Of a DNA stretch of 64,000 bases, positions 1 to 64,000 are shown piece after piece; the stretch's first letter is position 1; each line of letters begins with the position of its first letter. The translations under genes and the position numbers were made by a program. The notes beneath the pieces are model-generated. The model made no database searches. It had not been told where the DNA came from and was given only the letters and a program-made list of their open reading frames with translations. The DNA is from Tenacibaculum mesophilum (GTDB lineage: Bacteria > Bacteroidota > Bacteroidia > Flavobacteriales > Flavobacteriaceae): NCBI RefSeq assembly GCF_003867075.1, contig NZ_CP032544.1, positions 1 to 64,000 of the forward strand. Direction: 5' to 3'.

Positions 1-2082
1 ATTGCTGCTCATATTGATGCTGGTAAAACAACAACAACTGAGCGTATCCTTTTCTATACAGGGGTGTCTCACAAAATTGGAGAGGTTCACGATGGTGCTT
101 CTACAATGGACTGGATGGAGCAAGAAGCTGAAAGAGGTATTACAATTACTTCTGCAGCTACTACTTGTACTTGGCAATTTCCAACCGAAAATGGACAGCC
201 TACAGCTGATGCTAAGGGATACCATTTTAATATTATTGATACTCCAGGTCACGTTGATTTTACCGTAGAGGTAAACCGTTCGTTACGTGTATTAGACGGG
301 TTAGTGTTCTTATTCTCTGCAGTAGACGGAGTTGAGCCACAATCTGAAACTAACTGGCGTTTAGCTGATAACTATAAAGTGCCACGTATCGGTTTCGTTA
401 ACAAAATGGACCGTCAAGGAGCAAACTTCTTAGCTGTATGTCAGCAAGTAAAAGACATGTTAAAGTCTAATGCAGTGCCAATCGTATTAAACATTGGTGA
501 TGAAGCAGATTTTAAAGGAATTGTTGATTTAGTTAAAAACCGTGCTATTGTATGGCATGATGACAACTACGGGTCAACTTTCGATGTTGTAGAAATTCCA
601 GAAGAATTAAAAGAAGAAGCTCGTGAGTTACGTGGTAAGTTAATCGAAGAGGTTGCTGCTTATGACGAAAACTTATTAGAGAAGTACATGGAAGATGAAG
701 ATTCAATTACAGAAGAAGAAGTGCACGCTGCATTAAGAGCTGCTGTAATGGATATGTCTATTATTCCAATGGTATGTGGTTCATCATTCAAAAATAAAGG
801 TGTTCAGTTTTTATTAGATGCTGTATGTCGTTATTTACCTTCTCCAGTAGATAGAGATAATATCGTAGGAACTAATCCTGATACTGGTGAGGAGGAAACA
901 CGTAAGCCAGACGCAAAAGCGCCATTTTCAGCTTTAGCATTTAAAATTGCTACCGATCCTTTCGTAGGACGTTTAGCATTCTTCCGCGCTTATTCTGGTC
1001 GTTTAGATGCAGGTTCTTATGTGTTGAACAACCGTTCAGGTAAAAAAGAACGTATTTCACGTATTTACCAAATGCACTCTAACAAGCAAAATGCTATCGA
1101 CTTTATTGAAGCTGGAGATATTGGAGCTGCTGTAGGATTTAAAGATATTAAAACAGGAGATACCTTATCTGATGAAAAGAATCCAATTGTTTTAGAATCA
1201 ATGGATTTCCCAGATCCAGTAATCGGTATTGCTGTTGAACCAAAAACTAAGGCTGACGTTGATAAGTTAGGTATGGCTTTAGGTAAATTAGCAGAGGAAG
1301 ATCCAACATTTACTGTAAAAACAGATGATGCTTCAGGTCAAACTGTAATTTCAGGAATGGGTGAGTTACACTTAGATATTATTGTTGATCGTTTAAAGCG
1401 TGAGTTTAAGGTTGAAGTAAATCAAGGACAACCACAAGTAGAGTACAAAGAAGCTTTAACAGCTACTGCAGATCACAGAGAGGTTTATAAGAAACAATCT
1501 GGTGGACGTGGTAAGTTTGCTGATATTGTATTTACTATGGAGCCTGCTGATGAAGGTGTTACAGGGTTACAATTTGAGTCTATTATTAAAGGAGGTAACG
1601 TTCCTAAGGAATTTGTACCTTCTGTAGAGAAAGGATTCAAAGAGGCAATGAAGAATGGTCCTTTAGCTGGTTACGAAATGGATTCGATGAAGATTACTTT
1701 AAAGGATGGATCTTTCCACCCTGTAGATTCTGATCAATTATCATTCGAATTAGCTGCTAAGTTAGGTTATAAAGCTGCTGCAAAAGCTGCAAGAGCTGTA
1801 ATCATGGAACCAATGATGAAATTAGAAGTGTTAACTCCAGAGGAGAACATGGGAGATATCGTTGGAGACTTAAACAGAAGAAGAGGACAAGTAAACGATA
1901 TGAGCGATCGTGCTGGATCTAAAGTAGTAAAAGCAATCGTTCCTTTATCAGAAATGTTTGGATATGTTACTTCTTTAAGAACATTATCTTCAGGTAGAGC
2001 AACTTCTACTATGGAATTCTCTCACTATGCAGAAACTCCAAGTAACATTTCAGAAGAAGTAATCGCAAACGCTAAAGGTTAA
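1..2082 (+). CDS. fusA: Elongation factor G (5' end outside the window)
   Basis: Translational GTPase that moves tRNAs and mRNA through the ribosome after peptide bond formation and works with RRF in ribosome recycling. The reading frame is open from base 1. The first visible residues are [14 protein letters not shown], the G1 phosphate-binding loop, so only about a dozen N-terminal residues are missing. Further along are DTPGHVDF (G3) and NKMDRQGA (G4), then the beta-barrel domain and the C-terminal domains, ending at a TAA. rpsJ follows after 5 nt, so fusA and rpsJ are probably cotranscribed. There is no tuf gene between them, the usual Bacteroidota order. Confidence 0.98.
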
Positions 2083-2087
2083 TTAAG

Positions 2088-2393
2088 ATGAGTCAAAAAA
2101 TTAGAATAAAGTTAAAATCTTACGATTATAATTTAGTAGACAAGTCTGCTGAGAAAATCGTAAAAACAGTAAAGAGTACTGGTGCTGTGGTAAACGGACC
2201 AATTCCTTTACCAACAAATAAAAAGATTTTTACAGTGTTACGTTCACCACACGTAAACAAAAAATCAAGAGAACAATTTCAATTATCTGCTTACAAAAGA
2301 TTATTAGACATTTATAGTTCTTCTTCAAAAACTATTGATGCGCTAATGAAACTTGAGTTACCAAGTGGAGTTGAAGTTGAGATCAAAGTATAA
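2088..2393 (+). CDS. rpsJ: Ribosomal protein uS10 (NusE)
   Basis: Small-subunit head protein that also acts as NusE, the partner of NusB/NusG in antitermination. The 101-residue length is normal, and the conserved stretch [13 protein letters not shown] is present near residue 55. It starts 5 nt after fusA. A strong terminator follows its stop codon, so here rpsJ belongs to the str (fusA) unit and is separated from rplC by 290 bp, although it is classically the first gene of the S10 operon. Confidence 0.98.
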
Positions 2394-2403
2394 GTAAATC
2401 AAT

Positions 2404-2440
2404 AACTTTCGGTTTAATTTTGTTAAGCCGAAAGTTTTTT
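2404..2440 (+). terminator. Intrinsic terminator after rpsJ
   Basis: A 14-bp stem (one G-U pair) pairs 2404-2417 with 2423-2436 around a 5-nt loop and runs into a T tract (2435-2440). It ends the fusA-rpsJ transcript. The loop bases TTTG are also the likely -33 element of the next promoter. Confidence 0.85.
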
Positions 2441-2449
2441 ATACTTTTG
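2419..2449 (+). promoter_or_regulatory. Promoter of the S10/spc unit (rplC onwards)
   Basis: TTTG at 2419-2422, a 19-nt spacer, then TACTTTTG at 2442-2449 fits the Bacteroidota primary-sigma consensus. Transcription would start near 2455 and give a leader of about 230 nt ahead of rplC. The -33 element lies inside the terminator loop of the preceding unit. Confidence 0.75.
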
Positions 2450-2451
2450 CA

Positions 2452-2683
2452 CACCGAAATTTTAGTTTTCGGAGTGTGGAAATTTCTGAAAAGTATTCAG
2501 AAATGACATGTCCTGAGGGTTTCGCGAAGGAAAAACGGTAAAACAAATTCAAAGAGTGAAGATGTTTTTCGCTCTTTTTTTTTGAGAAATTCGAAGGAAA
2601 ACAAGAAACATTTGTTTCAAAAAATTATTTTATTAATAGACGCGCTGGATAAATTAAAATCTATCGTCTGAAAATTAACAAAT
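2452..2683 (+). ncRNA. Structured mRNA leader of the S10 operon with an internal terminator
   Basis: Several local stems are visible: CCGAAA/TTTCGG at 2453-2472, a 9-bp hairpin ATTTCTGAA/TTCAGAAAT around 2481-2503, a 10-bp hairpin 2551-2560/2568-2577 followed by nine T residues, a GAAACA/TGTTTC hairpin near 2605-2620, and AGACG/CGTCT near 2638-2670. The third is a complete intrinsic terminator about 100 nt before the start codon. This layout suggests attenuation by a ribosomal protein (L4 does this in E. coli). The regulator here is inference. Confidence 0.6.
2551..2583 (+). terminator. Candidate attenuator in the rplC leader
   Basis: AAAGAGTGAA pairs with TTCGCTCTTT (10 bp, one G-U) around a 7-nt loop, immediately followed by a T tract (2575-2583). 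It sits after the mapped promoter motif and before rplC, so it would stop transcription of the operon unless an alternative fold or a bound protein prevents it. Confidence 0.65.
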
Positions 2684-3301
2684 ATGTCTGGGTTAATAGG
2701 AAGAAAAGTAGGAATGACCAGCTTATTCGATGAAAACGGGAAAAATATTCCTTGTACTGTAATCGAAGCAGGTCCTTGCGTTGTTACCCAAGTCAGAACC
2801 GAAGAGGTTGACGGCTATAACGCGTTACAACTTGGTTTCGATGACAAAAAAGCAAAAAGCTCTAACAAGGCTTTAGATGGTCACTTTAAAAAAGCTGGTA
2901 CATCTGCTAAAAGAAAGGTCGTTGAGTTCCAAGGATTCGAAGGTGAGTATAAATTAGGTGACTCAATTACTGTTGAACACTTTGCTGAAGGAGAATTCGT
3001 TGATGTATCAGGAGTTTCTAAAGGTAAAGGTTTTCAAGGTGTTGTTAAACGTCATGGTTTTGGCGGGGTTGGACAAGCAACTCACGGTCAACATAACCGT
3101 TTAAGAGCTCCAGGTTCAATTGGTGCAGCATCATACCCTGCAAGAGTATTCAAAGGAATGCGTATGGCAGGTCGTATGGGTGGAGACAAAGTAAAAGTTC
3201 AAAATTTAAGAGTTTTAAAAGTGGTTGCAGATAAGAATCTTATCGTTGTAAAAGGAGCAATTCCTGGTCACAAAAACTCTTATGTAACTATCGAGAAATA
3301 A
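2684..3301 (+). CDS. rplC: Ribosomal protein uL3
   Basis: Early-assembling 50S protein whose long loop reaches towards the peptidyl transferase centre. The 205-residue length is normal, and the signature [10 protein letters not shown] followed by ATHGQHN appears around residues 120-140. It is the first gene after the S10 leader. Its stop codon overlaps the rplD start by one base (TAATG), pointing to translational coupling. Confidence 0.98.
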
Positions 3302-3930
3302 TGAAAGTAGCAGTATTAGATATTACAGGAAAAGATACTGGTAGAAAAGTTGAACTTTCTAACGAGGTATTCGGAATTGAGCCAAATGATCATGCAATTT
3401 ATTTAGATGTAAAGCAGTATTTGGCTAATCAAAGACAAGGTACTCATAAATCGAAAGAAAGAGCTGAGATTGCTGGTAGTACAAGAAAGATAAAAAAACA
3501 AAAAGGAACTGGTACAGCTCGTGCGGGTAGTATCAAGTCTGGTGTTTTTAGAGGTGGTGGACGTATGTTTGGTCCAAGACCTAGAAACTATTCTTTTAAG
3601 TTAAATAAAAACTTAAAGCGTTTAGCACGTAAGTCAGCTTTAAGTATTCAAGCAAAAGAAAACAATTTAGTGGTTGTTGAAGATTTCAATTTTGAAGCTC
3701 CAAAAACTAAAGAGTTTATCAATGTATTAAAAGCTTTAGAATTAGACGCTAAAAAGTCTTTATTCGTATTAGGTGAAGAAAGTAAGAATGTTTACTTATC
3801 ATCTCGTAACTTAAAAGGTTCTAAAGTAGTAGATGCTTCAGGTATTAACACGTATAGCGTTTTAAATGCTAATAAAGTGGTTATTTCAGAAAGCTCTCTA
3901 GAAGGAATTGAGTCTAATTTAAGTAAATAG
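3301..3930 (+). CDS. rplD: Ribosomal protein uL4
   Basis: 50S protein lining the exit tunnel. In E. coli it is also the autogenous repressor of the S10 operon, so it is the natural candidate regulator of the leader at 2452-2683; this is unproven here. The 209 residues include the basic tunnel loop ([20 protein letters not shown], about residues 65-85). The start codon overlaps the rplC stop by 1 nt, and rplW follows after 8 nt. Confidence 0.98.
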
Positions 3931-3938
3931 GGAACAAG

Positions 3939-4229
3939 ATGAGTATTTTAATTAAACCTATTATTACAGAAAAAGCTACAAATGATAGCGAGTTAAACAA
4001 CCGTTATACATTTGTTGTAAATAAAAAAGCTAACAAATTAGAAATCAAAGGAGCTGTAGAAGCTGCTTATGGTGTAGCGATTGAATCTGTAAAAACAATG
4101 AATTATCCAGCACAAAGAAAAACTAAATACACTAAAAAAGGTTTAGTTACTGGATTAACAGGTGGATACAAAAAGGCAATCGTTCAGTTAGCTGAAGGAG
4201 AAACTATTGATTTTTATAACAATCTTTAA
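3939..4229 (+). CDS. rplW: Ribosomal protein uL23
   Basis: 50S protein at the tunnel exit and main docking site for trigger factor and SRP. The 96 residues start [13 protein letters not shown], the family's conserved beginning, and keep the basic extended loop ([10 protein letters not shown]). It lies between rplD (8 nt) and rplB (11 nt) in the standard S10 order. Nothing unusual is seen. Confidence 0.98.
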
Positions 4230-4240
4230 GAAAAGACAGA

Positions 4241-5065
4241 ATGTCAGTTAGAAAATTAAAACCAATAACACCAGGTCAGCGTTTTAGAGTTGTAAATGGG
4301 TTCGACACCATTACTACTGATAAGCCGGAGAAATCTTTATTAGCTCCGAAAAAACGATCTGGAGGTCGAAACAACCAGGGTAGAATGACTACACGTAACA
4401 TCGGTGGAGGTCATAAACAAAAATACCGTATTATCGATTTTAAAAGAGATAAGCAAGGTATTCCTGCAACAGTAAAAACTATTGAGTACGATCCAAACCG
4501 TACTGCATTTATTGCATTAGTTAGTTATGCTGATGGTGAAAAACGTTATGTGATTGCACAAAACGGATTAAAAGTAGGTCAAACAATCATTTCAGGAAAG
4601 GAAGTAGCTCCAGAAGTAGGTAACGCTATGTATTTAAGTGAAATTCCTTTAGGAACTACAATTTCTTGTATTGAGTTACACCCAGGTCAAGGAGCTGTTA
4701 TGGCTCGTTCTGCTGGAGCTTTTGCTCAGTTAGTTGCAAAAGAAGGTAAATATGCAACTGTTAAATTACCTTCTGGAGAAACAAGATTTATCTTATTAAC
4801 TTGTATGGCTACAATTGGAGTAGTGTCTAACTCAGACCACCAATTATTAGTTTCAGGTAAAGCAGGTAGAAGTAGATGGTTAGGAAGAAGACCAAGAACA
4901 AATGCAGTAAGAATGAACCCAGTTGATCACCCAATGGGAGGTGGTGAAGGACGTTCTTCTGGAGGGCATCCAAGATCTAGAAACGGTATTCCTGCTAAAG
5001 GATTTAAGACTAGATCAAAGACCAAAGCTAGTAATAAGTATATCGTAGAACGTAGAAAGAAATAA
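4241..5065 (+). CDS. rplB: Ribosomal protein uL2
   Basis: One of the most conserved 50S proteins, needed for subunit association and peptidyl transfer. The 274-residue length is normal. The C-terminal signature [18 protein letters not shown] contains the histidine linked to peptidyl-transferase activity in E. coli L2. Arginine/lysine-rich tails at both ends contact rRNA. It sits 11 nt after rplW and 6 nt before rpsS. Confidence 0.99.
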
Positions 5066-5071
5066 TAAACC

Positions 5072-5350
5072 ATGGCAAGATCATTAAAAAAAGGACCTTA
5101 CGTTCACTATAAGTTAGAGAAAAAAGTGTTAGCTAACGTAGAAGCAGGTAGTAAGTCAGTTATCAAAACTTGGTCTAGAGCAAGTATGATTACTCCTGAT
5201 TTCGTAGGACAAACAATTGCAGTTCACAACGGACGTCAGTTTGTACCAGTTTACGTTACTGAAAACATGGTAGGTCATAAATTAGGCGAATTTTCACCAA
5301 CACGCTCATTTAGAGGACATGCTGGTGCAAAAAATAAAGGTAAAAAATAG
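5072..5350 (+). CDS. rpsS: Ribosomal protein uS19
   Basis: Small-subunit head protein that pairs with uS13 and touches the A-site finger. The 92 residues begin [10 protein letters not shown] and end in the characteristic [14 protein letters not shown], both hallmarks of the family. It is 6 nt after rplB and 9 nt before rplV. A minus-strand open frame across its 3' end is a shadow. Confidence 0.98.
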
Positions 5351-5359
5351 TAGGAAATT

Positions 5360-5764
5360 ATGGGAAGTCGTAAACATAACATGGCAACACAGTTAAAAGA
5401 AGCTAGAAAGTCTAGAGCTTTCGCTAAATTAACTAATTGTCCTACATCACCAAGGAAAATGCGCTTGGTAGCAGATTTAGTAAGAGGAGTAGAAGTTGAA
5501 AAAGCTTTACAAATCTTAAAGTTCAGTCCAAAAGAAGCATCACGTAACTTAGAAAAGTTATTATTATCAGCTATTGCTAACTGGCAAGCTAAAAATGAAG
5601 ATGCAAGCATTGAAGATGCTGGATTATACGTAAAATCAATTTGTGTTGATAGCGCAGGTATGTTAAAAAGGTTAAGACCAGCTCCGCAAGGTCGTGCACA
5701 TAGAATTCGTAAGCGTTCTAATCACGTAACTTTAGAGTTAGGAACTAAAAATAATAGTAATTAA
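5360..5764 (+). CDS. rplV: Ribosomal protein uL22
   Basis: 50S protein whose beta-hairpin lines the narrow part of the exit tunnel and contributes to macrolide sensitivity. The core [15 protein letters not shown] starts near residue 29, and the hairpin tip sequence [18 protein letters not shown] is intact with no insertion. The 134 residues from MGSRKHNM include an N-terminal extension that is usual in flavobacterial L22. It lies 9 nt after rpsS. Confidence 0.97.
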
Positions 5765-5775
5765 TCAAAGTAGAA

Positions 5776-6492
5776 ATGGGACAAAAGACAAATCCAATAG
5801 GAAATCGTTTAGGAATTATCAGAGGATGGGAATCTAACTGGTATGGTGGAAATGACTACGGAGATAAGATTGCTGAAGATGATAAGATAAGAAAGTATTT
5901 ATATGCTAGATTATCTAAAGCAAGTGTATCAAGAATTATTATTGAGCGTACCTTAAAACTTGTAACCGTTACTATCACTACTGCACGTCCAGGTATCATT
6001 ATTGGTAAAGGAGGTCAAGAGGTAGACAAGTTAAAAGAAGAGCTTAAGAAAATTACTGGTAAAGAAGTTCAAATTAATATTTTCGAAATTAAGCGTCCAG
6101 AATTAGATGCAAAATTAGTTGCTGCTAGTATTGCACGTCAAATTGAAAATAGAATTTCTTACAAGCGAGCTACTAAAATGGCAATCGCTGCTGCAATGAG
6201 AATGAATGCAGAAGGAATTAAAGTTCAATTATCAGGCCGTTTAAACGGAGCTGAAATGGCACGTTCTGAGCATTACAAAGAAGGAAGAATTCCTCTTTCT
6301 ACCTTTAGAGCAGACATCGATTATGCACTTGTTGAATCACATACTACATACGGAAGAATCGGTGTGAAAGTATGGATTATGAAAGGTGAGGTTTATGGAA
6401 AACGTGAATTATCTCCATTAGTTGGACTATCTAAGCAAAAAGGTAGTGGAAACAAAGGAGGTGGTAAACGTCAACCTCGCAGAAGAAAATAA
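5776..6492 (+). CDS. rpsC: Ribosomal protein uS3
   Basis: Small-subunit protein at the mRNA entry channel with helicase-like activity. It begins [13 protein letters not shown] as expected. A type II KH motif ([11 protein letters not shown]) lies around residues 75-85, and the S3 C-terminal domain follows, ending in a Gly/Lys/Arg-rich tail ([11 protein letters not shown]). The 238-residue length is normal. It lies 11 nt after rplV and 19 nt before rplP. Confidence 0.98.
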
Positions 6493-6511
6493 TTTTTAAA
6501 AGAAATTAACA

Positions 6512-6943
6512 ATGTTACAGCCAAAAAGAGTAAAATACCGTAAGGTACAGAAGGCGAAAGGAAATATGAAAGGTAACTCTGGTAGAGGTACTCAACTTTC
6601 TAACGGAATGTTTGGTATCAAATCATTAGACCAGAACTTACTTACCTCTCGTCAAATTGAGGCAGCTCGTATTGCGGCAACTCGTTATATGAAAAGAGAG
6701 GGGCAACTTTGGATTAAGATTTTCCCAGATAAACCAATAACAAAGAAACCGTTAGAGGTACGTATGGGTAAAGGTAAAGGTGCACCAGATCACTTTGTAG
6801 CAGTTGTAAAACCAGGTAGAATTTTGTTCGAAATTGGTGGAGTACCAATGGAAGTAGCAAAAGAAGCTTTACGTTTAGCAGCGCAAAAACTTCCTGTAAA
6901 AACGAAGTTTGTAATAGCAAGAGATTTTGATTATAACGCTTAA
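6512..6943 (+). CDS. rplP: Ribosomal protein uL16
   Basis: 50S protein that positions A-site tRNA and is a late assembly factor. The signature [20 protein letters not shown] is intact near residue 80-100. The length of 143 residues is slightly above the 136-141 common in other phyla. A C-terminal ARDFDYNA tail is present. Followed by rpmC after 12 nt in normal S10 order. Confidence 0.98.
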
Positions 6944-6955
6944 TTCTATTAGATC

Positions 6956-7147
6956 ATGAAACAATCAGAAATTAAAGAATTATCAACAGCTGACTTACAA
7001 GAAAAGCTAGGGGCGTTGAAGAAAAATTATACTGATCTTAAGATGGCTCACGCCATAACTCCATTGGAAAACCCATTAGAGTTACGTAGCTTAAGAAAAA
7101 CTGTAGCAAGAATTGCTACAGAGTTAACTAAAAGAGAATTACAATAA
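6956..7147 (+). CDS. rpmC: Ribosomal protein uL29
   Basis: Small helical 50S protein beside uL23 at the tunnel exit. The 63 residues have the typical two-helix pattern, starting KQSEIKELSTADL and ending with the conserved LRKTVARIATELTKRE. It lies between rplP and rpsQ (18 nt). Confidence 0.96.
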   Translation: MKQSEIKELSTADLQEKLGALKKNYTDLKMAHAITPLENPLELRSLRKTVARIATELTKRELQ

Positions 7148-7165
7148 TTCTAGTCAGTTTTAAAG

Positions 7166-7423
7166 ATGGAAAAAAGAAATCTTAGAAAAGAGAGAATCGG
7201 TGTAGTATCTAGCAACAAAATGGAGAAATCTATCGTAGTTAGCGAGGTAAAAAGAGTAAAGCACCCAATGTACGGAAAGTTCGTATTGAAGACTAAGAAG
7301 TACGTTGCACATGACGAGAATAACGATTGCAACGAAGGTGATACTGTAAGGATCATGGAAACACGTCCTATGAGTAAATCTAAGCGTTGGAGATTAGTAG
7401 AAATCCTAGAAAGAGCTAAATAA
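7166..7423 (+). CDS. rpsQ: Ribosomal protein uS17
   Basis: Primary 16S rRNA-binding protein with an OB fold. The 85 residues contain [13 protein letters not shown] near the start and HPMYGKFV in the central loop, both conserved. Only one base separates its stop from the rplN ATG, consistent with coupled translation. Confidence 0.97.
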
Positions 7424-7424
7424 T

Positions 7425-7793
7425 ATGTTACAGACAGAATCAAGATTAAAAGTCGCAGATAACACTGGAGCAAAAGAAGTTTTAGTGATTAGAGTTTTAG
7501 GAGGAACAAAAAAGCGTTACGCTAGCGTTGGAGATAAAATTGTAGTTTCAGTAAAATCTGCAACTCCAAACGGAACTGTAAAGAAAGGTCAAGTATCTCG
7601 TGCAGTTGTTGTTCGTACTAAGAAAGAAGTTAGACGTAAAGACGGATCATATATCAGATTTGATGATAATGCTTGTGTACTTTTAAATCCTTCAGAGGAA
7701 ATGAGAGGTACTCGTGTATTCGGACCTGTGGCTCGTGAATTACGTGAGAAACAATTTATGAAAATAGTATCATTAGCACCTGAGGTGTTATAA
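7425..7793 (+). CDS. rplN: Ribosomal protein uL14
   Basis: 50S protein at the subunit interface forming bridges with 16S rRNA, and the binding site of the silencing factor RsfS. The 122 residues start [17 protein letters not shown] and contain the conserved [10 protein letters not shown] near residue 84. It is the first gene of the classical spc block, but here it runs straight on from rpsQ with no break. Confidence 0.98.
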
Positions 7794-7807
7794 AATCAGA
7801 TTTTAAA

Positions 7808-8122
7808 ATGAAAAAATTTAAAATTAAATCAGGAGATACTGTTAAAGTTATAGCAGGGGATCATAAAGGATCTGAAGGAAAAGTTTTACAAATCCTTAAA
7901 GATAAGGATAGAGTAGTAGTAGAAGGTGTAAATATGGTGTCTAAACACACTAAACCTAGTGCTGCTAACCCTCAAGGAGGAATTGTAAAAAAGGAAGCTC
8001 CATTACATATATCGAATGTAGCCTTAATCGAAAACGGTGAAGCTGTTAGAGTAGGGTATGATTTTGATAAGGAAAGTGGAAAAAAGTTCAGAGTTTCAAA
8101 AAAATCAGATAAAGCAATATAA
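7808..8122 (+). CDS. rplX: Ribosomal protein uL24
   Basis: Assembly-initiator 50S protein with an N-terminal KOW motif ([20 protein letters not shown], about residues 6-25). The 104-residue length is normal. It is 14 nt after rplN and 2 nt before rplE. Confidence 0.97.
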
Positions 8123-8124
8123 CA

Positions 8125-8676
8125 ATGAGTTACGTACCAAGATTAAGAGAAGAGTACAAGAGCAGAGTTATCAAAGCTCTTACTGATGAATTTGGTTATA
8201 GCAATGTAATGCAAGTGCCTAAATTACAAAAGATAGTTGTAAGTAAAGGTGTTGGTGCAGCTATAGCAGATAAGAAATTAATAGAATACGCTATTGATGA
8301 GTTAACTACTATTACTGGTCAAAAAGCAGTACCTACAATTTCTAAGAAAGACGTTGCAAACTTCAAATTACGTAAAGGAATGCCTATTGGAGCAAAAGTT
8401 ACGTTAAGAGGAGATAAAATGTACGAATTTTTAGATAGATTAGTTACAGCTTCTTTACCACGTGTAAGAGACTTTAACGGTATCAAAGCAAATGGTTTTG
8501 ATGGTAGAGGTAATTACAATTTAGGAATTACTGAGCAAATCATCTACCCAGAGATTAATATTGATCAAGTGAAAAAAATTAGTGGTATGGATATTACTTT
8601 TGTAACATCAGCAAGCACTGATAAGGAAGCTAAATCATTATTAGGAGAATTAGGATTACCATTTAAAAAGAATTAA
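8125..8676 (+). CDS. rplE: Ribosomal protein uL5
   Basis: 5S rRNA-binding protein of the central protuberance. The 183 residues begin with [11 protein letters not shown] and include [13 protein letters not shown] and the C-terminal [17 protein letters not shown], all conserved. It is 2 nt after rplX and 4 nt before rpsN. In E. coli the S8 repressor site lies at the start of this gene; here the S8 gene has its own leader further downstream. Confidence 0.98.
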
Positions 8677-8680
8677 TAAG

Positions 8681-8950
8681 ATGGCTAAAGAATCAATGAA
8701 AGCGCGTGAGCGCAAAAGAGCTAAAATGGTTGCTAAATATGCAGAAAAGAGAAAAGCCTTAAAAGAAGCTGGAGACTATGAAGCATTACAAAAGTTGCCA
8801 AAAAACGCATCACCAATTAGAATGCACAATCGTTGTAAACTAACTGGACGTCCAAAAGGATATATGCGTCAGTTCGGAATTTCACGTGTTACTTTCCGTG
8901 AAATGGCTAACCAAGGATTAATTCCAGGAGTAAAGAAAGCAAGCTGGTAA
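8681..8950 (+). CDS. rpsN: Ribosomal protein uS14 (zinc-free long form)
   Basis: Small-subunit head protein. The 89-residue form has no paired CxxC motifs, so it is the zinc-independent (C-minus, long) type rather than the short zinc-binding one. The conserved C-terminal part [19 protein letters not shown] is present. It is the last gene before a terminator, so the spc block is split here, 367 bp ahead of rpsH. Confidence 0.97.
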
Positions 8951-8971
8951 GAAGCTCTTCCATACAAAATA

Positions 8972-9006
8972 AAGGTGTATAACTAAACAAAGTTGTACAC
9001 CTTTTT
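8972..9006 (+). terminator. Intrinsic terminator after rpsN
   Basis: A 13-bp stem (AAGGTGTATAACT with its partner AGTTGTACACCTT, one G-U) with a short A-rich loop ends in five T residues (9002-9006). It lies 21 nt after the rpsN stop and would close the rplC-rpsN transcript. Confidence 0.8.
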
Positions 9007-9114
9007 GCTTAACAAAAGGGTGTAATTAATACATACTTTAATTTCATTTTAAAATAAAAATACTCTTACAAAAACGTAATATTTTGATACTAAAAATGAT
9101 AATCATCAAAAAGG

Positions 9115-9144
9115 TTTGATTTTCAAAAAGTTTATGTATATTTG
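9115..9144 (+). promoter_or_regulatory. Promoter for rpsH and the rest of the spc block
   Basis: TTTG (9115-9118), an 18-nt spacer and TATATTTG (9137-9144) match the Bacteroidota promoter closely. It lies between the rpsN terminator and rpsH and predicts a leader of about 165 nt. Confidence 0.75.
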
Positions 9145-9149
9145 CACTC

Positions 9150-9317
9150 TGTTTTTATGGGGTAAATTACGCCTTGTAAGTAAATACCACTTAAATGGTA
9201 TAATGCTTATGAGATTTTACTCAAAAAACAAATAAATAAGTATTAACTGGTTTCAGGTTTAGTATTTGCGTTGATAAGATAATAATGCTAAAAACCAAAA
9301 CCGAAAATTAATTAACT
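9150..9317 (+). ncRNA. Structured leader upstream of rpsH
   Basis: The leader holds a nested hairpin (outer AGTAAA/TTTACT, inner ATACCA/TGGTAT, about 9178-9222). A second stem pairs GGTTTAGTATT with AATGCTAAAAACC (about 9255-9300), with TTGATAAGATA in its loop. No intrinsic terminator is visible inside it, so control, if any, would be at translation. S8, encoded immediately downstream, is the obvious candidate ligand by analogy with E. coli; this is inference. Confidence 0.4.
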
Positions 9318-9716
9318 ATGTATACAGATCCAATCGCGGATTTTCTTACTCGAGTGAGAAATGCTATTGCAGCAAATCACAGAGTAGTTGAAGTTCCTGC
9401 TTCAAAGTTGAAGAAGGAAATGACGAAGATTTTGTTCGATCAAGGTTACATTTTAAGTTATCAGTTCAATGACGATAAGGTTCAAGGAACGATTAAGATA
9501 GCTTTAAAATACGATCGTGACACGAAAGAATCAGTAATCAGAAAGATTCAAAGAATTTCAACACCAGGTTTACGTAGATACGTTGGCGCTAAAGAAATGC
9601 CAAGAGTATTGAACGGATTAGGTATTGCTATTGTTTCTACATCAAAAGGTGTAATGACAAACAAAAAAGCAAGACAAGAGAACGTTGGTGGTGAAGTATT
9701 ATGTTACGTTTACTAA
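9318..9716 (+). CDS. rpsH: Ribosomal protein uS8
   Basis: Primary binder of 16S helix 21 and, in E. coli, translational repressor of the spc operon. The 132 residues begin MYTDPIADFLTRVRNA, and the C-terminal motif GVMTNKKARQENVGGEVLCYVY is conserved. It is unusual in starting a new transcription unit, with its own promoter and long leader, instead of following rpsN directly. Confidence 0.98.
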   Translation: MYTDPIADFLTRVRNAIAANHRVVEVPASKLKKEMTKILFDQGYILSYQFNDDKVQGTIKIALKYDRDTKESVIRKIQRISTPGLRRYVGAKEMPRVLNGLGIAIVSTSKGVMTNKKARQENVGGEVLCYVY

Positions 9717-9731
9717 AAAACATTTTGTAAG

Positions 9732-10277
9732 ATGAGTAGAATAGGAAAGAATCCAATCGCATTGCCACAAGGTGTTGAAGTAAAAGTAGACGGAAATGTG
9801 GTTACAGTAAAAGGGAAATTAGGAGAGTTAACTCAAGAAATTAAGTCTGATATTACTGTAAAAGTTGAAGATGGTACCATTACTTTAGAAAGACCATCAG
9901 AAAGTAAAGATCATAGAGCAGCACATGGTTTATACCGTGCTTTAATCAATAATATGGTTGAAGGTGTTAGCAAAGGATTTACTAAAGAGTTAGAGTTAGT
10001 AGGTGTTGGTTATAGAGCATCTAACCAAGGACAAAAATTAGATTTAGCCTTAGGTTTCTCTCACAATATTGTAATAGATTTAGCTCCAGAAGTTAAGGTT
10101 GAAACAGTATCTGAAAAAGGTAAGAACCCAATCGTAAAATTAACTTCACATGACAAGCAATTAGTTGGTCAAGTTGCAGCAAAAATTCGTTCATTCCGTA
10201 AGCCAGAACCTTACAAAGGAAAAGGAATTAAGTTTGTAGGAGAAGTATTAAGAAGAAAAGCAGGTAAATCTGCATAA
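9732..10277 (+). CDS. rplF: Ribosomal protein uL6
   Basis: 50S protein near the factor-binding centre with two repeated alpha-beta domains. The start MSRIGKNPIALPQGVEV is conserved, and the signature GKGIKFVGEVLRRKAGK ends the 181-residue protein. It lies 15 nt after rpsH and 18 nt before rplR. Confidence 0.98.
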   Translation: MSRIGKNPIALPQGVEVKVDGNVVTVKGKLGELTQEIKSDITVKVEDGTITLERPSESKDHRAAHGLYRALINNMVEGVSKGFTKELELVGVGYRASNQGQKLDLALGFSHNIVIDLAPEVKVETVSEKGKNPIVKLTSHDKQLVGQVAAKIRSFRKPEPYKGKGIKFVGEVLRRKAGKSA

Positions 10278-10295
10278 TAAATAAGAGAAATTATT

Positions 10296-10646
10296 ATGGC
10301 ATTATCAAAGCTTGAAAGAAGACAACGAATTAAGCATAGAATTAGAAAGATTGTTACAGGTACAGCTGAAAAACCAAGGTTATCAGTTTTTAGAAGTAAC
10401 AAAGAAATCTATGCTCAGTTAATTGATGACGTTGCTGGTGTTACATTAGCATCTGCATCATCAAGAGATAAAGAAATTACATCTAGTTCTAAAGCAGAAG
10501 CGGCTACAGCTGTAGGTAAAGCTATTGCTGAAAAAGCTGTAAAGGCTGGTGTTGATACTGTTGCTTTTGACCGTAACGGATATTTATACCACGGAAGAGT
10601 TAAAGTATTAGCAGACGCTGCAAGAGAAGCTGGTTTAAAATTTTAA
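10296..10646 (+). CDS. rplR: Ribosomal protein uL18
   Basis: 5S rRNA-binding protein of the central protuberance. The 116 residues include [20 protein letters not shown] and end [10 protein letters not shown], which is the invariant family ending. It has the normal spc position between rplF and rpsE. Confidence 0.98.
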
Positions 10647-10657
10647 GAAATTATATT

Positions 10658-11179
10658 ATGTTAGGATATAAAAACGTAGAAAGAGTAAAACCAAGCGGAT
10701 TAGAGCTTGTAGATAAATTAGTTGGTGTACAACGTGTTACCAAAGTAACTAAAGGAGGTAGAGCATTTGGTTTCTCTGCAATCGTAGTAGTTGGAGATGG
10801 TAATGGAGTTGTAGGTCACGGATTAGGGAAATCTAAAGATGTTTCTTCTGCAATTGCAAAAGCAGTTGAAGATGCAAAGAAAAATTTAGTACGTATTCCT
10901 ATTTTAGATGGAACATTACCACACGAACAAAAAGGTAAATTTGGTGGTGCAAAAGTATTCATCAAGCCTGCTTCACATGGTACCGGGGTTATTGCCGGAG
11001 GTGCTGTACGTTTAGTATTAGAAGCTGTAGGTATTAAAGACGTATTATCAAAATCTCAAGGATCATCAAACCCTCACAACGTAGTAAAAGCAACTTTTGA
11101 TGCTTTATTACAATTACGTAGTGCTGCTACAATTGCTAAGCAAAGAGGTATATCTTTAGAGAAAGTTTTTAACGGTTAA
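10658..11179 (+). CDS. rpsE: Ribosomal protein uS5
   Basis: Small-subunit protein important for decoding accuracy and the mRNA entry helicase. The dsRBD-like N-terminal domain contains [20 protein letters not shown]. The C-terminal domain has [19 protein letters not shown]. The 173-residue length is normal, and there is no change at the loop where spectinomycin-resistance mutations usually arise ([11 protein letters not shown] is canonical). Confidence 0.98.
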
Positions 11180-11190
11180 AATTTAAGACG

Positions 11191-11373
11191 ATGAGTAAAA
11201 TTAGAGTTACACAAGTAAAAAGTCAAATCGGTCGCCTTAAAAATCAAAAAAGAACGTTAGAGGCGTTAGGTTTACGTAAAATGAACCAAACTGTAGAGCA
11301 TGAAGCATCAGCTACAATTTTGGGTATGGTAAGTAAAGTTTCACACTTAGTTTCTGTAGAAGAAATTAAATAA
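11191..11373 (+). CDS. rpmD: Ribosomal protein uL30
   Basis: Small 50S protein. The 60 residues have the family pattern: IRVTQVKSQIGRLKNQKRTL followed by LGLRKMNQTVEH. It lies 11 nt after rpsE and 12 nt before rplO. Confidence 0.97.
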   Translation: MSKIRVTQVKSQIGRLKNQKRTLEALGLRKMNQTVEHEASATILGMVSKVSHLVSVEEIK

Positions 11374-11385
11374 GACAATATAAAG

Positions 11386-11835
11386 ATGAGTTTACACAAC
11401 TTAAAACCAGCAGCAGGATCTACAAAAAGCGGTAAAAGAATCGCTCGTGGAGAAGGTTCTGGTCACGGAGGTACCTCTACAAGAGGACATAAAGGAGCTA
11501 AATCTCGTTCTGGTTATTCTCGTAAAATAGGATTTGAAGGAGGGCAAATGCCACTTCAAAGACGTGTACCTAAATTTGGTTTCACTAACATTAATCGTAA
11601 AGAATATGTTGGTGTAAATTTAGACAAGTTACAATCATTAGTAGATAACGGAAAGATAACAGATACAGTTAATTTAGACGTTTTAGTAGAAAACAGATTA
11701 GCTCGTAAAAACGACTTAGTTAAAATATTAGGTGGTGGAGAGTTAAAAGCTAAATTAAATATAACTGTACATAAATTTACAGCATCAGCTAAAGCAGCTA
11801 TTGAAGCAGCAGGAGGTGAAGCAGTAACATTATAA
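11386..11835 (+). CDS. rplO: Ribosomal protein uL15
   Basis: 50S assembly protein with a glycine/arginine-rich N-terminal extension that threads through 23S rRNA (GKRIARGEGSGHGGTSTRGH, about residues 17-36) and a globular C-terminal half. The 149-residue length is normal. It lies 9 nt upstream of secY, the usual order. Confidence 0.98.
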   Translation: MSLHNLKPAAGSTKSGKRIARGEGSGHGGTSTRGHKGAKSRSGYSRKIGFEGGQMPLQRRVPKFGFTNINRKEYVGVNLDKLQSLVDNGKITDTVNLDVLVENRLARKNDLVKILGGGELKAKLNITVHKFTASAKAAIEAAGGEAVTL

Positions 11836-11844
11836 GAATTGTAA

Positions 11845-13167
11845 ATGATGAATTTTATAAATACTTTAAAAGACATTTGGAAGATTGAAGAGTTAAAAGA
11901 AAAATTACTTTTAACCTTAGGTTTAATCGCTGTTTACCGTTTTATGGCAGCAGTTCCATTACCAGGAATTGACCCTACTCAGTTATCAGCATTAAAAGAC
12001 AGTACTGACGGTGGACTTTTAGGTTTATTAAACGCATTTACAGGTGGGGCATTTGCTAGAGCGTCAGTTATGGCACTTGGTATAATGCCTTATATTTCTG
12101 CATCAATCGTGGTTCAGTTAATGGGTATTGCAGTACCGTATTTACAGAAATTACAAAAAGATGGAGAAAGTGGACGTAAGAAGATTACGCAAATAACAAG
12201 ATGGCTTACGATTGCTATTACGTTGTTTCAAGCACCAACCTACATTGGAGTAATCCAAAACCAAATGGGTTTACCGCAAGAAGCATTCTTAGTAACAGGA
12301 GCAACATTTTGGGTATCATCTATCATTCTTTTAAGTGCAGGAACAATTTTTGCAATGTGGCTAGGAGAGCGTATTACTGATAAAGGAGTTGGTAATGGAA
12401 TTTCATTATTAATTACCGTTGGTATTATCGCAAATTTCCCAGCAGCATTTATTCAAGAATTAGTTTCTAAGCAAACTGCAGGTGCTGGAGGAATTATGAT
12501 GATTTTAATCGAATTAATAGTTTGGTTTGTAGTAATCTTGTTAACCGTATTATTAGTTACAGCAGTACGTAAAGTAGCCGTTCAATACGCACGTCGTACA
12601 GCAGTTACAAACATTAAAGATGTTGATGGCGCAAGACAGTACATTCCTTTAAAATTGAATGCAGCTGGAGTAATGCCAATTATTTTTGCACAGGCTATTA
12701 TGTTTTTACCAATAGCATTAGGTCAAAAATATCCAGCATTAAACAGTTTAACTGATATTAACGGTTTATGGTATAACGTTATATTTGCTTTATTAATTAT
12801 TGTCTTTAGTTACTTTTATACTGCTATTACTATTCCAACGAATAAAATGGCAGAAGACTTAAAGAGAAGTAATGGTTTTGTTCCAGGTTATAAACCAGGT
12901 GAAGAAACAGCTAACTTTTTAGATTCAGTATTGTCGAAAATTACATTACCAGGATCTATCTTCTTAGCAGCTTTATCTATTTTACCAGCAATCATTGTAA
13001 AGTTTGGAGTTACTCAAAACTGGGCAATGTTTTATGGAGGAACATCATTAATCATTATGGTAGGAGTTGCAATAGACACTATTCAGCAAATAAACTCGTA
13101 TTTATTAAACAGTCGTTATGATGGTTTAATGAAAACAGGTAACAGTAACAGAAAATCATTAAAATAA
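11845..13167 (+). CDS. secY: Protein translocase subunit SecY
   Basis: Core channel of the Sec translocon in the inner membrane, moving unfolded proteins across or into the membrane together with SecE, SecG and SecA. The 440 residues contain about ten hydrophobic segments. The conserved plug region ([20 protein letters not shown], about residues 65-85) and the cytoplasmic loop with [10 protein letters not shown] are present. Starts at 11845 or the adjacent ATG at 11848 are equally possible. Only one base separates it from infA. Confidence 0.98.
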
Positions 13168-13168
13168 T

Positions 13169-13384
13169 ATGGCTAAACAACCAGCAATTCAACAAGACGG
13201 AACTATTACAGAAGCATTATCGAATGCAATGTTTCGAGTAGAATTAGAGAACGGACATATTGTTACGGCTCACATTTCAGGAAAAATGCGTATGCATTAT
13301 ATAAAACTATTACCAGGAGATAAGGTAAAGTTAGAAATGAGTCCGTATGATTTATCAAAGGCAAGAATTACTTACAGATATTAA
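13169..13384 (+). CDS. infA: Translation initiation factor IF-1
   Basis: OB-fold factor that occupies the A site during initiation. The 71 residues contain [15 protein letters not shown] and [15 protein letters not shown], both hallmarks. It lies 1 nt after secY and 12 nt before rpmJ, the standard secY-infA-rpmJ order. Confidence 0.98.
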
Positions 13385-13396
13385 AAACACACACTG

Positions 13397-13513
13397 ATGA
13401 AAGTAAGAGCATCATTAAAGAAAAGAAGTGCCGACTGCAAAATTGTACGCAGAAAAGGCAGATTATATGTAATTAACAAAAAGAATCCTAGATTTAAACA
13501 AAGACAAGGGTAG
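13397..13513 (+). CDS. rpmJ: Ribosomal protein bL36
   Basis: Very small 50S protein of 38 residues, beginning [19 protein letters not shown] and ending NPRFKQRQG. Only one cysteine (residue 14) is present, so this is a zinc-free form that lacks the CxxC/C/H zinc site of many bacterial L36 proteins. It lies 12 nt after infA and 2 nt before rpsM. Confidence 0.97.
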
Positions 13514-13515
13514 TT

Positions 13516-13881
13516 ATGGCAAGAATCGCAGGTATAGATATTCCAAAGAATAAAAGAGGTGTTATCGCTTTAACTTACATCTTTGGTATAGGAAGAAGCA
13601 GAGCTAAAGAAGTTTTAGCTGCTGCCAATATAGATGAAAGTATCAAAGTTCAAGATTGGACTGATGATCAAATTGCAGCAATTCGTGAGCAAGTTGGAAC
13701 TTACACTATTGAAGGTGAGTTACGTTCTGAGGTTCAATTAAGCATTAAACGTTTAATGGATATCGGATGTCAAAGAGGTATTCGTCACAGACTTGGTTTA
13801 CCATTACGTGGACAAAGAACAAAGAATAACTCTCGTACAAGAAAAGGTAAGAGAAAAACTGTAGCTAACAAGAAAAAATAA
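13516..13881 (+). CDS. rpsM: Ribosomal protein uS13
   Basis: Small-subunit head protein contacting P-site tRNA and the 50S. The 121 residues begin [13 protein letters not shown]. The signature [20 protein letters not shown] is present, and the protein ends in a lysine-rich tail. Start of the alpha block; rpsK follows after 33 nt. Confidence 0.98.
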
Positions 13882-13914
13882 TCATTGATTATTTTTTACT
13901 AATAGTAAAGAATT

Positions 13915-14301
13915 ATGGCAAAGTCTAAAGTAACAAAAAAACGTAAAGTTGTAATAGAGTCAGTTGGTGAAGCTCACGTAACTGCATCTTTCAACAATAT
14001 TATTATTTCTTTAACAAACAAAAAAGGTGACGTTATTTCTTGGTCATCTGCAGGAAAAATGGGCTTCAGAGGTTCTAAAAAGAACACTCCTTACGCAGCT
14101 CAGTTAGCAGCAGAAGATTGTGCAAACGTTGCTAAAGAAGCAGGTTTACGTAAAGTAAAAGTGTATGTTAAAGGACCAGGTAACGGTAGAGAATCTGCAA
14201 TCAGATCTATTCACAATTCAGGTATTGAGGTAACAGAAATTATTGATGTTACTCCGATTCCTCACAACGGATGTCGTCCACCTAAAAGAAGAAGAGTATA
14301 A
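13915..14301 (+). CDS. rpsK: Ribosomal protein uS11
   Basis: Small-subunit platform protein near the mRNA exit. The 128 residues contain [18 protein letters not shown] and end with the invariant [19 protein letters not shown] short AT-rich hairpin (AAGTTGAA/TTCAACTT, 14300-14321) and a new promoter follow before rpsD. Confidence 0.98.
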
Positions 14302-14311
14302 GTTGAATTAA

Positions 14312-14344
14312 TTTTCAACTTATACTTTATTTAGCGTACTTTTG
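14312..14344 (+). promoter_or_regulatory. Promoter upstream of rpsD
   Basis: TACTTTTG at 14337-14344 is a good -7 element. TTTTC at 14312-14316 is a weak -33 about 20 nt upstream. It gives rpsD-rpoA-rplQ their own start about 90 nt before the rpsD ATG. Confidence 0.6.
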
Positions 14345-14370
14345 TGCGTGAAAAATTAAGTATTTTAACA

Positions 14371-14425
14371 CAGTAGGATTAAAAAGATTATCGAAGGAGT
14401 ACGCCTTAATTCATAATCCCTACTA
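14371..14425 (+). promoter_or_regulatory. Hairpin in the rpsD leader (possible S4 site)
   Basis: AGTAGGATTA (14372-14381) pairs with TAATCCCTACT (14414-14424) with one bulged base, enclosing a 32-nt loop that contains GAAGGAGTACGCC. The hairpin ends 13 nt before the rpsD start codon. uS4 autoregulates its own operon in both E. coli and Bacillus, so this is a plausible S4-binding leader; this is inference. Confidence 0.4.
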
Positions 14426-14437
14426 AACTAATTAGAA

Positions 14438-15043
14438 ATGGCAAGATATACAGGACCAAAAACTAAAATTGCTCGTAAGTTTGGCGAAGCAATTTTCGGA
14501 GACGATAAAAACTTCGAAAAAAGAAATTACCCTCCAGGACAACATGGAGTAGGTAAAAGAAGAGGTAAAAAATCTGAATATGCAATCCAGTTAATGGAAA
14601 AGCAAAAGGCTAAATATACCTATGGTATTTTAGAACGTCAGTTCCGTAACCTTTTCAAAAAAGCATCAGCTTCTCAAGGAGTAACAGGTGAAATCTTATT
14701 ACAATTATGTGAATCTCGTTTAGATAACGTAGTATACCGTTTAGGTGTTGCAAATTCACGTAGAGCTGCACGTCAGTTAGTATCTCACCGTCACATTACA
14801 GTTAACGGAGATATCGTTAACATTCCATCTTATAGATTAAAAGAGGGAGATGTAGTAGCAGTAAGAGAAAAATCTAAGTCGTTAGAAGCTATTGAAAATG
14901 CTTTAGCAGCTAATAGCAATGTTTACGAGTGGTTAACTTGGAATGCAGATCAAAAATCAGGAACATTTGTAAAAGCTCCAGAAAGATTACAAATACCTGA
15001 AAACATTAAAGAGCAATTAATCGTAGAATTATACTCTAAGTAA
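14438..15043 (+). CDS. rpsD: Ribosomal protein uS4
   Basis: Primary assembly protein of the 30S body. The 201 residues begin [17 protein letters not shown]. An S4 RNA-binding domain ([20 protein letters not shown] through HRHITVNG) starts near residue 88. The N-terminal region lacks paired cysteines, so it is zinc-free. It heads a transcription unit with its own promoter and a leader hairpin. Confidence 0.98.
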
Positions 15044-15142
15044 TAAATTAATCATATTGGTATTTAGCCAAAGGGTTTATTCGTATTTCTTCACACTTAT
15101 AAACCGCGCAACTAAATAACAATTAAAACGAAGAAAAATAAT

Positions 15143-16135
15143 ATGGCAATTTTAAATTTTCAAAAGCCTGATAAAGTAATAATGATTGAATCTACTGATT
15201 TTTCAGGAAGATTCGAATTTAGACCTCTTGAACCAGGTTTTGGATTAACAGTTGGTAATGCATTACGAAGAGTATTATTATCATCTCTTGAAGGATTCGC
15301 TATTACATCATTACGTATCGACGGAGTTGATCATGAGTTTTCAACTATTCAAGGTGTTGTAGAAGATGTAACAGAAATTATCTTAAATTTAAAGCAAGTA
15401 CGTTTTAAGAAGCAGATTGAGGAATCAGATAGAGAAACAGTTTCTATTGCAATATCAGGTCAAGAGCAATTAACAGCTGGTGACTTACAAAAGTTCATTT
15501 CAGGTTTTCAAGTACTAAATCCAGATTTAGTAATTTGTAACATGGATAAATCAGTAACGTTAAATGCTGAAATTACCATTGAAAAAGGTAGAGGTTTTGT
15601 ACCAGCAGAAGAAAATAAAAGGGCTGGTGCGCCTTTAGGAACAATTTTTACAGATTCTATTTACACTCCAATAAAGAATGTAAAATATGCTGTTGAAAAT
15701 TTCCGTGTAGAGCAAAAGACCGATTACGAAAAATTAGTTTTCGATATCGATACTGATGGATCTATCAATCCTAAAGATGCCTTAACAGAAGCAGCTAAGA
15801 TTTTAATCCACCACTTTATGTTATTCTCTGATGAGCGTATCACTTTAGAGGCAGATGAAATTGCACAAACTGAAACTTATGATGAAGAATCATTACATAT
15901 GCGTCAGTTATTAAAGACGAAACTAGTTGATATGGATTTATCAGTTCGTGCTTTAAATTGTTTAAAAGCTGCAGAAGTAGATACTTTAGGAGACTTAGTA
16001 TCATTTAACAAAAGCGATTTAATGAAGTTCAGAAACTTTGGTAAAAAATCATTAACAGAATTGGATGAGTTAGTGGCTAACAAAGGTTTAAATTTCGGAA
16101 TGGATTTAAGCAAATACAAATTAGATAAAGATTAA
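15143..16135 (+). CDS. rpoA: RNA polymerase alpha subunit
   Basis: Assembly platform of RNA polymerase and target of UP elements and activators. The N-terminal domain (about 1-230) holds the conserved dimer and assembly region [20 protein letters not shown]. The C-terminal DNA-binding domain (about 260-330) contains [20 protein letters not shown] helix-hairpin-helix residues. The 330-residue length is normal. The 99-nt gap after rpsD contains a weak hairpin (GGTTTAT/ATAAACC). Confidence 0.98.
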
Positions 16136-16146
16136 CCTTTCATATT

Positions 16147-16174
16147 TTGCTCCTCTAAATTAGAGTAGTAGCAA
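16147..16174 (+). promoter_or_regulatory. Small hairpin in the rplQ leader
   Basis: TTGCT (16147-16151) pairs with AGCAA (16170-16174), and inside it CTCTA pairs with TAGAG. The element fills most of the 62-nt rpoA-rplQ gap. Its role is unknown; it could protect or regulate rplQ translation. Confidence 0.3.
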
Positions 16175-16197
16175 GATGAGAGCTAAAACCAAATGTC

Positions 16198-16674
16198 ATG
16201 AGACACGGAAAGAAATTTAATCACTTAGGTAGAAAAACAGCGCACAGAAAAGCGATGTTATCTAACATGGCTTGTTCTTTAATAGAGCACAAGCGAATCA
16301 ATACTACTGAAGCTAAAGCGAAAGCTTTACGTAAGTTTGTTGAGCCTTTAATTACAAAATCTAAAGACGATACAACTCACAACCGTCGTGTAGTATTTAG
16401 TTACTTACGTAGCAAGGAAGCTGTTACAGAATTATTCAAAGAAATTTCTGTAAAAGTAGCAGACAGACCAGGAGGATATGTTCGTATCATCAAGTTAGGA
16501 AACCGTCAAGGAGATAATGCTCCTATGGCAATGGTTGAATTAGTTGACTACAACGAGTTATACAATCCAAAAGGAAATAAAGCTAAAAAGAGTACTCGTC
16601 GTAGCCGTCGTGGTGGAGCGAAGAAAACTGAAGCTGCAGCTGTTGAAACTCAAACTTCACAAGAAGAAGAATAA
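16198..16674 (+). CDS. rplQ: Ribosomal protein bL17
   Basis: 50S protein near the tunnel exit. The first 120 residues are standard ([20 protein letters not shown] and the conserved [15 protein letters not shown]). A lysine/alanine/glutamate-rich tail then takes it to 158 residues, an extension common in Bacteroidota. It is the last ribosomal gene of the superoperon, and a strong terminator follows 26 nt later. Confidence 0.98.
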
Positions 16675-16700
16675 AAATGAGAATTTTTATAAATTATATC

Positions 16701-16736
16701 AAAGGGATAAACATTTAATGTTTGTCCCTTTTTTTA
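16701..16736 (+). terminator. Terminator of the ribosomal superoperon
   Basis: AAAGGGATAAACATT pairs with AATGTTTGTCCCTTT (one G-U) and is followed by a T tract of seven. It lies 26 nt after rplQ. Confidence 0.85.
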
Positions 16737-16738
16737 TA

Positions 16739-16746
16739 TATTTTTG
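16739..16746 (+). promoter_or_regulatory. Likely carA promoter (-7 element)
   Basis: TATTTTTG fits TAnnTTTG and lies 26 nt before the carA ATG, right behind the rplQ terminator. No convincing -33 TTTG at the usual 18-21 nt spacing is seen. Confidence 0.5.
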
Positions 16747-16771
16747 CAAACAAATTACACAACACCACTAA

Positions 16772-17881
16772 ATGAAATATCAAACACGTAAAAAAGCATT
16801 AGTTCTATTAGCAGACGGAACTATTTTCTACGGAAAATCTATTGGAATAGAAGGAACCGCAACAGGAGAAATTTGTTTTAATACTGGAATGACAGGGTAC
16901 CAAGAAATTTTTACAGACCCTTCATACTTTGGACAATTAATGGTAGCTACCAATGCTCATATTGGTAATTATGGAGTTAATAATGAAGAAGTAGAATCAG
17001 AAGGAATTAAAATTTCAGGATTAATTTGTCGTAACTTTAGTTTTACACACTCTCGTGTAGATTCAGATGGAAATTTATTAGACTGGTTCGTGAAACACAA
17101 TTTAGTAGCTATATCAGACGTAGATACACGTGCGTTAGTATCTTACATTAGAGAAAATGGAGCTATGAATGCTATTATTTCAACTGAAGTAGATAAAATA
17201 GACGAATTAAAGAAGCAATTAGCTGAAATTCCTAATATGGAAGGATTAGAATTAGCTTCTAAGGTATCAACTAAAGAACCTTATTTTGTAGGTGATGAAA
17301 ATGCTCAAATAAAAATATCAGCTTTAGATATAGGTATCAAGAAAAATATTTTAAGAAACTTAGCAAAAAGAGGGGCTTATATTAAAGTGTACCCTTACAA
17401 TGCGAGTTTTGAACAAATGAGTGATTTTAACCCTGATGGATATTTTATTTCTAACGGTCCTGGAGATCCTGAGCCTCTAGTAGAAGCTCAAAAGACAGCA
17501 AAAGAAATTATCGAAAAAGATTTACCATTGTTTGGAATATGTTTGGGGCACCAAGTAATTGCGTTAGCTAACGGGATTTCTACTTATAAAATGCACAATG
17601 GTCACAGAGGAATTAATCACCCGGTAAAGAACTTATTGACAGGAAAAGGAGAAATTACTTCTCAAAACCATGGTTTTGCTATCAATAGAGAAGAAACAGA
17701 AGCGCATCCTGATGTGGAAATAACACATGTACACTTAAATGATAATACTGTAGCAGGTATTAGAATGAAGTCTAAAAATGTATTTTCTGTACAATACCAT
17801 CCAGAAGCTAGTCCTGGACCACATGACGCTGAATACTTATTTGACCAGTTTATTGAGAACATCAAAAAAGTAAAAGCATAA
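16772..17881 (+). CDS. carA: Carbamoyl-phosphate synthase small subunit
   Basis: Glutaminase subunit that releases ammonia from glutamine for the large subunit CarB, feeding pyrimidine and arginine synthesis. The N-terminal CPSase domain (GYQEIFTDPSYFGQ) covers residues 1-140. A class I glutamine amidotransferase domain has its nucleophile in FGICLGHQ (Cys257) and the His/Glu pair in QYHPEASPGPHD (about 344-346). The 369-residue length is normal. carB is not in the window. A hairpin without a T tract (17905-17932) separates it from eno. Confidence 0.97.
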   Translation: MKYQTRKKALVLLADGTIFYGKSIGIEGTATGEICFNTGMTGYQEIFTDPSYFGQLMVATNAHIGNYGVNNEEVESEGIKISGLICRNFSFTHSRVDSDGNLLDWFVKHNLVAISDVDTRALVSYIRENGAMNAIISTEVDKIDELKKQLAEIPNMEGLELASKVSTKEPYFVGDENAQIKISALDIGIKKNILRNLAKRGAYIKVYPYNASFEQMSDFNPDGYFISNGPGDPEPLVEAQKTAKEIIEKDLPLFGICLGHQVIALANGISTYKMHNGHRGINHPVKNLLTGKGEITSQNHGFAINREETEAHPDVEITHVHLNDNTVAGIRMKSKNVFSVQYHPEASPGPHDAEYLFDQFIENIKKVKA

Positions 17882-17941
17882 ATTTTTAAAAGTATAATAA
17901 ATAAATTCCCGTGAATTAACAATCACGGGAATCTATATTAA

Positions 17942-19243
<1,302 letters not shown>

Positions 19244-19260
19244 TTTTTTAATAAACTTTA

Positions 19261-19288
19261 AAGCCCGTACTTAAGTACGGGCTTTTTT
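19261..19288 (+). terminator. Intrinsic terminator after eno
   Basis: A perfect 10-bp stem AAGCCCGTAC/GTACGGGCTT with a TTAA loop and a T tract, 18 nt after the eno stop. Confidence 0.9.
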
Positions 19289-19397
19289 AGTTAAGTATAG
19301 TATTGTTTTTTGATAAATAGTTTAAATATAAGAAGTAAAAGTAGGGTAAAACACTTCTAACTTTTTATATAGTTGTTTATGAACTAAAAAAATAATT

Positions 19398-19940
19398 ATG
19401 AAAAAATCATTCCTGCTTATTTGTAGCTTATTTGTTGCAACAGTATTTTCTCAAGAACAACTAACGCAGCGTGTTTGGAGAGTAAATTTTTTAAACCCAG
19501 GGATTGAATATGAAATGCCTATTGGAAATAACTCAACTCTTTCTATAGGGGTAGGAATAGGATATAGTGGAAGTTATCCACACTCTTCAGCTTCTGATGT
19601 AGATACAGGGTTAGTATATGCCATAAACCCTTTTTTAGATGTGCAACAGAGATGGTTTTATAATTTTGATAAACGTAAAACTAAAGGTTTGAATATAACC
19701 AACAATTCAGCAAATTTTATATCAGCTCGTATTTTAACAAGAGGTAAAACTCTTTTTGGAGATGATGTAGTAACTGATAATTTAGATTTTGCTGTCGGAC
19801 CTACTTGGGGTATCCAACGTAAATATGGTAAAAACTTTCACTTTTTATTTGATATGGGACCTATTTATTATTTTGATGTAAATGGAGGTCATGGTTTTTT
19901 CCCCTTAATGTTACAACTAAATTTAGGGTTTGATTTATAG
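19398..19940 (+). CDS. Secreted beta-barrel-like protein of unknown function
   Basis: The 180 residues start with a clear Sec signal peptide (MKKSFLLICSLFVATVFSQ, cleavage after about residue 18). The rest has alternating hydrophobic/aromatic strands (STLSIGVGIGYSG, LVYAINPFLDVQQRWFYNF, NFHFLFDMGPIYYF) and ends LMLQLNLGFDL with a terminal hydrophobic residue, as outer-membrane barrels do. It is probably a small outer-membrane barrel. Only 4 nt separate it from the following lipoprotein gene, so the two likely work together. I do not recognise a specific family. Confidence 0.75.
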   Translation: MKKSFLLICSLFVATVFSQEQLTQRVWRVNFLNPGIEYEMPIGNNSTLSIGVGIGYSGSYPHSSASDVDTGLVYAINPFLDVQQRWFYNFDKRKTKGLNITNNSANFISARILTRGKTLFGDDVVTDNLDFAVGPTWGIQRKYGKNFHFLFDMGPIYYFDVNGGHGFFPLMLQLNLGFDL

Positions 19941-19944
19941 AAAT

Positions 19945-20538
19945 ATGAAATACTTATACATATTACTTGCTGTTATTGTAATTACGTCTTGTAATTTGGT
20001 AAAATACACTCATTCTGGAGATGTAAATTCACGATTAGATTTCAGAAAAGGAAAGTGGTTGTTAAATGATGTTACTTCTTTTAAAAACATTAGAAAAGAT
20101 GGCTTAACTGAAATGGCAAATGAACGATTTTCTGAACTTATAGGTAATAGACTTTTGGTAGTTAGCAACATGAAAGGACTATTAATTCCTAGTAATATTT
20201 CACCTAGTCTTGATAAATCTATTTTAAAAGATATAAAATACGGCACAGGTTATGATTACTTTATTGATATTAGAACTAAAAATATATCCAATGAAGTAGG
20301 TGTTTTAGGGGCAAGTAACTTTCTAACTGATCCTTCAAAAAACATAGGTGAGGTGACACTTAGTATCTACGATTTAAACATATTTAAAATAATATACAGT
20401 CAAACAGTAGTTGGTAAATTAGTTGTTTCTGAAAGAGATAATGATTATGCACCTTCTAAAAACTCAACCCTCATTATTCATAGTGCTTTGAAAAGAATTA
20501 TGAAGAAGATCAAGAAAAACCAAATCAAGGTTAAGTAG
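19945..20538 (+). CDS. Lipoprotein of unknown function
   Basis: I chose the ATG at 19945 over an in-frame one at 19930. The later start lies 4 nt after the preceding gene and begins directly with a lipoprotein signal peptide (MKYLYILLAVIVITSCN, lipobox ITSC). The mature protein of about 180 residues is mixed alpha-beta with no motif I recognise. It forms an apparent operon with the barrel-like protein before it. Its 3' end converges on the protease-like gene at 20620. Confidence 0.75.
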   Translation: MKYLYILLAVIVITSCNLVKYTHSGDVNSRLDFRKGKWLLNDVTSFKNIRKDGLTEMANERFSELIGNRLLVVSNMKGLLIPSNISPSLDKSILKDIKYGTGYDYFIDIRTKNISNEVGVLGASNFLTDPSKNIGEVTLSIYDLNIFKIIYSQTVVGKLVVSERDNDYAPSKNSTLIIHSALKRIMKKIKKNQIKVK

Positions 20539-20550
20539 TATAAAATAAAC

Positions 20551-20580
20551 AAAGGCTATCTTGTATATAAGACAGCCTTT
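20551..20580. terminator. Hairpin between convergent genes
   Basis: AAAGGCTATCTT pairs with AAGACAGCCTTT (one A-C mismatch). T tracts are poor on both sides, so it is a likely but not strong shared terminator. Confidence 0.55.
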
Positions 20581-20619
20581 GAAATTAAATTCAATTCGTT
20601 TATTTTAGTCGATTATATT

Positions 20620-21474
20620 TTAATTTAAGTTTAAGAATTCTTCTTCAGAAATTTCTCCTGAAGCAATTTTTTGTAACTCTTCTAAGTGTGCTACAATATG
20701 CTCGTGCTGACTTTGTTCGATAGTAGCAGGCTTAACTAATTCTAACTTTAATCTACCATCTTTTACATAATAGTCATAGTAGTAAAAAAAGTTTGTATCA
20801 AAGTTTCTGTTAGAATAGGTACCGTTATCTCCTAATAAGTAACCTAACCTAAAAGCAGATCTTCTTTGTGCAGCTGTACCATGAGAACTTCCATTAGGAC
20901 CAGCTAATGTTTGTGAGAAGTTGTAAGCACCCGCTGCAGTATTCCAATCACTAGTATAAGTTCTACGGATAAAATATCCTCCAAAACCATCAGCTTCTAA
21001 TTCAGTAGCACTAACATGATTGCCGCTAGGAATGGTATTGTCTCTAAACTGTACTTGATGTGCCATTTCATGAGCAGCAACATAAGCAATAGCAACATTA
21101 CCATAATTTAAAGCACTAGCTAGCAATTCTTCTCCCCATACTACATAACCATTAGAATAAGAAAGAGCATTGAAAGTTCCGTCTCCACCTGCTAAGTATA
21201 AAGGTACATTACCCATTCCAAAAAAACTAGCTGCTTCGTTGTGTTCAGCCTTTAAAAAATTGGTAGTAGATTGATTAACGATGACATCAGCCCAATAAGA
21301 GTTTGGTCCAAAACCGTCAACAGTGTAACACTCAGCATTGTTAATTTCTAGCATGCTTGGAGAGTTAATCCCCATAGGGGCGTTGTCGCTTGTTAAATTA
21401 TTGTCTTCTTTGGTACATTGTACGGCAAGAATTGATATGCATAATAATGCAATAATAAATTTAATTTTTTTCAT
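20620..21474 (-). CDS. Lipoprotein with a zinc-metalloprotease motif
   Basis: The 284-residue protein begins with a lipoprotein signal (IALLCISILAVQCTKED). Its core carries AHEMAHQVQFRDN (HExxH-type zinc site, about residues 133-145) followed after a short spacer by ATELEADGFGGYFIRR, whose glutamate would be the third zinc ligand. This HExxH...ExxxD arrangement resembles the putative neutral zinc metallopeptidases (YpfJ-like) and M48-type enzymes. Substrate and role are unknown. It is monocistronic, divergent from gltA, and convergent with the lipoprotein gene to its left. Confidence 0.75.
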   Translation of the reverse strand: MKKIKFIIALLCISILAVQCTKEDNNLTSDNAPMGINSPSMLEINNAECYTVDGFGPNSYWADVIVNQSTTNFLKAEHNEAASFFGMGNVPLYLAGGDGTFNALSYSNGYVVWGEELLASALNYGNVAIAYVAAHEMAHQVQFRDNTIPSGNHVSATELEADGFGGYFIRRTYTSDWNTAAGAYNFSQTLAGPNGSSHGTAAQRRSAFRLGYLLGDNGTYSNRNFDTNFFYYYDYYVKDGRLKLELVKPATIEQSQHEHIVAHLEELQKIASGEISEEEFLNLN

Positions 21475-21858
21475 TGTGAAAGGGTTTTATGAATTGAATT
21501 AATTTTTTCTAAAAATATATGTTGTTTTGTTAACGGAGTTAAATAAAAGATATTGTGTATTTAATTTGTTATCAAGAAAAAAATACACACTCTAAAAGAA
21601 TACGGAATTTGGTATGCTTAAATAAGTTTGTAAGGTCTGAAAAAATAAGAGAATTAAGATTAAATCAATTTTATAAAAGAAATTAATTGTGTCTTTCTTC
21701 TAGGTAAGGCGTTGTATTATAAGTAAGATTAGATTTGTTTTTTTTAATAAAATAAACTGATTTTTACATATTAAAAATCTATCAATTCTAACTTTTAAAA
21801 TAATTCAAAAAATGGTATCTTCGCAACTCACTTCAATCATAAAAAATTATAGTAAAAA
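21475..21858. other. Intergenic region between the protease-like gene and gltA
   Basis: 384 bp of very AT-rich DNA between divergent genes, holding both promoters. TATCTTCG at 21816-21823 is a near-consensus -7 element for gltA, 36 nt before its ATG. On the other side only poor matches are seen. I find no open frame, strong hairpin or repeat in the middle. Confidence 0.5.
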
Positions 21859-23145
21859 ATGTCAGATATAGCAAAATTACAAATTGGCGAAAATACGTAT
21901 GAGTTTCCTTTAATAAAAGGAACAGAAAATGAAACTGCAATTGATATTAAAGCCTTAAGAGGAGCCACGGGTGGAGTTATAACTATTGACCCAGGATACA
22001 AGAATACAGGTTCATGCCAAAGTGCTATAACATTTTTAAACGGTGAAGAAGGTATCTTAAGATACCGTGGATATTCAATTGAAGAATTGGCAGAAAAAGC
22101 AGATTTCTTAGAAGTGGCTTATGCGTTAATTTTTGGAGAATTACCAACTAAAGAACAATTAGATAAATTTTATGGAGACATCTTAGATGAAGCTATTGTT
22201 GATGATGACATCAAAAAAATTATTGATGCCTTTCCAAAGAATGCACATCCAATGGGGGTATTATCGTCGTTAACGTCTGCATTAACAGCTTTTAATCCAT
22301 CTTCTGTTAATGTTGACTCAGAAGAAGATATGTATAAAGCTATTGTTAAAATAATGGGGAAATTCCCAGTATTGGTAGCTTGGACTTTACGTAAGAAACA
22401 AGGATTGCCATTAAATTACGGTTCACGTAAGTTAGGTTATGTTGAGAATATTTTAACAATGATGTTTCAAAAACCTAATGACGAGTATGAATTAAATCCA
22501 ATAGTTAAAGATGCCCTAGATAAGTTATTAATCTTACATGCAGACCATGAACAAAACTGTTCTACATCTACAGTACGTATTGTAGGTTCTTCTCATGCAG
22601 GATTATTTGCATCGCTATCAGCAGGAATTTCAGCTTTATGGGGACCTTTACATGGTGGAGCAAATCAAGCAGTACTTGAAATGTTAGAAGCAATTAAAGA
22701 AGATGGGGGAGATACTAAAAAGTACATGGCAAAAGCTAAAGATAAAAATGATCCTTTCCGTTTAATGGGATTCGGACATCGTGTATATAAAAACTTCGAC
22801 CCGAGAGCAAGAATCATTAAAAAAGCTGCTGATGAAGTGTTAAACGACTTAGGAGTTGAAGACCCAATTTTAGATATAGCAAAAGGATTAGAGCAAGAAG
22901 CATTAAATGACCCATATTTTGTAGATAGAAAACTATATCCAAATGTAGATTTCTACTCAGGAATAATATATAGAGCTATGGGAATTCCTGTAGAAATGTT
23001 TACAGTAATGTTTGCTCTAGGGCGCTTGCCAGGATGGATTGCTCAATGGAGAGAAATGCGTTTAAACAAAGAACCAATTGGTCGTCCACGTCAAGTTTAC
23101 GTTGGAGAGAACTTAAGGGAATTCGTAGAATTAGACAAGAGATAA
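21859..23145 (+). CDS. gltA: Citrate synthase
   Basis: Condenses acetyl-CoA and oxaloacetate to citrate, the entry step of the TCA cycle. The 428-residue length matches type II (hexameric, Gram-negative) enzymes. Key features: HADHEQNCSTSTVRIVGSSH (catalytic His region), GPLHGGANQAVLEML, GFGHRVYKNFDPRA, and the catalytic Asp in NVDFYSGIIYRAMGIP. It stands alone with its own upstream region; the arginase-family gene follows after 59 nt. Confidence 0.98.
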   Translation: MSDIAKLQIGENTYEFPLIKGTENETAIDIKALRGATGGVITIDPGYKNTGSCQSAITFLNGEEGILRYRGYSIEELAEKADFLEVAYALIFGELPTKEQLDKFYGDILDEAIVDDDIKKIIDAFPKNAHPMGVLSSLTSALTAFNPSSVNVDSEEDMYKAIVKIMGKFPVLVAWTLRKKQGLPLNYGSRKLGYVENILTMMFQKPNDEYELNPIVKDALDKLLILHADHEQNCSTSTVRIVGSSHAGLFASLSAGISALWGPLHGGANQAVLEMLEAIKEDGGDTKKYMAKAKDKNDPFRLMGFGHRVYKNFDPRARIIKKAADEVLNDLGVEDPILDIAKGLEQEALNDPYFVDRKLYPNVDFYSGIIYRAMGIPVEMFTVMFALGRLPGWIAQWREMRLNKEPIGRPRQVYVGENLREFVELDKR

Positions 23146-23204
23146 ACTATTTAAAAAGTGTCATTTAAAATAATTAAATGGCATTTTTTTATGTAAAATA
23201 ACTC

Positions 23205-24161
23205 ATGATGAAAGAAATTAAAATTATCAAAAACAGATCAGACATTGGAGCAGGAACTCGTGGGTCTGACATGGGAGTAGATGCGATTGAAATTGCAGCG
23301 ATAAATAAAAAAAGTAATTATTTCGATTCTTTTGATTTTGAAGATGTAATCACTGAAAACGAATCTATTTATAACAAGGTAAATAATTCGTTTGCAAAAC
23401 GAATTGATAGCGTTTTTAATCAATGTAAACGATTAAGTAACCACGTGAAAGTAAATTTACAAGAAGGGAAGTTTCCTATAGTTTTGTCTGGAGACCATTC
23501 TTCAGCGTTAGGAACTATCAGTGGAATAAAAGCAGCTAACCCTAATAAAAGAGTAGGAGTAGTTTGGATTGATGCTCATGGAGATTTACATTCTCCTTAT
23601 ACATCACCATCAGGAAATATTCACGGAATGCCTTTATCTGCCGCTATTTCAGATGATAATTTAGACTGCCAAATTAATGATGTAGACAGAGAAACATCAG
23701 AGTTGTGGGAACGTATGAAAAACATAGGTACTCCAGGGCAAAAAGTTTTACCTGAAGACATCATTTTCTTTGGTGTTCGTGATACAGAAGAACCAGAAGA
23801 CAAACAAATGGAAAAATATGGTATTAAAAACTATATGGTTGCTGAAGTTCGTTACCGTGGATTAGATGTTTGTGTAAACGAAGCTTTAGATAAATTATCT
23901 GTTTGTGATGTAATATATGTGTCGTTTGATGTAGATTCAATGGATTGTGATATGATATCTTATGGTACAGGAACACCAGTACCTAAAGGATTTGATCAAC
24001 ATGAAATCATTGATATAATTAACGGATTGTTAGCAAGTAATAAAGTAGCTTGTTTGGAGTTTGTTGAAGTAAACCCATTACTAGACTTTAAAGGAAATAA
24101 AATGGCTGAAACGGCGTTTGAAGTTCTTGAAGAAGTAACTAAAAAGGTAAAGAGTTTATAG
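23205..24161 (+). CDS. Arginase/agmatinase/formiminoglutamase family hydrolase
   Basis: Binuclear manganese ureohydrolase. All metal-binding blocks are present: LSGDHSSALG, VWIDAHGDLHSP, and SFDVDSMDCD, followed by the conserved ECxx-like LEFVEVNPLLD. The 318-residue length fits arginase. Whether it hydrolyses arginine, agmatine or a related compound cannot be decided from the sequence. Either of two adjacent ATGs (23205, 23208) could be used. A strong terminator follows, so it is the end of this unit. Confidence 0.88.
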   Translation: MMKEIKIIKNRSDIGAGTRGSDMGVDAIEIAAINKKSNYFDSFDFEDVITENESIYNKVNNSFAKRIDSVFNQCKRLSNHVKVNLQEGKFPIVLSGDHSSALGTISGIKAANPNKRVGVVWIDAHGDLHSPYTSPSGNIHGMPLSAAISDDNLDCQINDVDRETSELWERMKNIGTPGQKVLPEDIIFFGVRDTEEPEDKQMEKYGIKNYMVAEVRYRGLDVCVNEALDKLSVCDVIYVSFDVDSMDCDMISYGTGTPVPKGFDQHEIIDIINGLLASNKVACLEFVEVNPLLDFKGNKMAETAFEVLEEVTKKVKSL

Positions 24162-24180
24162 TATTATAATAATTTTTGTA

Positions 24181-24210
24181 AAAAGCGAACTTTTAAAAGT
24201 TCGCTTTTTT
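24181..24210 (+). terminator. Intrinsic terminator after the arginase-family gene
   Basis: AAAGCGAACTT/AAGTTCGCTTT with a TTAA loop and six T residues; 11-bp perfect stem. Confidence 0.9.
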
Positions 24211-24246
24211 ATTTTTATAGAGGTCGTTTTAGAAAAAATAAACGTT

Positions 24247-24254
24247 TATATTTG
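24247..24254 (+). promoter_or_regulatory. Promoter (-7) of the thiamin operon
   Basis: TATATTTG fits the consensus and lies just before the riboswitch, predicting a start near 24260 at the 5' edge of the aptamer. The -33 region is weak. Confidence 0.6.
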
Positions 24255-24262
24255 TTGCAGTA

Positions 24263-24342
24263 AACTTTAGGAGTAGCTAGTTCGCTAGTTTGAGAAAGAT
24301 CCTTTGAACCTGATATGGTTAACACCAGCGTAGGGAAAAGTT
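24263..24342 (+). ncRNA. TPP (THI-box) riboswitch aptamer
   Basis: Thiamin-pyrophosphate-sensing aptamer ahead of the thi genes. P1 is AACTTT (24263-24268) with AAAGTT (24337-24342). P3 is a short stem capped by a TTCG tetraloop. The conserved TTTGAGAA, CCTTTGAACCTGAT and GGTTAACACCAGCGTAGGGA blocks match the THI-box consensus except that the usual CTGAGA is TTGAGA. No terminator stem with a T tract lies between the aptamer and thiS, so control is probably on translation initiation, turning the operon down when TPP is abundant. Confidence 0.95.
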
Positions 24343-24420
24343 ATAAAATCTTATTTAGGTATTGTTCATAATAAAACAATTCTGAATTTCTTCTACAGTT
24401 TACTTTAAATATATGTTAGT

Positions 24421-24624
24421 ATGATAACGATAAAAGTAAACAATAATCAACAAGAGTTTTTAAGCCCATTAGTATTGCAAGAATTAGTAGATAAACTACA
24501 AATTAAAACCAATGGAATTGCTATTGCTGTTAACAGTAGTGTGGTAAAAAAAACAGATTGGTCTTCAAAACTACTCCAAAACAATGATGAAGTTTTAATC
24601 ATTAAATCTACACAAGGAGGATAA
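24421..24624 (+). CDS. thiS: Sulfur carrier protein ThiS
   Basis: Ubiquitin-fold carrier, 67 residues, ending in the essential Gly-Gly (STQGG). ThiF adenylates the C-terminus, it is loaded as a thiocarboxylate, and it then donates sulfur to ThiG for the thiazole ring. First gene after the riboswitch. The 5' region shows no clear Shine-Dalgarno, normal for this phylum. Confidence 0.96.
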   Translation: MITIKVNNNQQEFLSPLVLQELVDKLQIKTNGIAIAVNSSVVKKTDWSSKLLQNNDEVLIIKSTQGG

Positions 24625-24654
24625 TATTTTCAGCAAACAAAATTCAAATTATAA

Positions 24655-26529
<1,875 letters not shown>

Positions 26530-26541
26530 AACCTAAACTTA

Positions 26542-26597
26542 GAATTATGAATTACGAGTTGACAATTTCTAAATTCGTAATTCATAATTTAAAATTC
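26542..26597. repeat. Heptad-periodic palindromic repeat after thiC
   Basis: Eight consecutive 7-bp units (GAATTAT, GAATTAC, GAGTTGA, CAATTTC, TAAATTC, GTAATTC, ATAATTT, AAAATTC). Because the second half is the inverse of the first, 26543-26557 and 26575-26589 form a 15-bp perfect stem. It fills most of the gap between thiC and the ThiE-like gene. Confidence 0.8.
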
Positions 26598-26602
26598 ACT
26601 AT

Positions 26603-27205
26603 ATGATTGTTTTAATAGCTCCAGAAAAAGATATTCCAAATGAGATTGAAATCCTTCAACAATTATTTAAAGAAGGATTGGAATATTATCATTTCAGAAA
26701 ACCTGATAAGAATTACGAGGAGCATGTAGCTTATTTGAATAAGATAGATGAAAAGTATCATGATAGAATAGTTACTCATTATTTTCATAAACTCATTAAT
26801 GAATTCAACCTAAAAGGAATTCATTTTCAAGAGCAAAAAAGAATTGATGCTTTAGAGAATGGAAGCGAATATTTTATAGGATTAAACATGATAGGAAAAA
26901 CGATGAGTAGCTCTTTTCATGAACCTTCAGTTCTAGCGAATTGCGACATCGAATTTGATTACCATTTATTAAGTCCTGTTTTCTCTTCTATTTCAAAGAA
27001 AGGATACGAAGGAAGAGGTTTTGATGTAAATCATATTGATAAAACCATTATAGGTATGGGCGGAATTAATACTGATACCATTCAAAAAACCTTAGAGTTA
27101 GGTTTTCAAGGAATAGGTGTGTTAGGAGGAGTTTGGAATACAGAAACCCCAGTTGAAAGCTTTAAAAATATCAAGCGTCATTACGAGAAGTATATGAAGA
27201 AGTAA
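26603..27205 (+). CDS. ThiE/TenI-like protein (first of two)
   Basis: A 200-residue TIM-barrel protein of the thiamin phosphate synthase/TenI family: it has LKEGLEYYHFRKP-type strand 1, LKGIHFQ, and a C-terminal phosphate-binding region GMGGINTDTIQ and GFQGIGVLGGVW. It lacks the clear pyrimidine-binding residues seen in the second copy ([18 protein letters not shown] at 27991), having HYFHKLINEFNLKGIHF instead. It may be a TenI-like thiazole tautomerase rather than a second synthase. It lies between thiC and thiD, inside the operon. Confidence 0.75.
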   Translation: MIVLIAPEKDIPNEIEILQQLFKEGLEYYHFRKPDKNYEEHVAYLNKIDEKYHDRIVTHYFHKLINEFNLKGIHFQEQKRIDALENGSEYFIGLNMIGKTMSSSFHEPSVLANCDIEFDYHLLSPVFSSISKKGYEGRGFDVNHIDKTIIGMGGINTDTIQKTLELGFQGIGVLGGVWNTETPVESFKNIKRHYEKYMKK

Positions 27206-27238
27206 TCTTTTTATCAAAAGAAAGCATATTAATAAAAA

Positions 27239-27994
27239 ATGAAACAACAAGCTTACATACTAACGATTGCAGGATTTGATCCGTCAAGTGGAGCAGGATT
27301 GACTTCGGATATTAAAACTTTTGAAGCACATGGGTTATATGGATTATCGGTATGTACAGCAGTTACAGTTCAAAATGACATCGATTTTAAAGACTGTGTT
27401 TGGATTGATAAAGAAACCATCATCAGTCAAATAGAAACTTTATTTGAACGCTTTGAAATATCAGTAGCAAAAATAGGAATCATCCAATCTTGGAATGTAT
27501 TATTGGAGGTTGTTCAAACACTAAAAAAATACAATTCATCCATAAAAATAGTATTGGATCCTATTTTAAAAGCCAGTGCTGGATTTGATTTTCATTCCGA
27601 AGAGAATATAAAGGTGTTTGAAGAAGTATTGCAACATTGTGATTTTATCACTCCAAATTATGATGAAATCAAAGTTTTGTTTTCTAATAAATCGATTGAA
27701 GAAACCATTGAATTCATTTCAGAAAAGACCAATATCTATTTAAAAGGAGGACATAGAGAAGATAAAAAAGGATGGGATGAAGTATATCACAGTAAGATAG
27801 TACAATTGAATATTCCACCGAAAGCTACATCCGTTTTTGAAAAGCATGGAAGCGGTTGTGTGTTGTCTTCAGCTTTAACTTCAAACATAGCCAAACAACT
27901 TTCTTTAGAAGATGCATGTACAAATGCCAAATGGTATACAGAACAATTTTTAAACTCTAATAAAACGCTCTTAGGAGAGCACAACTATACATGA
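27239..27994 (+). CDS. thiD: Hydroxymethylpyrimidine (phosphate) kinase ThiD
   Basis: Ribokinase-fold kinase phosphorylating HMP and HMP-P to HMP-PP. The 251 residues begin ILTIAGFDPSSGAGLTSDIK, the classic ThiD start, and contain VLDPILKASAG, DFITPNYDEIKVLF and the catalytic region EKHGSGCVLSSALTSNIA. The stop overlaps the thiE start by 4 nt (ATGA), so translation is coupled. Confidence 0.96.
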   Translation: MKQQAYILTIAGFDPSSGAGLTSDIKTFEAHGLYGLSVCTAVTVQNDIDFKDCVWIDKETIISQIETLFERFEISVAKIGIIQSWNVLLEVVQTLKKYNSSIKIVLDPILKASAGFDFHSEENIKVFEEVLQHCDFITPNYDEIKVLFSNKSIEETIEFISEKTNIYLKGGHREDKKGWDEVYHSKIVQLNIPPKATSVFEKHGSGCVLSSALTSNIAKQLSLEDACTNAKWYTEQFLNSNKTLLGEHNYT

Positions 27995-28638
27995 TAAGTA
28001 AATTACACTATATAACTCAAGGGAAAACTCCAGAAGAACACTTAGAAAATGTTCAAAGAGCTTGTGCTTCTGGAGCAGAGTGGGTACAACTCCGATTAAA
28101 GAATCTGGATCCGAAAACTATTTTAGAAACAGCACAAAAAGCGAGAGAAATTACGAGTCATTTTCAAACTCGTTTAATCATAAACGATTACTACAGAGTA
28201 GCTAAAGAAGTTAAAGCAGATGGAGTTCATTTAGGAAAAACAGATACGTGTCCGTTAAAAGCAAAAGAGTATTTAGGTGATTTATATATCGTAGGGGGAA
28301 CAGCCAATACTTTGGAGGATTGTAAAAAACTCTTAGAAAAAGGAGTAGATTATATTGGTTTAGGTCCTTATCAGTTTACTGAAACTAAAAAGAATTTGAG
28401 TCCAGTTTTAGGAACTACTGGATATCAAGTGCTATTAGAAGAGTTGAAAACAACCACTCCAATAATAGCCATTGGAGGAATTACTATAGAAGACGTATCT
28501 GAAGTTATAAACACAGGAGTATATGGAGTCGCTGTTTCAGGAGCAATTACACAAAATTTCAACTCGATTCCTACATTTCATAAAATTTTAAAAGCTCCAA
28601 GTACCAATGAACAAGTGTACAAAATAGGAGCTCAATAA
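27991..28638 (+). CDS. thiE: Thiamin phosphate synthase ThiE
   Basis: Joins HMP-PP and the thiazole phosphate to give thiamin phosphate. The 215-residue TIM barrel has the complete set of active-site blocks: [54 protein letters not shown] and [14 protein letters not shown] overlaps the thiD stop. This copy looks like the true ThiE, in contrast to the more divergent homolog at 26603. Confidence 0.95.
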
Positions 28639-28648
28639 ATTAGCAATA

Positions 28649-29419
28649 ATGAATACCAACTTAACAATAGCCGATAAAACATTTACCTCACGATTATTTA
28701 CAGGAACAGGAAAATTCAGTTCCTCACAATTAATGAAAGAGGCTTTACTAGCATCAGAAAGTGAATTGATAACAGTTGCTTTAAAAAGAGTAGATGTTCA
28801 AAATGAAGATGATGATATCTTATCACATTTAAGCCACTCAAGAATCAATTTATTACCAAACACTTCGGGAGTTCGTACAGCAAAAGAAGCAGTGTTTGCA
28901 GCTGAATTGTCTAGAGAAGCTTTGGAAACGAATTGGGTAAAATTAGAAATACATCCAGACCCAAGATATTTATTACCTGATCCTATCGAAACCTTAAAAG
29001 CTGCTGAAGAATTAGTAAAAGAAGGATTTGTAGTGATGCCTTACATTCATGCAGATCCGGTTTTATGTAAGCGATTAGAAGAAGTAGGAACACAATGTGT
29101 AATGCCTTTAGGAGCGCCCATTGGAAGTAATAAAGGATTGAAGACGTTGGAGTTTTTAGAAATCATTATAGAACAATCTAATGTTCCAGTAGTTGTAGAT
29201 GCTGGTATTGGAGCACCCTCGCATGCGGCATATGCTATGGAATTAGGAGCTGATGCTGTTTTAGTAAACACAGCTATTGCGGTATCACAAAATCCGGTAG
29301 CGATGGCGCAAGCTTTTAAGATGGCAGTTGAAGCAGGAAGAATGGCTTATGAAGCAAAATTAGCTCCCGAAAGAAAACAAGCAGAAGCAAGTAGTCCGTT
29401 AACGAGTTTTTTAAATTAA
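28649..29419 (+). CDS. thiG: Thiazole synthase ThiG
   Basis: Forms the thiazole phosphate from DXP, dehydroglycine (from ThiH) and ThiS thiocarboxylate. The 256-residue TIM barrel contains [14 protein letters not shown], the Schiff-base region [37 protein letters not shown] and [20 protein letters not shown], all canonical. Works as a complex with ThiH, encoded next. Confidence 0.97.
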
Positions 29420-29447
29420 AGCTGTTGGCATTTAGTCATTAGCTTAT
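29420..29447. repeat. Heptad repeat upstream of thiH
   Basis: Four 7-bp units (AGCTGTT, GGCATTT, AGTCATT, AGCTTAT) start at the end of the thiG stop codon (29417-29419), filling most of the thiG-thiH gap. Reverse-complemented they follow the same pattern (AAnnGCY) as the tract inside thiH. Confidence 0.7.
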
Positions 29448-29461
29448 TTAAAATTAATACG

Positions 29462-30634
29462 ATGTTAGTAAACAAAACAAAAAGTAATATAGAAAAGCTA
29501 GAGGCTAATGGCCAAGAGCTAACAGCCAAAAGCTTTAAAACCATATTCAACCGATACAATTGGGATGAAACTTTACAAAGCATTTTCAATAAAACATCCG
29601 TTGATGTTGAAAGTGCTTTATCTAAGGATAAACTCGATTTGGAAGATTTTAAAGCGCTCATTTCTCCTGCAGCAAAACCATTTTTAGAGCAAATGGCGCA
29701 AAGGAGTCGCATGCTTACTAAAAAGCGATTTGGAAATACCATTCAAATGTATGCTCCAATGTATTTGAGTAACGAGTGTCAGAATATATGTACGTATTGC
29801 GGATTCAGTTTTACAAACAAAATTCCGAGAAGAACATTAACCGACGATGAAATATTAAAAGAAGTTGCTTTTTTAAAGAAAAAAGGCTACGATCATATTT
29901 TGTTAGTTACTGGGGAAGCTAACAGAACAGTGGGAGTTGATTATATCAAAAACGCGATTCAGCTCATTCGTTCACAATTTTCAAATATTACTATTGAAGT
30001 TCAACCTTTAGATCAAGATGAATATGAATTGTTAATTGAGAATGGGTTGTATGCCGTATTGGTATATCAAGAAACCTATCATAAACAAGAGTATAAAAAA
30101 CATCATCCGAAAGGGAAAAAATCAAACTTTGAGTATCGTTTAGAAACCCCTGATAGATTGGGGAAAGCAGGTGTTCATAAAATAGGATTAGGAGCTTTAT
30201 TTGGACTGGAAGATTGGCGAGCTGATAGCTTTTTTACAGCATTACACTTAAAATATTTACAAAAAACCTACTGGAAAACGAAGTATTCTATTTCATTTCC
30301 ACGCTTGAGACCACATTCAGGAGGATTAGAACCCAAAGTAGAAATGACGGATGCAGATTTGGTACAATTAATCTGTGCGTTTAGATTATTAGATGAAGAT
30401 GTAGAACTGTCAATGTCTACCCGAGAAAGTGAAGTTTTTAGGAATAATATTGTTAATTTAGGGGCAACCTCAATAAGTGCAGAGTCAAAGACAAATCCTG
30501 GAGGATATAGTGTTGAACCACAATCGTTAGAGCAATTTGAAATTTCAGACGAACGAAGTACAGAAGAAATTGTACAGATGCTAAAAGGTCAAGGGTTAGA
30601 AGTGGTTTGGAAAGATTGGGAGCAGTTTGGATAG
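29462..30634 (+). CDS. thiH: 2-iminoacetate synthase ThiH, with a repeat-encoded N-terminal extension
   Basis: Radical SAM tyrosine lyase giving dehydroglycine for thiazole formation. The cluster motif CQNICTYC (CxxxCxxC) lies near residues 106-113. The catalytic body starts around SFKTIFNRYNWDETLQSI (residue 24), which corresponds to the beginning of ordinary ThiH. The first 23 residues are extra, and 14 of them (EKLEANGQELTAKS) are translated from a 42-bp heptad repeat at 29493-29534. No closer ATG, GTG or TTG exists in frame, so the extension appears real. At 390 residues it is slightly longer than typical ThiH. Confidence 0.95.
   Translation: MLVNKTKSNIEKLEANGQELTAKSFKTIFNRYNWDETLQSIFNKTSVDVESALSKDKLDLEDFKALISPAAKPFLEQMAQRSRMLTKKRFGNTIQMYAPMYLSNECQNICTYCGFSFTNKIPRRTLTDDEILKEVAFLKKKGYDHILLVTGEANRTVGVDYIKNAIQLIRSQFSNITIEVQPLDQDEYELLIENGLYAVLVYQETYHKQEYKKHHPKGKKSNFEYRLETPDRLGKAGVHKIGLGALFGLEDWRADSFFTALHLKYLQKTYWKTKYSISFPRLRPHSGGLEPKVEMTDADLVQLICAFRLLDEDVELSMSTRESEVFRNNIVNLGATSISAESKTNPGGYSVEPQSLEQFEISDERSTEEIVQMLKGQGLEVVWKDWEQFG
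29493..29534. repeat. Heptad repeat inside the thiH coding sequence
   Basis: Six perfect 7-bp registers: AAAAGCT, AGAGGCT, AATGGCC, AAGAGCT, AACAGCC, AAAAGCT. Consensus AAnRGCY. The length of 42 bp keeps the thiH frame open. Confidence 0.85.
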
Positions 30635-30637
30635 ATT

Positions 30638-30665
30638 GGCTTTTAGCTGTTAGCACTTGGTTTTT
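30638..30665. repeat. Heptad repeat after thiH (inverted orientation)
   Basis: Four units GGCTTTT, AGCTGTT, AGCACTT, GGTTTTT, the reverse complement of the AAnnGCY pattern. Starts 3 nt after the thiH stop and lies upstream of the four-helix-bundle pseudogene. Confidence 0.8.
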
Positions 30666-30704
30666 TGAGGTAATGATTAAGATTGAAAAACAAATAAAAA
30701 AGCT

Positions 30705-31058
30705 ATGAGAAATTATCGAAAGTTTGAAGTGTGGAAAAAATCACATGAGCTAGCATTAAAAGTGTACGAGTTAACTAAAGGCTTTCCTAAAGAAGAAATA
30801 TATGGAATAACTTCACAATTAAGAAGAGCTTCATTATCAGTTCCAACGAATATTGTTGAAGGAGTTAGTAGAAATACAGAAAAAGAATTTGCTTATTTTG
30901 TTAATATAGCATCAGGTTAATCAGCTGATGTTGAGTACCTTCTAGAGCTTACAAGTGAATTGAATTATTTGTCGTACGAAGATCATGAAAATTTAAATAG
31001 AGAAATAATTTCAATAAGAAAAATGTTAAATGTATTATACTCAAGGTTAAGAAAATAA
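30705..31058 (+). pseudogene. Four-helix-bundle (23S rRNA IVS/S23-type) protein, nonsense-interrupted
   Basis: The frame reads MRNYRKFEVWKKSHELALKV, KGFPKEEIYGITSQLRRASL and SVPTNIVEGVSRNTEKEF, which are hallmarks of the four-helix-bundle family first found in 23S rRNA intervening sequences (TIGR02436-type). After IASG (codon 71) there is an in-frame TAA (30918-30920). Reading continues in the same frame with SADVEYLLELTSELNYLSYE to a second TAA at 31058. Without the stop it would be 117 residues, the normal family length, so one base change broke it. It separates thiH from thiF and is flanked by heptad repeats in opposite orientations. Confidence 0.85.
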
Positions 31059-31069
31059 AGTTGTAAAAT

Positions 31070-31111
31070 AAATACTAATAGCCAAAAGCGAATAGCTAAT
31101 AACCAAATGCT
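31070..31111. repeat. Heptad repeat overlapping the thiF start
   Basis: Six 7-bp units: AAATACT, AATAGCC, AAAAGCG, AATAGCT, AATAACC, AAATGCT. The ATG of the next gene (31107-31109) lies in the last unit. Confidence 0.8.
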
Positions 31112-32159
31112 AACAAAAGAAGAACAAAAACAATACAACCGTCATTTAATTCTCAATAAAGTAGGAGAAGAGGGGCAATTAAAATTAAAACAATCCAAGG
31201 TATTAGTGATAGGGGCCGGTGGATTAGGGTGTCCTGTACTACAATATTTAACAGCAGCAGGTGTAGGTACGATTGGAATTATAGATGATGATGTAGTAGA
31301 CCAAAGTAACTTACAGCGTCAAATATTATATACAATAGACGATATAGGAAAGTCTAAAGCAGAAACAGCAGTAAATCGTTTGTCAAAGTTAAACCCTTTT
31401 GTTCAGTTTCATGTATATAAAGAAAAATTAACTAATCAGAATGCTATTTCATTATTTGAAAAATATGATGTAATTGTAGATGGTAGCGATAATTTTGCCA
31501 CTCGTTATTTAACCAACGATGCAGCGGTATTAACACAAAAGCCATTGGTGTATGGGGCTATTTTTAAGTTTGAAGGACAAGTAAGTGTTTTTAATTATAA
31601 GGGAAGTGCTACGTATCGATGTTTATATCCAACACCACCCAAACCAGAAGAATCACCCAATTGTTCAGAAATTGGTGTGATAGGTGTATTACCCGGAATC
31701 ATAGGAAGCTTACAAGCCAATGAAACTATTAAAATTATTTGTGGAATAGGAGAGGTGTTAGCTAATAAATTATTGATGTATGATACGTTAAGCATGCGTC
31801 AAATGATATTAAAGTTTGAAAAGACCGATAAAGCTGAGGTTATTGAATTAGATAACGATTATGAATTCTTTTGCGGAATAAAAACAGCTACTCACGAGAT
31901 AGCTCTAGAGGAGTTACAAAATAATCTAACATCCTATAATTTATTAGATGTTCGTGAAGATTGGGAACGAGAGCAGCACCATATTGGAGGACAACATATA
32001 CCTTTAGGAGAGCTTGCTCAACGATATGATGAAATAAATACTGAAAAGCCTATGGTTGTTTATTGTAAATCAGGAGTACGTAGTCAACGAGCAATTGATT
32101 TTTTAGAGCAACAATTTGACAGCATTACTTTTCTAAATTTAAAGAATGGACTGGGGTAG
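31107..32159 (+). CDS. ThiF/MoeB-family adenylyltransferase with C-terminal rhodanese domain
   Basis: E1-like enzyme that adenylates the C-terminal glycine of ThiS (or MoaD) so that sulfur can be attached. The ATP-binding core has VIGAGGLGCPVLQYLTAAG and IIDDDVVDQSNLQRQ (residues 33-72). It has YRCLYPTPPKPEESPNC and further conserved ThiF blocks. A rhodanese domain from about 265 carries VVYCKSGVRSQ with the sulfur-accepting Cys. Its place at the end of the thi operon argues for ThiF function. It ends at FLNLKNGLG, several residues earlier than most rhodanese ends. The start codon lies inside a heptad repeat. Confidence 0.88.
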   Translation: MLTKEEQKQYNRHLILNKVGEEGQLKLKQSKVLVIGAGGLGCPVLQYLTAAGVGTIGIIDDDVVDQSNLQRQILYTIDDIGKSKAETAVNRLSKLNPFVQFHVYKEKLTNQNAISLFEKYDVIVDGSDNFATRYLTNDAAVLTQKPLVYGAIFKFEGQVSVFNYKGSATYRCLYPTPPKPEESPNCSEIGVIGVLPGIIGSLQANETIKIICGIGEVLANKLLMYDTLSMRQMILKFEKTDKAEVIELDNDYEFFCGIKTATHEIALEELQNNLTSYNLLDVREDWEREQHHIGGQHIPLGELAQRYDEINTEKPMVVYCKSGVRSQRAIDFLEQQFDSITFLNLKNGLG

Positions 32160-32238
32160 TAATTTATTAAAGCTAAAAAGTTCAAAAAGCTGATTTCTCT
32201 TAATACAAATAAAACTTGATAAAAAACAGGAAAGAATG

Positions 32239-32580
32239 CTACGCAATCTTTGTCCCGTTTTTAACAGCACGTTCAGTAGTTAACAAAGTAACCTCTTTAC
32301 CATCACCTAAACCACCTAATACAAGGCATTCACTCATCATATTAGCAATTTGTTTTTTAGGAAAGTTTACCACAGCAACCACTTGTTTTCCTATCAAATC
32401 TTCAGGCTGATACAGTTTAGTGATTTGTGCTGAGGTTTTTTTAATTCCGTAATCACCAAAATCAACCTGCATTTTATAGGCAGGATTTTTAACCTCTTTA
32501 AAAACCTCGGCAGAAATGATCGTACCAATACGCATTTCTACCTTTGTAAAGTCATTCCAAGTGAGGGTGTTATCTTCCAT
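32239..32580 (-). CDS. csaA: CsaA-type tRNA-binding/chaperone-like protein
   Basis: Small 113-residue OB-fold protein of the EMAP/Trbp111 tRNA-binding domain family: FTKVEMRIGTIISAEVF at the start, then QITKLYQPEDLIGKQVVAVVNFP and SECLVLGG. B. subtilis CsaA has chaperone-like and export-related activity; the role here is probably tRNA or peptide binding. It faces the thi operon convergently. The overlapping plus-strand frame is a shadow. Confidence 0.9.
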   Translation of the reverse strand: MEDNTLTWNDFTKVEMRIGTIISAEVFKEVKNPAYKMQVDFGDYGIKKTSAQITKLYQPEDLIGKQVVAVVNFPKKQIANMMSECLVLGGLGDGKEVTLLTTERAVKNGTKIA

Positions 32581-32662
32581 ATGTCTGTAAATTATACCAG
32601 TTAGGTATTTATAGTTGTTTAAAAATAAAATTTTATTAAGTGCCCATTATGAGCTCCATAAT

Positions 32663-33736
32663 TTAGTTATTTTCTAGCAATCGTTTTGCTGCAGTAAACG
32701 GTGTCGTTTTCCCATTTTCTAGTTTTGCAATTTCCTGCTGCAATAATTCTTTAATTTTTGGATTGTTATAAAAATTACTTTTTAATTGCTGATTAATGGT
32801 TTCTAACAACCAATAATTATTTTGATCATCTCTTTTCTGTTGAAAGTAGCCTGATTTTTTCACTAAACCCATGTACTCTTCAATCATAGCATAGATAGCA
32901 TCAATTCCTTGATGATGCAATGCACTAGCTAATAAAACTTTAGGTTGCCAATCACTTTCCTTAGCAGGATATAAGTGTAAAGCTCTGTTAAATTCTACTT
33001 TCGCTAGTTTAGCATTTTTTTCATTACCGCTATCTGCTTTGTTAATCACAATCGCATCCGCCATTTCAATAATTCCACGTTTAATACCTTGTAATTCGTC
33101 ACCAGCACCTGCCAATTTCAACAATAAAAAGAAATCAGTCATAGAATGTACAGCCGTTTCTGATTGTCCAACACCTACCGTTTCAATAATAATAGTATCA
33201 AAACCAGCTGCTTCACATAAAATAATACTTTCACGTGTTTTTTGAGCAACGCCACCTAACGAAGTTCCAGAAGGAGAAGGGCGTATAAAAGCATTTTCAT
33301 CAGTTACTAATTCCTCCATACGTGTTTTATCACCTAAAATACTCCCTTTGTTAATAGAACTACTTGGATCTACCGCCAAAACAGCTACTTTTTTTCCTAA
33401 AGAAGTTAAATGCTTACCAAAAGCTTCAATAAACGTACTTTTTCCTACACCTGGAACACCTGTAATTCCAATTCTAACCGATTTATTGGCATGCGGTAAA
33501 CAAGCTTCTAAAATTTCATTGGCTTGTTGTTGGTGTTTTGGATTCGTACTTTCCACTAACGTAATAGCTCTACTTAAAAAAGGAATATTACCAGCAACTA
33601 TTTGAGTAACAAATTCTTCAGTTGAGGTAGTTTTTCTTCTGTTACGTTTTATTTTTTCTGCAGATGATTTACTGGTGGTTTCAGGCTGAGAAACCCCGTC
33701 TTTTTCAGAGAGTGCAGATGTGTCTTTGTCGGTCAT
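32663..33736 (-). CDS. meaB: MeaB-type GTPase, methylmalonyl-CoA mutase chaperone
   Basis: G3E-family GTPase that protects and reactivates adenosylcobalamin-dependent methylmalonyl-CoA mutase. The 357 residues contain the P-loop GITGVPGVGKSTFIEAFG (about 95-112), VLAVDPSSSINKGSILGDKT, the switch region ETVGVGQSE and the base-specificity motif INKADSG. The N-terminal 35 residues are a charged extension. The mutase itself is not in the window. Divergent from the ECF sigma operon. Confidence 0.94.
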   Translation of the reverse strand: MTDKDTSALSEKDGVSQPETTSKSSAEKIKRNRRKTTSTEEFVTQIVAGNIPFLSRAITLVESTNPKHQQQANEILEACLPHANKSVRIGITGVPGVGKSTFIEAFGKHLTSLGKKVAVLAVDPSSSINKGSILGDKTRMEELVTDENAFIRPSPSGTSLGGVAQKTRESIILCEAAGFDTIIIETVGVGQSETAVHSMTDFFLLLKLAGAGDELQGIKRGIIEMADAIVINKADSGNEKNAKLAKVEFNRALHLYPAKESDWQPKVLLASALHHQGIDAIYAMIEEYMGLVKKSGYFQQKRDDQNNYWLLETINQQLKSNFYNNPKIKELLQQEIAKLENGKTTPFTAAKRLLENN

Positions 33737-33836
33737 TATGTAGGTAAAACAAAATAATAACGTAAATTTAGAAATAAAAATGCAGGAAAATGCAACGCGG
33801 TAGAAAAAGTCTCGTATTTAGGGTAAGAAATCAAGA

Positions 33837-34385
33837 ATGAAATCAACCAAACAGTTACATCAATCGGTAATAGATGCCTGTAAAAACAATGATGCAAAAG
33901 CACAAATGCAATTGTATGATTTGTATTGTGATGCCATGTATACAGTGGCGTTACGGTATGTAAAAGATTCTTTTATAGCGGAAGATGTAATGCAAGAAGC
34001 ATTTGTAAAAGCATTTAAAAATATTGATTCATATAAAGAAGGAGTAGTGTTTGGTGCTTGGTTAAAAAGAATCGTTATCAATCAAAGTATTGATTATTTA
34101 AAGAAGAGAAAATTAGAACTGGTTTCTATTAACGAAGAGATTACCACAGTAGCAGATGATGATAATTGGAATGTAGCCGCTAGGATATCGTATCAAGATA
34201 TTGTAAACTGCATTCAACAATTAAAAGAAAAGTATAGAGTTGTGTTAACCCTGTTTTTATTAGAAGGGTATGATCATGGAGAGATTTCGCAAATATTAGG
34301 AATTTCGGAAGTGAGTTCGAGAACACATTTATTAAGAGGAAAAAGACAAGTGCAAGAACAATTAAAAGCAGTACACCATGTCTAA
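33837..34385 (+). CDS. ECF-type RNA polymerase sigma factor
   Basis: A 182-residue sigma-70 family ECF factor: region 2 (QLYDLYCDAMYTVALRY and DVMQEAFVKAFKNIDSYK, residues 25-65) and region 4 (YRVVLTLFLLEGYDHGEISQ and RTHLLRGKRQVQEQL, residues 128-175). The next gene overlaps it by 8 nt and encodes a single-pass membrane protein, the usual anti-sigma arrangement. The set probably senses an envelope signal and drives its own operon. Confidence 0.92.
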   Translation: MKSTKQLHQSVIDACKNNDAKAQMQLYDLYCDAMYTVALRYVKDSFIAEDVMQEAFVKAFKNIDSYKEGVVFGAWLKRIVINQSIDYLKKRKLELVSINEEITTVADDDNWNVAARISYQDIVNCIQQLKEKYRVVLTLFLLEGYDHGEISQILGISEVSSRTHLLRGKRQVQEQLKAVHHV

Positions 34386-34944
34386 AGATATTAGAGAAAT
34401 ACTAAAAAAAAATGTTGAAAACACCGAGAGGTTATCAACAAATCACAGACAGCGTTTTCAACAAAAGTTGATGGATGAATTGCATTCAACACCATCAACA
34501 AAAAAATCATATCAGTGGTTGTATATAGCAGCATCCATTGTGTTGTTGGTGAGTTTGGGAATTCAGTTTTACCCAACTAATACTGTAAATCCAATAATAA
34601 CTGAGCTTCCAAAAGAAACTCAAAATCAAATTAGTTTAGGAACCATATCTCCTGAGTTAAAAACGGTGGAAGATTATTATGTAAATACCATTAATTACGA
34701 ACTAAGTCAGTTAGAATTAACTGAAGATAATAAAGAACTTTTTGATGGTTATTTAATTAAAATAGGAGAATTAACCAAAGAATATAAATCGTTAACCGAA
34801 GAGCTCAATACAAAAGGAATTAACGATGATACTATCAATGCATTGATTGGAAACCTGCAATTACGTTTACAGCTGTTAAAACGTATGCAAAAACAATTAC
34901 AAGAATTTAAAAATCCAACTCAAAATGACATTCAAACAATTTAA
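34378..34944 (+). CDS. Probable anti-sigma factor (single-pass membrane protein)
   Basis: The 188-residue protein has a cytoplasmic N-terminal segment (about 1-45, with ENTERLSTNHRQRFQQKLMD), one membrane helix (WLYIAASIVLLVSLGIQFY, about 47-65) and a periplasmic helical part. No zinc-binding HxxxCxxC motif is seen. The anti-sigma role is inferred from the overlap with the ECF gene (8 nt) and from topology. It overlaps the following gene by 20 nt. Confidence 0.7.
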   Translation: MSKDIREILKKNVENTERLSTNHRQRFQQKLMDELHSTPSTKKSYQWLYIAASIVLLVSLGIQFYPTNTVNPIITELPKETQNQISLGTISPELKTVEDYYVNTINYELSQLELTEDNKELFDGYLIKIGELTKEYKSLTEELNTKGINDDTINALIGNLQLRLQLLKRMQKQLQEFKNPTQNDIQTI

Positions 34945-36382
34945 AATCAGTGTTTTTTTACTGTTAGTAACTGGCGTTGTATCTGCACAGAAATACGATA
35001 AAAAGTTTAGTGAAAATTTTAAAACAAGTAAAGACGTAGTAGTTAATATCAATGCATCTAATGCAGATGTAGATGTAACTACATGGAATAAAAATGAAGT
35101 TTCAGTAGAAGCAGTTGTAGAAGTTGAAGGGCTAGATAAAAAAGAAGCTCAAAAATATTTAGACAACTGGAAATTTGAAGCCTTAGGGAATAAAAGTAAG
35201 GTACAAATTAATGCCAATAGAAATAGTTTTAGAATAGGAAGAGACAATATTGTATTCTTCAATTCATCAGACAATAATTACCCAAGAGTATTTGAGTATG
35301 ATACAGAAAGTGAGGTTGTAGTAATACCAGAAATACCAGAGGTAAGTATCCCGGAAATGCCTGAGATGCCAGAAATGCCTGAAATTGAAATTCCAGAAAT
35401 TAATTTTGAAAAGTTATTTCAAGATGTGGATTTTGATGTAGAGGAAATGTTTGAAAACGAAGAGCTTGTCAGGTTTAAGTGGAAAGATGGCAAACATAAT
35501 GTAAATATAACCTCAAAAGAAGAATGGGAGGAATTTAAGAAAACGGAAGCATATAAAGAATATCTTAAGAATAATAAAAATTCTAAAACAAAGATGTTTT
35601 TCTCAAAAAACCATCAAGTTCTCAATGAAAAAAAATTAAGAGACGAACTAAAAAGAGTTAAAAGTGAGCTTAAAAAAATTGACAGAGAAAAAATTCAAAA
35701 ACAATTAGCAAAAGCGAGAGTGGAAATGCATAAGGTTAGAGAAGAAATGAAAAAAAATCACAGGAATTATTCTTTTTCTTCTGACAGCAATAACCTTATG
35801 ATTAATGGGAAAAAAGTAAAAATCACAAAGAAGATTACGATAAAAGTTCCAAAATCGGCAACCTTTGACTTGAATACACGACACTGTAAAGTAAAACTAC
35901 CAAAAACTAAAGCTTCAGGAAAGGTTAGTTATGGAACCTTTAAAGCTGACGCACTTGACGGTGGAAAATTAAATATTTCATTTTCACCAGTAAACATAAA
36001 TTCATTAAACGCTTGTACGTTGTTCTTAAATAATGTAACCGATGCTCAATTAGCATCGGTTACCAATACAACCGTAAACTCTAATTCATCTGGATTGGTG
36101 GTAAACAATGTTTATAGCAATGTTGAAGTAAATAATAAGTTTGGAAACTTAACCATAACCAAAGTACACCCTAGTCATGATAATTTAAAAGTACTTTTAA
36201 GTTATTCAGATGCTGGGGTTGATTTAGCAGGGATAAACAAAAAATTCGATATTCAGAGTAATAAGATTAAGAAACTAAAAGATGGAAGTGTAGAATATAA
36301 TGGAGAGTTTATTTTGATTTCAAACGATAAGAAAATAGAAATAGACGGTAAATACAGCCAATTAAAAGTTAAAAACCAATAA
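34925..36382 (+). CDS. Exported adhesin-like protein with a PE(M/I)PE repeat
   Basis: A 485-residue protein with a signal peptide (FLLLVTGVVSAQ). An N-terminal beta region follows (VVVNINASNADVDVTTWNKN, like the DUF4097/putative-adhesin fold). Next comes a low-complexity Pro-Glu stretch of PEIPE/PEMPE words (about residues 135-160), a charged coiled-coil segment (LKRVKSELKKIDREKI), and a C-terminal beta-solenoid-like part resembling the N-terminal fold again. It overlaps the anti-sigma gene by 20 nt, so it is probably an effector or sensor of the same ECF system at the cell surface. Specific function unknown. Confidence 0.7.
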   Translation: MTFKQFKISVFLLLVTGVVSAQKYDKKFSENFKTSKDVVVNINASNADVDVTTWNKNEVSVEAVVEVEGLDKKEAQKYLDNWKFEALGNKSKVQINANRNSFRIGRDNIVFFNSSDNNYPRVFEYDTESEVVVIPEIPEVSIPEMPEMPEMPEIEIPEINFEKLFQDVDFDVEEMFENEELVRFKWKDGKHNVNITSKEEWEEFKKTEAYKEYLKNNKNSKTKMFFSKNHQVLNEKKLRDELKRVKSELKKIDREKIQKQLAKARVEMHKVREEMKKNHRNYSFSSDSNNLMINGKKVKITKKITIKVPKSATFDLNTRHCKVKLPKTKASGKVSYGTFKADALDGGKLNISFSPVNINSLNACTLFLNNVTDAQLASVTNTTVNSNSSGLVVNNVYSNVEVNNKFGNLTITKVHPSHDNLKVLLSYSDAGVDLAGINKKFDIQSNKIKKLKDGSVEYNGEFILISNDKKIEIDGKYSQLKVKNQ

Positions 36383-36490
36383 GAAATACAAACAAAATTA
36401 CTTTTTATTTCTACAAAATTGCTGCCAAATTCTTTTTCTATATTCTTTATAAAGTGCCTATATTAGCGATTGCAAATAGTCATTTTTACT

Positions 36491-37972
36491 ATGGAATTAT
36501 ACAAAGAAAATCAACTTAAAATATATAACTCTTTAACCAAATCAAAAGAGCTTTTTAAACCAGTAACAGAAGGACGCGTAGGAATGTATGTATGTGGTCC
36601 TACAGTATATAGCAACGCCCATTTAGGAAACGTACGAACTTTTATGTTTTTTGATGTGGTGTATCGTTATTTATTACACCTTGGATACAAGGTGCGTTAT
36701 GTACGTAACATTACGGATGCTGGTCACTTAGAAAACGATGCAGATGAAGGAGAAGACAGAATTGCAAAGAAAGCACGACTAGAGGAAATTGAACCGATGG
36801 AAGTAGTGCAACGTTATACAGTTGATTTCCATAATGTATTAAACAACTATAATTTTTTACCGCCAAGTATAGAGCCTACTGCTACAGGTCATATTGTAGA
36901 GCAGATTGAAATGATTAAAGAAATCATGGAAAAAGGTTTTGCTTATGAAGTAAACGGTTCGGTATATTTTGATGTGTTAAAATATAACGAAACAGGCAAC
37001 TATGGAATTCTTTCTGGTAGAAAATTTGAAGATGCTATTCATAACACAAGAGCGTTAGACGGACAGTCAGATAAGAGAAATCCGCAAGACTTTGCTCTTT
37101 GGAAAAAAGCCGATGATCGTCATATCATGCGTTGGCCTTCACCTTGGAGTGATGGTTTCCCAGGTTGGCATTTAGAATGTTCAGTAATGAGCACAAAGTA
37201 CTTAGGTGAACAGTTTGATATTCATGGTGGAGGAATGGATTTAAAATTCCCGCATCATGAGTGTGAAATTGCACAATCGCAAACGTGTAGCGGTGTAAAA
37301 CCAGTAAATTACTGGATGCACACCAATATGTTATTGTTGAACAGTCAAAAAATGGCAAAATCAACAGGGAACTTTATTTTACCAAATGAAATTTTAACGG
37401 GAGAAAATAACATTTTAGGAAAACCTTTTTCAGCAAGTGTGGTTCGTTTTTTCAATATGCAAGCTAACTATAGAAGCATTTTAGACTTTTCTGGAGAAGC
37501 GTTAGAAGCTGCTGAAAAAGGACATGCGAAATTAATGGAAGCTGTAGATTTCTTAAGTAAAATTGAAGCAGGTACTACTTCTACATTTGATGTGCAAAAA
37601 TGGAAACAAGATTGCTACGATGCCATGAATGATGATTTTAATACACCAATATTAATATCACATTTATTTGAAGCAGTAAAAGTTATCAATCAAATAAAAG
37701 AAGGAAAGGCAAGTTTAACTACCGATGACTTAGAAGTGTTTAAAAATACAATCAATGCGTTTGTTTTTGATGTATTAGGATTAATGAATGAAACTTCAGA
37801 AGGAAATAATTCAGACAAACTAAGTGGTGTAGTTGAAATGTTAATTAGCATGCGTAAAGAAGCACGTGAAAATAAAGATTGGGCATTATCTGATGAAATT
37901 CGTGATAGATTACTGGAATTAGGTATTCAATTAAAAGACGGTAGAGAAGGAACAACGTTTACAGTTAACTAA
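36491..37972 (+). CDS. cysS: Cysteinyl-tRNA synthetase
   Basis: Class I synthetase charging tRNA-Cys. I place the start at 36491 ([16 protein letters not shown]). The frame is open from 36470, but the extra seven residues are not family-like. The HIGH motif is NAHLGN, preceded by the zinc ligand in [15 protein letters not shown] is KMAKSTGNF, and further zinc ligands are in WHLECS and HHECEIA. About 493 residues, normal. The stop abuts the yidD start directly. Confidence 0.97.
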
Positions 37973-38209
37973 TTGAAAAAAATACTAACATATCCGTTTA
38001 TATTACTAGTTCGATTTTATCAAACAGCCATATCTCCGTTTACACCAGCAACATGTAGATATTCACCAACGTGTTCAAGCTACACAATTGAAGCGTTACA
38101 AAAACACGGATTGTTTTACGGTGGTTGGTTGGCATTGAAAAGAATTTTCAGTTGTCACCCTTGGGGAGGAAGCGGTTACGATCCTGTTCCAGAGAAAAAA
38201 GAAAAATAA
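37973..38209 (+). CDS. yidD: Membrane protein insertion efficiency factor YidD (TTG start)
   Basis: A 78-residue amphipathic inner-membrane-associated protein helping YidC-mediated insertion. The family signature [16 protein letters not shown] and the ending [12 protein letters not shown] are intact. The start codon is TTG, immediately after the cysS stop with no gap, which indicates translation by reinitiation or coupling. No ATG is available in the right place. Confidence 0.93.
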
Positions 38210-38212
38210 TAA

Positions 38213-38280
38213 TTGTCATTGAGGAGTTTATTAAGAAGTAATCTTAAGATTATTTCATTTTAACTTGTCTTAATTGACAG
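38213..38280. repeat. Imperfect palindromic intergenic repeat
   Basis: An inner 10-bp stem (GAAGTAATCT with AGATTATTTC, one G-U, 38235-38256) sits inside looser outer arms (TTGTCATT near 38213 and AATTGACAG at 38272-38280). It resembles the dispersed GTCATTGCGAG-type palindromes of many Bacteroidota genomes, in degraded form. It fills the yidD-lgt gap. Confidence 0.45.
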
Positions 38281-38320
38281 CCGAAAGGTTCACAATGAAA
38301 CAAAAACTAAATTAAAGTAG

Positions 38321-39181
38321 ATGAATTTTTTATCCATAGTGTGGGATTGGAACCCAGAAATAATAAATTTAGGAGGTTTTGGTATTCGTTGGTACAGTTT
38401 AATGTTTGTAGCAGCGTTTATTTTAGGACTTCGATTAATGAAAAAGATTTACATCAACGATAACATTGCTGTTGAAAAACTAGATCCGTTATTTATGTAC
38501 GTATTCGTTTCTATGTTGATAGGAATGCGTTTAGGAGATGTATTCTTTTACAGTTGGGATTATTACCAAAATCATTTACTAGAAATCATATTACCATTTA
38601 AAAAACAAGAAGGAGCTTCGGCTTTATTCGGATTGTTAGAAGGATGGAAATTTACAGGATTTACAGGGTTTGCAAGTCACGGAGCAGCAATAGCAATTCC
38701 AATAGCCATGTACTTTTACGCAAAGAAACACTTACAAAAACCATGGTTGTTTATTTTAGATAGATTAGGAATTATGGTAGCCTTGGCAGGATTTTTCATC
38801 CGTTTTGGAAACTTTTTTAATTCTGAAATTTATGGAAAACCTACAGGAAGCAGCTTTGGTGTCATCTTTAAAAGAGCAGGAGAGACGGTACCACGTCACC
38901 CAACCCAATTATACGAAGCACTAAGTTATTTAGTTTTGTTTTTTGCATTATGGCATTTCTATTGGAAAACAGATAAGAAAAACCAAACAGGATTTTTATT
39001 TGGACTGTTTATGGTTGTGTTATGGACGTTACGTTTTGTAATAGAGTTCTTAAAAGAGGCACAAGTAGAAGGAAGAGAAGATTGGGTATTCAATACATTA
39101 AACACAGGTCAGGTGTTAAGTATTCCACTAGTGTTAATCGGTTTTTGGTTAATGTTTAGAAAAACTAAAGCAACAACATAA
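38321..39181 (+). CDS. lgt: Prolipoprotein diacylglyceryl transferase
   Basis: Inner-membrane enzyme adding diacylglycerol to the lipobox cysteine of prolipoproteins, the first step of lipoprotein maturation. The 286 residues form about seven membrane segments and carry FGIRWYSLMFV, ASHGAAIAIPIAMY, the Lgt signature RFGNFFNSEIYGKPT (essential Arg) and PRHPTQLYEALSY. It is functionally linked to the many lipoproteins in this window. Confidence 0.97.
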   Translation: MNFLSIVWDWNPEIINLGGFGIRWYSLMFVAAFILGLRLMKKIYINDNIAVEKLDPLFMYVFVSMLIGMRLGDVFFYSWDYYQNHLLEIILPFKKQEGASALFGLLEGWKFTGFTGFASHGAAIAIPIAMYFYAKKHLQKPWLFILDRLGIMVALAGFFIRFGNFFNSEIYGKPTGSSFGVIFKRAGETVPRHPTQLYEALSYLVLFFALWHFYWKTDKKNQTGFLFGLFMVVLWTLRFVIEFLKEAQVEGREDWVFNTLNTGQVLSIPLVLIGFWLMFRKTKATT

Positions 39182-39191
39182 AAACAATAAA

Positions 39192-39222
39192 AAAACTCCA
39201 AGGTTATTCTTGGAGTTTTTTG
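39192..39222. terminator. Bidirectional terminator between lgt and the coiled-coil gene
   Basis: AAAACTCCAAG/CTTGGAGTTTT, 11-bp perfect stem, 6-nt loop, with T tracts on both strands. It serves lgt (+) and the convergent gene at 39240 (-). Confidence 0.88.
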
Positions 39223-39239
39223 TTTATGAGAAAAAAGTT

Positions 39240-40106
39240 TTAAGCTTTTATTTTTGCTAACTCTTGCTTTTTAGCATTAATTTCATTTTCAATTTTTAAC
39301 AAGCGATTTTCAATCTTACTGATAATAGCTTGTTTTCTTTCAATACTTTCTTTAGAAGTAGAAGCATCTTGCTTAGCTTCTTCTAATTTAGATTTCATTT
39401 TAGCTAAACCTTCCTTACCACTAATTAAAATTTCTTCGTTAATGCTAATATCATCTTCAAGGTCACTTATTAACGTGTTTTTCTCTTTACTAATGTTTTG
39501 CTCCTTAGCTTTAATTTGGTTACTTAATTGCTTCAATTTTTCTTCCTCTAAACGTAAAGCCTCTTGTTCTTTTAAATAAGCAAGCTCTCTGGCTTTTCTT
39601 TCTTCGTCTAACTTCTTACGGGCCTCTTCAAGTTTTTGTTTTTGTAAAAGAACTTCTTTCTGTTCGTCACTTATGTTATCTTCATATACCACAAGACCAG
39701 TACTTACAGTAGTAGTTTTAGCTTCCTCTTTTTCCTCAGCTCTCTTAGCTTCTTCTTTTTTAAGTTTTCTAGCTAACTTTCTTTCAAGAGACGCTAAGTC
39801 TTTTTTATGTAAATCAATTTGATTATTTAACTTGCTTAACCTTTGTTGCATATTAGCAACAATTTTTTCTTTTCTTTCTACCTCTTGTTTTGTAGCCTTT
39901 TTACTTGTTTTAAAACGCTCTAAATTTCCTTTTACACGTTTTAAAGCACCAACCCCACTAACTAAAATTTCTTCATTAGCGCTAATTTGATTTTTCTTGT
40001 TTTTTACTTGAGCTTTTAAAGTTTTAATGTCATCTTGAGCATTTACTTGTTGGCAAGTAAACGTTAAGAATAAAGTTAAAGAGACTAGGAATCTTAGTGT
40101 TTTCAT
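39240..40106 (-). CDS. Exported coiled-coil protein with an internal duplication
   Basis: 288 residues, a signal peptide (MKTLRFLVSLTLFLTFTC), then almost entirely charged heptad coiled coil. Two homologous modules are visible: NEEILVSGVGALKRVKGNLE (about 43-62) and NEEILISGKEGLAKMKSKLE (about 222-241), each followed by a Lys-rich segment with QEVERKEKIVANMQQRL or KESIERKQAIISKIENRL. A Glu/Lys/Arg-rich linker (KLEEARKKLDEERKARELAY) joins them. Cys18 could be a lipobox or simply part of the signal. Function unknown. Its promoter has TACTTTTG at 40147-40154 on this strand. Confidence 0.75.
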   Translation of the reverse strand: MKTLRFLVSLTLFLTFTCQQVNAQDDIKTLKAQVKNKKNQISANEEILVSGVGALKRVKGNLERFKTSKKATKQEVERKEKIVANMQQRLSKLNNQIDLHKKDLASLERKLARKLKKEEAKRAEEKEEAKTTTVSTGLVVYEDNISDEQKEVLLQKQKLEEARKKLDEERKARELAYLKEQEALRLEEEKLKQLSNQIKAKEQNISKEKNTLISDLEDDISINEEILISGKEGLAKMKSKLEEAKQDASTSKESIERKQAIISKIENRLLKIENEINAKKQELAKIKA

Positions 40107-40146
40107 TTTAATTTTATGGTATTAAGTTTTTGTTTTTTTCGGGGCG

Positions 40147-40154
40147 CAAAAGTA
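40147..40154 (-). promoter_or_regulatory. Promoter (-7) of the coiled-coil gene
   Basis: Reads TACTTTTG on the minus strand, 41 nt before the start codon. Confidence 0.55.
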
Positions 40155-40274
40155 TGGCTAAATGCGAAAAAAAAATAACTTTTCATCATGTTTTTTATCA
40201 TGTTTTTCAGGATACTAAAAACATAATGTTTTGACTCACATAAAATTTGATATGAATAAATAGCTTAACAACAC

Positions 40275-40748
40275 TTATTCGTGATGATAAGGCTCGTTAC
40301 GAAGAATGGTAAACCCACGATAAATTTGTTCGACAATAAATAAACGAATCATTTGATGAGAAAACGTCATTTTAGAGAGCGATAACTTTCCTTGTGCTTT
40401 ATTGTATACAGCCTCAGAAAATCCATACGGACCTCCAATAACCAACACTAGTTGCTTAATACCAGAGTTCATCTTCTTTTGTAAGTATTGTGAAAACTCC
40501 ATAGAAGTATGTTGTTTTCCTTTATCGTCTAACAAAACTAACTGGTCTGTAGCTTGTAGTTTAGATAGAATTAACTCGCCTTCTTTTTCTTTTTGTTGCG
40601 CCTCGCTTAGGTTTTTAACGTTTTTAATATCTGGAATAATCTCCAACTCAAACTTTACGTAATGTTTTAAGCGGTTTTGGTATTCGTCAATTAATTGCTG
40701 CAACTGTTTATTGTCAGTTTTGCCTATGGCGAGTAGTTTTATTTTCAT
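40275..40748 (-). CDS. rlmH: 23S rRNA pseudouridine-1915 N3-methyltransferase RlmH
   Basis: SPOUT methyltransferase acting on 23S helix 69 in the assembled 70S ribosome. The 157-residue length is exact for the family. The knotted SAM-binding site VIGGPYGFSE (about 105-114) and the C-terminal FSHQMIRLFIVEQIYRG with the ending NEPYHHE are canonical. A TAATTTTG element only 5 bases upstream suggests a leaderless or nearly leaderless mRNA. Confidence 0.97.
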   Translation of the reverse strand: MKIKLLAIGKTDNKQLQQLIDEYQNRLKHYVKFELEIIPDIKNVKNLSEAQQKEKEGELILSKLQATDQLVLLDDKGKQHTSMEFSQYLQKKMNSGIKQLVLVIGGPYGFSEAVYNKAQGKLSLSKMTFSHQMIRLFIVEQIYRGFTILRNEPYHHE

Positions 40749-40752
40749 ATGG

Positions 40753-40760
40753 CAAAATTA
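40753..40760 (-). promoter_or_regulatory. Promoter (-7) very close to the rlmH start
   Basis: TAATTTTG on the minus strand ends 5 bases before the ATG at 40748, so the predicted transcription start falls on or next to the start codon. Confidence 0.4.
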
Positions 40761-40784
40761 CGAATGTTTGACAAATTTTATAGA

Positions 40785-40950
40785 GATAGCTTTTAGGTTA
40801 AAAAACTAGCTTTAATAGCGGTGTGTAATAAGCTACTAAAACAGATTTTTGTAATTATAAAAAGAAGTTTACCGTATAATATGAACTATAAAAGTGTTTT
40901 AGTATAAGATCTTTTAAAATTTACTTGTTTTTTATCGTAGTTAGTTTTGT
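40785..40950. repeat. Palindromic spacer element, copy E1
   Basis: An intergenic element of about 165 bp shared with E2 (42965-43135). On the plus strand it begins with GCGGTGTGTAATAAGCTAC and ends with TTTTTTATCGTAGTTAGTTTTG. Internal complementarity includes TACTAAAACA (minus strand) with TGTTTTAGTA. Lies between the YwqK-like gene's 3' end and rlmH. Confidence 0.65.
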
Positions 40951-40951
40951 T

Positions 40952-41758
40952 TTACTTTTTATTAATATTTATTCTATTACCTTTTTTATCATAAAGCGTT
41001 TTTTTTATGATTCTCCCTTCTTGGTTGTATTCAATTTTTGATTTCAATTTTTCATTCTTATAATAAGTTCGCCAAACTCCAGCTTTTGTAAAATAATCAG
41101 TACCTAAATAGCTACCAGTTTCCATAATATTTCCATTAGGATAAAAACTAGTATGTGTACCTATCTTATTTCCTCTTTCATCAAATTCCTTTTCTTGATA
41201 TATAGTTCCGTTATCATAGTATATAATTAATTTGCCAACAAAATCACCTACATCATTATATTTAGCATCAAGTCGTAACTGACTATTTTTATAGTATTCA
41301 GTATTCTTTTGAATTATGCCTTTTTCAGTATATTCTTCTTTTGATTTAATTTGACCATTGCTCCAATAATTTATCCAATTTCCAACGGGCTTATTTTCTT
41401 TGTAAACCCCAGTAGATTGTAACTGCCCGTTTTTATAGTAACTCTCGTAGTTTCCATCCATTTCGTAAAACCCTTTACCAGAGTAACTACATGCAGTTTG
41501 AACTTGTCCGTTTTTATAATAAAGAACAAAAGCACCTTTAGGTTTTCCATTTTTATCAAAATTAATCATAGAATTTATAGAGCCGTCTTTCCTATAATAT
41601 GTCCAGTTACCATACGCTATCCCTTCACTATTTTTAAAACCTTCAGATTTTTTACTTCCATTGTCATAATAATCAATGTAATTTTGAGCACTTATAGAAT
41701 TTATTGATACTAAAAAAAGTACTAAAAAAAAGCTTATATATTTTTTCTTGAGTTTCAT
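40952..41758 (-). CDS. Exported YwqK-like MORN-variant repeat protein
   Basis: The 268 residues have a signal peptide (FFLVLFLVSINSISAQ) and then about ten repeats of the form xYYxNGxxxxxGxYxxG (YYDNGSKKSEG, YYKNGQVQTACSYSGKG, YYKNGQLQSTGVYKENKP, YWSNGQIKSKEEY, and so on). This repeat is found in the YwqK family, often annotated as the antitoxin of a toxin-antitoxin or polymorphic-toxin pair. No toxin is identifiable next door. It is part of the accessory patch between rlmH and the copper genes and is flanked by repeated spacer DNA on both sides. Confidence 0.7.
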   Translation of the reverse strand: MKLKKKYISFFLVLFLVSINSISAQNYIDYYDNGSKKSEGFKNSEGIAYGNWTYYRKDGSINSMINFDKNGKPKGAFVLYYKNGQVQTACSYSGKGFYEMDGNYESYYKNGQLQSTGVYKENKPVGNWINYWSNGQIKSKEEYTEKGIIQKNTEYYKNSQLRLDAKYNDVGDFVGKLIIYYDNGTIYQEKEFDERGNKIGTHTSFYPNGNIMETGSYLGTDYFTKAGVWRTYYKNEKLKSKIEYNQEGRIIKKTLYDKKGNRININKK

Positions 41759-42431
41759 TATTTAATTGATTATAATGGTTTTGTTTGTTTTGATGCTATT
41801 AAATTTAGCAAATGCACACAAAATTAAAAAACTGAAAGGATTTTAAGAAATAAGATAAAACAAGCAATTATTTATATTTGTTGCACAGGTAGATATTCTA
41901 TTTAAAGTTCAAGTGCAAGAATAATATTATTGATACAGACTGAAATGATTCTTTGCTAACAGGAGATATATTTATTACGGTTTTTTCATTTTTAAAAGTT
42001 TCCTTACTCTTTAGAATTTTCAGTTACTCTTCATTTCCAGTAGTTTGCTGATCTCTATTTGTTTGTAACATGTTTTAAGCAAGTAAAAACCGAATAGAAA
42101 ATCCGCGAGGTTTTTTTTGTTAATAGCTGATAAGTAGCAATTACTTATGGGAGTCGTTGTTGTACGTTTATAGTTTTTAAAAAAACGGTTCTTCTAATAC
42201 CACCTTATTACTTCCTTCTCGAAAGGTATTATCTTTGCTGTTTATCAGTTCAAAAGTAGGATATTGTACTCTTATTCTTTTTCTTTATGTGTAATAGTAG
42301 TTATTACTTTAGCTTCATATTTTGGAGAAATACTAATAAAATACAAAGCAAAAAAACTGTTAGACATAATGAAAGTACATTAAACTTTAAGACTAAACCT
42401 TTATTAATTATAATAAATATTGTAGATAGTT
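41759..42431. other. 673-bp stretch with no convincing gene
   Basis: The first 70 bp (41760-41830) repeat the sequence found upstream of the lipoprotein at 61335 (shared GCTATTAAATTxAGCAA core) and probably hold the promoter of the YwqK-like gene. TATATTTG at 41873-41880 is a good plus-strand -7 element followed by an imperfect stem (TTGCAC/GTGCAA). It could start a small RNA, but no product is evident. A 61-codon plus frame at 42287 has no family features. The rest looks like decayed spacer DNA with weak AT stems (for example TAATACC/GGTATTA near 42200-42234). Confidence 0.5.
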
Positions 42432-42959
42432 TTACTTCCAGAGTTCCCACCATTTTTTATTTTTTTCTTTAATGTTTTTGTCTGACGTTTTTTCCTTCAA
42501 TTCAATTTCATTTTTAACCTTTTCTTCTTCAATCTTAACAAACTCCTCTTTTATATACTTTACTGTAGAACTCGATGTATTTGGGTTGTTTATAATGTAA
42601 TCTAAAAGATCTTCCATTTTTTCATTTCCTACATAAGTAACATTAGAGTTAAAAAGTGCATTTAGGTTCATAATCGTTATATCAGAAGCTTTTCTTTTTA
42701 AAGAATTTACATATTCTTGTTCAAAACCATCCATGTCTTCTAGTGAATACATGATATTCCAAAATACATTAGGCTCACTTACCTCACTGAATCTTTCTAA
42801 TACCTTAAATAAGGTAACCATAGCTTTGTTTGATGTATGTTTTTTTAAAAAATTATCGTAAAGTTCATTAAAAAGATTTTCCAAAGGTGTAAAATCATCA
42901 TTTTCTGGTCTAAAATTTTCTATTTTATATAAAAGTTCTTTTTCAGTATAATTTTTCAT
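42432..42959 (-). CDS. Hypothetical protein, possibly an immunity protein
   Basis: A 175-residue soluble helical protein with a highly charged C-terminus (KEKTSDKNIKEKNKKWWELWK). I do not recognise the family with confidence. Features such as NIMYSLEDMDGFEQEYVNSL followed by ITIMNLNALFNSN recall small immunity proteins of polymorphic toxin systems, which would fit the neighbourhood. It lies downstream of the reverse transcriptase, separated by the repeated spacer E2. Confidence 0.55.
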   Translation of the reverse strand: MKNYTEKELLYKIENFRPENDDFTPLENLFNELYDNFLKKHTSNKAMVTLFKVLERFSEVSEPNVFWNIMYSLEDMDGFEQEYVNSLKRKASDITIMNLNALFNSNVTYVGNEKMEDLLDYIINNPNTSSSTVKYIKEEFVKIEEEKVKNEIELKEKTSDKNIKEKNKKWWELWK

Positions 42960-42964
42960 CTTTT

Positions 42965-43135
42965 TTATTTTTCTGATTATTTAATTTAATAGTGGTGTGT
43001 AATAAGTTACTAAAACAAGCTTTTGCTATTGTGAAAAGTGATTTATAGTGTGGTAGGTACAAACTATAAAAGTACTTTGGTTTAAAAAAGTATAAAATGC
43101 ACTTGTTTTTTGCCTCAGTTCTTTGTTGTGCTTTC
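42965..43135. repeat. Palindromic spacer element, copy E2
   Basis: Starts AGTGGTGTGTAATAAGTTAC and ends CCTCAGTTCTTTGTTGTGC on the plus strand, matching E1 at both ends. A central stem pairs AAAGT..TTTATAGT with ACTATAAA..ACTTT. It begins directly after the reverse transcriptase stop codon. Confidence 0.7.
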
Positions 43136-43140
43136 GTACT

Positions 43141-44634
43141 TTATTCATAATATGATGCTTTCGCTATAATTTTCTTTATTTCCGTTTTTGACACCTTTTT
43201 CTTTGTCTTGGTAATTGTTTTTTCTTCTATAATTGAAGTCTTGTTAAAGATATCCTTCAATTTGTCGTTTAACCAATCAATATTCCAAATTATAACAGTA
43301 TTGTCAGTTACCTTTTTACAAAGAGGTTCAGTATAGGTCTCAGCTTTATTTATTTTTAAATTCAATCTCTGAAACCAAACCATCATAAACGATGAATTAG
43401 GAACTTCTTTAAATTTGTTTCTAATTTTTTCAGCTAATACAAGTTTCTCTTTATCGTCTTTAATTCTACTTAAGAAAATGCTCAAAATTGCGATACAAGT
43501 CGGAACAACTCTAGGGTTTCTCAAAGCAATTTCGGTAACGAGACTTATTAAAGTCTCTAAGTTGTAGTCCTTTTTCTTTGATTTTTCAAGCACAACCAAG
43601 AAATCACGTATCTGTGTTTCTATTGTCCCTGAATTTGGAAAACTCTCGGAAAGTAGATAGAGTTGAATCAACCACTTTTGCTTATTTCCTGTAATGACTT
43701 GATTACTTATCCAATATTTTTTATCTGGTTTCAAAGAGCTTTTAATAATGTCACTAGATGCTGTTGTTTTGTCAGCATTAAGTTTAAGACCAATGTTAGA
43801 TAAAATTTCAGATAGTTCTTTTGCAATTTGTTCGGCTAGGAAAGAATTATTTGTAAATATCCTGTAATCATCTCTAAATCGTAAAATTCGATAATCTTTA
43901 ACTTCTTTTGAATCTAGCTTTTCAGTTAATAGCAAGTCTACATAGCCAAGAACTATTTCAGCTATAAAGTCCATTAATACACTACCTTGAGGAATTCCGT
44001 TTGTTTGACCATAGGACATATCTTGCAAGTGATTGTCAATTGTATTTCCAAGTAATGAATTCTTTCTGTTTTTTTTGGCTTTTAATTTCGTGTGAATTGC
44101 CCAAGGAATGGAATGCGTATAAATAGAACTATAACAGTCTGCAATATCTGTGTGTAAAACATATTTAAAGTCCAAAGATAGCGTGAGTGATTTTTGTTCA
44201 ATCATTTGCCACCAATTCAAAATTTGTGCAGTCTTATTAGTTTTTGCTTCAGATTCAGAAATTGCTGGTAAACTATGACATTCAATTTTATCGTTTGCTT
44301 GGAAAACAGCGAACCTATCTTTTAAAATTTTCCAATTAGATTCTTTTGTAATTGAGTTTACTAATGAAACATAAATTGCTGGATTAATTAATTGAAATGG
44401 TCTCCAAGCAAACTTTCCATCTTTGTTAGACAGCAGTTTGTAATTTACATTCTCTAAATCTCTAGGACTTTTATCTCTAAAATCAGAAATATTTTTTCCT
44501 TTTAGAGTTTTGTCAATTTTGTCAAGTAATTCTTGAAACGAAAAGTACTCTGGCAAACTGATATTGCTATAACTTTCTTGTTTTAAAAGTAAAGTTTTAG
44601 CTTCTTCATTAGTCAGTTTTAAAATGTCTTTCAT
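43141..44634 (-). CDS. Defence-type (UG/Abi-class) reverse transcriptase
   Basis: A 497-residue RNA-directed DNA polymerase. Motif A is HTDIADCYSSIYTHSIPWA (catalytic Asp163). Motif B is NGIPQGSVLMDFIAE (212-226). Motif C is LRFRDDYRIF, with the catalytic pair Asp255/Asp256 in RDD context instead of YADD. The IYTHSIPWA block after motif A is typical of the Abi/unknown-group reverse transcriptases that make up the DRT anti-phage systems. Residues from about 310 form a helical repeat-like domain (ISLVTEIALRNPRVVPTCIA), also typical of that class. There is no maturase, integrase or retron-like thumb. Exact DRT subtype unresolved. The codon use and AT content look like the neighbours. A 23-bp tandem array lies 160 bp upstream. 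Confidence 0.88.
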   Translation of the reverse strand: MKDILKLTNEEAKTLLLKQESYSNISLPEYFSFQELLDKIDKTLKGKNISDFRDKSPRDLENVNYKLLSNKDGKFAWRPFQLINPAIYVSLVNSITKESNWKILKDRFAVFQANDKIECHSLPAISESEAKTNKTAQILNWWQMIEQKSLTLSLDFKYVLHTDIADCYSSIYTHSIPWAIHTKLKAKKNRKNSLLGNTIDNHLQDMSYGQTNGIPQGSVLMDFIAEIVLGYVDLLLTEKLDSKEVKDYRILRFRDDYRIFTNNSFLAEQIAKELSEILSNIGLKLNADKTTASSDIIKSSLKPDKKYWISNQVITGNKQKWLIQLYLLSESFPNSGTIETQIRDFLVVLEKSKKKDYNLETLISLVTEIALRNPRVVPTCIAILSIFLSRIKDDKEKLVLAEKIRNKFKEVPNSSFMMVWFQRLNLKINKAETYTEPLCKKVTDNTVIIWNIDWLNDKLKDIFNKTSIIEEKTITKTKKKVSKTEIKKIIAKASYYE

Positions 44635-44751
44635 TTATGTTACTTGGTTTTTAGGTATGAAGCATAACTAGTTTATATACGTAATAAAATTACTTATATA
44701 TTCCTTTTACGGTAGGGTATACGGAACTTTTAGCAATTTTATTAACACTCT

Positions 44752-44759
44752 CAAATATA
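44752..44759 (-). promoter_or_regulatory. Likely promoter (-7) of the reverse transcriptase
   Basis: TATATTTG on the minus strand, predicting a leader of roughly 110 nt. The tandem array lies upstream of this promoter, separated by an AT hairpin (AAAAAAGT/ACTTTTTT, about 44774-44791). No good -33 is visible. Confidence 0.5.
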
Positions 44760-44793
44760 AAAAAAGTAAGATAAAAAAGTGTAACTTTTTTTA

Positions 44794-45158
44794 TCGGGTC
44801 GACACCCCAAGCCTAATCGGGTCGACACCCCAAGCCTAATCGGGTCGACACCCCAAGCCTAATCGGGTCGACACCCCAAGCCTAATCGGGTCGACACCCC
44901 AAGCCTAATCGGGTCGACACCCCAAGCCTAATCGGGTCGACACCCCAAGCCTAATCGGGTCGACACCCCAAGCCTAATCGGGTCGACACCCCAAGCCTAA
45001 TCGGGTCGACACCCCAAGCCTAATCGGGTCGACACCCCAAGCTTAATCGGGTCAACACTCCTTGCCTAAGGGGAGTGACACTCCCTCGGTAAGGGGAACG
45101 ATGCTCCCCGCCTAAGGGGAGTGTCATTCACTGCCTAAGGGGAGCAACTTCAAACAAG
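44794..45158. repeat. Tandem array of 23-bp hairpin-forming repeats
   Basis: Eleven nearly identical 23-bp units run from 44794 to 45046. Each carries GGGTCGACACCCC followed by AAGCCTAATC, and the eleventh differs by one base. Unit 12 (45047-45069) is intermediate. Units 13-15 (45070-45138) have diverged to a GGGGAGTG-type sequence, and a partial unit ends the array. Every unit keeps a small inverted repeat (GGGT/ACCC with loop CGAC, or GGGAGT/ACTCCC with loop GAC). It is over 55% G+C in an otherwise very AT-rich genome. No CRISPR-like unique spacers are present, and no long open frame crosses the array. It lies between the reverse transcriptase (minus strand, 160 bp away) and the copper genes. 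Confidence 0.95.
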
Positions 45159-45229
45159 TAAAAAGGTAAAATATTCGTATTGTGTAGAAAAATGTTTGTT
45201 AGGTGCTGTGAAGTATAAAGAAGTCTTTT

Positions 45230-45263
45230 TAAAAACAAATACACCCCAAAGAGGAGTGTATTT
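45230..45263 (-). terminator. Likely terminator of the copper group
   Basis: AAATACAC (45237-45244) pairs with GTGTATTT (45256-45263), plus two inner GC pairs. On the minus strand it is followed by a T-rich run. It lies about 100 bp past the HMA gene and separates it from the repeat array. Confidence 0.6.
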
Positions 45264-45365
45264 AAATGTAAAGTTTTATAAATAGTTAACTTAATAGCTT
45301 ACAAAAGCACAGGTGTTTTTGTTTGTTTCAATTTGTACCGTAAGTGAGAATTGTGTACTTACTTT

Positions 45366-45587
45366 TTATACTAAAGGCTCAGCTTTAAAACCTTTGCTTT
45401 TTACAATAGCAATTACTTCATCCGCAGTAATTCCTTTAGAACTTACGGTAAGAACTTTATCATCAAAATTAGTATCTACATTCCAATGGCAAATACCTTT
45501 AGCATTGTCTAAATCAGTTTGTACTTTTGATACACATCCTCCGCAGTTAAGGTTTGTTTTGAATTTTAACTCTTTATTATTTTCCAT
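45366..45587 (-). CDS. Small HMA-domain copper chaperone (CopZ-like)
   Basis: A 73-residue single heavy-metal-associated domain with the metal-binding motif NCGGCVSKV (CxxC) and the ferredoxin-like pattern ending in VKSKGFKAEPLV. It would pass Cu(I) to the CopA ATPase encoded upstream. It lies 158 bp after copA, and its upstream gap contains the palindrome TTGTACAA, also found before copA. Confidence 0.88.
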   Translation of the reverse strand: MENNKELKFKTNLNCGGCVSKVQTDLDNAKGICHWNVDTNFDDKVLTVSSKGITADEVIAIVKSKGFKAEPLV

Positions 45588-45650
45588 TTATATTAAAAAT
45601 TTATTTGTTATTGAATACTGCAAATTTCAGCACAACACCGTTGTTTGTTG

Positions 45651-45658
45651 TTGTACAA
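45651..45658. promoter_or_regulatory. TTGTACAA palindrome upstream of the HMA gene
   Basis: Perfect 8-bp palindrome 64 bp before the HMA start codon; the same word occurs upstream of copA (48182-48189). Candidate operator of a shared copper regulator. Nearby ACAAC/GTTGT also forms a small inverted repeat. Confidence 0.35.
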
Positions 45659-45744
45659 TTTTAAGATTGATTTGTGAGATTTACAGATTTACTTATTAAG
45701 TGAGATTTAAAACGTTCCGACACTTGCTAGTACCGAAACACTTG

Positions 45745-48165
45745 TTACTTTTTCCACTTTAATCGTAAGCTATTGCTAACCACACTAACACTACTCATAG
45801 CCATAGCTGCACCAGCAATCATAGGGTTTAATAAGAAACCATTAAATGGGTATAAAATACCAGCTGCAATAGGAATACCAATAAGGTTATAAATAAATGC
45901 CCAAAATAGGTTTTGTTTAATGGTAGCCACCGTTTGTTTTGATAGTTTTATAGCCTGCGGAATTTTACTTAGGTCAGATGATATAATGGTCATTTTAGCA
46001 ACATCCATCGCAATATCACTACCTTTTCCCATGGCAATACTCACATCAGCAGTAGCTAGGGCAGTACTGTCGTTAATACCATCACCCACCATGGCAACAG
46101 TTTTTCCTTGTTGTTGTAATTCTTTTACAAAATCAGCTTTGTGTTGTGGTAACACTTCAGCTTTGTAATGTTGAATACCTGTTTCTTCAGCAATTGATTT
46201 TGCAGTAGCTTCGTTGTCACCCGTAAGCATGTATAGTTCAATATCCATAGTCTGTAGTTCCTTAATAGCTTGTACCGAGGTTTCTTTTATTTTGTCAGAA
46301 ATAGCAAGTACAGAAAGTGCTTCTTTACTATTAGCAAACCAAATAACAGTTTTTGCTTGTTTGCTCCATTCGTCCGCCTGTTTTAAAAGTTCGTCCGCTA
46401 TGGTAACCTTATTATTTTCAGTCAATAACTTTTTATTACCCACAAAAAAGGTTTCTCCGTTATAATCAGCCTTAGCACCCTTACCTGTAATACTGTCGAA
46501 ATTTGTTAGTGGGGTAGTGGCAGTATCTCCTAAAAACTTTACAACTGCTTCTGCTAATGGATGTTCAGATTTTTTCTCAATACTTAAAAGAATGTTTTTA
46601 GCGGTATCATTATTCTGTAACCAAGATATACCAGTAACCTCTGGTTTTCCTTCGGTAATAGTTCCTGTTTTATCTAAAATAATAGCGTTTACTTTTTTAG
46701 CAGATTCAAGGCTTTCAGCATCTTTAATTAAAATACCTTTTTCGGCACCTTTACCAACGCCCACCATAATAGCGGTAGGAGTGGCAAGACCTAAAGCACA
46801 AGGACATGCAATAACCAATACGGTGATGGCAGCTAACAATCCTTGAACCACTCCGTTATCACCCCCTAAAATAAACCATATAATAAATGTAATCACAGCA
46901 ATACTCATAACTACAGGAACGAAAATACCTGCAATTTTGTCAACCAATTTCTGTACAGGAGCTTTACTGCCTTGTGCATCTTGTACCATTTTAATAATTT
47001 GAGCCAACATGGTTTCTTTTCCAACCTTAACGGCTTTGAATTGAAAACTTCCTTTTTGATTGATGGTTCCTGCAAACACTTTTTCATTTTCTTCTTTTAG
47101 TACCGGAACAGGTTCACCACTTAACATGCTTTCATCTACATACGAGTTTCCTGTAGTAACCATACCATCTACCGCAATTTTTTCTCCTGGTTTAACAAGA
47201 ATTGTATCATTTACGTTCACATTTTCAATAGGGGTTTGCTTTTCCGTTCCGTCAGGTTGTATCACAACCACAGTTTTAGGTTGTAAGCCCATCAATTTTT
47301 TAATAGCAGATGAGGTGTTTCCTTTGGCTTTTTCTTCTAATAGTTTTCCTAACAGAATAAATGCGATGATAACTGAAGCTGCCTCAAAATATACATGTGC
47401 TTCTAACCCTCTAGACTCCCAAAACTTAGGAAACAACATGTTGAATACACTAAAAATATACGCTATACCTGTACTTAAAGCAACCAAAGTGTCCATGTTT
47501 GCAGAACGATGTTTGGCTTGTTTCCATGCATTGATAAAAAAGTCTTTACCAAACCATAATAATACAGGGGTAGAGAAGGCCCACATAATAGGGTTGGCGT
47601 AAGGCATGTTCATAAAAAACATACCAATAACAACTACAGGTAACGAAAGGAGTACCGACCACATGGTTTTGGTTTTTAGTTGCTTGAACTTCTTTTCATG
47701 AATAGCTTCGAGGGTTTCTTGTTGTTTGGTTTCGTCTTCAATTAGTAAATCATAACCCGCACCTTGTACTGCTTTTTGCAGTTTTGTAGCATTGGTCATG
47801 TTTGGAAGATATTCTATCGTTAAATTTCCACTAGCAAAATTTACCGAAGCATTTACTACACCAGGTTCGTAGCTAACAATACTTTCAGCACTTCCTGCAC
47901 AAGAGGCACAAGTCATACCCAATACTGGAAATACTTTTTTAACAGTGGTTACACCGTAGCCCAAATCTTTTATAGCGGTAACGGCATTTGCAAGAACTTC
48001 TTCGTTGGTAACTGTAATAGCAGCTCTTTGGTTGTTTAGTTCTACTTTATGGGTTTCAATTCCTTCAACATGTGCTAAGCCTTTTTCAACGATTAAAGCA
48101 CAGTGTTCACTTTCCACACCTTCTAGAGGTAGGTAAATGATATCTTTATTGTTATTTGTTGCCAT
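45745..48165 (-). CDS. copA: Copper-exporting P1B-type ATPase
   Basis: An 806-residue inner-membrane pump exporting Cu(I). It has two N-terminal HMA domains. The second is intact (GMTCASCAG, Cys86/Cys89). The first has lost its first cysteine (VESEHC) and probably no longer binds metal. Then come eight membrane segments with the transport motif ACPCALGLATP, the phosphorylation site DKTGTITEGK, SEHPLAEAV in the nucleotide-binding domain and GDGINDSTALATADVSIAMG. Flanked by a CopZ-like chaperone gene downstream and an HMA-AraC regulator upstream. Confidence 0.96.
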   Translation of the reverse strand: MATNNNKDIIYLPLEGVESEHCALIVEKGLAHVEGIETHKVELNNQRAAITVTNEEVLANAVTAIKDLGYGVTTVKKVFPVLGMTCASCAGSAESIVSYEPGVVNASVNFASGNLTIEYLPNMTNATKLQKAVQGAGYDLLIEDETKQQETLEAIHEKKFKQLKTKTMWSVLLSLPVVVIGMFFMNMPYANPIMWAFSTPVLLWFGKDFFINAWKQAKHRSANMDTLVALSTGIAYIFSVFNMLFPKFWESRGLEAHVYFEAASVIIAFILLGKLLEEKAKGNTSSAIKKLMGLQPKTVVVIQPDGTEKQTPIENVNVNDTILVKPGEKIAVDGMVTTGNSYVDESMLSGEPVPVLKEENEKVFAGTINQKGSFQFKAVKVGKETMLAQIIKMVQDAQGSKAPVQKLVDKIAGIFVPVVMSIAVITFIIWFILGGDNGVVQGLLAAITVLVIACPCALGLATPTAIMVGVGKGAEKGILIKDAESLESAKKVNAIILDKTGTITEGKPEVTGISWLQNNDTAKNILLSIEKKSEHPLAEAVVKFLGDTATTPLTNFDSITGKGAKADYNGETFFVGNKKLLTENNKVTIADELLKQADEWSKQAKTVIWFANSKEALSVLAISDKIKETSVQAIKELQTMDIELYMLTGDNEATAKSIAEETGIQHYKAEVLPQHKADFVKELQQQGKTVAMVGDGINDSTALATADVSIAMGKGSDIAMDVAKMTIISSDLSKIPQAIKLSKQTVATIKQNLFWAFIYNLIGIPIAAGILYPFNGFLLNPMIAGAAMAMSSVSVVSNSLRLKWKK

Positions 48166-48180
48166 TTTTTTACTGTATTA

Positions 48181-48190
48181 ATTGTACAAT
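48181..48190. promoter_or_regulatory. ATTGTACAAT palindrome upstream of copA
   Basis: Perfect 10-bp palindrome starting 16 bp before the copA ATG, near a minus-strand TTTGTATTG stretch. Shares TTGTACAA with the site before the HMA gene. Candidate copper-responsive operator. Confidence 0.4.
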
Positions 48191-48251
48191 ACAAAGTTGG
48201 CATTAAGTTAGAGAAAATTTATTGTGGAATTTTGGAATTGATTTATAAGAT

Positions 48252-48812
48252 TTACACCTCGTCTAATGGTTTTCTTCTGTCTTTACGGATTTTTTTAAAG
48301 TGACTCGGCGTTAATCCTGTAACTTTTTTAAACTGATTGCTTAAATATGCCACGCTTGAATAGTGTAAACGGAAAGCAATTTCACTTAATGATAATTCAT
48401 CGTAAACAAGTAGTTCTTTTACCTTTTCTATTTTTTGAGCAATAAAATACTTTTCTATAGTAGTGCCTTCTACTTCAGAAAAAAGATTGGATAAGTAATT
48501 ATAATCGTGATGTAGTTCGTTGCTTAATAGTTCAGATAGATTGATTTTTGTTTCACTGTCTTGATGGTGTACCAAATTGATGATTAAGTTTTTTATCTTT
48601 TCAATAATGCGACTTTTTTTATCATCAATAATCTCGAAGCCTAAATCAAGTAAAATCTTGTCCAGACTTTCTTTTTCATCTGAAGTAAGTTCTTTTTCTA
48701 GTATAACCTCACCTAATTTAATGCTTTTTACACCAACACCTAATTTATCTAATTCATTTTGAATGACTAGGATACAGCGATTGCAAACCATGTTTTTAAT
48801 AGTGAGCGTCAT
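48252..48812 (-). CDS. HMA-AraC fusion transcription regulator
   Basis: A 186-residue protein. The N-terminal 65 residues resemble a heavy-metal-associated domain with MVCNRC (Cys10, Cys13). The C-terminal 100 residues are an AraC-type double helix-turn-helix (ELSLSEIAFRLHYSSVAYLS and TGLTPSHFKKIRKDRRK). It probably senses copper directly and controls copA and the CopZ-like gene downstream on the same strand. Promoter at 48842-48875. The arrangement is one I associate with Bacteroidota copper loci. Confidence 0.88.
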   Translation of the reverse strand: MTLTIKNMVCNRCILVIQNELDKLGVGVKSIKLGEVILEKELTSDEKESLDKILLDLGFEIIDDKKSRIIEKIKNLIINLVHHQDSETKINLSELLSNELHHDYNYLSNLFSEVEGTTIEKYFIAQKIEKVKELLVYDELSLSEIAFRLHYSSVAYLSNQFKKVTGLTPSHFKKIRKDRRKPLDEV

Positions 48813-48841
48813 AGTATTTTTATTATAGTTTGTTAGGTTTA

Positions 48842-48875
48842 CAAAGATAAGGATAAGTGCTTGCTATGAATCAAA
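48842..48875 (-). promoter_or_regulatory. Promoter of the HMA-AraC regulator
   Basis: Minus strand: TTTG (48872-48875), a 22-nt spacer, then TATCTTTG (48842-48849). Confidence 0.55.
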
Positions 48876-48932
48876 AATTATTTCAATCTTATAACTATAA
48901 ACACTACGATAGTATTGCTAAGGTAGGAGATA

Positions 48933-48966
48933 AAAAAATCCCGAGTATTTTTTACTCGGGATTTTT
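48933..48966. terminator. Terminator after clpC
   Basis: Stem AATCCCGAGTA/TACTCGGGATT with A and T tracts on the two sides, symmetrical on both strands. It closes clpC (minus strand). Confidence 0.88.
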
Positions 48967-48969
48967 GTT

Positions 48970-51531
48970 TTATTGATCCTCGTCTATTTCAGTACGAGTT
49001 TCAGTAGGTTTTTCACCTTTTTCTATTTTAATAATGAGTTTTTGCTCAGGCTCATTTAAATCCATAAAGATAGCGTCACCTTCATCTAGTTTAGAGTTAA
49101 CAATTTCTTCAGCTAGTGCATCTTCAATATACTTCTGAATGGCTCTTTTTAATGGACGAGCTCCGTATTGTTTATCAAAACCTTTATCAGCAATATAATC
49201 TTTAGCCTTATCGCTTAACGTAAGCTTATAACCTAAATCATCAATACGTTTTAGTAATTTATCTAATTCAATATCAATAATTTTATGAATGTTTTCACGT
49301 TCAAGAGAGTTAAAAATTACAATATCATCAATACGATTTAAAAATTCTGGAGCAAAAGATTTCTTTAAAGCACCTTCAATAATACTTTTGGCATGGGCGT
49401 CTTCTTGTTCTTTTTTAGAAGAAGTTCCGAAACCAACACCACCACCAAAATCTTTTAGTTTACGAACTCCAATATTTGAAGTCATGATAATAATGGTGTT
49501 TCTAAAATCTATTTTTCGACCTAAACTATCAGTTATATGCCCGTCATCTAAGACTTGTAGCAGCATATTAAATACATCAGGGTGTGCTTTCTCAATCTCA
49601 TCTAATAAGATTACAGAATAAGGTTTACGACGTACTTTTTCAGTTAATTGTCCACCTTCTTCGTAACCAACATATCCTGGGGGCGCACCTATTAAACGAG
49701 AAATAGCAAACTTCTCCATGTACTCACTCATATCAATTCTAATTAAAGAATCGTCAGAGTCAAATAACTCACGAGCTAATACTTTTGCTAACTGTGTTTT
49801 ACCTACACCCGTTGAACCTAGAAAGATAAAAGAACCAATTGGTTTGTTAGGGTCTTTTAACCCAACACGGTTACGCTGTATAGCTTTTACTACTTTGGTA
49901 ACAGCTTCATCTTGACCAATTACTTTACCTTTTATTAATTGAGGTAATTCTGCTAAACGACTACTTTCTGCTTCGGCAACACGATTTACAGGAATTCCTG
50001 TCATCATCGATACTACTTCAGCTACATTATCTTCAGTAACAGTTTCTCTATGTAGTTTAGAATCTTCTTCCCACTGCTGTTGTGCAGACTCTAAAGCTGT
50101 TTCTATATTTTTTTCGTCATCACGAAGCTTTGCAGCTTCTTCGTACTTTTGTCCGCTTACCGCTTTAGTTTTGCGTCCTCTAATTTCTTCTAGTTTCGCT
50201 TCTAATTCTAAAATTTGTTGCGGAACTACAATGTTTGTAATATGAATTCTAGATCCAGCTTCATCTAAAGCATCAATAGCTTTATCTGGTAAAAAGCGAT
50301 CAGTCATATAACGGTTGGTTAATTTTACACAGGCTTCAATAGCTTCATCAGTAAAAGAAACATGATGATGCGATTCGTATTTACCTTTGATATTGTGTAA
50401 AATTTGTATGGTTTCTTCTACGGTAGTAGGATCTACAATTACTTTTTGAAAACGACGCTCCAAAGCACCATCTTTTTCAATATTTGTTCTGTATTCATCT
50501 AAAGTAGTTGCACCAATACATTGAATTTCTCCTCTGGCTAAAGCAGGTTTTAACATATTAGAAGCATCTAACGAACCAGTGGCTCCACCAGCACCTACGA
50601 TGGTGTGAATTTCATCAATAAAAAGAATAATATCATCGTTCTTTTCAAGCTCATTCATTAAAGCTTTCATGCGTTCTTCAAACTGACCTCTGTATTTTGT
50701 ACCAGCAACTAAGCTAGCTAAGTCAAGAGAAACGATGCGTTTGTCGAATAGAATTCGTGATACTTTTCTATCTACAATACGTAAAGCTAATCCTTCTGCA
50801 ATAGCAGATTTACCAACACCTGGCTCTCCAATAAGCATTGGGTTATTCTTTTTTCGTCTACTTAAAATCTGAGAAACACGCTCAATTTCTTTTAAACGAC
50901 CTACAACAGGATCTAACTTTCCTGAAACAGCTAAGGCTGTTAAATCACGCCCAAAGTTATCTAAAACAGGAGTTTTAGATTTTTTAACTTGCTTTCCTTT
51001 TTGAGGTTGTTGCCCGTAAGGGTTTGATTTTTCGTCAGCAAATTCATCATCAGAAGGTGTTTCCCCTATAGGAGAAATAAACGAGTCATCATCTACGTGT
51101 AGTTCTTTGTACAAGTTTTTAGCCTGCTCATAGTCTACATCATACTTTTGAAGTAATTTAGTAGTAGGATCATTTTCGTTACGCAAAATACATAGTAACA
51201 AATGTGCAGTATCTATTGCATTGCTTTGGTATAGTTTAGCTTCTAAAAAGGTTGTTTTTATAGCTTTTTCTGCTTGTCTGGTAAGGTGTAAACTCTTTCT
51301 TTGAGGGCTTGAAAAAGATGGGGTTGTCGGATTTAGTTTTTCTAGTTTATTACGCACTAAATCTAAATCAACATCAAAAGTTGTTAATATTTCAATGGCT
51401 TTTCCATCACCTTTTCTAATCAAACCCAACAAAAGATGTTCTGTTCCAATAAAGTCATGACCTAGTCTTAAGGCTTCTTCTTTACTGAAAGTAATTACAT
51501 CTCTAACCTGTGGTGAAAAATTATCGTCCAT
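48970..51531 (-). CDS. clpC: ATP-dependent Clp protease ATPase subunit ClpC
   Basis: Hsp100 unfoldase feeding ClpP. The 853 residues show an N-terminal double Clp-N repeat (FSPQVRDVITFSKEEALRLG), a first AAA+ domain (LIGEPGVGKSAIAEGLALRI), a middle domain with a UVR-like segment (YEEAAKLRDDEKNIET), and a second AAA+ domain (FLGSTGVGKTQLAKVLA; GAPPGYVGYEEGGQLTEKV). The C-terminus is acidic and charged. Divergent from gyrA across a 308-bp gap. Confidence 0.97.
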   Translation of the reverse strand: MDDNFSPQVRDVITFSKEEALRLGHDFIGTEHLLLGLIRKGDGKAIEILTTFDVDLDLVRNKLEKLNPTTPSFSSPQRKSLHLTRQAEKAIKTTFLEAKLYQSNAIDTAHLLLCILRNENDPTTKLLQKYDVDYEQAKNLYKELHVDDDSFISPIGETPSDDEFADEKSNPYGQQPQKGKQVKKSKTPVLDNFGRDLTALAVSGKLDPVVGRLKEIERVSQILSRRKKNNPMLIGEPGVGKSAIAEGLALRIVDRKVSRILFDKRIVSLDLASLVAGTKYRGQFEERMKALMNELEKNDDIILFIDEIHTIVGAGGATGSLDASNMLKPALARGEIQCIGATTLDEYRTNIEKDGALERRFQKVIVDPTTVEETIQILHNIKGKYESHHHVSFTDEAIEACVKLTNRYMTDRFLPDKAIDALDEAGSRIHITNIVVPQQILELEAKLEEIRGRKTKAVSGQKYEEAAKLRDDEKNIETALESAQQQWEEDSKLHRETVTEDNVAEVVSMMTGIPVNRVAEAESSRLAELPQLIKGKVIGQDEAVTKVVKAIQRNRVGLKDPNKPIGSFIFLGSTGVGKTQLAKVLARELFDSDDSLIRIDMSEYMEKFAISRLIGAPPGYVGYEEGGQLTEKVRRKPYSVILLDEIEKAHPDVFNMLLQVLDDGHITDSLGRKIDFRNTIIIMTSNIGVRKLKDFGGGVGFGTSSKKEQEDAHAKSIIEGALKKSFAPEFLNRIDDIVIFNSLERENIHKIIDIELDKLLKRIDDLGYKLTLSDKAKDYIADKGFDKQYGARPLKRAIQKYIEDALAEEIVNSKLDEGDAIFMDLNEPEQKLIIKIEKGEKPTETRTEIDEDQ

Positions 51532-51696
51532 ATATTTATTTTCTATCTCTGTAAAGTTAGTAAGTTTTTTTCTTAAAAATTACAAAAAAGATGCCAATAG
51601 TTTTTAACTGACATTCTGACGAGTAAATTAAGAAATTATTGTTTAATATAACATATAAAATTGTTAATAAATAAACGTAAAACAGTTAGTATATTT

Positions 51697-51727
51697 TTTG
51701 TGTAAAACTGAGGGTTGTAGTATCTTG
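51697..51727 (+). promoter_or_regulatory. gyrA promoter
   Basis: TTTG (51697-51700), a 20-nt spacer, then TATCTTG (51721-51727), one base short of TAnnTTTG. Predicts a leader of about 110 nt. Confidence 0.6.
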
Positions 51728-51765
51728 CAATGTTTTAGAAAATGCGGAGAACTAGAAAGCATTTT

Positions 51766-51803
51766 AAAAAGTGGGTTTTATCAAGTGTAAAATTCACTTT
51801 TTT
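51766..51803 (+). terminator. Terminator-like hairpin in the gyrA leader
   Basis: AAAAAGTG (51766-51773) with CACTTTTT (51795-51802), continued inwards by GTTTTA/TAAAAT after a one-base mismatch, 7-nt loop, and six T residues. It lies after the promoter and 37 nt before the gyrA ATG, so it could attenuate gyrA. Confidence 0.5.
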
Positions 51804-51839
51804 GACGAAAATAAATACTAATATTTTAAAAGAAAATAT

Positions 51840-54341
51840 ATGACAGATGGCGAAAAGTTGATTCCTATCAACATTGAAGAGCAAATGAAGTCAGCATACA
51901 TCGATTATTCAATGTCGGTGATAGTATCGAGAGCATTACCAGATGTAAGAGATGGTTTAAAACCAGTGCATAGAAGAGTTTTGTTTGGTATGCATGAATT
52001 AGGAATTAAATCCACAGGAGCATATAAAAAATCTGCAAGAGTTGTAGGAGAGGTATTGGGTAAATATCACCCACACGGAGACACCTCGGTTTACGATTCT
52101 ATGGTACGTATGGCTCAAGATTGGAGTGTACGTTATATGATGGTTGATGGGCAAGGAAACTTCGGTTCTGTTGATGGTGATAGCCCTGCAGCAATGCGTT
52201 ATACAGAGGTGCGCATGCAGAAAATATCAGAAGAGATGTTATCTGATATAGAAAAAGATACTGTAGATCATAAATTAAACTTTGATGATACGTTACAAGA
52301 ACCAACAGTACTTCCTACACGTATTCCTAACTTATTAGTAAATGGAGCTTCTGGTATTGCAGTAGGAATGGCAACAAACATGGCACCGCATAACTTAACA
52401 GAAGTTATTAACGGTACTGTAGCATATATTGATAATCGCGACATTGAAATTGATGAGTTAATGCAACACATCAAAGCGCCAGATTTTCCAACAGGAGGGA
52501 TTATTTATGGTTATGATGGAGTAAGAGACGCTTTCCATACAGGTCGTGGACGTATTGTAATGCGTGCTAAAGCAACTATTGAAGAAGTTAAGGGACGTGA
52601 ATGTATAGTTGTTACTGAAATTCCTTACCAAGTTAACAAAGCAGAAATGATTAAGAAAACTGCTGACTTGGTTAATGAAAAGAAACTGGAAGGTATTGCA
52701 AGCATTCGTGATGAATCTGACCGTAAAGGAATGCGTATTGTTTATATATTAAAACGAGATGCAATTCCTAATATCGTTTTAAATAAACTATTTAAATACA
52801 CACAATTACAAACATCATTTAGTGTAAATAATATAGCTTTAGTTAAAGGGCGTCCTGAACAGTTAAACTTAAAAGAGTTAATCCATTATTTTGTAGAGCA
52901 TAGACATGAAGTAATTGTTCGTAGAACTGAGTTTGAATTAAAGAAAGCAGAAGCACGTGCACATATTTTAGAAGGATTAATTATTGCTTCTGATAATATT
53001 GATGAGGTAATTTCTATTATTAGAGGTTCTTCTAACGCAGATGAAGCACGTGAAAAATTGATAGAGCGTTTTGAATTAACAGAAATTCAAGCACGTGCTA
53101 TTGTTGAAATGCGTTTACGTCAGTTAACAGGACTAGAACAAGATAAGTTACGAGCAGAGTATGATGAAATTATTAAGACTATTGCCGATTTAAAAGATAT
53201 TCTTGCAAATGAGCCGAGACGTTATCAAATAATCAAAGACGAACTATTATATATCAAAGAGAAATATGGTGATGATCGTCGTTCTGTAATTGAGTATGCA
53301 GGAGGAGATATGCGTATCGAAGATATGATTCCTAACTCTAAAGTTGTTGTTACTATTTCTCATGCAGGTTACGTAAAGCGTACAAATTTAGATGAATACA
53401 AGGTTCAGAATAGAGGAGGGCGTGGACAAAAAGGTGCAACTACTCGTAATGAAGATTTCTTAGAACATTTATTCGTAGGTACTAACCATCAATATATGTT
53501 ATTCTTTACTCAAAAAGGAAAAGTATTCTGGATGCGTGTATATGAAGTTCCAGAAGGAGGAAAGAATACAAAAGGTAGAGCAATTCAAAACTTAATAAAT
53601 ATCGAGCAAGACGATAAGGTAAAAGCGTTCTTAGTAACAGGTGATTTAAAAGATGAGGATTATATCAATAATCATTATGTTATTATGGCAACAAAACGAG
53701 GTCAGGTTAAGAAGACGCCTTTAGAACAATATTCTCGTCCAAGAGCTAATGGTATTAACGCAATAACTATTAAAGAAGGTGATGAGTTACTAGAGGCGAA
53801 GTTAACTACTGGAGATAGCCAAGTAATGCTAGCACTTAAATCGGGGAAAGCAATTCGTTTTGAAGAAGCTAAAACACGTCCAATGGGAAGAACAGCTTCG
53901 GGAGTTCGTGGTATTACATTATCGCATGAAAATGATGAGGTAATTGGTATGGTTGCTGTTAATGATATGGAAAGTAATATCTTAGTTGTTTCAGAAAAAG
54001 GATATGGAAAGCGTTCTAAATTAGAAGATTACCGTATAACGAATCGTGGAGGTAAAGGAGTTAAAACGTTGAATATATCAGAAAAAACTGGTAATTTAGT
54101 CGCTATCAAGAATGTAGATGATTCAAACGACTTAATGATTATCAACAAATCAGGACTAACAATTAGAATGGCAGTGGAAGATTTACGTGTTATGGGTAGA
54201 GCAACTCAAGGAGTTAAACTGATTAACATTAAAGATAATGATGATATTGCTGCTGTAGCAAAAGTAATGCATGAAAAAGATGAAGAAGAAGATGGCATGG
54301 AAATTGAAAATGAAACAAATGATAGTCAAGAACAACAATAA
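51840..54341 (+). CDS. gyrA: DNA gyrase subunit A
   Basis: Breakage-reunion subunit of type II topoisomerase introducing negative supercoils. The 833 residues carry [20 protein letters not shown], the quinolone region [17 protein letters not shown], the catalytic Tyr in AMRYTE, and a C-terminal beta-pinwheel with the GyrA-box [14 protein letters not shown] and further pinwheel repeats. The tail is acidic. The residue equivalent to E. coli Ser83 is Thr, which I take as the native flavobacterial state. Confidence 0.97.
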
Positions 54342-54357
54342 ATAAATCATAACAAAA

Positions 54358-55596
54358 ATGAAAAAACAAATCTTAGCCCTTTCTTTAGGATTAATGTCGT
54401 TAGGGGCATCTGCTCAAAAATCAGAACTTAAAGCTGCTGAGAAAGCTATAAAAAAACAAGATTTTACAACAGCATTAAATACTTTAAATGCTATTGAAGG
54501 ATCTTTAATGATGAACGGAGAAGATAAATATAAATCTAAATTTTATTTCTTAAAAGGTAAAGCATTAGCTGCAAAAAAAGATTACAAGAATGCTGGTGAA
54601 GCTTTCAATGCTTTAATAGCAATGAAAGAAAACAAGTATACAGATGAAGCTAAGCCTATCTTAAATCAGATGATTCAAGAAGTTTCTAAAAAAGCGGTTG
54701 ATTTATATAATAATAAAAAGGATTATAAAAATGCAGCTGAAGACTTCTATTTGACATATGTGTTAAGTCCTACAGATACATCTTTTGCTTATAATGCTGC
54801 AGTTGCTGCTACCCAAGCTAAAGATTATGATAAAGCGATTGAGTACTATAGAGAATTACAAAAAATAGGTTACACAGGTATTGAAAAGCAATATGTAGCT
54901 ACAGATAAAACTACAGGAAAAGTTGAAAGTTTTGGAAATGACAAGGCAAGAAGAGACTTAATGGTAAAAACAGGAAACTATGTAAAACCAGACGTAAAAT
55001 CTTCAGAGTCAAAATCAGCAACAATTGTTAAAAATGTAGCTTTAATTTTAAAAGAGCAAGGAAAAACAGATGAGGCTATTGCAGCTTTTAAAGATGCTCG
55101 TGCTTCTAATCCAAAAGATTTAAATTTAATTTTAAACGAAGCTCAACTATATGTTGACATGGGTAAAATGGATAAGTTTGGAGAATTGATGAATGAAGCT
55201 GTAGCTTTAGACCCTGAAAACCCAACATTATATTATAATTTAGGTGTTGTAAATTTCAATGAAGGTAGAATGGATGATGCGAAGAAGTATTACACGAAGG
55301 CAGTTGAGTTAAAACCTGATTATGCAGATGCTTATATGAATTTAGCAGTAGTAGTTTTAGATAAAGAAAAAGCTATTGTAGAAGAAATGAATAAAAACTT
55401 ATCAAATTTTAAAAAATATGATGAGTTAGCAGCTAAACAAAAAGAAGTTTATAAGGAAGCAATCCCATTTTTAGAAAAAGCAGATAGTTTAAATAGAAAT
55501 GTAGATACTGTAAAAACTTTAATGAATTTATATGAGGTGTTAGAAATGAGTAATAAAGCAGCTGAATATAGAGACTTATATAAATCAATGCAATAG
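54358..55596 (+). CDS. Exported TPR protein
   Basis: 412 residues with a signal peptide (MKKQILALSLGLMSLGASAQ) followed by tetratricopeptide repeats throughout, e.g. AEDFYLTYVLSPTDTSFAYN, DKAIEYYRELQKIGYTG, PTLYYNLGVVNFNEGRMDDA and KYYTKAVELKPDYADAYMNL. It is probably a periplasmic scaffold. It lies 16 nt after gyrA, a common flavobacterial neighbour, and is likely cotranscribed. Specific partner unknown. Confidence 0.85.
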   Translation: MKKQILALSLGLMSLGASAQKSELKAAEKAIKKQDFTTALNTLNAIEGSLMMNGEDKYKSKFYFLKGKALAAKKDYKNAGEAFNALIAMKENKYTDEAKPILNQMIQEVSKKAVDLYNNKKDYKNAAEDFYLTYVLSPTDTSFAYNAAVAATQAKDYDKAIEYYRELQKIGYTGIEKQYVATDKTTGKVESFGNDKARRDLMVKTGNYVKPDVKSSESKSATIVKNVALILKEQGKTDEAIAAFKDARASNPKDLNLILNEAQLYVDMGKMDKFGELMNEAVALDPENPTLYYNLGVVNFNEGRMDDAKKYYTKAVELKPDYADAYMNLAVVVLDKEKAIVEEMNKNLSNFKKYDELAAKQKEVYKEAIPFLEKADSLNRNVDTVKTLMNLYEVLEMSNKAAEYRDLYKSMQ

Positions 55597-55620
55597 TAAT
55601 AGAAAAAAATAGTTATAAAA

Positions 55621-55651
55621 AAAACCGAAATTTTAAAATTTCGGTTTTTTT
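55621..55651. terminator. Terminator between the TPR gene and the NlpC/P60 gene
   Basis: A 28-bp perfect palindrome (AAAACCGAAATTTT and its inverse) flanked by A and T tracts; works for both convergent genes. Confidence 0.9.
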
Positions 55652-55685
55652 TATAACTATTTTATAAAGTAATCTGTAAAACTAT

Positions 55686-56459
55686 TTATTCAACTAAACG
55701 CTTAATTACTCTAAGTTTGTGTGTGTGTTGATGTGTATCAATATTATAAATACCGCTATGATCCAACTTGTCAATACGAACTTTTCCATGAGCGTGTATA
55801 ATGTTGTAATCATTCATAATAATCCCAACATGGGTAATAATACCTTCTTCATTATCAAAAAAAGCTAAATCACCAGGCTCACTTTCCTCAATAAAACTCA
55901 AAACTTCACCTTGAGTTGCTTGTTCCTTTGCATCACGTAGAAGGTTGTATCCACATAATTTATATACTGTTTGAGTAAACCCAGAACAATCAATGCCAAA
56001 AGGCGATTTACCTCCCCATAAATAAGGAACATTTAAGAATAAGAAAGCGGTTTCTACAATTGCAGATTTTGCTAGTTTACTATTGCATACTTTGCCCTCA
56101 TATAAAAATGAGGAATTATTAATGTTAATTTTATTGTCTTTAAATAAAGGAAGTCGAGCTCCCATAGGAATAGTAGTTAAATTACTATTATTATCAGTAA
56201 TAAAATCAATTAATTCACCGGCATAGTGTTTTTTTTCTTTTAATAAAAGACTGTGTACCTCTACTGAAATTTCTTCATATTGTTTATTGTCAACATATCC
56301 TTGATAACCATCAAAAGCTAACCGTATTTTACTCCATTTTTTAGTTTTTTCTAAAACTTCAAAGTGCTCACCAAAAACAACTTGATTTACCATTTCTGAA
56401 GCATCAGAAGGCTCTGATCGAAGAGGTACAATACTTAAATTACAAATTCCGAAAGACAT
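55686..56459 (-). CDS. NlpC/P60 peptidoglycan endopeptidase with SH3 domain
   Basis: A 257-residue C40 peptidase cutting peptide stems of peptidoglycan. The N-terminal part (1-60, LSIVPLRSEPSDASEMVNQV) is a bacterial SH3 domain. The catalytic domain has YLWGGKSPFGIDCSGF (Cys nucleophile, about residue 158), THVGIIM and NIIHAHGKVRID for the histidines. No clear signal peptide, which is odd for a wall enzyme; the architecture resembles gamma-D-Glu-diamino acid endopeptidases that can act in the cytoplasm on recycled peptides. Thiolase lies immediately upstream on the same strand (25 nt). Confidence 0.88.
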   Translation of the reverse strand: MSFGICNLSIVPLRSEPSDASEMVNQVVFGEHFEVLEKTKKWSKIRLAFDGYQGYVDNKQYEEISVEVHSLLLKEKKHYAGELIDFITDNNSNLTTIPMGARLPLFKDNKININNSSFLYEGKVCNSKLAKSAIVETAFLFLNVPYLWGGKSPFGIDCSGFTQTVYKLCGYNLLRDAKEQATQGEVLSFIEESEPGDLAFFDNEEGIITHVGIIMNDYNIIHAHGKVRIDKLDHSGIYNIDTHQHTHKLRVIKRLVE

Positions 56460-56484
56460 CTACTGGTTGGGGCTTTTAAAAAAA

Positions 56485-57660
56485 TTATACTCTTTCAATA
56501 ACCATTGCACTAGCACCACCACCACCGTTACAAATACCGGCAGCACCAATTTTAGCGTTATTTTGTTTTAAAATTGAAGTTAAAGCAATAATAATTCTAG
56601 CTCCAGAAACTCCTAATGGATGTCCTAATGAAACGGCACCACCATTAACATTTACTTTATCAGCAGATAACCCTAAGATTTTCATATTTGCTAATCCAAC
56701 TACAGAGAATGCTTCGTTTAATTCAAAATAATCAACATCATCAATAGATACTCCAGCTTTAGCTAAAGCTTTAGGTAATGCTTTTGCAGGAGCTGTTGTA
56801 AACCATTTTGGTTCATGAGCAGCATCAGCATATCCTTTAATTTTTGCTAATGGAGTTAAGCCTAATTCAGCAGCTTTATCAGCAGACATTAATACTAAAG
56901 CAGCTCCACCATCATTAATAGTTGATGCATTAGCAGCAGTTACTGTACCCTCTTTCGTAAATGCAGGACGTAAAGCAGGTATTTTTTCCATTTTTACATT
57001 CTTGTATTCTTCATCTTCAGAAAAGATAATAGGCTCACCACGACGTTGAGGTATTTCAACAGGAACAACCTCATCTGCAAATTTTCCTTCGCTCCACGCT
57101 TTAGCAGAACGGTTATATGATTCAACTGCAAAAGCATCTTGATCCTCTCTTGAAAATTTATATTCAACAGCACATTCATCAGCACAAACTCCCATAGCTA
57201 CTTGTTCGTAAGCATCCACTAATCCATCTTTCTGCATTCCATCTTCCATTTTAATAGGTCCAAATTTTGAACCTGTTCTGGCGTGTTGGTAATGAGGAAT
57301 CATACTCATGTTTTCCATACCTCCAGCTACAACTATTTCGGCATCACCTAAAGCGATAGTTTGTGCAGCTAACATTATAGACTTCATTCCTGATGAACAA
57401 ACTTTATTTACAGTAGTACAAGGCACAGTATCTGGTATTCCTGCAAAGATTGCCGCTTGACGAGCTGGAGCTTGTCCTAAACCTGCAGAAACAACATTAC
57501 CCATAAAAACTTCTTCAACCATTTCTGGTTTTAGGTTAATTTTATCTAAAGCTCCTTTAATGGCTATAGCACCTAATTTAGGTGCAGGGGTAGTTGATAA
57601 TGTTCCTAAAAAACTACCAATTGGAGTTCTTGCAACCGATACTATTACTACTTCTTTCAT
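56485..57660 (-). CDS. Acetyl-CoA C-acetyltransferase (thiolase)
   Basis: Thiolase II-type enzyme condensing or cleaving acetoacetyl-CoA. The 391 residues begin EVVIVSVARTPIGSFLG, with the acyl-accepting Cys88 in NKVCSSGMKS, and later SLGHPLGVSGARI (catalytic His) and CNGGGGASAMVIERV (second Cys, C-terminal signature). Function in fatty-acid, ketone or branched-chain metabolism cannot be narrowed down. First gene of a two-gene unit with the NlpC/P60 gene. Confidence 0.94.
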   Translation of the reverse strand: MKEVVIVSVARTPIGSFLGTLSTTPAPKLGAIAIKGALDKINLKPEMVEEVFMGNVVSAGLGQAPARQAAIFAGIPDTVPCTTVNKVCSSGMKSIMLAAQTIALGDAEIVVAGGMENMSMIPHYQHARTGSKFGPIKMEDGMQKDGLVDAYEQVAMGVCADECAVEYKFSREDQDAFAVESYNRSAKAWSEGKFADEVVPVEIPQRRGEPIIFSEDEEYKNVKMEKIPALRPAFTKEGTVTAANASTINDGGAALVLMSADKAAELGLTPLAKIKGYADAAHEPKWFTTAPAKALPKALAKAGVSIDDVDYFELNEAFSVVGLANMKILGLSADKVNVNGGAVSLGHPLGVSGARIIIALTSILKQNNAKIGAAGICNGGGGASAMVIERV

Positions 57661-57867
57661 GTGCTACTATTTGTTAATTTTTTATTTATCCCAATAACCA
57701 AAAGTGACTAAAATAACAAAGCTGTTAAGCGCTTAATAATTATTTTCTGCTATTAATTTCATGTATTGGGTGAATTGTATTAAGATTTGTTTTGCGAAAA
57801 TAACCATTTTATGCCAAGTACTCAAATAATAGAGAAAGGTTATATTTACATTTTATAAAGATCAAAA

Positions 57868-59910
57868 ATGAACGACTTAATTAACAAACTGTACAAAAAT
57901 AATACTGTAATTTACAAAGCATTATTGTTTTTGATCACGGTAATTGCTATAGTATATTTATTTCCTAAAGGTGGACAGTTTAAGTACGATTTTAGACAAG
58001 GAAAACCTTGGCAATATGACAATTTATATGCTCCTTTTGATTTTGCTATTCAAAAAACTACAGAAGAAATAGAAGAGGAAAAAAACGAACTTAAAAATAG
58101 TTCAAAAAAATATTTTGTAGTTGATACATCGATTAAAGAAGAGGTAACTCATTCATTTACGAACCAAGTTAAGAGTATTGACTCATTATCAACAAACGTA
58201 ATTAGAGACTTAATTAGAGAAGGAGAGAAGCTTATAAATAAAATTTACGTATATGGTTTTTTAGATGACGCAAGCATTGATAAAGCAGATAGAGAAGACG
58301 TGATTGTTTTACGTAAAGGAAACTCCATTGATGATGTTCTGTTTTCAAGGTTAGTACAGTCAAAAGATATTTTAAGCTTTTTAAGAACAAATACAGAGGG
58401 ACTTCAGTACTATAAACAACGCCTGTTAATAAACTATTTGTCAAATAATTTGCGCCCTAACGTAACCTATGATTATAAATACAGTGAAAAGGAGTTAAAT
58501 GAACGTTTTCAAGGTATTTCTTATGCTAAAGGAAAGGTTTCAAAAGGAGAATTAATTATTTTAAAAGGAGACATTGTTGAAGGAAGGAAATATAATGTCT
58601 TAAAGTCGTATGAAGTAGCGTCAAGCTCTAGAATTTGGACAAAATCTAATTATTATTGGATTGTATTCGGATACACAATTTTAGTAGCCTTGGCATTGTT
58701 AATGTTATTATTATTTTTAGAAAGATATAGGTTTGAGACTTTTAATGATAACAATAAAGTAACCTTTATTTTCTTCAATATCTTTTTAATGATTTTTGTA
58801 CAAACTATGGTGGTAAAATACAATTCTGGTTATTTGTACGTAGTTCCGTTAAGTATTTTACCAATTGTACTAAAAGCTTTTTTTGATGCCAGATTAGGTT
58901 TATTTACTCATGTACTTACCGTATTGTTGTTAGGATTTATTGTACCCAATAGTTTTGAGTTTATTTACTTACACATTATTGCAGGGATTGTAACTATATT
59001 AACGGTTTCTGAACTGTATAAAAGAGCAAGTTTATTTATGTCTATTGGACAAATTACGCTAATTTACATGGTTACTTATTTTGCCTTTTCTATTCTAAAA
59101 GAAGGGAATGCAGATAAGATAAATTGGATGTACTTTGGGTTATTTGCAGCAAATGGATTGTTGTCGTTCTTAGCAGTGTTTTTTATCTATTTTTATGAAA
59201 AGCTTTTCGGATTGGTTTCTGATGTAACATTATTAGAGCTTTCTAATACAAATTCAAAACTATTAAGAGATTTAAATGAAAAAGCTCCAGGAACGTTCCA
59301 ACATTCAATGCAGGTGGCTAATTTAGCTGAAGCAGCAGCGAATGAAATAGGAGCGAACTCTATGTTAGTAAGAACAGGAGCTTTGTATCATGATATTGGT
59401 AAAATGGTAAAACCAATGTATTTTACCGAAAATCAATCCACGGGAGTTAATCCACATAATGATTTATTACCAGTAGATAGTGCACGTATTATTTTAGATC
59501 ATGTAATTAACGGAATAGAAATAGCAAAAAAATATAAACTACCGGATAGAATTATAGACTTTATTCGTACACACCATGGAACAAGCGTTACCTATTACTT
59601 TTATAAACAAGAACAAGAAAATAATCCAGATGTTAATATTCAGAAGTTTCAATACCAAGGTCCAATTCCGTTTTCAAAAGAAACAGCTATTTTAATGATG
59701 TGTGATGCAGCAGAAGCTGCTTCTAAAAGTTTAAAAAATCCGACAGCACAATCGATAGATGTATTAATTGATAGGATTATAGACAAGCAAAAAAACGATA
59801 ATCAGTTCATAAATTCAGATATTACTTTTAGAGAGATAGAAAAAATTAAAAAAATTATAAAGAATAAGTTAATGAATATCTATCACTTACGTGTTGAGTA
59901 TCCAGAATAG
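57868..59910 (+). CDS. 7TM-HD family phosphohydrolase (PgpH-like)
   Basis: A 680-residue membrane protein: a short N-terminal membrane anchor, a large extracytoplasmic region (about 40-265, 7TMR-HDED type), seven membrane segments (about 265-470) and a C-terminal HD domain with FQHSMQVANLAE, the metal-binding HD in ALYHDIGKM and HHGTSVTYYFY. PgpH proteins of this architecture hydrolyse cyclic di-AMP. Function by homology only. A tRNA cluster follows. Confidence 0.9.
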   Translation: MNDLINKLYKNNTVIYKALLFLITVIAIVYLFPKGGQFKYDFRQGKPWQYDNLYAPFDFAIQKTTEEIEEEKNELKNSSKKYFVVDTSIKEEVTHSFTNQVKSIDSLSTNVIRDLIREGEKLINKIYVYGFLDDASIDKADREDVIVLRKGNSIDDVLFSRLVQSKDILSFLRTNTEGLQYYKQRLLINYLSNNLRPNVTYDYKYSEKELNERFQGISYAKGKVSKGELIILKGDIVEGRKYNVLKSYEVASSSRIWTKSNYYWIVFGYTILVALALLMLLLFLERYRFETFNDNNKVTFIFFNIFLMIFVQTMVVKYNSGYLYVVPLSILPIVLKAFFDARLGLFTHVLTVLLLGFIVPNSFEFIYLHIIAGIVTILTVSELYKRASLFMSIGQITLIYMVTYFAFSILKEGNADKINWMYFGLFAANGLLSFLAVFFIYFYEKLFGLVSDVTLLELSNTNSKLLRDLNEKAPGTFQHSMQVANLAEAAANEIGANSMLVRTGALYHDIGKMVKPMYFTENQSTGVNPHNDLLPVDSARIILDHVINGIEIAKKYKLPDRIIDFIRTHHGTSVTYYFYKQEQENNPDVNIQKFQYQGPIPFSKETAILMMCDAAEAASKSLKNPTAQSIDVLIDRIIDKQKNDNQFINSDITFREIEKIKKIIKNKLMNIYHLRVEYPE

Positions 59911-59931
59911 GTAATTTTTTTAGTAAAAAAA

Positions 59932-59963
59932 TTTGTAGAAACGTATATATAGTTATACATTTG
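59932..59963 (+). promoter_or_regulatory. Promoter of the tRNA cluster
   Basis: TTTG (59932-59935), a 20-nt spacer, TACATTTG (59956-59963): a textbook Bacteroidota promoter about 40 bp before tRNA-Ser. Confidence 0.85.
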
Positions 59964-60001
59964 CACTCGCAATTTTTAATTCACGTTTCGACAAGAATTA
60001 A

Positions 60002-60083
60002 GGAGAGGTGGCAGAGTGGTAATGCAGCAGCCTGCTAAGCTGTCATCCTTCGGGATGCCCGGGTTCGAATCCCGGTCTCTCCG
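60002..60083 (+). tRNA. tRNA-Ser (GCT)
   Basis: Acceptor GGAGAGG with TCTCTCC (one G-U), anticodon GCT in CTGCTAA, long variable arm (ATCCTTCGGGAT) as expected for serine, T-loop GTTCGAATC. No encoded CCA. Confidence 0.95.
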
Positions 60084-60107
60084 CAAAAAGTTGTAGATGA
60101 CACTAAT

Positions 60108-60182
60108 CGGGGTGTAGCGTAGCCCGGTCATCGCGCCTGCTTTGGGAGCAGGAGGTCGCAGGTTCGAATCCTGCCACCCCGA
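60108..60182 (+). tRNA. tRNA-Pro (TGG)
   Basis: Acceptor CGGGGTG with CACCCCG, anticodon TGG in TTTGGGA, T-loop GTTCGAATC. 24 nt after tRNA-Ser. Confidence 0.95.
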
Positions 60183-60190
60183 CAAACAAT

Positions 60191-60264
60191 GGTCGCGTAG
60201 CTCAGCTGGATAGAGCATCTGCCTTCTAAGCAGACGGTCACAGGTTCGAATCCTGTCGCGATCA
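60191..60264 (+). tRNA. tRNA-Arg (TCT)
   Basis: Acceptor GGTCGCG with CGCGATC, anticodon TCT in CTTCTAA, T-loop GTTCGAATC. Last gene of the cluster; a terminator follows, and accessory DNA begins beyond it. Confidence 0.95.
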
Positions 60265-60268
60265 CAAT

Positions 60269-60298
60269 AAGCCTTACTAGTTTTAGTAAGGCTTTTTT
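60269..60298 (+). terminator. Terminator of the tRNA cluster
   Basis: AAGCCTTACTA/TAGTAAGGCTT, 11-bp perfect stem, short T-rich loop, six T residues. Confidence 0.9.
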
Positions 60299-60402
60299 GT
60301 TTTTGTAGGTTTTATAGTAGATACAGATTGTTTTCTTAAAATAGTAAAGACTTACTCCTTTTAATAATTATACTTATATCTTGTGAATTTGGTGTGTAAT
60401 TA

Positions 60403-60432
60403 GGTGTACCACTTTTTATTTTTGGTGTACCA
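60403..60432. repeat. GGTGTACCA direct repeat next to the tRNA cluster
   Basis: GGTGTACCA occurs at 60403-60411 and 60424-60432, exactly 21 bp (two DNA turns) apart, each followed by a T run. A half-match GGTGTGTAA lies 12 bp upstream. Possible binding or recombination site. Confidence 0.5.
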
Positions 60433-60457
60433 TTTTTTCAGCAAAAAAATTGTATTA

Positions 60458-60475
60458 CCCCCCCCAAAAAAAAAA
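60458..60475. repeat. C8-A10 homopolymer tract before the TssD fragment
   Basis: Eight C followed by ten A, ending five bases before the ATG at 60481. Such tracts are prone to slippage and could vary expression. Confidence 0.6.
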
Positions 60476-60480
60476 TATCA

Positions 60481-60738
60481 ATGTATATAAAAGCCAAACT
60501 TTTTGTTTGTGATGAAGAAAGAGAATTACTTTCTACAAGTTTAAATTACAATAGACTTACTGATTGGAACGGTAAACCTACATCAGCCTTGATGGGAGGA
60601 GCTTTTACAGTTACCTATGAATCACAAATGTATGATGATACCTTTATTGAGTGGATTATAGCCGATAGAAAAGATAATAAAAGACCAGAAAAAAAGGGAC
60701 AAATACTGTTAAAGTTAATGAAGAAGGAACTTCATTAA
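60481..60738 (+). pseudogene. TssD/Hcp-like type VI secretion tube protein, N-terminal fragment
   Basis: The 85 residues read YIKAKLFVCDEERELLSTSLNY, TDWNGKPTSALMGGAF and VTYESQMYDDTFIEWIIADR, which match the start of Bacteroidota TssD tube subunits (usually about 130 residues). The protein then stops after a basic tail (KKGQILLKLMKKELH), lacking the second half of the Hcp barrel. It is most likely a degraded or truncated copy left in accessory DNA beside the tRNA cluster. No other type VI genes are in the window. Confidence 0.65.
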
Positions 60739-60769
60739 TGTAAGTAAAACATGAGTTTGTTATGTGTTT

Positions 60770-60830
60770 AAATAGTTTATTAAGTGGTTGTTATGCGTTA
60801 ATTTATCGTGCCTGGTTGTATTTTACTTTT
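60770..60830. repeat. Short spacer element, possible copy E6
   Basis: A short sequence with TTAAGTGGTTGTTATGCGTT at one end and GTGCCTGGTTGTATTTTAC at the other, resembling shortened E1/E3 ends. It lies just beyond the 3' end of the lipoprotein gene (60823) and overlaps its last codons slightly. Weak match. Confidence 0.3.
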
Positions 60831-61335
60831 TAAATTTAATACTTTGGAGTATAGCCATAGCTTCTTTAAGATTAATGTCATAAATATTTTTAAGAGAAGA
60901 ATAATTGTAATTATAATATTCCTTATTATGTTCAAAATATACACTATATCTTTTATAGTTTTGTCCATTCCAATTTGATTCGGTAATAACAGTATAGATA
61001 TCACCAAGTTGACTGTTTTTAACTAGTCTTACTTCAAGAGGTGTATTTGTTTCTTTTTTTTGAATTAAAGAAAATAATTCACTTAGTGTTGACGGCTTTT
61101 CTTTTAGTTGATATTGAAAAATAGAGACTAAATTATTAAAATGATTTTCTCCTTTTTTAAGAGGGGTATAACCTACATAACCATGATGTTTAATAGGTCT
61201 CCAATTGTTAGGTTTAACAATTGTAAAGTTCTGATTATTTATCCAATTCTGTGTTTCAATGTCAGTTTTAATTGTCTTGACTGAAGAGCAATTAAATAAC
61301 GTTAAAATCAATAATAAAGAGATAATTTGTTTCAT
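60823..61335 (-). CDS. Lipoprotein of unknown function
   Basis: 170 residues with a lipoprotein signal (MKQIISLLLILTLFNCSS, lipobox LFNC). The mature part has FTIVKPNNWRPIKHHGYVGY and YTVITESNWNGQNYKRYSVYF, an alpha-beta pattern that I do not recognise with certainty; it recalls PsbP/Mog1-like small folds found in surface lipoproteins. Upstream DNA (61336-61410) repeats the segment upstream of the YwqK-like gene. Confidence 0.65.
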   Translation of the reverse strand: MKQIISLLLILTLFNCSSVKTIKTDIETQNWINNQNFTIVKPNNWRPIKHHGYVGYTPLKKGENHFNNLVSIFQYQLKEKPSTLSELFSLIQKKETNTPLEVRLVKNSQLGDIYTVITESNWNGQNYKRYSVYFEHNKEYYNYNYSSLKNIYDINLKEAMAILQSIKFKK

Positions 61336-61344
61336 ATAGTTTTG

Positions 61345-61465
61345 TCATATTAAGTGGTGTTTTTCTTTTCTTTGAAGCTATTAAATTAAGCAAGTATACG
61401 TCAAACTAAAAACAAAAAGTATAAAATTTATTGTTTTTATCTCGGCTCTTTGTTGTGAACAGTAT
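61345..61465. repeat. Palindromic spacer element, copy E3
   Basis: Plus strand: begins TAAGTGGTGTTTTTC and ends TCTCGGCTCTTTGTTGTG, with GTATAAAATTTATTG before the end; the same end design as E2. It overlaps the last codons of the EamA gene. Confidence 0.55.
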
Positions 61466-62327
61466 TTTTATTTTTTAAGTTCAGTAAACCACCAAGTATA
61501 ACACAAGACATACCAATTAAGTATGCTATGTAAAATGGCTCGTTAAAAAAGATTATTAAAAAAATTGATGATAAAACAGGTGTTAAAAAAACAAATGGCG
61601 CTATAAGAGAAGCTTCTCCAATTTTAAGAGCTTTAATCCAAAATATATACGAAAGACCATTTACTAAAAACCCATTAATTAGAATTGGTATAACAGTATT
61701 TAAATTAGGAATCTTAAATTCAGAATAAAGGTTCATTGATAGAAAAGAAGCGAAACTAGCTGTTAAAAAGTAAATGGTTAATAATAGTATATCATCCATT
61801 TTTATTTTTTTACTTAACACAGAAAACAATGCAAAAACAAATGCTCCTGTAAATACTATTAAGTCGATATTTATATTTTCAAATTTTAATTGTTCAAAAT
61901 CCCCTTTTGTGAGAACTAAGAAAACACCTATAAACCCCAAGAGAATAGATATTGTTTTAAACATTGTTAGTTTTTCTTTCAAAAGAATGAGGGATAGTAA
62001 AACAATTAAAATAGGCCAAGAATATTGAACAATTAACACCTCCATTCCTGGTGCATTAGCATAACCAAAATATAATAATACATAATACAGATAGGTGCCT
62101 AAAAAACCTAAACAAATAGCTTGCAACCATTTGATTTTTGCAATATAATATAGTTTTTGAAGGCTTTTTTTATAAAGGGTAATACCAAAAAAAAACAGTA
62201 AAGAAGATAGACTTGACCAAAAAAGAAATTGATGGTTATCTAATTCATTTTGTCCTAATTTAGATACAACAGGTATCAATGCCCATAAAAATACACAGAC
62301 TATAATATAGATGAAAGATTTATTCAT
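61437..62327 (-). CDS. EamA-family (DMT) transporter
   Basis: A 296-residue inner-membrane protein with ten hydrophobic segments in two EamA halves (LGQNELDNHQFLFWSSLSSL and GEASLIAPFVFLTPVLSSIF are typical). Likely exports metabolites or amino-acid-like compounds; substrate unknown. The AraC regulator encoded just upstream on the same strand (80 bp) probably controls it. Its last codons (VHNKEPR) are made from the spacer element E3. Confidence 0.88.
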   Translation of the reverse strand: MNKSFIYIIVCVFLWALIPVVSKLGQNELDNHQFLFWSSLSSLLFFFGITLYKKSLQKLYYIAKIKWLQAICLGFLGTYLYYVLLYFGYANAPGMEVLIVQYSWPILIVLLSLILLKEKLTMFKTISILLGFIGVFLVLTKGDFEQLKFENINIDLIVFTGAFVFALFSVLSKKIKMDDILLLTIYFLTASFASFLSMNLYSEFKIPNLNTVIPILINGFLVNGLSYIFWIKALKIGEASLIAPFVFLTPVLSSIFLIIFFNEPFYIAYLIGMSCVILGGLLNLKNKNTVHNKEPR

Positions 62328-62407
62328 AGAAGTTTACTTTTATTAGAGTGCACAAACTTCTATTTTCTAATTATAATCTAATAGGACTATTTAGGATTAG
62401 TATGGTA

Positions 62408-63268
62408 CTATTTGGAATTCAAATTTAATTTAGAAAATTTTCTATAAGTTATAGGTGTTTTTTCAAAGTGTTTTTTAAACGCTTTTATAAAATAAGAGCT
62501 TTCAGAGTAACCAAGTTCTCCTACAATTTCTTTAACACTTAAGTTACTGTAACGTAACATTCTTGCTGCTTCATTTAATATATAGGTTTCTAGAAATTTA
62601 GCTGATGTTAGCCCAGTATTCTTTTTAAGTATTTGATTCAGTTTTTTTTGAGAAGTAGCCAATTGCCTAATATAGAAAGCCAATTTTTTTTGTTCTTTAT
62701 ATTGTGTTCTAACCAATTGTACAAATTGTTCTAATATTTTCACATCATTATCCAAGTCTTCTATTTCTGTAAAGCTTTTAAATCCCTTTATTTTAGTGAG
62801 TAGTATATGTAAATAATCCTGTAAAATTGTGATAGTACTGTTTTGGTTCTTATTAAAATAATGATTTAAAAGATTGAATTCATTATTAAATATTTTAATT
62901 TCTTCACTCGGTATTTTGACATAAGCTTGATTAATGTTGTGAAACAGTAGAGTAGATTTATTCTGAAAACGGTCTAATAAACTATCGCAAAAACTAACAA
63001 CATAACCTTGAACATCTTTGTTATATGTTATTTTGTGTAAATAATAAGGTGCTAAAAGAAAAATAGTTCCACCTGTAAAAATATACTTTTTATCCTCTAT
63101 TACATGAACTCCAGAACCACTTTCAATCCAGACAATTTGATAAAAAATATGTCGATGTAATGATGTTCCATCATTATTTAAGGTTTGGTATCTACCATCA
63201 ATAATTTTGTCTATTATAATTTTTTTATCATACTTTTTAAGTAATTTTTCAAACTCTTTTTTTATCAT
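62408..63268 (-). CDS. AraC-family transcription regulator
   Basis: I start it at the ATG at 63268 (MIKKEFEKLLKKYDK). The frame is open to a TTG at 63295, but those nine codons lie in a repeated spacer. 286 residues: a cupin-like sensor domain (GTSLHRHIFYQIVWIESG and FTGGTIFLLAPYYLHKI) and a C-terminal double HTH (IRQLATSQKKLNQILKKNTG and VGELGYSESSYFIKAFKKHF). Probably a regulator of the adjacent EamA exporter. Confidence 0.88.
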   Translation of the reverse strand: MIKKEFEKLLKKYDKKIIIDKIIDGRYQTLNNDGTSLHRHIFYQIVWIESGSGVHVIEDKKYIFTGGTIFLLAPYYLHKITYNKDVQGYVVSFCDSLLDRFQNKSTLLFHNINQAYVKIPSEEIKIFNNEFNLLNHYFNKNQNSTITILQDYLHILLTKIKGFKSFTEIEDLDNDVKILEQFVQLVRTQYKEQKKLAFYIRQLATSQKKLNQILKKNTGLTSAKFLETYILNEAARMLRYSNLSVKEIVGELGYSESSYFIKAFKKHFEKTPITYRKFSKLNLNSK

Positions 63269-63284
63269 TAAATAATCTTTTATA

Positions 63285-63484
63285 ATTGTGCACAACGATC
63301 TCAGCTATGGTTAGTGCGGGATTGAAAAACGATTAATTTTTGATTAAGCACTTAGCCAAAACTTCTTACTTTTTTATTTTTAAAGCCAAATTTAAAAATT
63401 TTGGAGTCTTAGTAAATAAGCACAACCTTTTCGGTTTAGTACTTGTTAGGTATGTTTTATACACCCTGTTGTATACAGTAATTT
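63285..63484. repeat. Palindromic spacer element, copy E5 (opposite orientation)
   Basis: Read on the minus strand it begins ATACAACAGGGTGTATAA and ends AGCTGAGATCGTTGTGCAC, so its ends are ACAAC and GTTGT. A central hairpin (CCAAATTT/AATTTTGG) is flanked by a longer imperfect stem (AAGTACTAAACC with GGCTAAGTGCTT). Fills the gap between the YwqG-like gene and the AraC gene. Confidence 0.7.
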
Positions 63485-64000
63485 TTAACAGCAATCCCAG
63501 TAAAAATAGGCTTTTGAAAAATTCTTTTTAATTAGATTCTCTTCGCTTATAAAAACATGTCCAAGTCCACTGTCTCCAAACATTATATGGTCATCGACAT
63601 CTATTTGTAAAACTTGTATATCATTTTTTTGGTCAACATTGTAATCTCTTGGGTCAGACTGAGTAAATTCCGCATACCCTCCAATTTTATGTCCCATTGC
63701 ATTAAAATATTCTCCAAATAATTTCTCTTGTTCCTCATTCAAACTTTCATTAAAATCCCAATAGTCACCTCCATCAAAAAGATAATCGAATTGAGAATCC
63801 TCTGAACCTCCTTTATCAATTCCTTTTTCAAATGACAGTTGATGAAGTTTATAAACAGGCATTTCATCATAATCCTTTTCGTTAATGAACGAAAAATCGC
63901 TTATAGGCTCTTTACTTAGCTCTTCAAGTGAATGATAAATGATAGCATAATCTTCTTCATACCAATCCGTTGCTGATAAGAATAGTTGAAGAATTCCGTT
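63485..64000 (-). CDS. YwqG/DUF1963-family protein (5' end outside the window)
   Basis: The frame is open from the window end. 171 residues are visible: LQLFLSATDWYEEDYAIIYH, DFNESLNEEQEKLFGEYFN, KIGGYAEFTQSDPRDY, IMFGDSGLGHVFI and the C-terminal FSKAYFYWDCC. This is the C-terminal half or more of a DUF1963 (YwqG) protein, a family of unknown biochemical role that is often found with polymorphic toxin and immunity genes. The start lies upstream of base 64000. Confidence 0.85.
   Translation of the reverse strand, partial: NGILQLFLSATDWYEEDYAIIYHSLEELSKEPISDFSFINEKDYDEMPVYKLHQLSFEKGIDKGGSEDSQFDYLFDGGDYWDFNESLNEEQEKLFGEYFNAMGHKIGGYAEFTQSDPRDYNVDQKNDIQVLQIDVDDHIMFGDSGLGHVFISEENLIKKNFSKAYFYWDCC

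Follow-up and report, generated by a model that had tools for sequence, protein, structure and literature searches.

An AbiP2-type reverse transcriptase gene on a putative integron-like cassette behind a satellite-bearing head in Tenacibaculum mesophilum

The window, a stretch of 64,000 nucleotides from Tenacibaculum mesophilum, carries a reverse transcriptase (RT) gene beside a tandem array of 23-bp units. Judged from its sequence, the RT belongs to a known class of anti-phage enzymes and is carried on a swappable cassette at one of several integron-like docking sites, and the array is part of the docking site, not of the RT. Very probably, an AbiP2 defence gene encodes the RT and was delivered as an integron-like cassette, while the array belongs to the fixed head of the site. 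The AbiP2 gene would have arrived as a cassette of an integron-like system. The fixed head, consisting of the satellite, a promoter box and an attI-like core ending in AACTA, would keep its place next to the copper-type P-ATPase gene pair, with cassettes joining it between G and TTR. The first cassette, in this case the RT, would be transcribed from the head promoter. Upstream of this promoter, the 23-bp array would be a head component that the RT neither produces nor reads.

Table 1. Features of the RT locus and of the neighbouring site in the window
Feature	Position	Strand	Evidence
Second IS110-end remnant	40799..40934	-	sequence comparison
Third gene after the head (268 aa), with MORN_2 repeats	40952..41758	-	ORF, Pfam
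Decayed attC-like site	41770..41886	-	covariance model, E 0.004
Decayed attC-like site	42051..42148	-	covariance model, E 0.08
Second gene after the head (175 aa), without match in PADLOC or Pfam	42432..42959	-	ORF
IS110-end remnant after R''	42985..43124	-	86% identical to IS110 ends at 861-862 kb and 1608-1609 kb
R'' box of the RT cassette, AAGCACAAC	43125..43133	-	sequence; in L028 the box complements the cassette start at 9/9
RT gene, AbiP2-type, 497 aa; first cassette gene after the head	43141..44634	-	PADLOC, RVT_1
Cassette start GTTATGCTT; probable exchange point between G and TT	44660..44668	-	between-head conservation ends here
Head core, attI-like, ending in AACTA before GTTATGC	44669..44743	-	conserved in own genome and genus
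Promoter-like box TATATTTG	44752..44759	-	sequence; conserved at most heads read
A/T inverted repeat between promoter box and satellite, GATAAAAAA..TTTTTTATC	44770..44795	.	sequence; repeated at other heads
23-bp satellite, 12 copies	44793..45069	.	TRF (period 23, 12.0 copies, 97% match, score 519); 11 exact 18-mer matches
Degenerate satellite end, about 4 units, partly hairpin-forming	45055..45144	.	TRF (period 23, 3.9 copies, 68% match); 69-nt fold, z -2.6
Left flank of the head, also present in the copies at 750 kb and 1270 kb	45145..45221	-	BLAST in own genome
attC-like site of the neighbouring head; head itself at 66.3 kb, outside the window	63290..63474	-	covariance model, E 0.005

PADLOC places the RT in AbiP2 with 648 bits, against only 189 for the runner-up RT_UG14. 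The match is full-length, with RT residues 1-490 aligned to positions 4-484 of the 489-position profile, and the protein contains an RVT_1 domain. The preliminary description had recognised a defence-type RT of the Abi/DRT class with an IYTHSIPWA motif; the class holds, AbiP2 being a UG/DRT-type defence RT, and the segment lies in the 497-aa frame. The window RT resembles AbiP2 over the whole profile. It differs in sitting in an integron-like cassette, and its class is known here from sequence. In the parts of the literature we consulted, AbiP2 is a phage-defence enzyme with template-independent, protein-primed DNA synthesis. This synthesis needs no RNA template, as excerpts of PMC12483538 describe it, so an array acting as RNA template is unnecessary.

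The array lies 159 bp upstream of the RT start codon, and eleven of its copies match the 18-mer CGGGTCGACACCCCAAGC exactly. Its TRF score and the exact copies rule out chance. At least 15 units, eleven of them near-identical, had been counted about 160 bp upstream before, in agreement with the 12 regular and about four degenerate units found here. These units had also been called hairpins. Folding units as DNA in triplicate, and comparing their stability with that of shuffled units, upholds this for the degenerate 69 nt (z -2.6) but not for the main 23-bp unit (z -0.08). Neither the 23-bp units at 750 kb (z -0.53) and 1270 kb (z +0.62) nor the 42-bp unit (z +0.59) fold beyond their shuffles, and the only other clear case is a 41-bp unit elsewhere (z -3.6).

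The adjacency had led to the proposal of a functional link, in which the array is the RT's ncRNA template or stems from cDNA that was re-integrated. Such an arrangement would resemble systems like DRT2, DRT9 or DRT10. DRT10 is indeed reported with tandem-repeat cDNA in the part of PMC12632851 we consulted. However, arrays precede genes at ten further places in the genome (66, 569, 750, 867, 1270, 1347, 1390, 1603, 2056 and 3056 kb). All are of the same 23-bp family or, at the equivalent position, of 41/42-bp families (the 41-bp arrays were recognised by inspection), and none of the ten first genes behind them has an RT domain in Pfam. We fetched 68 related RT loci, of which 67 had at least 150 bp upstream; some matches are partial, and six loci offered 184-800 bp instead of 1 kb. 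A tandem array of at least three copies stands upstream of the RT in two of the 67, with a 23-bp unit in L028 (Tenacibaculum) and a 7-bp unit in L049. The L028 unit is no more similar to the window unit than shuffled units are, and the suggested search for similar arrays beside RT homologues returned 1 of 67, unrelated in sequence. Rfam gives no credible match in 43000-46000, its one match (E 0.95) being due to chance. With a comparable array in one relative and nothing credible in Rfam, tandem-repeat and Rfam searches point to no conserved structured RNA or repeat of the kind that accompanies the RT in DRT systems with an ncRNA. The same array families occur without an RT and the relatives mostly lack an array, the two kinds of finding that the preliminary description had named as refuting the link, and we reject an RT-array system. 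Since AbiP2 is moreover described as template-independent and predictions from sequence already fail, we regard a template or cDNA origin of the array as extremely improbable.

The preliminary description missed two elements between the array and the RT, namely the promoter-like box and a core of about 75 nt that is conserved. We take TATATTTG to be a match to the Bacteroidetes -7 box, with consensus TAnnTTTG. Array and core are both repeated elsewhere, and together with the box they form a head, ending in AACTA directly before GTTR, that is dispersed in the genome. In the BLAST search of the own genome, eight of nine places are heads, and their downstream genes differ. Three more heads have a variant core, and the match at 2422396 (E 8.5e-4) was rejected as a head on reading its sequence. 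At the window site, congeners G027C2a and G055a share the head and its neighbours, namely a 73-aa HMA protein (99% and 96% identical, respectively) and the P-ATPase (97% and 98%), whereas the first genes differ. We infer that recombination takes place at the heads and that the promoter box is active.

The array itself is probably passive, and most likely a satellite whose copy number rises and falls through slippage or unequal exchange. Conceivably, it may shield or tune the head promoter. A stronger version, in which the satellite serves the head as a binding-site array, an insulator or a strand-extruding element controlling the promoter or cassette capture, seems to us rather unlikely. It would fit the three families (23, 41 and 42 bp, about two or four helical turns) at the same place in 11 heads of one genome, which resemble one another no more than shuffled units do, and a fourth family at the equivalent place in L028. 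Such unrelated families at one place imply more than one family copying itself around. On the other hand, at 1603 kb a relic 23-bp unit separates the 42-bp array from the promoter, which shows that the families did not settle fully independently. Meanwhile, 13 of 20 heads in relatives have no array of at least three copies within 650 bp, and two of the 11 own heads have just 2.0 and 2.8 copies. The number also varies at a single site, with 12 copies in the window, 5 in G027C2a and none called in G055a, and most units form no hairpins beyond chance. Bacterial satellites described in the consulted part of PMC6749651 are likewise non-coding tandem arrays at several loci; arrays of the window type, in contrast, keep to a single genetic position, at the head of cassette arrays.

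Behind the heads, we found attC-like sites. Scanning 19 loci gave 83 sites against 3 in shuffled sequence, with spacers of 3 nt and 6 nt that are fixed as part of the search rule. Among 73 cassettes (pairs more than 4 kb apart excluded), 57 have six nucleotides after GTT that complement, at 5/6 or better, the six preceding the AAC of the next site, and 52 are perfect; the remaining 16 lack this complementarity. Over 2000 permutations the mean was 5.7 and the maximum 15. Of these six positions, site finding had fixed the innermost alone, as R/Y, which the permutation preserves. Helix 3, unused in selection, is 86% paired, with both-side changes in 3 of 5 pairs, although two of the five measures of covariation do not stand out from shuffles (both-side changes, 27/500; further pair types, 167/500) and pair 27-110 fails in 27 of 48 sites. 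The sites thus show the R''/R' complementarity per cassette of integron attC sites, together with helix 3 covariation. A covariance model finds 25 attC-like sites at E<=0.1 in the own genome, 21 of them behind heads and in head orientation. It also finds such sites in 55 of 60 Flavobacteriaceae genomes, a count made without negative-control genomes and with a training set that overlaps the family sample.

One may ask whether these hairpins behind genes are instead terminators or MITE-like repeats, the heads being repeated promoters spread by homologous recombination, all the more since no recombinase of the fitting class was found in the own genome. Complementarity specific to each cassette, the fixed spacers (although part of the search rule) and a recombinase gene adjoining a head core with cassettes in congener G017 make this very improbable.

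In the window RT cassette, the start GTTATGCTT and the R'' box AAGCACAAC agree at 8 of 9 positions. An unanchored start/R'' search does not single this pair out, and the unanchored test, which set each start against its best-matching 10-mer within 7 kb downstream, is weak overall, with a mean of 8.56 against 8.09. Since long stretches yield chance matches, it was replaced by tests anchored at attC. Among 32 RT loci, start and R'' match at 8 of 9 bases or better in 10 (2.3 expected) and perfectly in 7 (0.3 expected), including L028, the closest RT; the signature is absent in 22. The RT's own attC-like site is interrupted by the IS110 remnant and the two further sites of the locus are weak, so the window alone is no proof of a cassette. 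Pfam confirms the transposase of the IS110 copies whose ends the remnant resembles. IS110 copies are positioned after R'' boxes of cassette sites; some IS1111 elements take the same position within integron attC sites, according to the part of PMC11187229 consulted.

The order in congener G017 is the stop of a tyrosine recombinase gene, directly behind it a related head core, and then four cassette sites. Loci L179, L212 and L138, in which no recombinase frame was found, were left out of the site scan and the integrase-locus analysis. In the own genome, searches with TIGR02249 and the G020 recombinase returned only XerC, XerD and a 126-aa fragment, and an IntI was accordingly rejected. At the curated IntI cut-off, neither the own genome nor any of 299 family genomes gave a match, on per-stretch scores with which none of 14 control genomes passed either, so that this count has no positive control. 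Three family recombinases scored as whole proteins reach 206-214 against the IntI cut-off of 265. Aligned to IntI4 (2A3V), the L157 recombinase has 19 residues opposite 58 IntI residues between two aligned blocks, and those of L149 and L180 align to L157 without insert; the IntI extra domain is absent in all three. Their best NCBIfam model is NF040815 ('site-specific tyrosine recombinase/integron integrase'), with 228, 221 and 214 bits at a cut-off of 220. For L157, the best PDB match is 4a8e, and 6801 of 8000 scored candidates match at E<=1e-30; the names among the 120 matches listed are site-specific or tyrosine-type integrase, integrase and XerD. The three thus resemble archaeal XerA/XerC-like recombinases. 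They differ in their association with cassettes and, in two of three, in about 75 to 90 extra N-terminal residues.

We infer that a non-IntI recombinase class moved the cassettes, either in trans or with a gene since lost here. Heads and cassettes may also be relics, immobile today in the own genome, which is compatible with delivery of the RT as a cassette and to which we give somewhat less than even weight. No such recombinase was found in the own genome (G000) or in G022, G049 and G055, all of which carry heads, and the window sites are decayed. Yet strong intact sites exist elsewhere in the own genome (E down to 1.7e-26), congeners have different first genes at the same head, and a recombinase from another element could act in trans.

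Compared with integrons and CALIN elements, the system shares a head with a promoter-like box, a common orientation of its cassettes, attC-like hairpins, R''/R' complementarity and IS110 insertions in attC. With 25 sites and no integrase found, the own genome has the at least two attC sites of a CALIN by our covariance model, not by IntegronFinder. The system differs in a recombinase that scores below the IntI cut-off, lacks the IntI extra domain where compared, and lies on the cassette strand directly before the head, as well as in several solo heads per genome and in the 3-nt and 6-nt spacers. We lean slightly towards a separate, widespread integron lineage in Flavobacteriaceae, in which a XerA-like recombinase without the IntI extra domain captures cassettes by their folded attC-like sites, and attI-like heads, some with a satellite, have multiplied into many dispersed solo sites per genome, loaded with phage-defence genes. 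The open-access PMC literature, as far as consulted, yielded no description of such a lineage, and its novelty is provisional.

IntegronFinder 2.0, which works with IntI profiles and an attC model of its own, reported, beyond Chlorobi and Ignavibacteriae, one complete Bacteroidetes integron, in Salinibacter (PMC9024848, in part), in contrast to the attC-like sites in most Flavobacteriaceae genomes here. In another Tenacibaculum genome it found no integrons, according to the part of PMC10013915 consulted, which suggests that it may miss such systems. The extra (I2) domain of IntI is held responsible for recognising folded attC, and its joint origin with attC was called a chicken-and-egg paradox in a 2016 study (PMC4792948, in part). 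Arrays of attC-like cassettes beside a recombinase without I2 make the question of this origin testable. Cassette genes in the own genome include AbiP2, Hachiman, Shedu and HEC-05, and the genes in such cassettes would amount to a large reservoir of defence genes that has been little surveyed.

The tandem array and the reverse transcriptase (RT) gene locate at the positions given in the preliminary description, as confirmed by TRF and ORF analysis. Eleven array copies match an 18-mer exactly. PADLOC assigns the RT to AbiP2 with 648 bits, versus 189 for RT_UG14 and 168 for Drt6, and the RT matches no NCBIfam model at cut-off. The array unit had been described as a hairpin. This applies to the degenerate part, whose fold is more stable than that of shuffles, as is the fold of the 41-bp unit present at other loci; the main 23-bp unit does not exceed its shuffles in fold stability.

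Coordinates of the features in the window, the own genome and related loci
Feature	Location	Detail
Main array	window 44793-45069	period 23, 12.0 copies, 97% match (TRF)
Degenerate continuation	window 45055-45144	3.9 copies (TRF)
RT gene	window 43141-44634 (-)	497 aa; start 159 bp from array
Third gene	window 40952-41758	268 aa, MORN_2 repeats (Pfam)
IS110 end remnants after R'' boxes	window 42985-43131, 40799-40934	
IS110-family copies (Pfam) after R'' boxes of cassette sites	own genome 861519-862484, 1608597-1609412	L018, L003, L123, L124
23-bp arrays	window, 750 kb, 1270 kb	
42-bp arrays	66, 867, 1603, 3056 kb	
41-bp array	1347 kb	
Variant-core head	569 kb	41-bp array, 2.8 copies
Variant-core head	1390 kb	42-bp array, 2.0 copies
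Variant-core head	2056 kb	42-bp array, 11.6 copies
attC-like sites not behind heads	615.1, 614.5, 1409.9, 3105.7 kb	
Candidate PDC-S54	behind 66 kb head	L017; 468 bits
Hachiman HamA + HamB	behind 867 kb head	L018
HEC-05 (GmrSD-type)	behind 3056 kb head	L019
SduA (Shedu)	behind 1347 kb head	L020
Type I restriction subunit	behind G020 recombinase	L180
Small gene divergent from recombinase	L157:942-1346(-)	no treble-clef match
Small gene divergent from recombinase	L149:2408-2782(+)	weak treble-clef match
Site blocks of G071	C1:2.223-2.261 Mb, 2.733-2.792 Mb	

A link between array and RT had also been proposed. The own genome is a single contig of 3.34 Mb and contains two further loci of the 23-bp family, both before other genes. 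With the 161-bp stretch that separates array from RT as BLAST query, we obtained eight places beyond the window, seven of which are, on reading, copies of the window element, each preceded by a tandem array; the place at 2422396 (E 8.5e-4) was rejected as a head copy on reading. Three further heads with a variant core likewise lie behind arrays. In total, 11 own-genome heads carry arrays, with at least three copies at nine of them, and the 750 kb copy retains the promoter half of the head alone. The 42-bp array as genome query finds seven places; heads follow six, and an IS110 end follows at 1411 kb, the seventh. None of the first genes behind the ten other array heads contains a Pfam RT domain. 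Of the 68 related RT loci fetched, 67 include 150 bp or more of upstream sequence; in six of these it is shorter than 1 kb. Arrays of at least three copies occur in two of the 67, namely L028 (Tenacibaculum; RT 90% identical to the window RT), with a 23-bp array, and L049, with a 7-bp array. Similarity among the 23-, 41- and 42-bp units and the L028 unit is not above that of shuffled units. With ten non-RT first genes behind arrays and so few RT relatives carrying one, the proposed link does not hold.

Toward the RT, the head is composed of the satellite (the array), an A/T inverted repeat, TATATTTG and the core AATAAAATTGCTA..TTCC..GGAA..AGTAATTTTATTACGTATATAAACTA; GTTR follows, with a gene that is different at every copy. 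TATATTTG fits the Bacteroidetes -7 box consensus. Among 58 sampled genomes of the genus, 18 have a head match at E<=1e-3. Matches below 1e-10 occur in the own genome and six more, and in those six we examined 20 heads by reading. Two of these heads (G027C2a and G055a) occupy the window's own site. There, the neighbouring 73-aa metal-binding protein is 99% and 96% identical and the P-type ATPase 97% and 98% identical, respectively, while the first genes differ, indicating that the head stays in place and the gene behind it varies.

An array of at least three copies lies within 650 bp upstream of 7 of the 20 heads and is absent at 13; two of the reads break off within the array, where the contig stops. 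Two contigs of G022 (C9 and C10; L126 and L130) end inside a 23-bp array, so fragmented assemblies may hide heads. Satellite copy number varies between congeners at one site. Together with the absence at 13 heads, this points to the satellite being passive. The presence of three mutually dissimilar repeat families, plus a fourth in L028, at one and the same spot argues for some benefit, and a role of the satellite for the head is the less likely alternative.

Behind many first genes we notice an attC-like site of ~130 nt (or ~190 nt), consisting of an R'' ending YAAC, 3 nt, a 6-nt L'', a long imperfect hairpin, a 6-nt L' complementary to L'', 6 nt and GTTR. We fetched 20 recombinase-gene neighbourhoods and, as no recombinase frame was recognised in one, scanned 19; this shape rule found 83 sites versus 3 in shuffled sequence. 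The decisive test pairs the six nucleotides that follow GTT with the six that precede AAC at the same cassette's end, of which the shape rule fixed only the innermost, as R/Y. Scanning 28 loci gave 73 cassettes from 20 of them (pairs more than 4 kb apart excluded); 57 are complementary at at least five of six positions and 52 at all six, and 2000 permutations retaining the R/Y bias averaged 5.7 complementary cassettes and never exceeded 15. As judged from sequence, this per-cassette complementarity is what integron cassettes show between R'' and R'.

In a structure alignment of 48 of the 66 collected sites, a 15-pair structure is 93.7% paired versus 83.0% in shuffles, with a covariation score of 0.285 versus 0.090; two other covariation measures are not clear of shuffles (27/500 and 167/500). 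Since helix 2 was used in site selection, helix 3 is the independent part. It is 86% paired, with changes on both sides in three of five pairs, and one pair does not form in 27 of the 48 sites. At E<=0.1, the covariance model detects 25 sites in the own genome. Heads (10 of the 11) precede 21 of these sites, at distances up to ~6 kb and in the orientation of the head, and none lies behind the 750 kb head. In the family, 55 of 60 genomes match at E<=1e-6, in a search without negative-control genomes; the 60 genomes represent 60 genera and include the own genome and some that supplied training sites. Among the matches listed for the complete genome G071 are two long one-orientation site blocks, which are of superintegron size.

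The IntI profile TIGR02249 matches at cut-off none of 299 family genomes and none of 14 controls, a null without positive control; weaker matches (E<=1e-25) occur in 187 of the 299. Past the stop codon of the best 20 of these 187, whose downstream regions we read, a short palindrome and then GTTR commonly follow. GTTR by itself is not informative. Judged by eye, 20 recombinase loci have any downstream site, and in 14 of these the start and R'' of the first segment agree at at least 8/9 positions; in six they do not. Recombinase and cassettes share a strand. In G017, of the same genus, the recombinase is followed by TTCCGCATATCCTTCC..ATACGTATATAAACTA|GTTGTAATGC and four sites, and this core is 79% identical to the window core over 61 bp (E 2.4e-6). 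A window-like core between recombinase and sites indicates that heads are attI-like sites.

NCBIfam places the three recombinases examined closest to NF040815, a model named 'site-specific tyrosine recombinase/integron integrase' (228, 221 and 214 bits against a cut-off of 220), with TIGR02249 scoring lower (214, 208 and 206; cut-off 265). IntI4 (2A3V) and the L157 recombinase align in two blocks, separated by 19 residues in L157 versus 58 in IntI, so L157 lacks most of the IntI extra domain; the L149 and L180 recombinases have no insert relative to L157. Of the 58 genus genomes, 44 match the G020 recombinase at better than 1e-50, some with interrupted matches; in the other 14, which include the own genome as well as G022, G049 and G055, matches are at most Xer-level or missing. 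The small gene divergent from the recombinase in two loci is a possible partner.

Most probably, a recombinase of the non-IntI-domain class would insert cassette circles at the G|TT point of the head, and the head promoter would then transcribe the new first gene; the satellite lies beyond both the predicted transcript and the point of exchange. No recombinase of the cassette-linked class was found in the own genome, so its heads may be relics or served in trans.

The RT itself has cassette-like ends. In L028, the nearest relative, GTTGTGCTT starts 33 nt before the RT start codon, and AAGCACAAC AAT GGCTAT lies 10 nt past the last RT codon, so that start and R'' match completely. The window RT cassette starts with GTTATGCTT and ends with AAGCACAAC (8/9 agreement), after which ~140 bp match the end of IS110 copies from elsewhere in the own genome. 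Two IS110 copies are located between R'' and further sequence, and the remainder of an attC-like site comes after the 861 kb copy. Such copies and remnants after R'' boxes resemble the IS1111-attC group. From the 68 RT loci we picked 32 that have both ends, mostly from Bacteroidota. In ten of them start and R'' agree at at least 8/9 positions (2.3 expected from mismatched pairs), in seven of these perfectly (0.3 expected); the signature is absent in 22. AbiP2 thus seems to travel often, not always, as a cassette. Beside the RT, a PADLOC scan of 17 chosen cassette proteins of the own genome and one of G020 recovered the defence genes in the table and a weak match of one ankyrin protein (31 bits); the other eleven proteins, including those of the two other window genes, gave no match.

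Integrons are known and are reported in Bacteroidota in PMC8618304, PMC9668308, PMC9024848 and PMC2426708, and the latter two define them by IntI profiles or the extra domain. Searches of the open-access PMC literature did not turn up the combination seen in the integron-like system described here, of an IntI-domain-less recombinase, a same-strand layout, several solo heads per genome and satellites at the heads.
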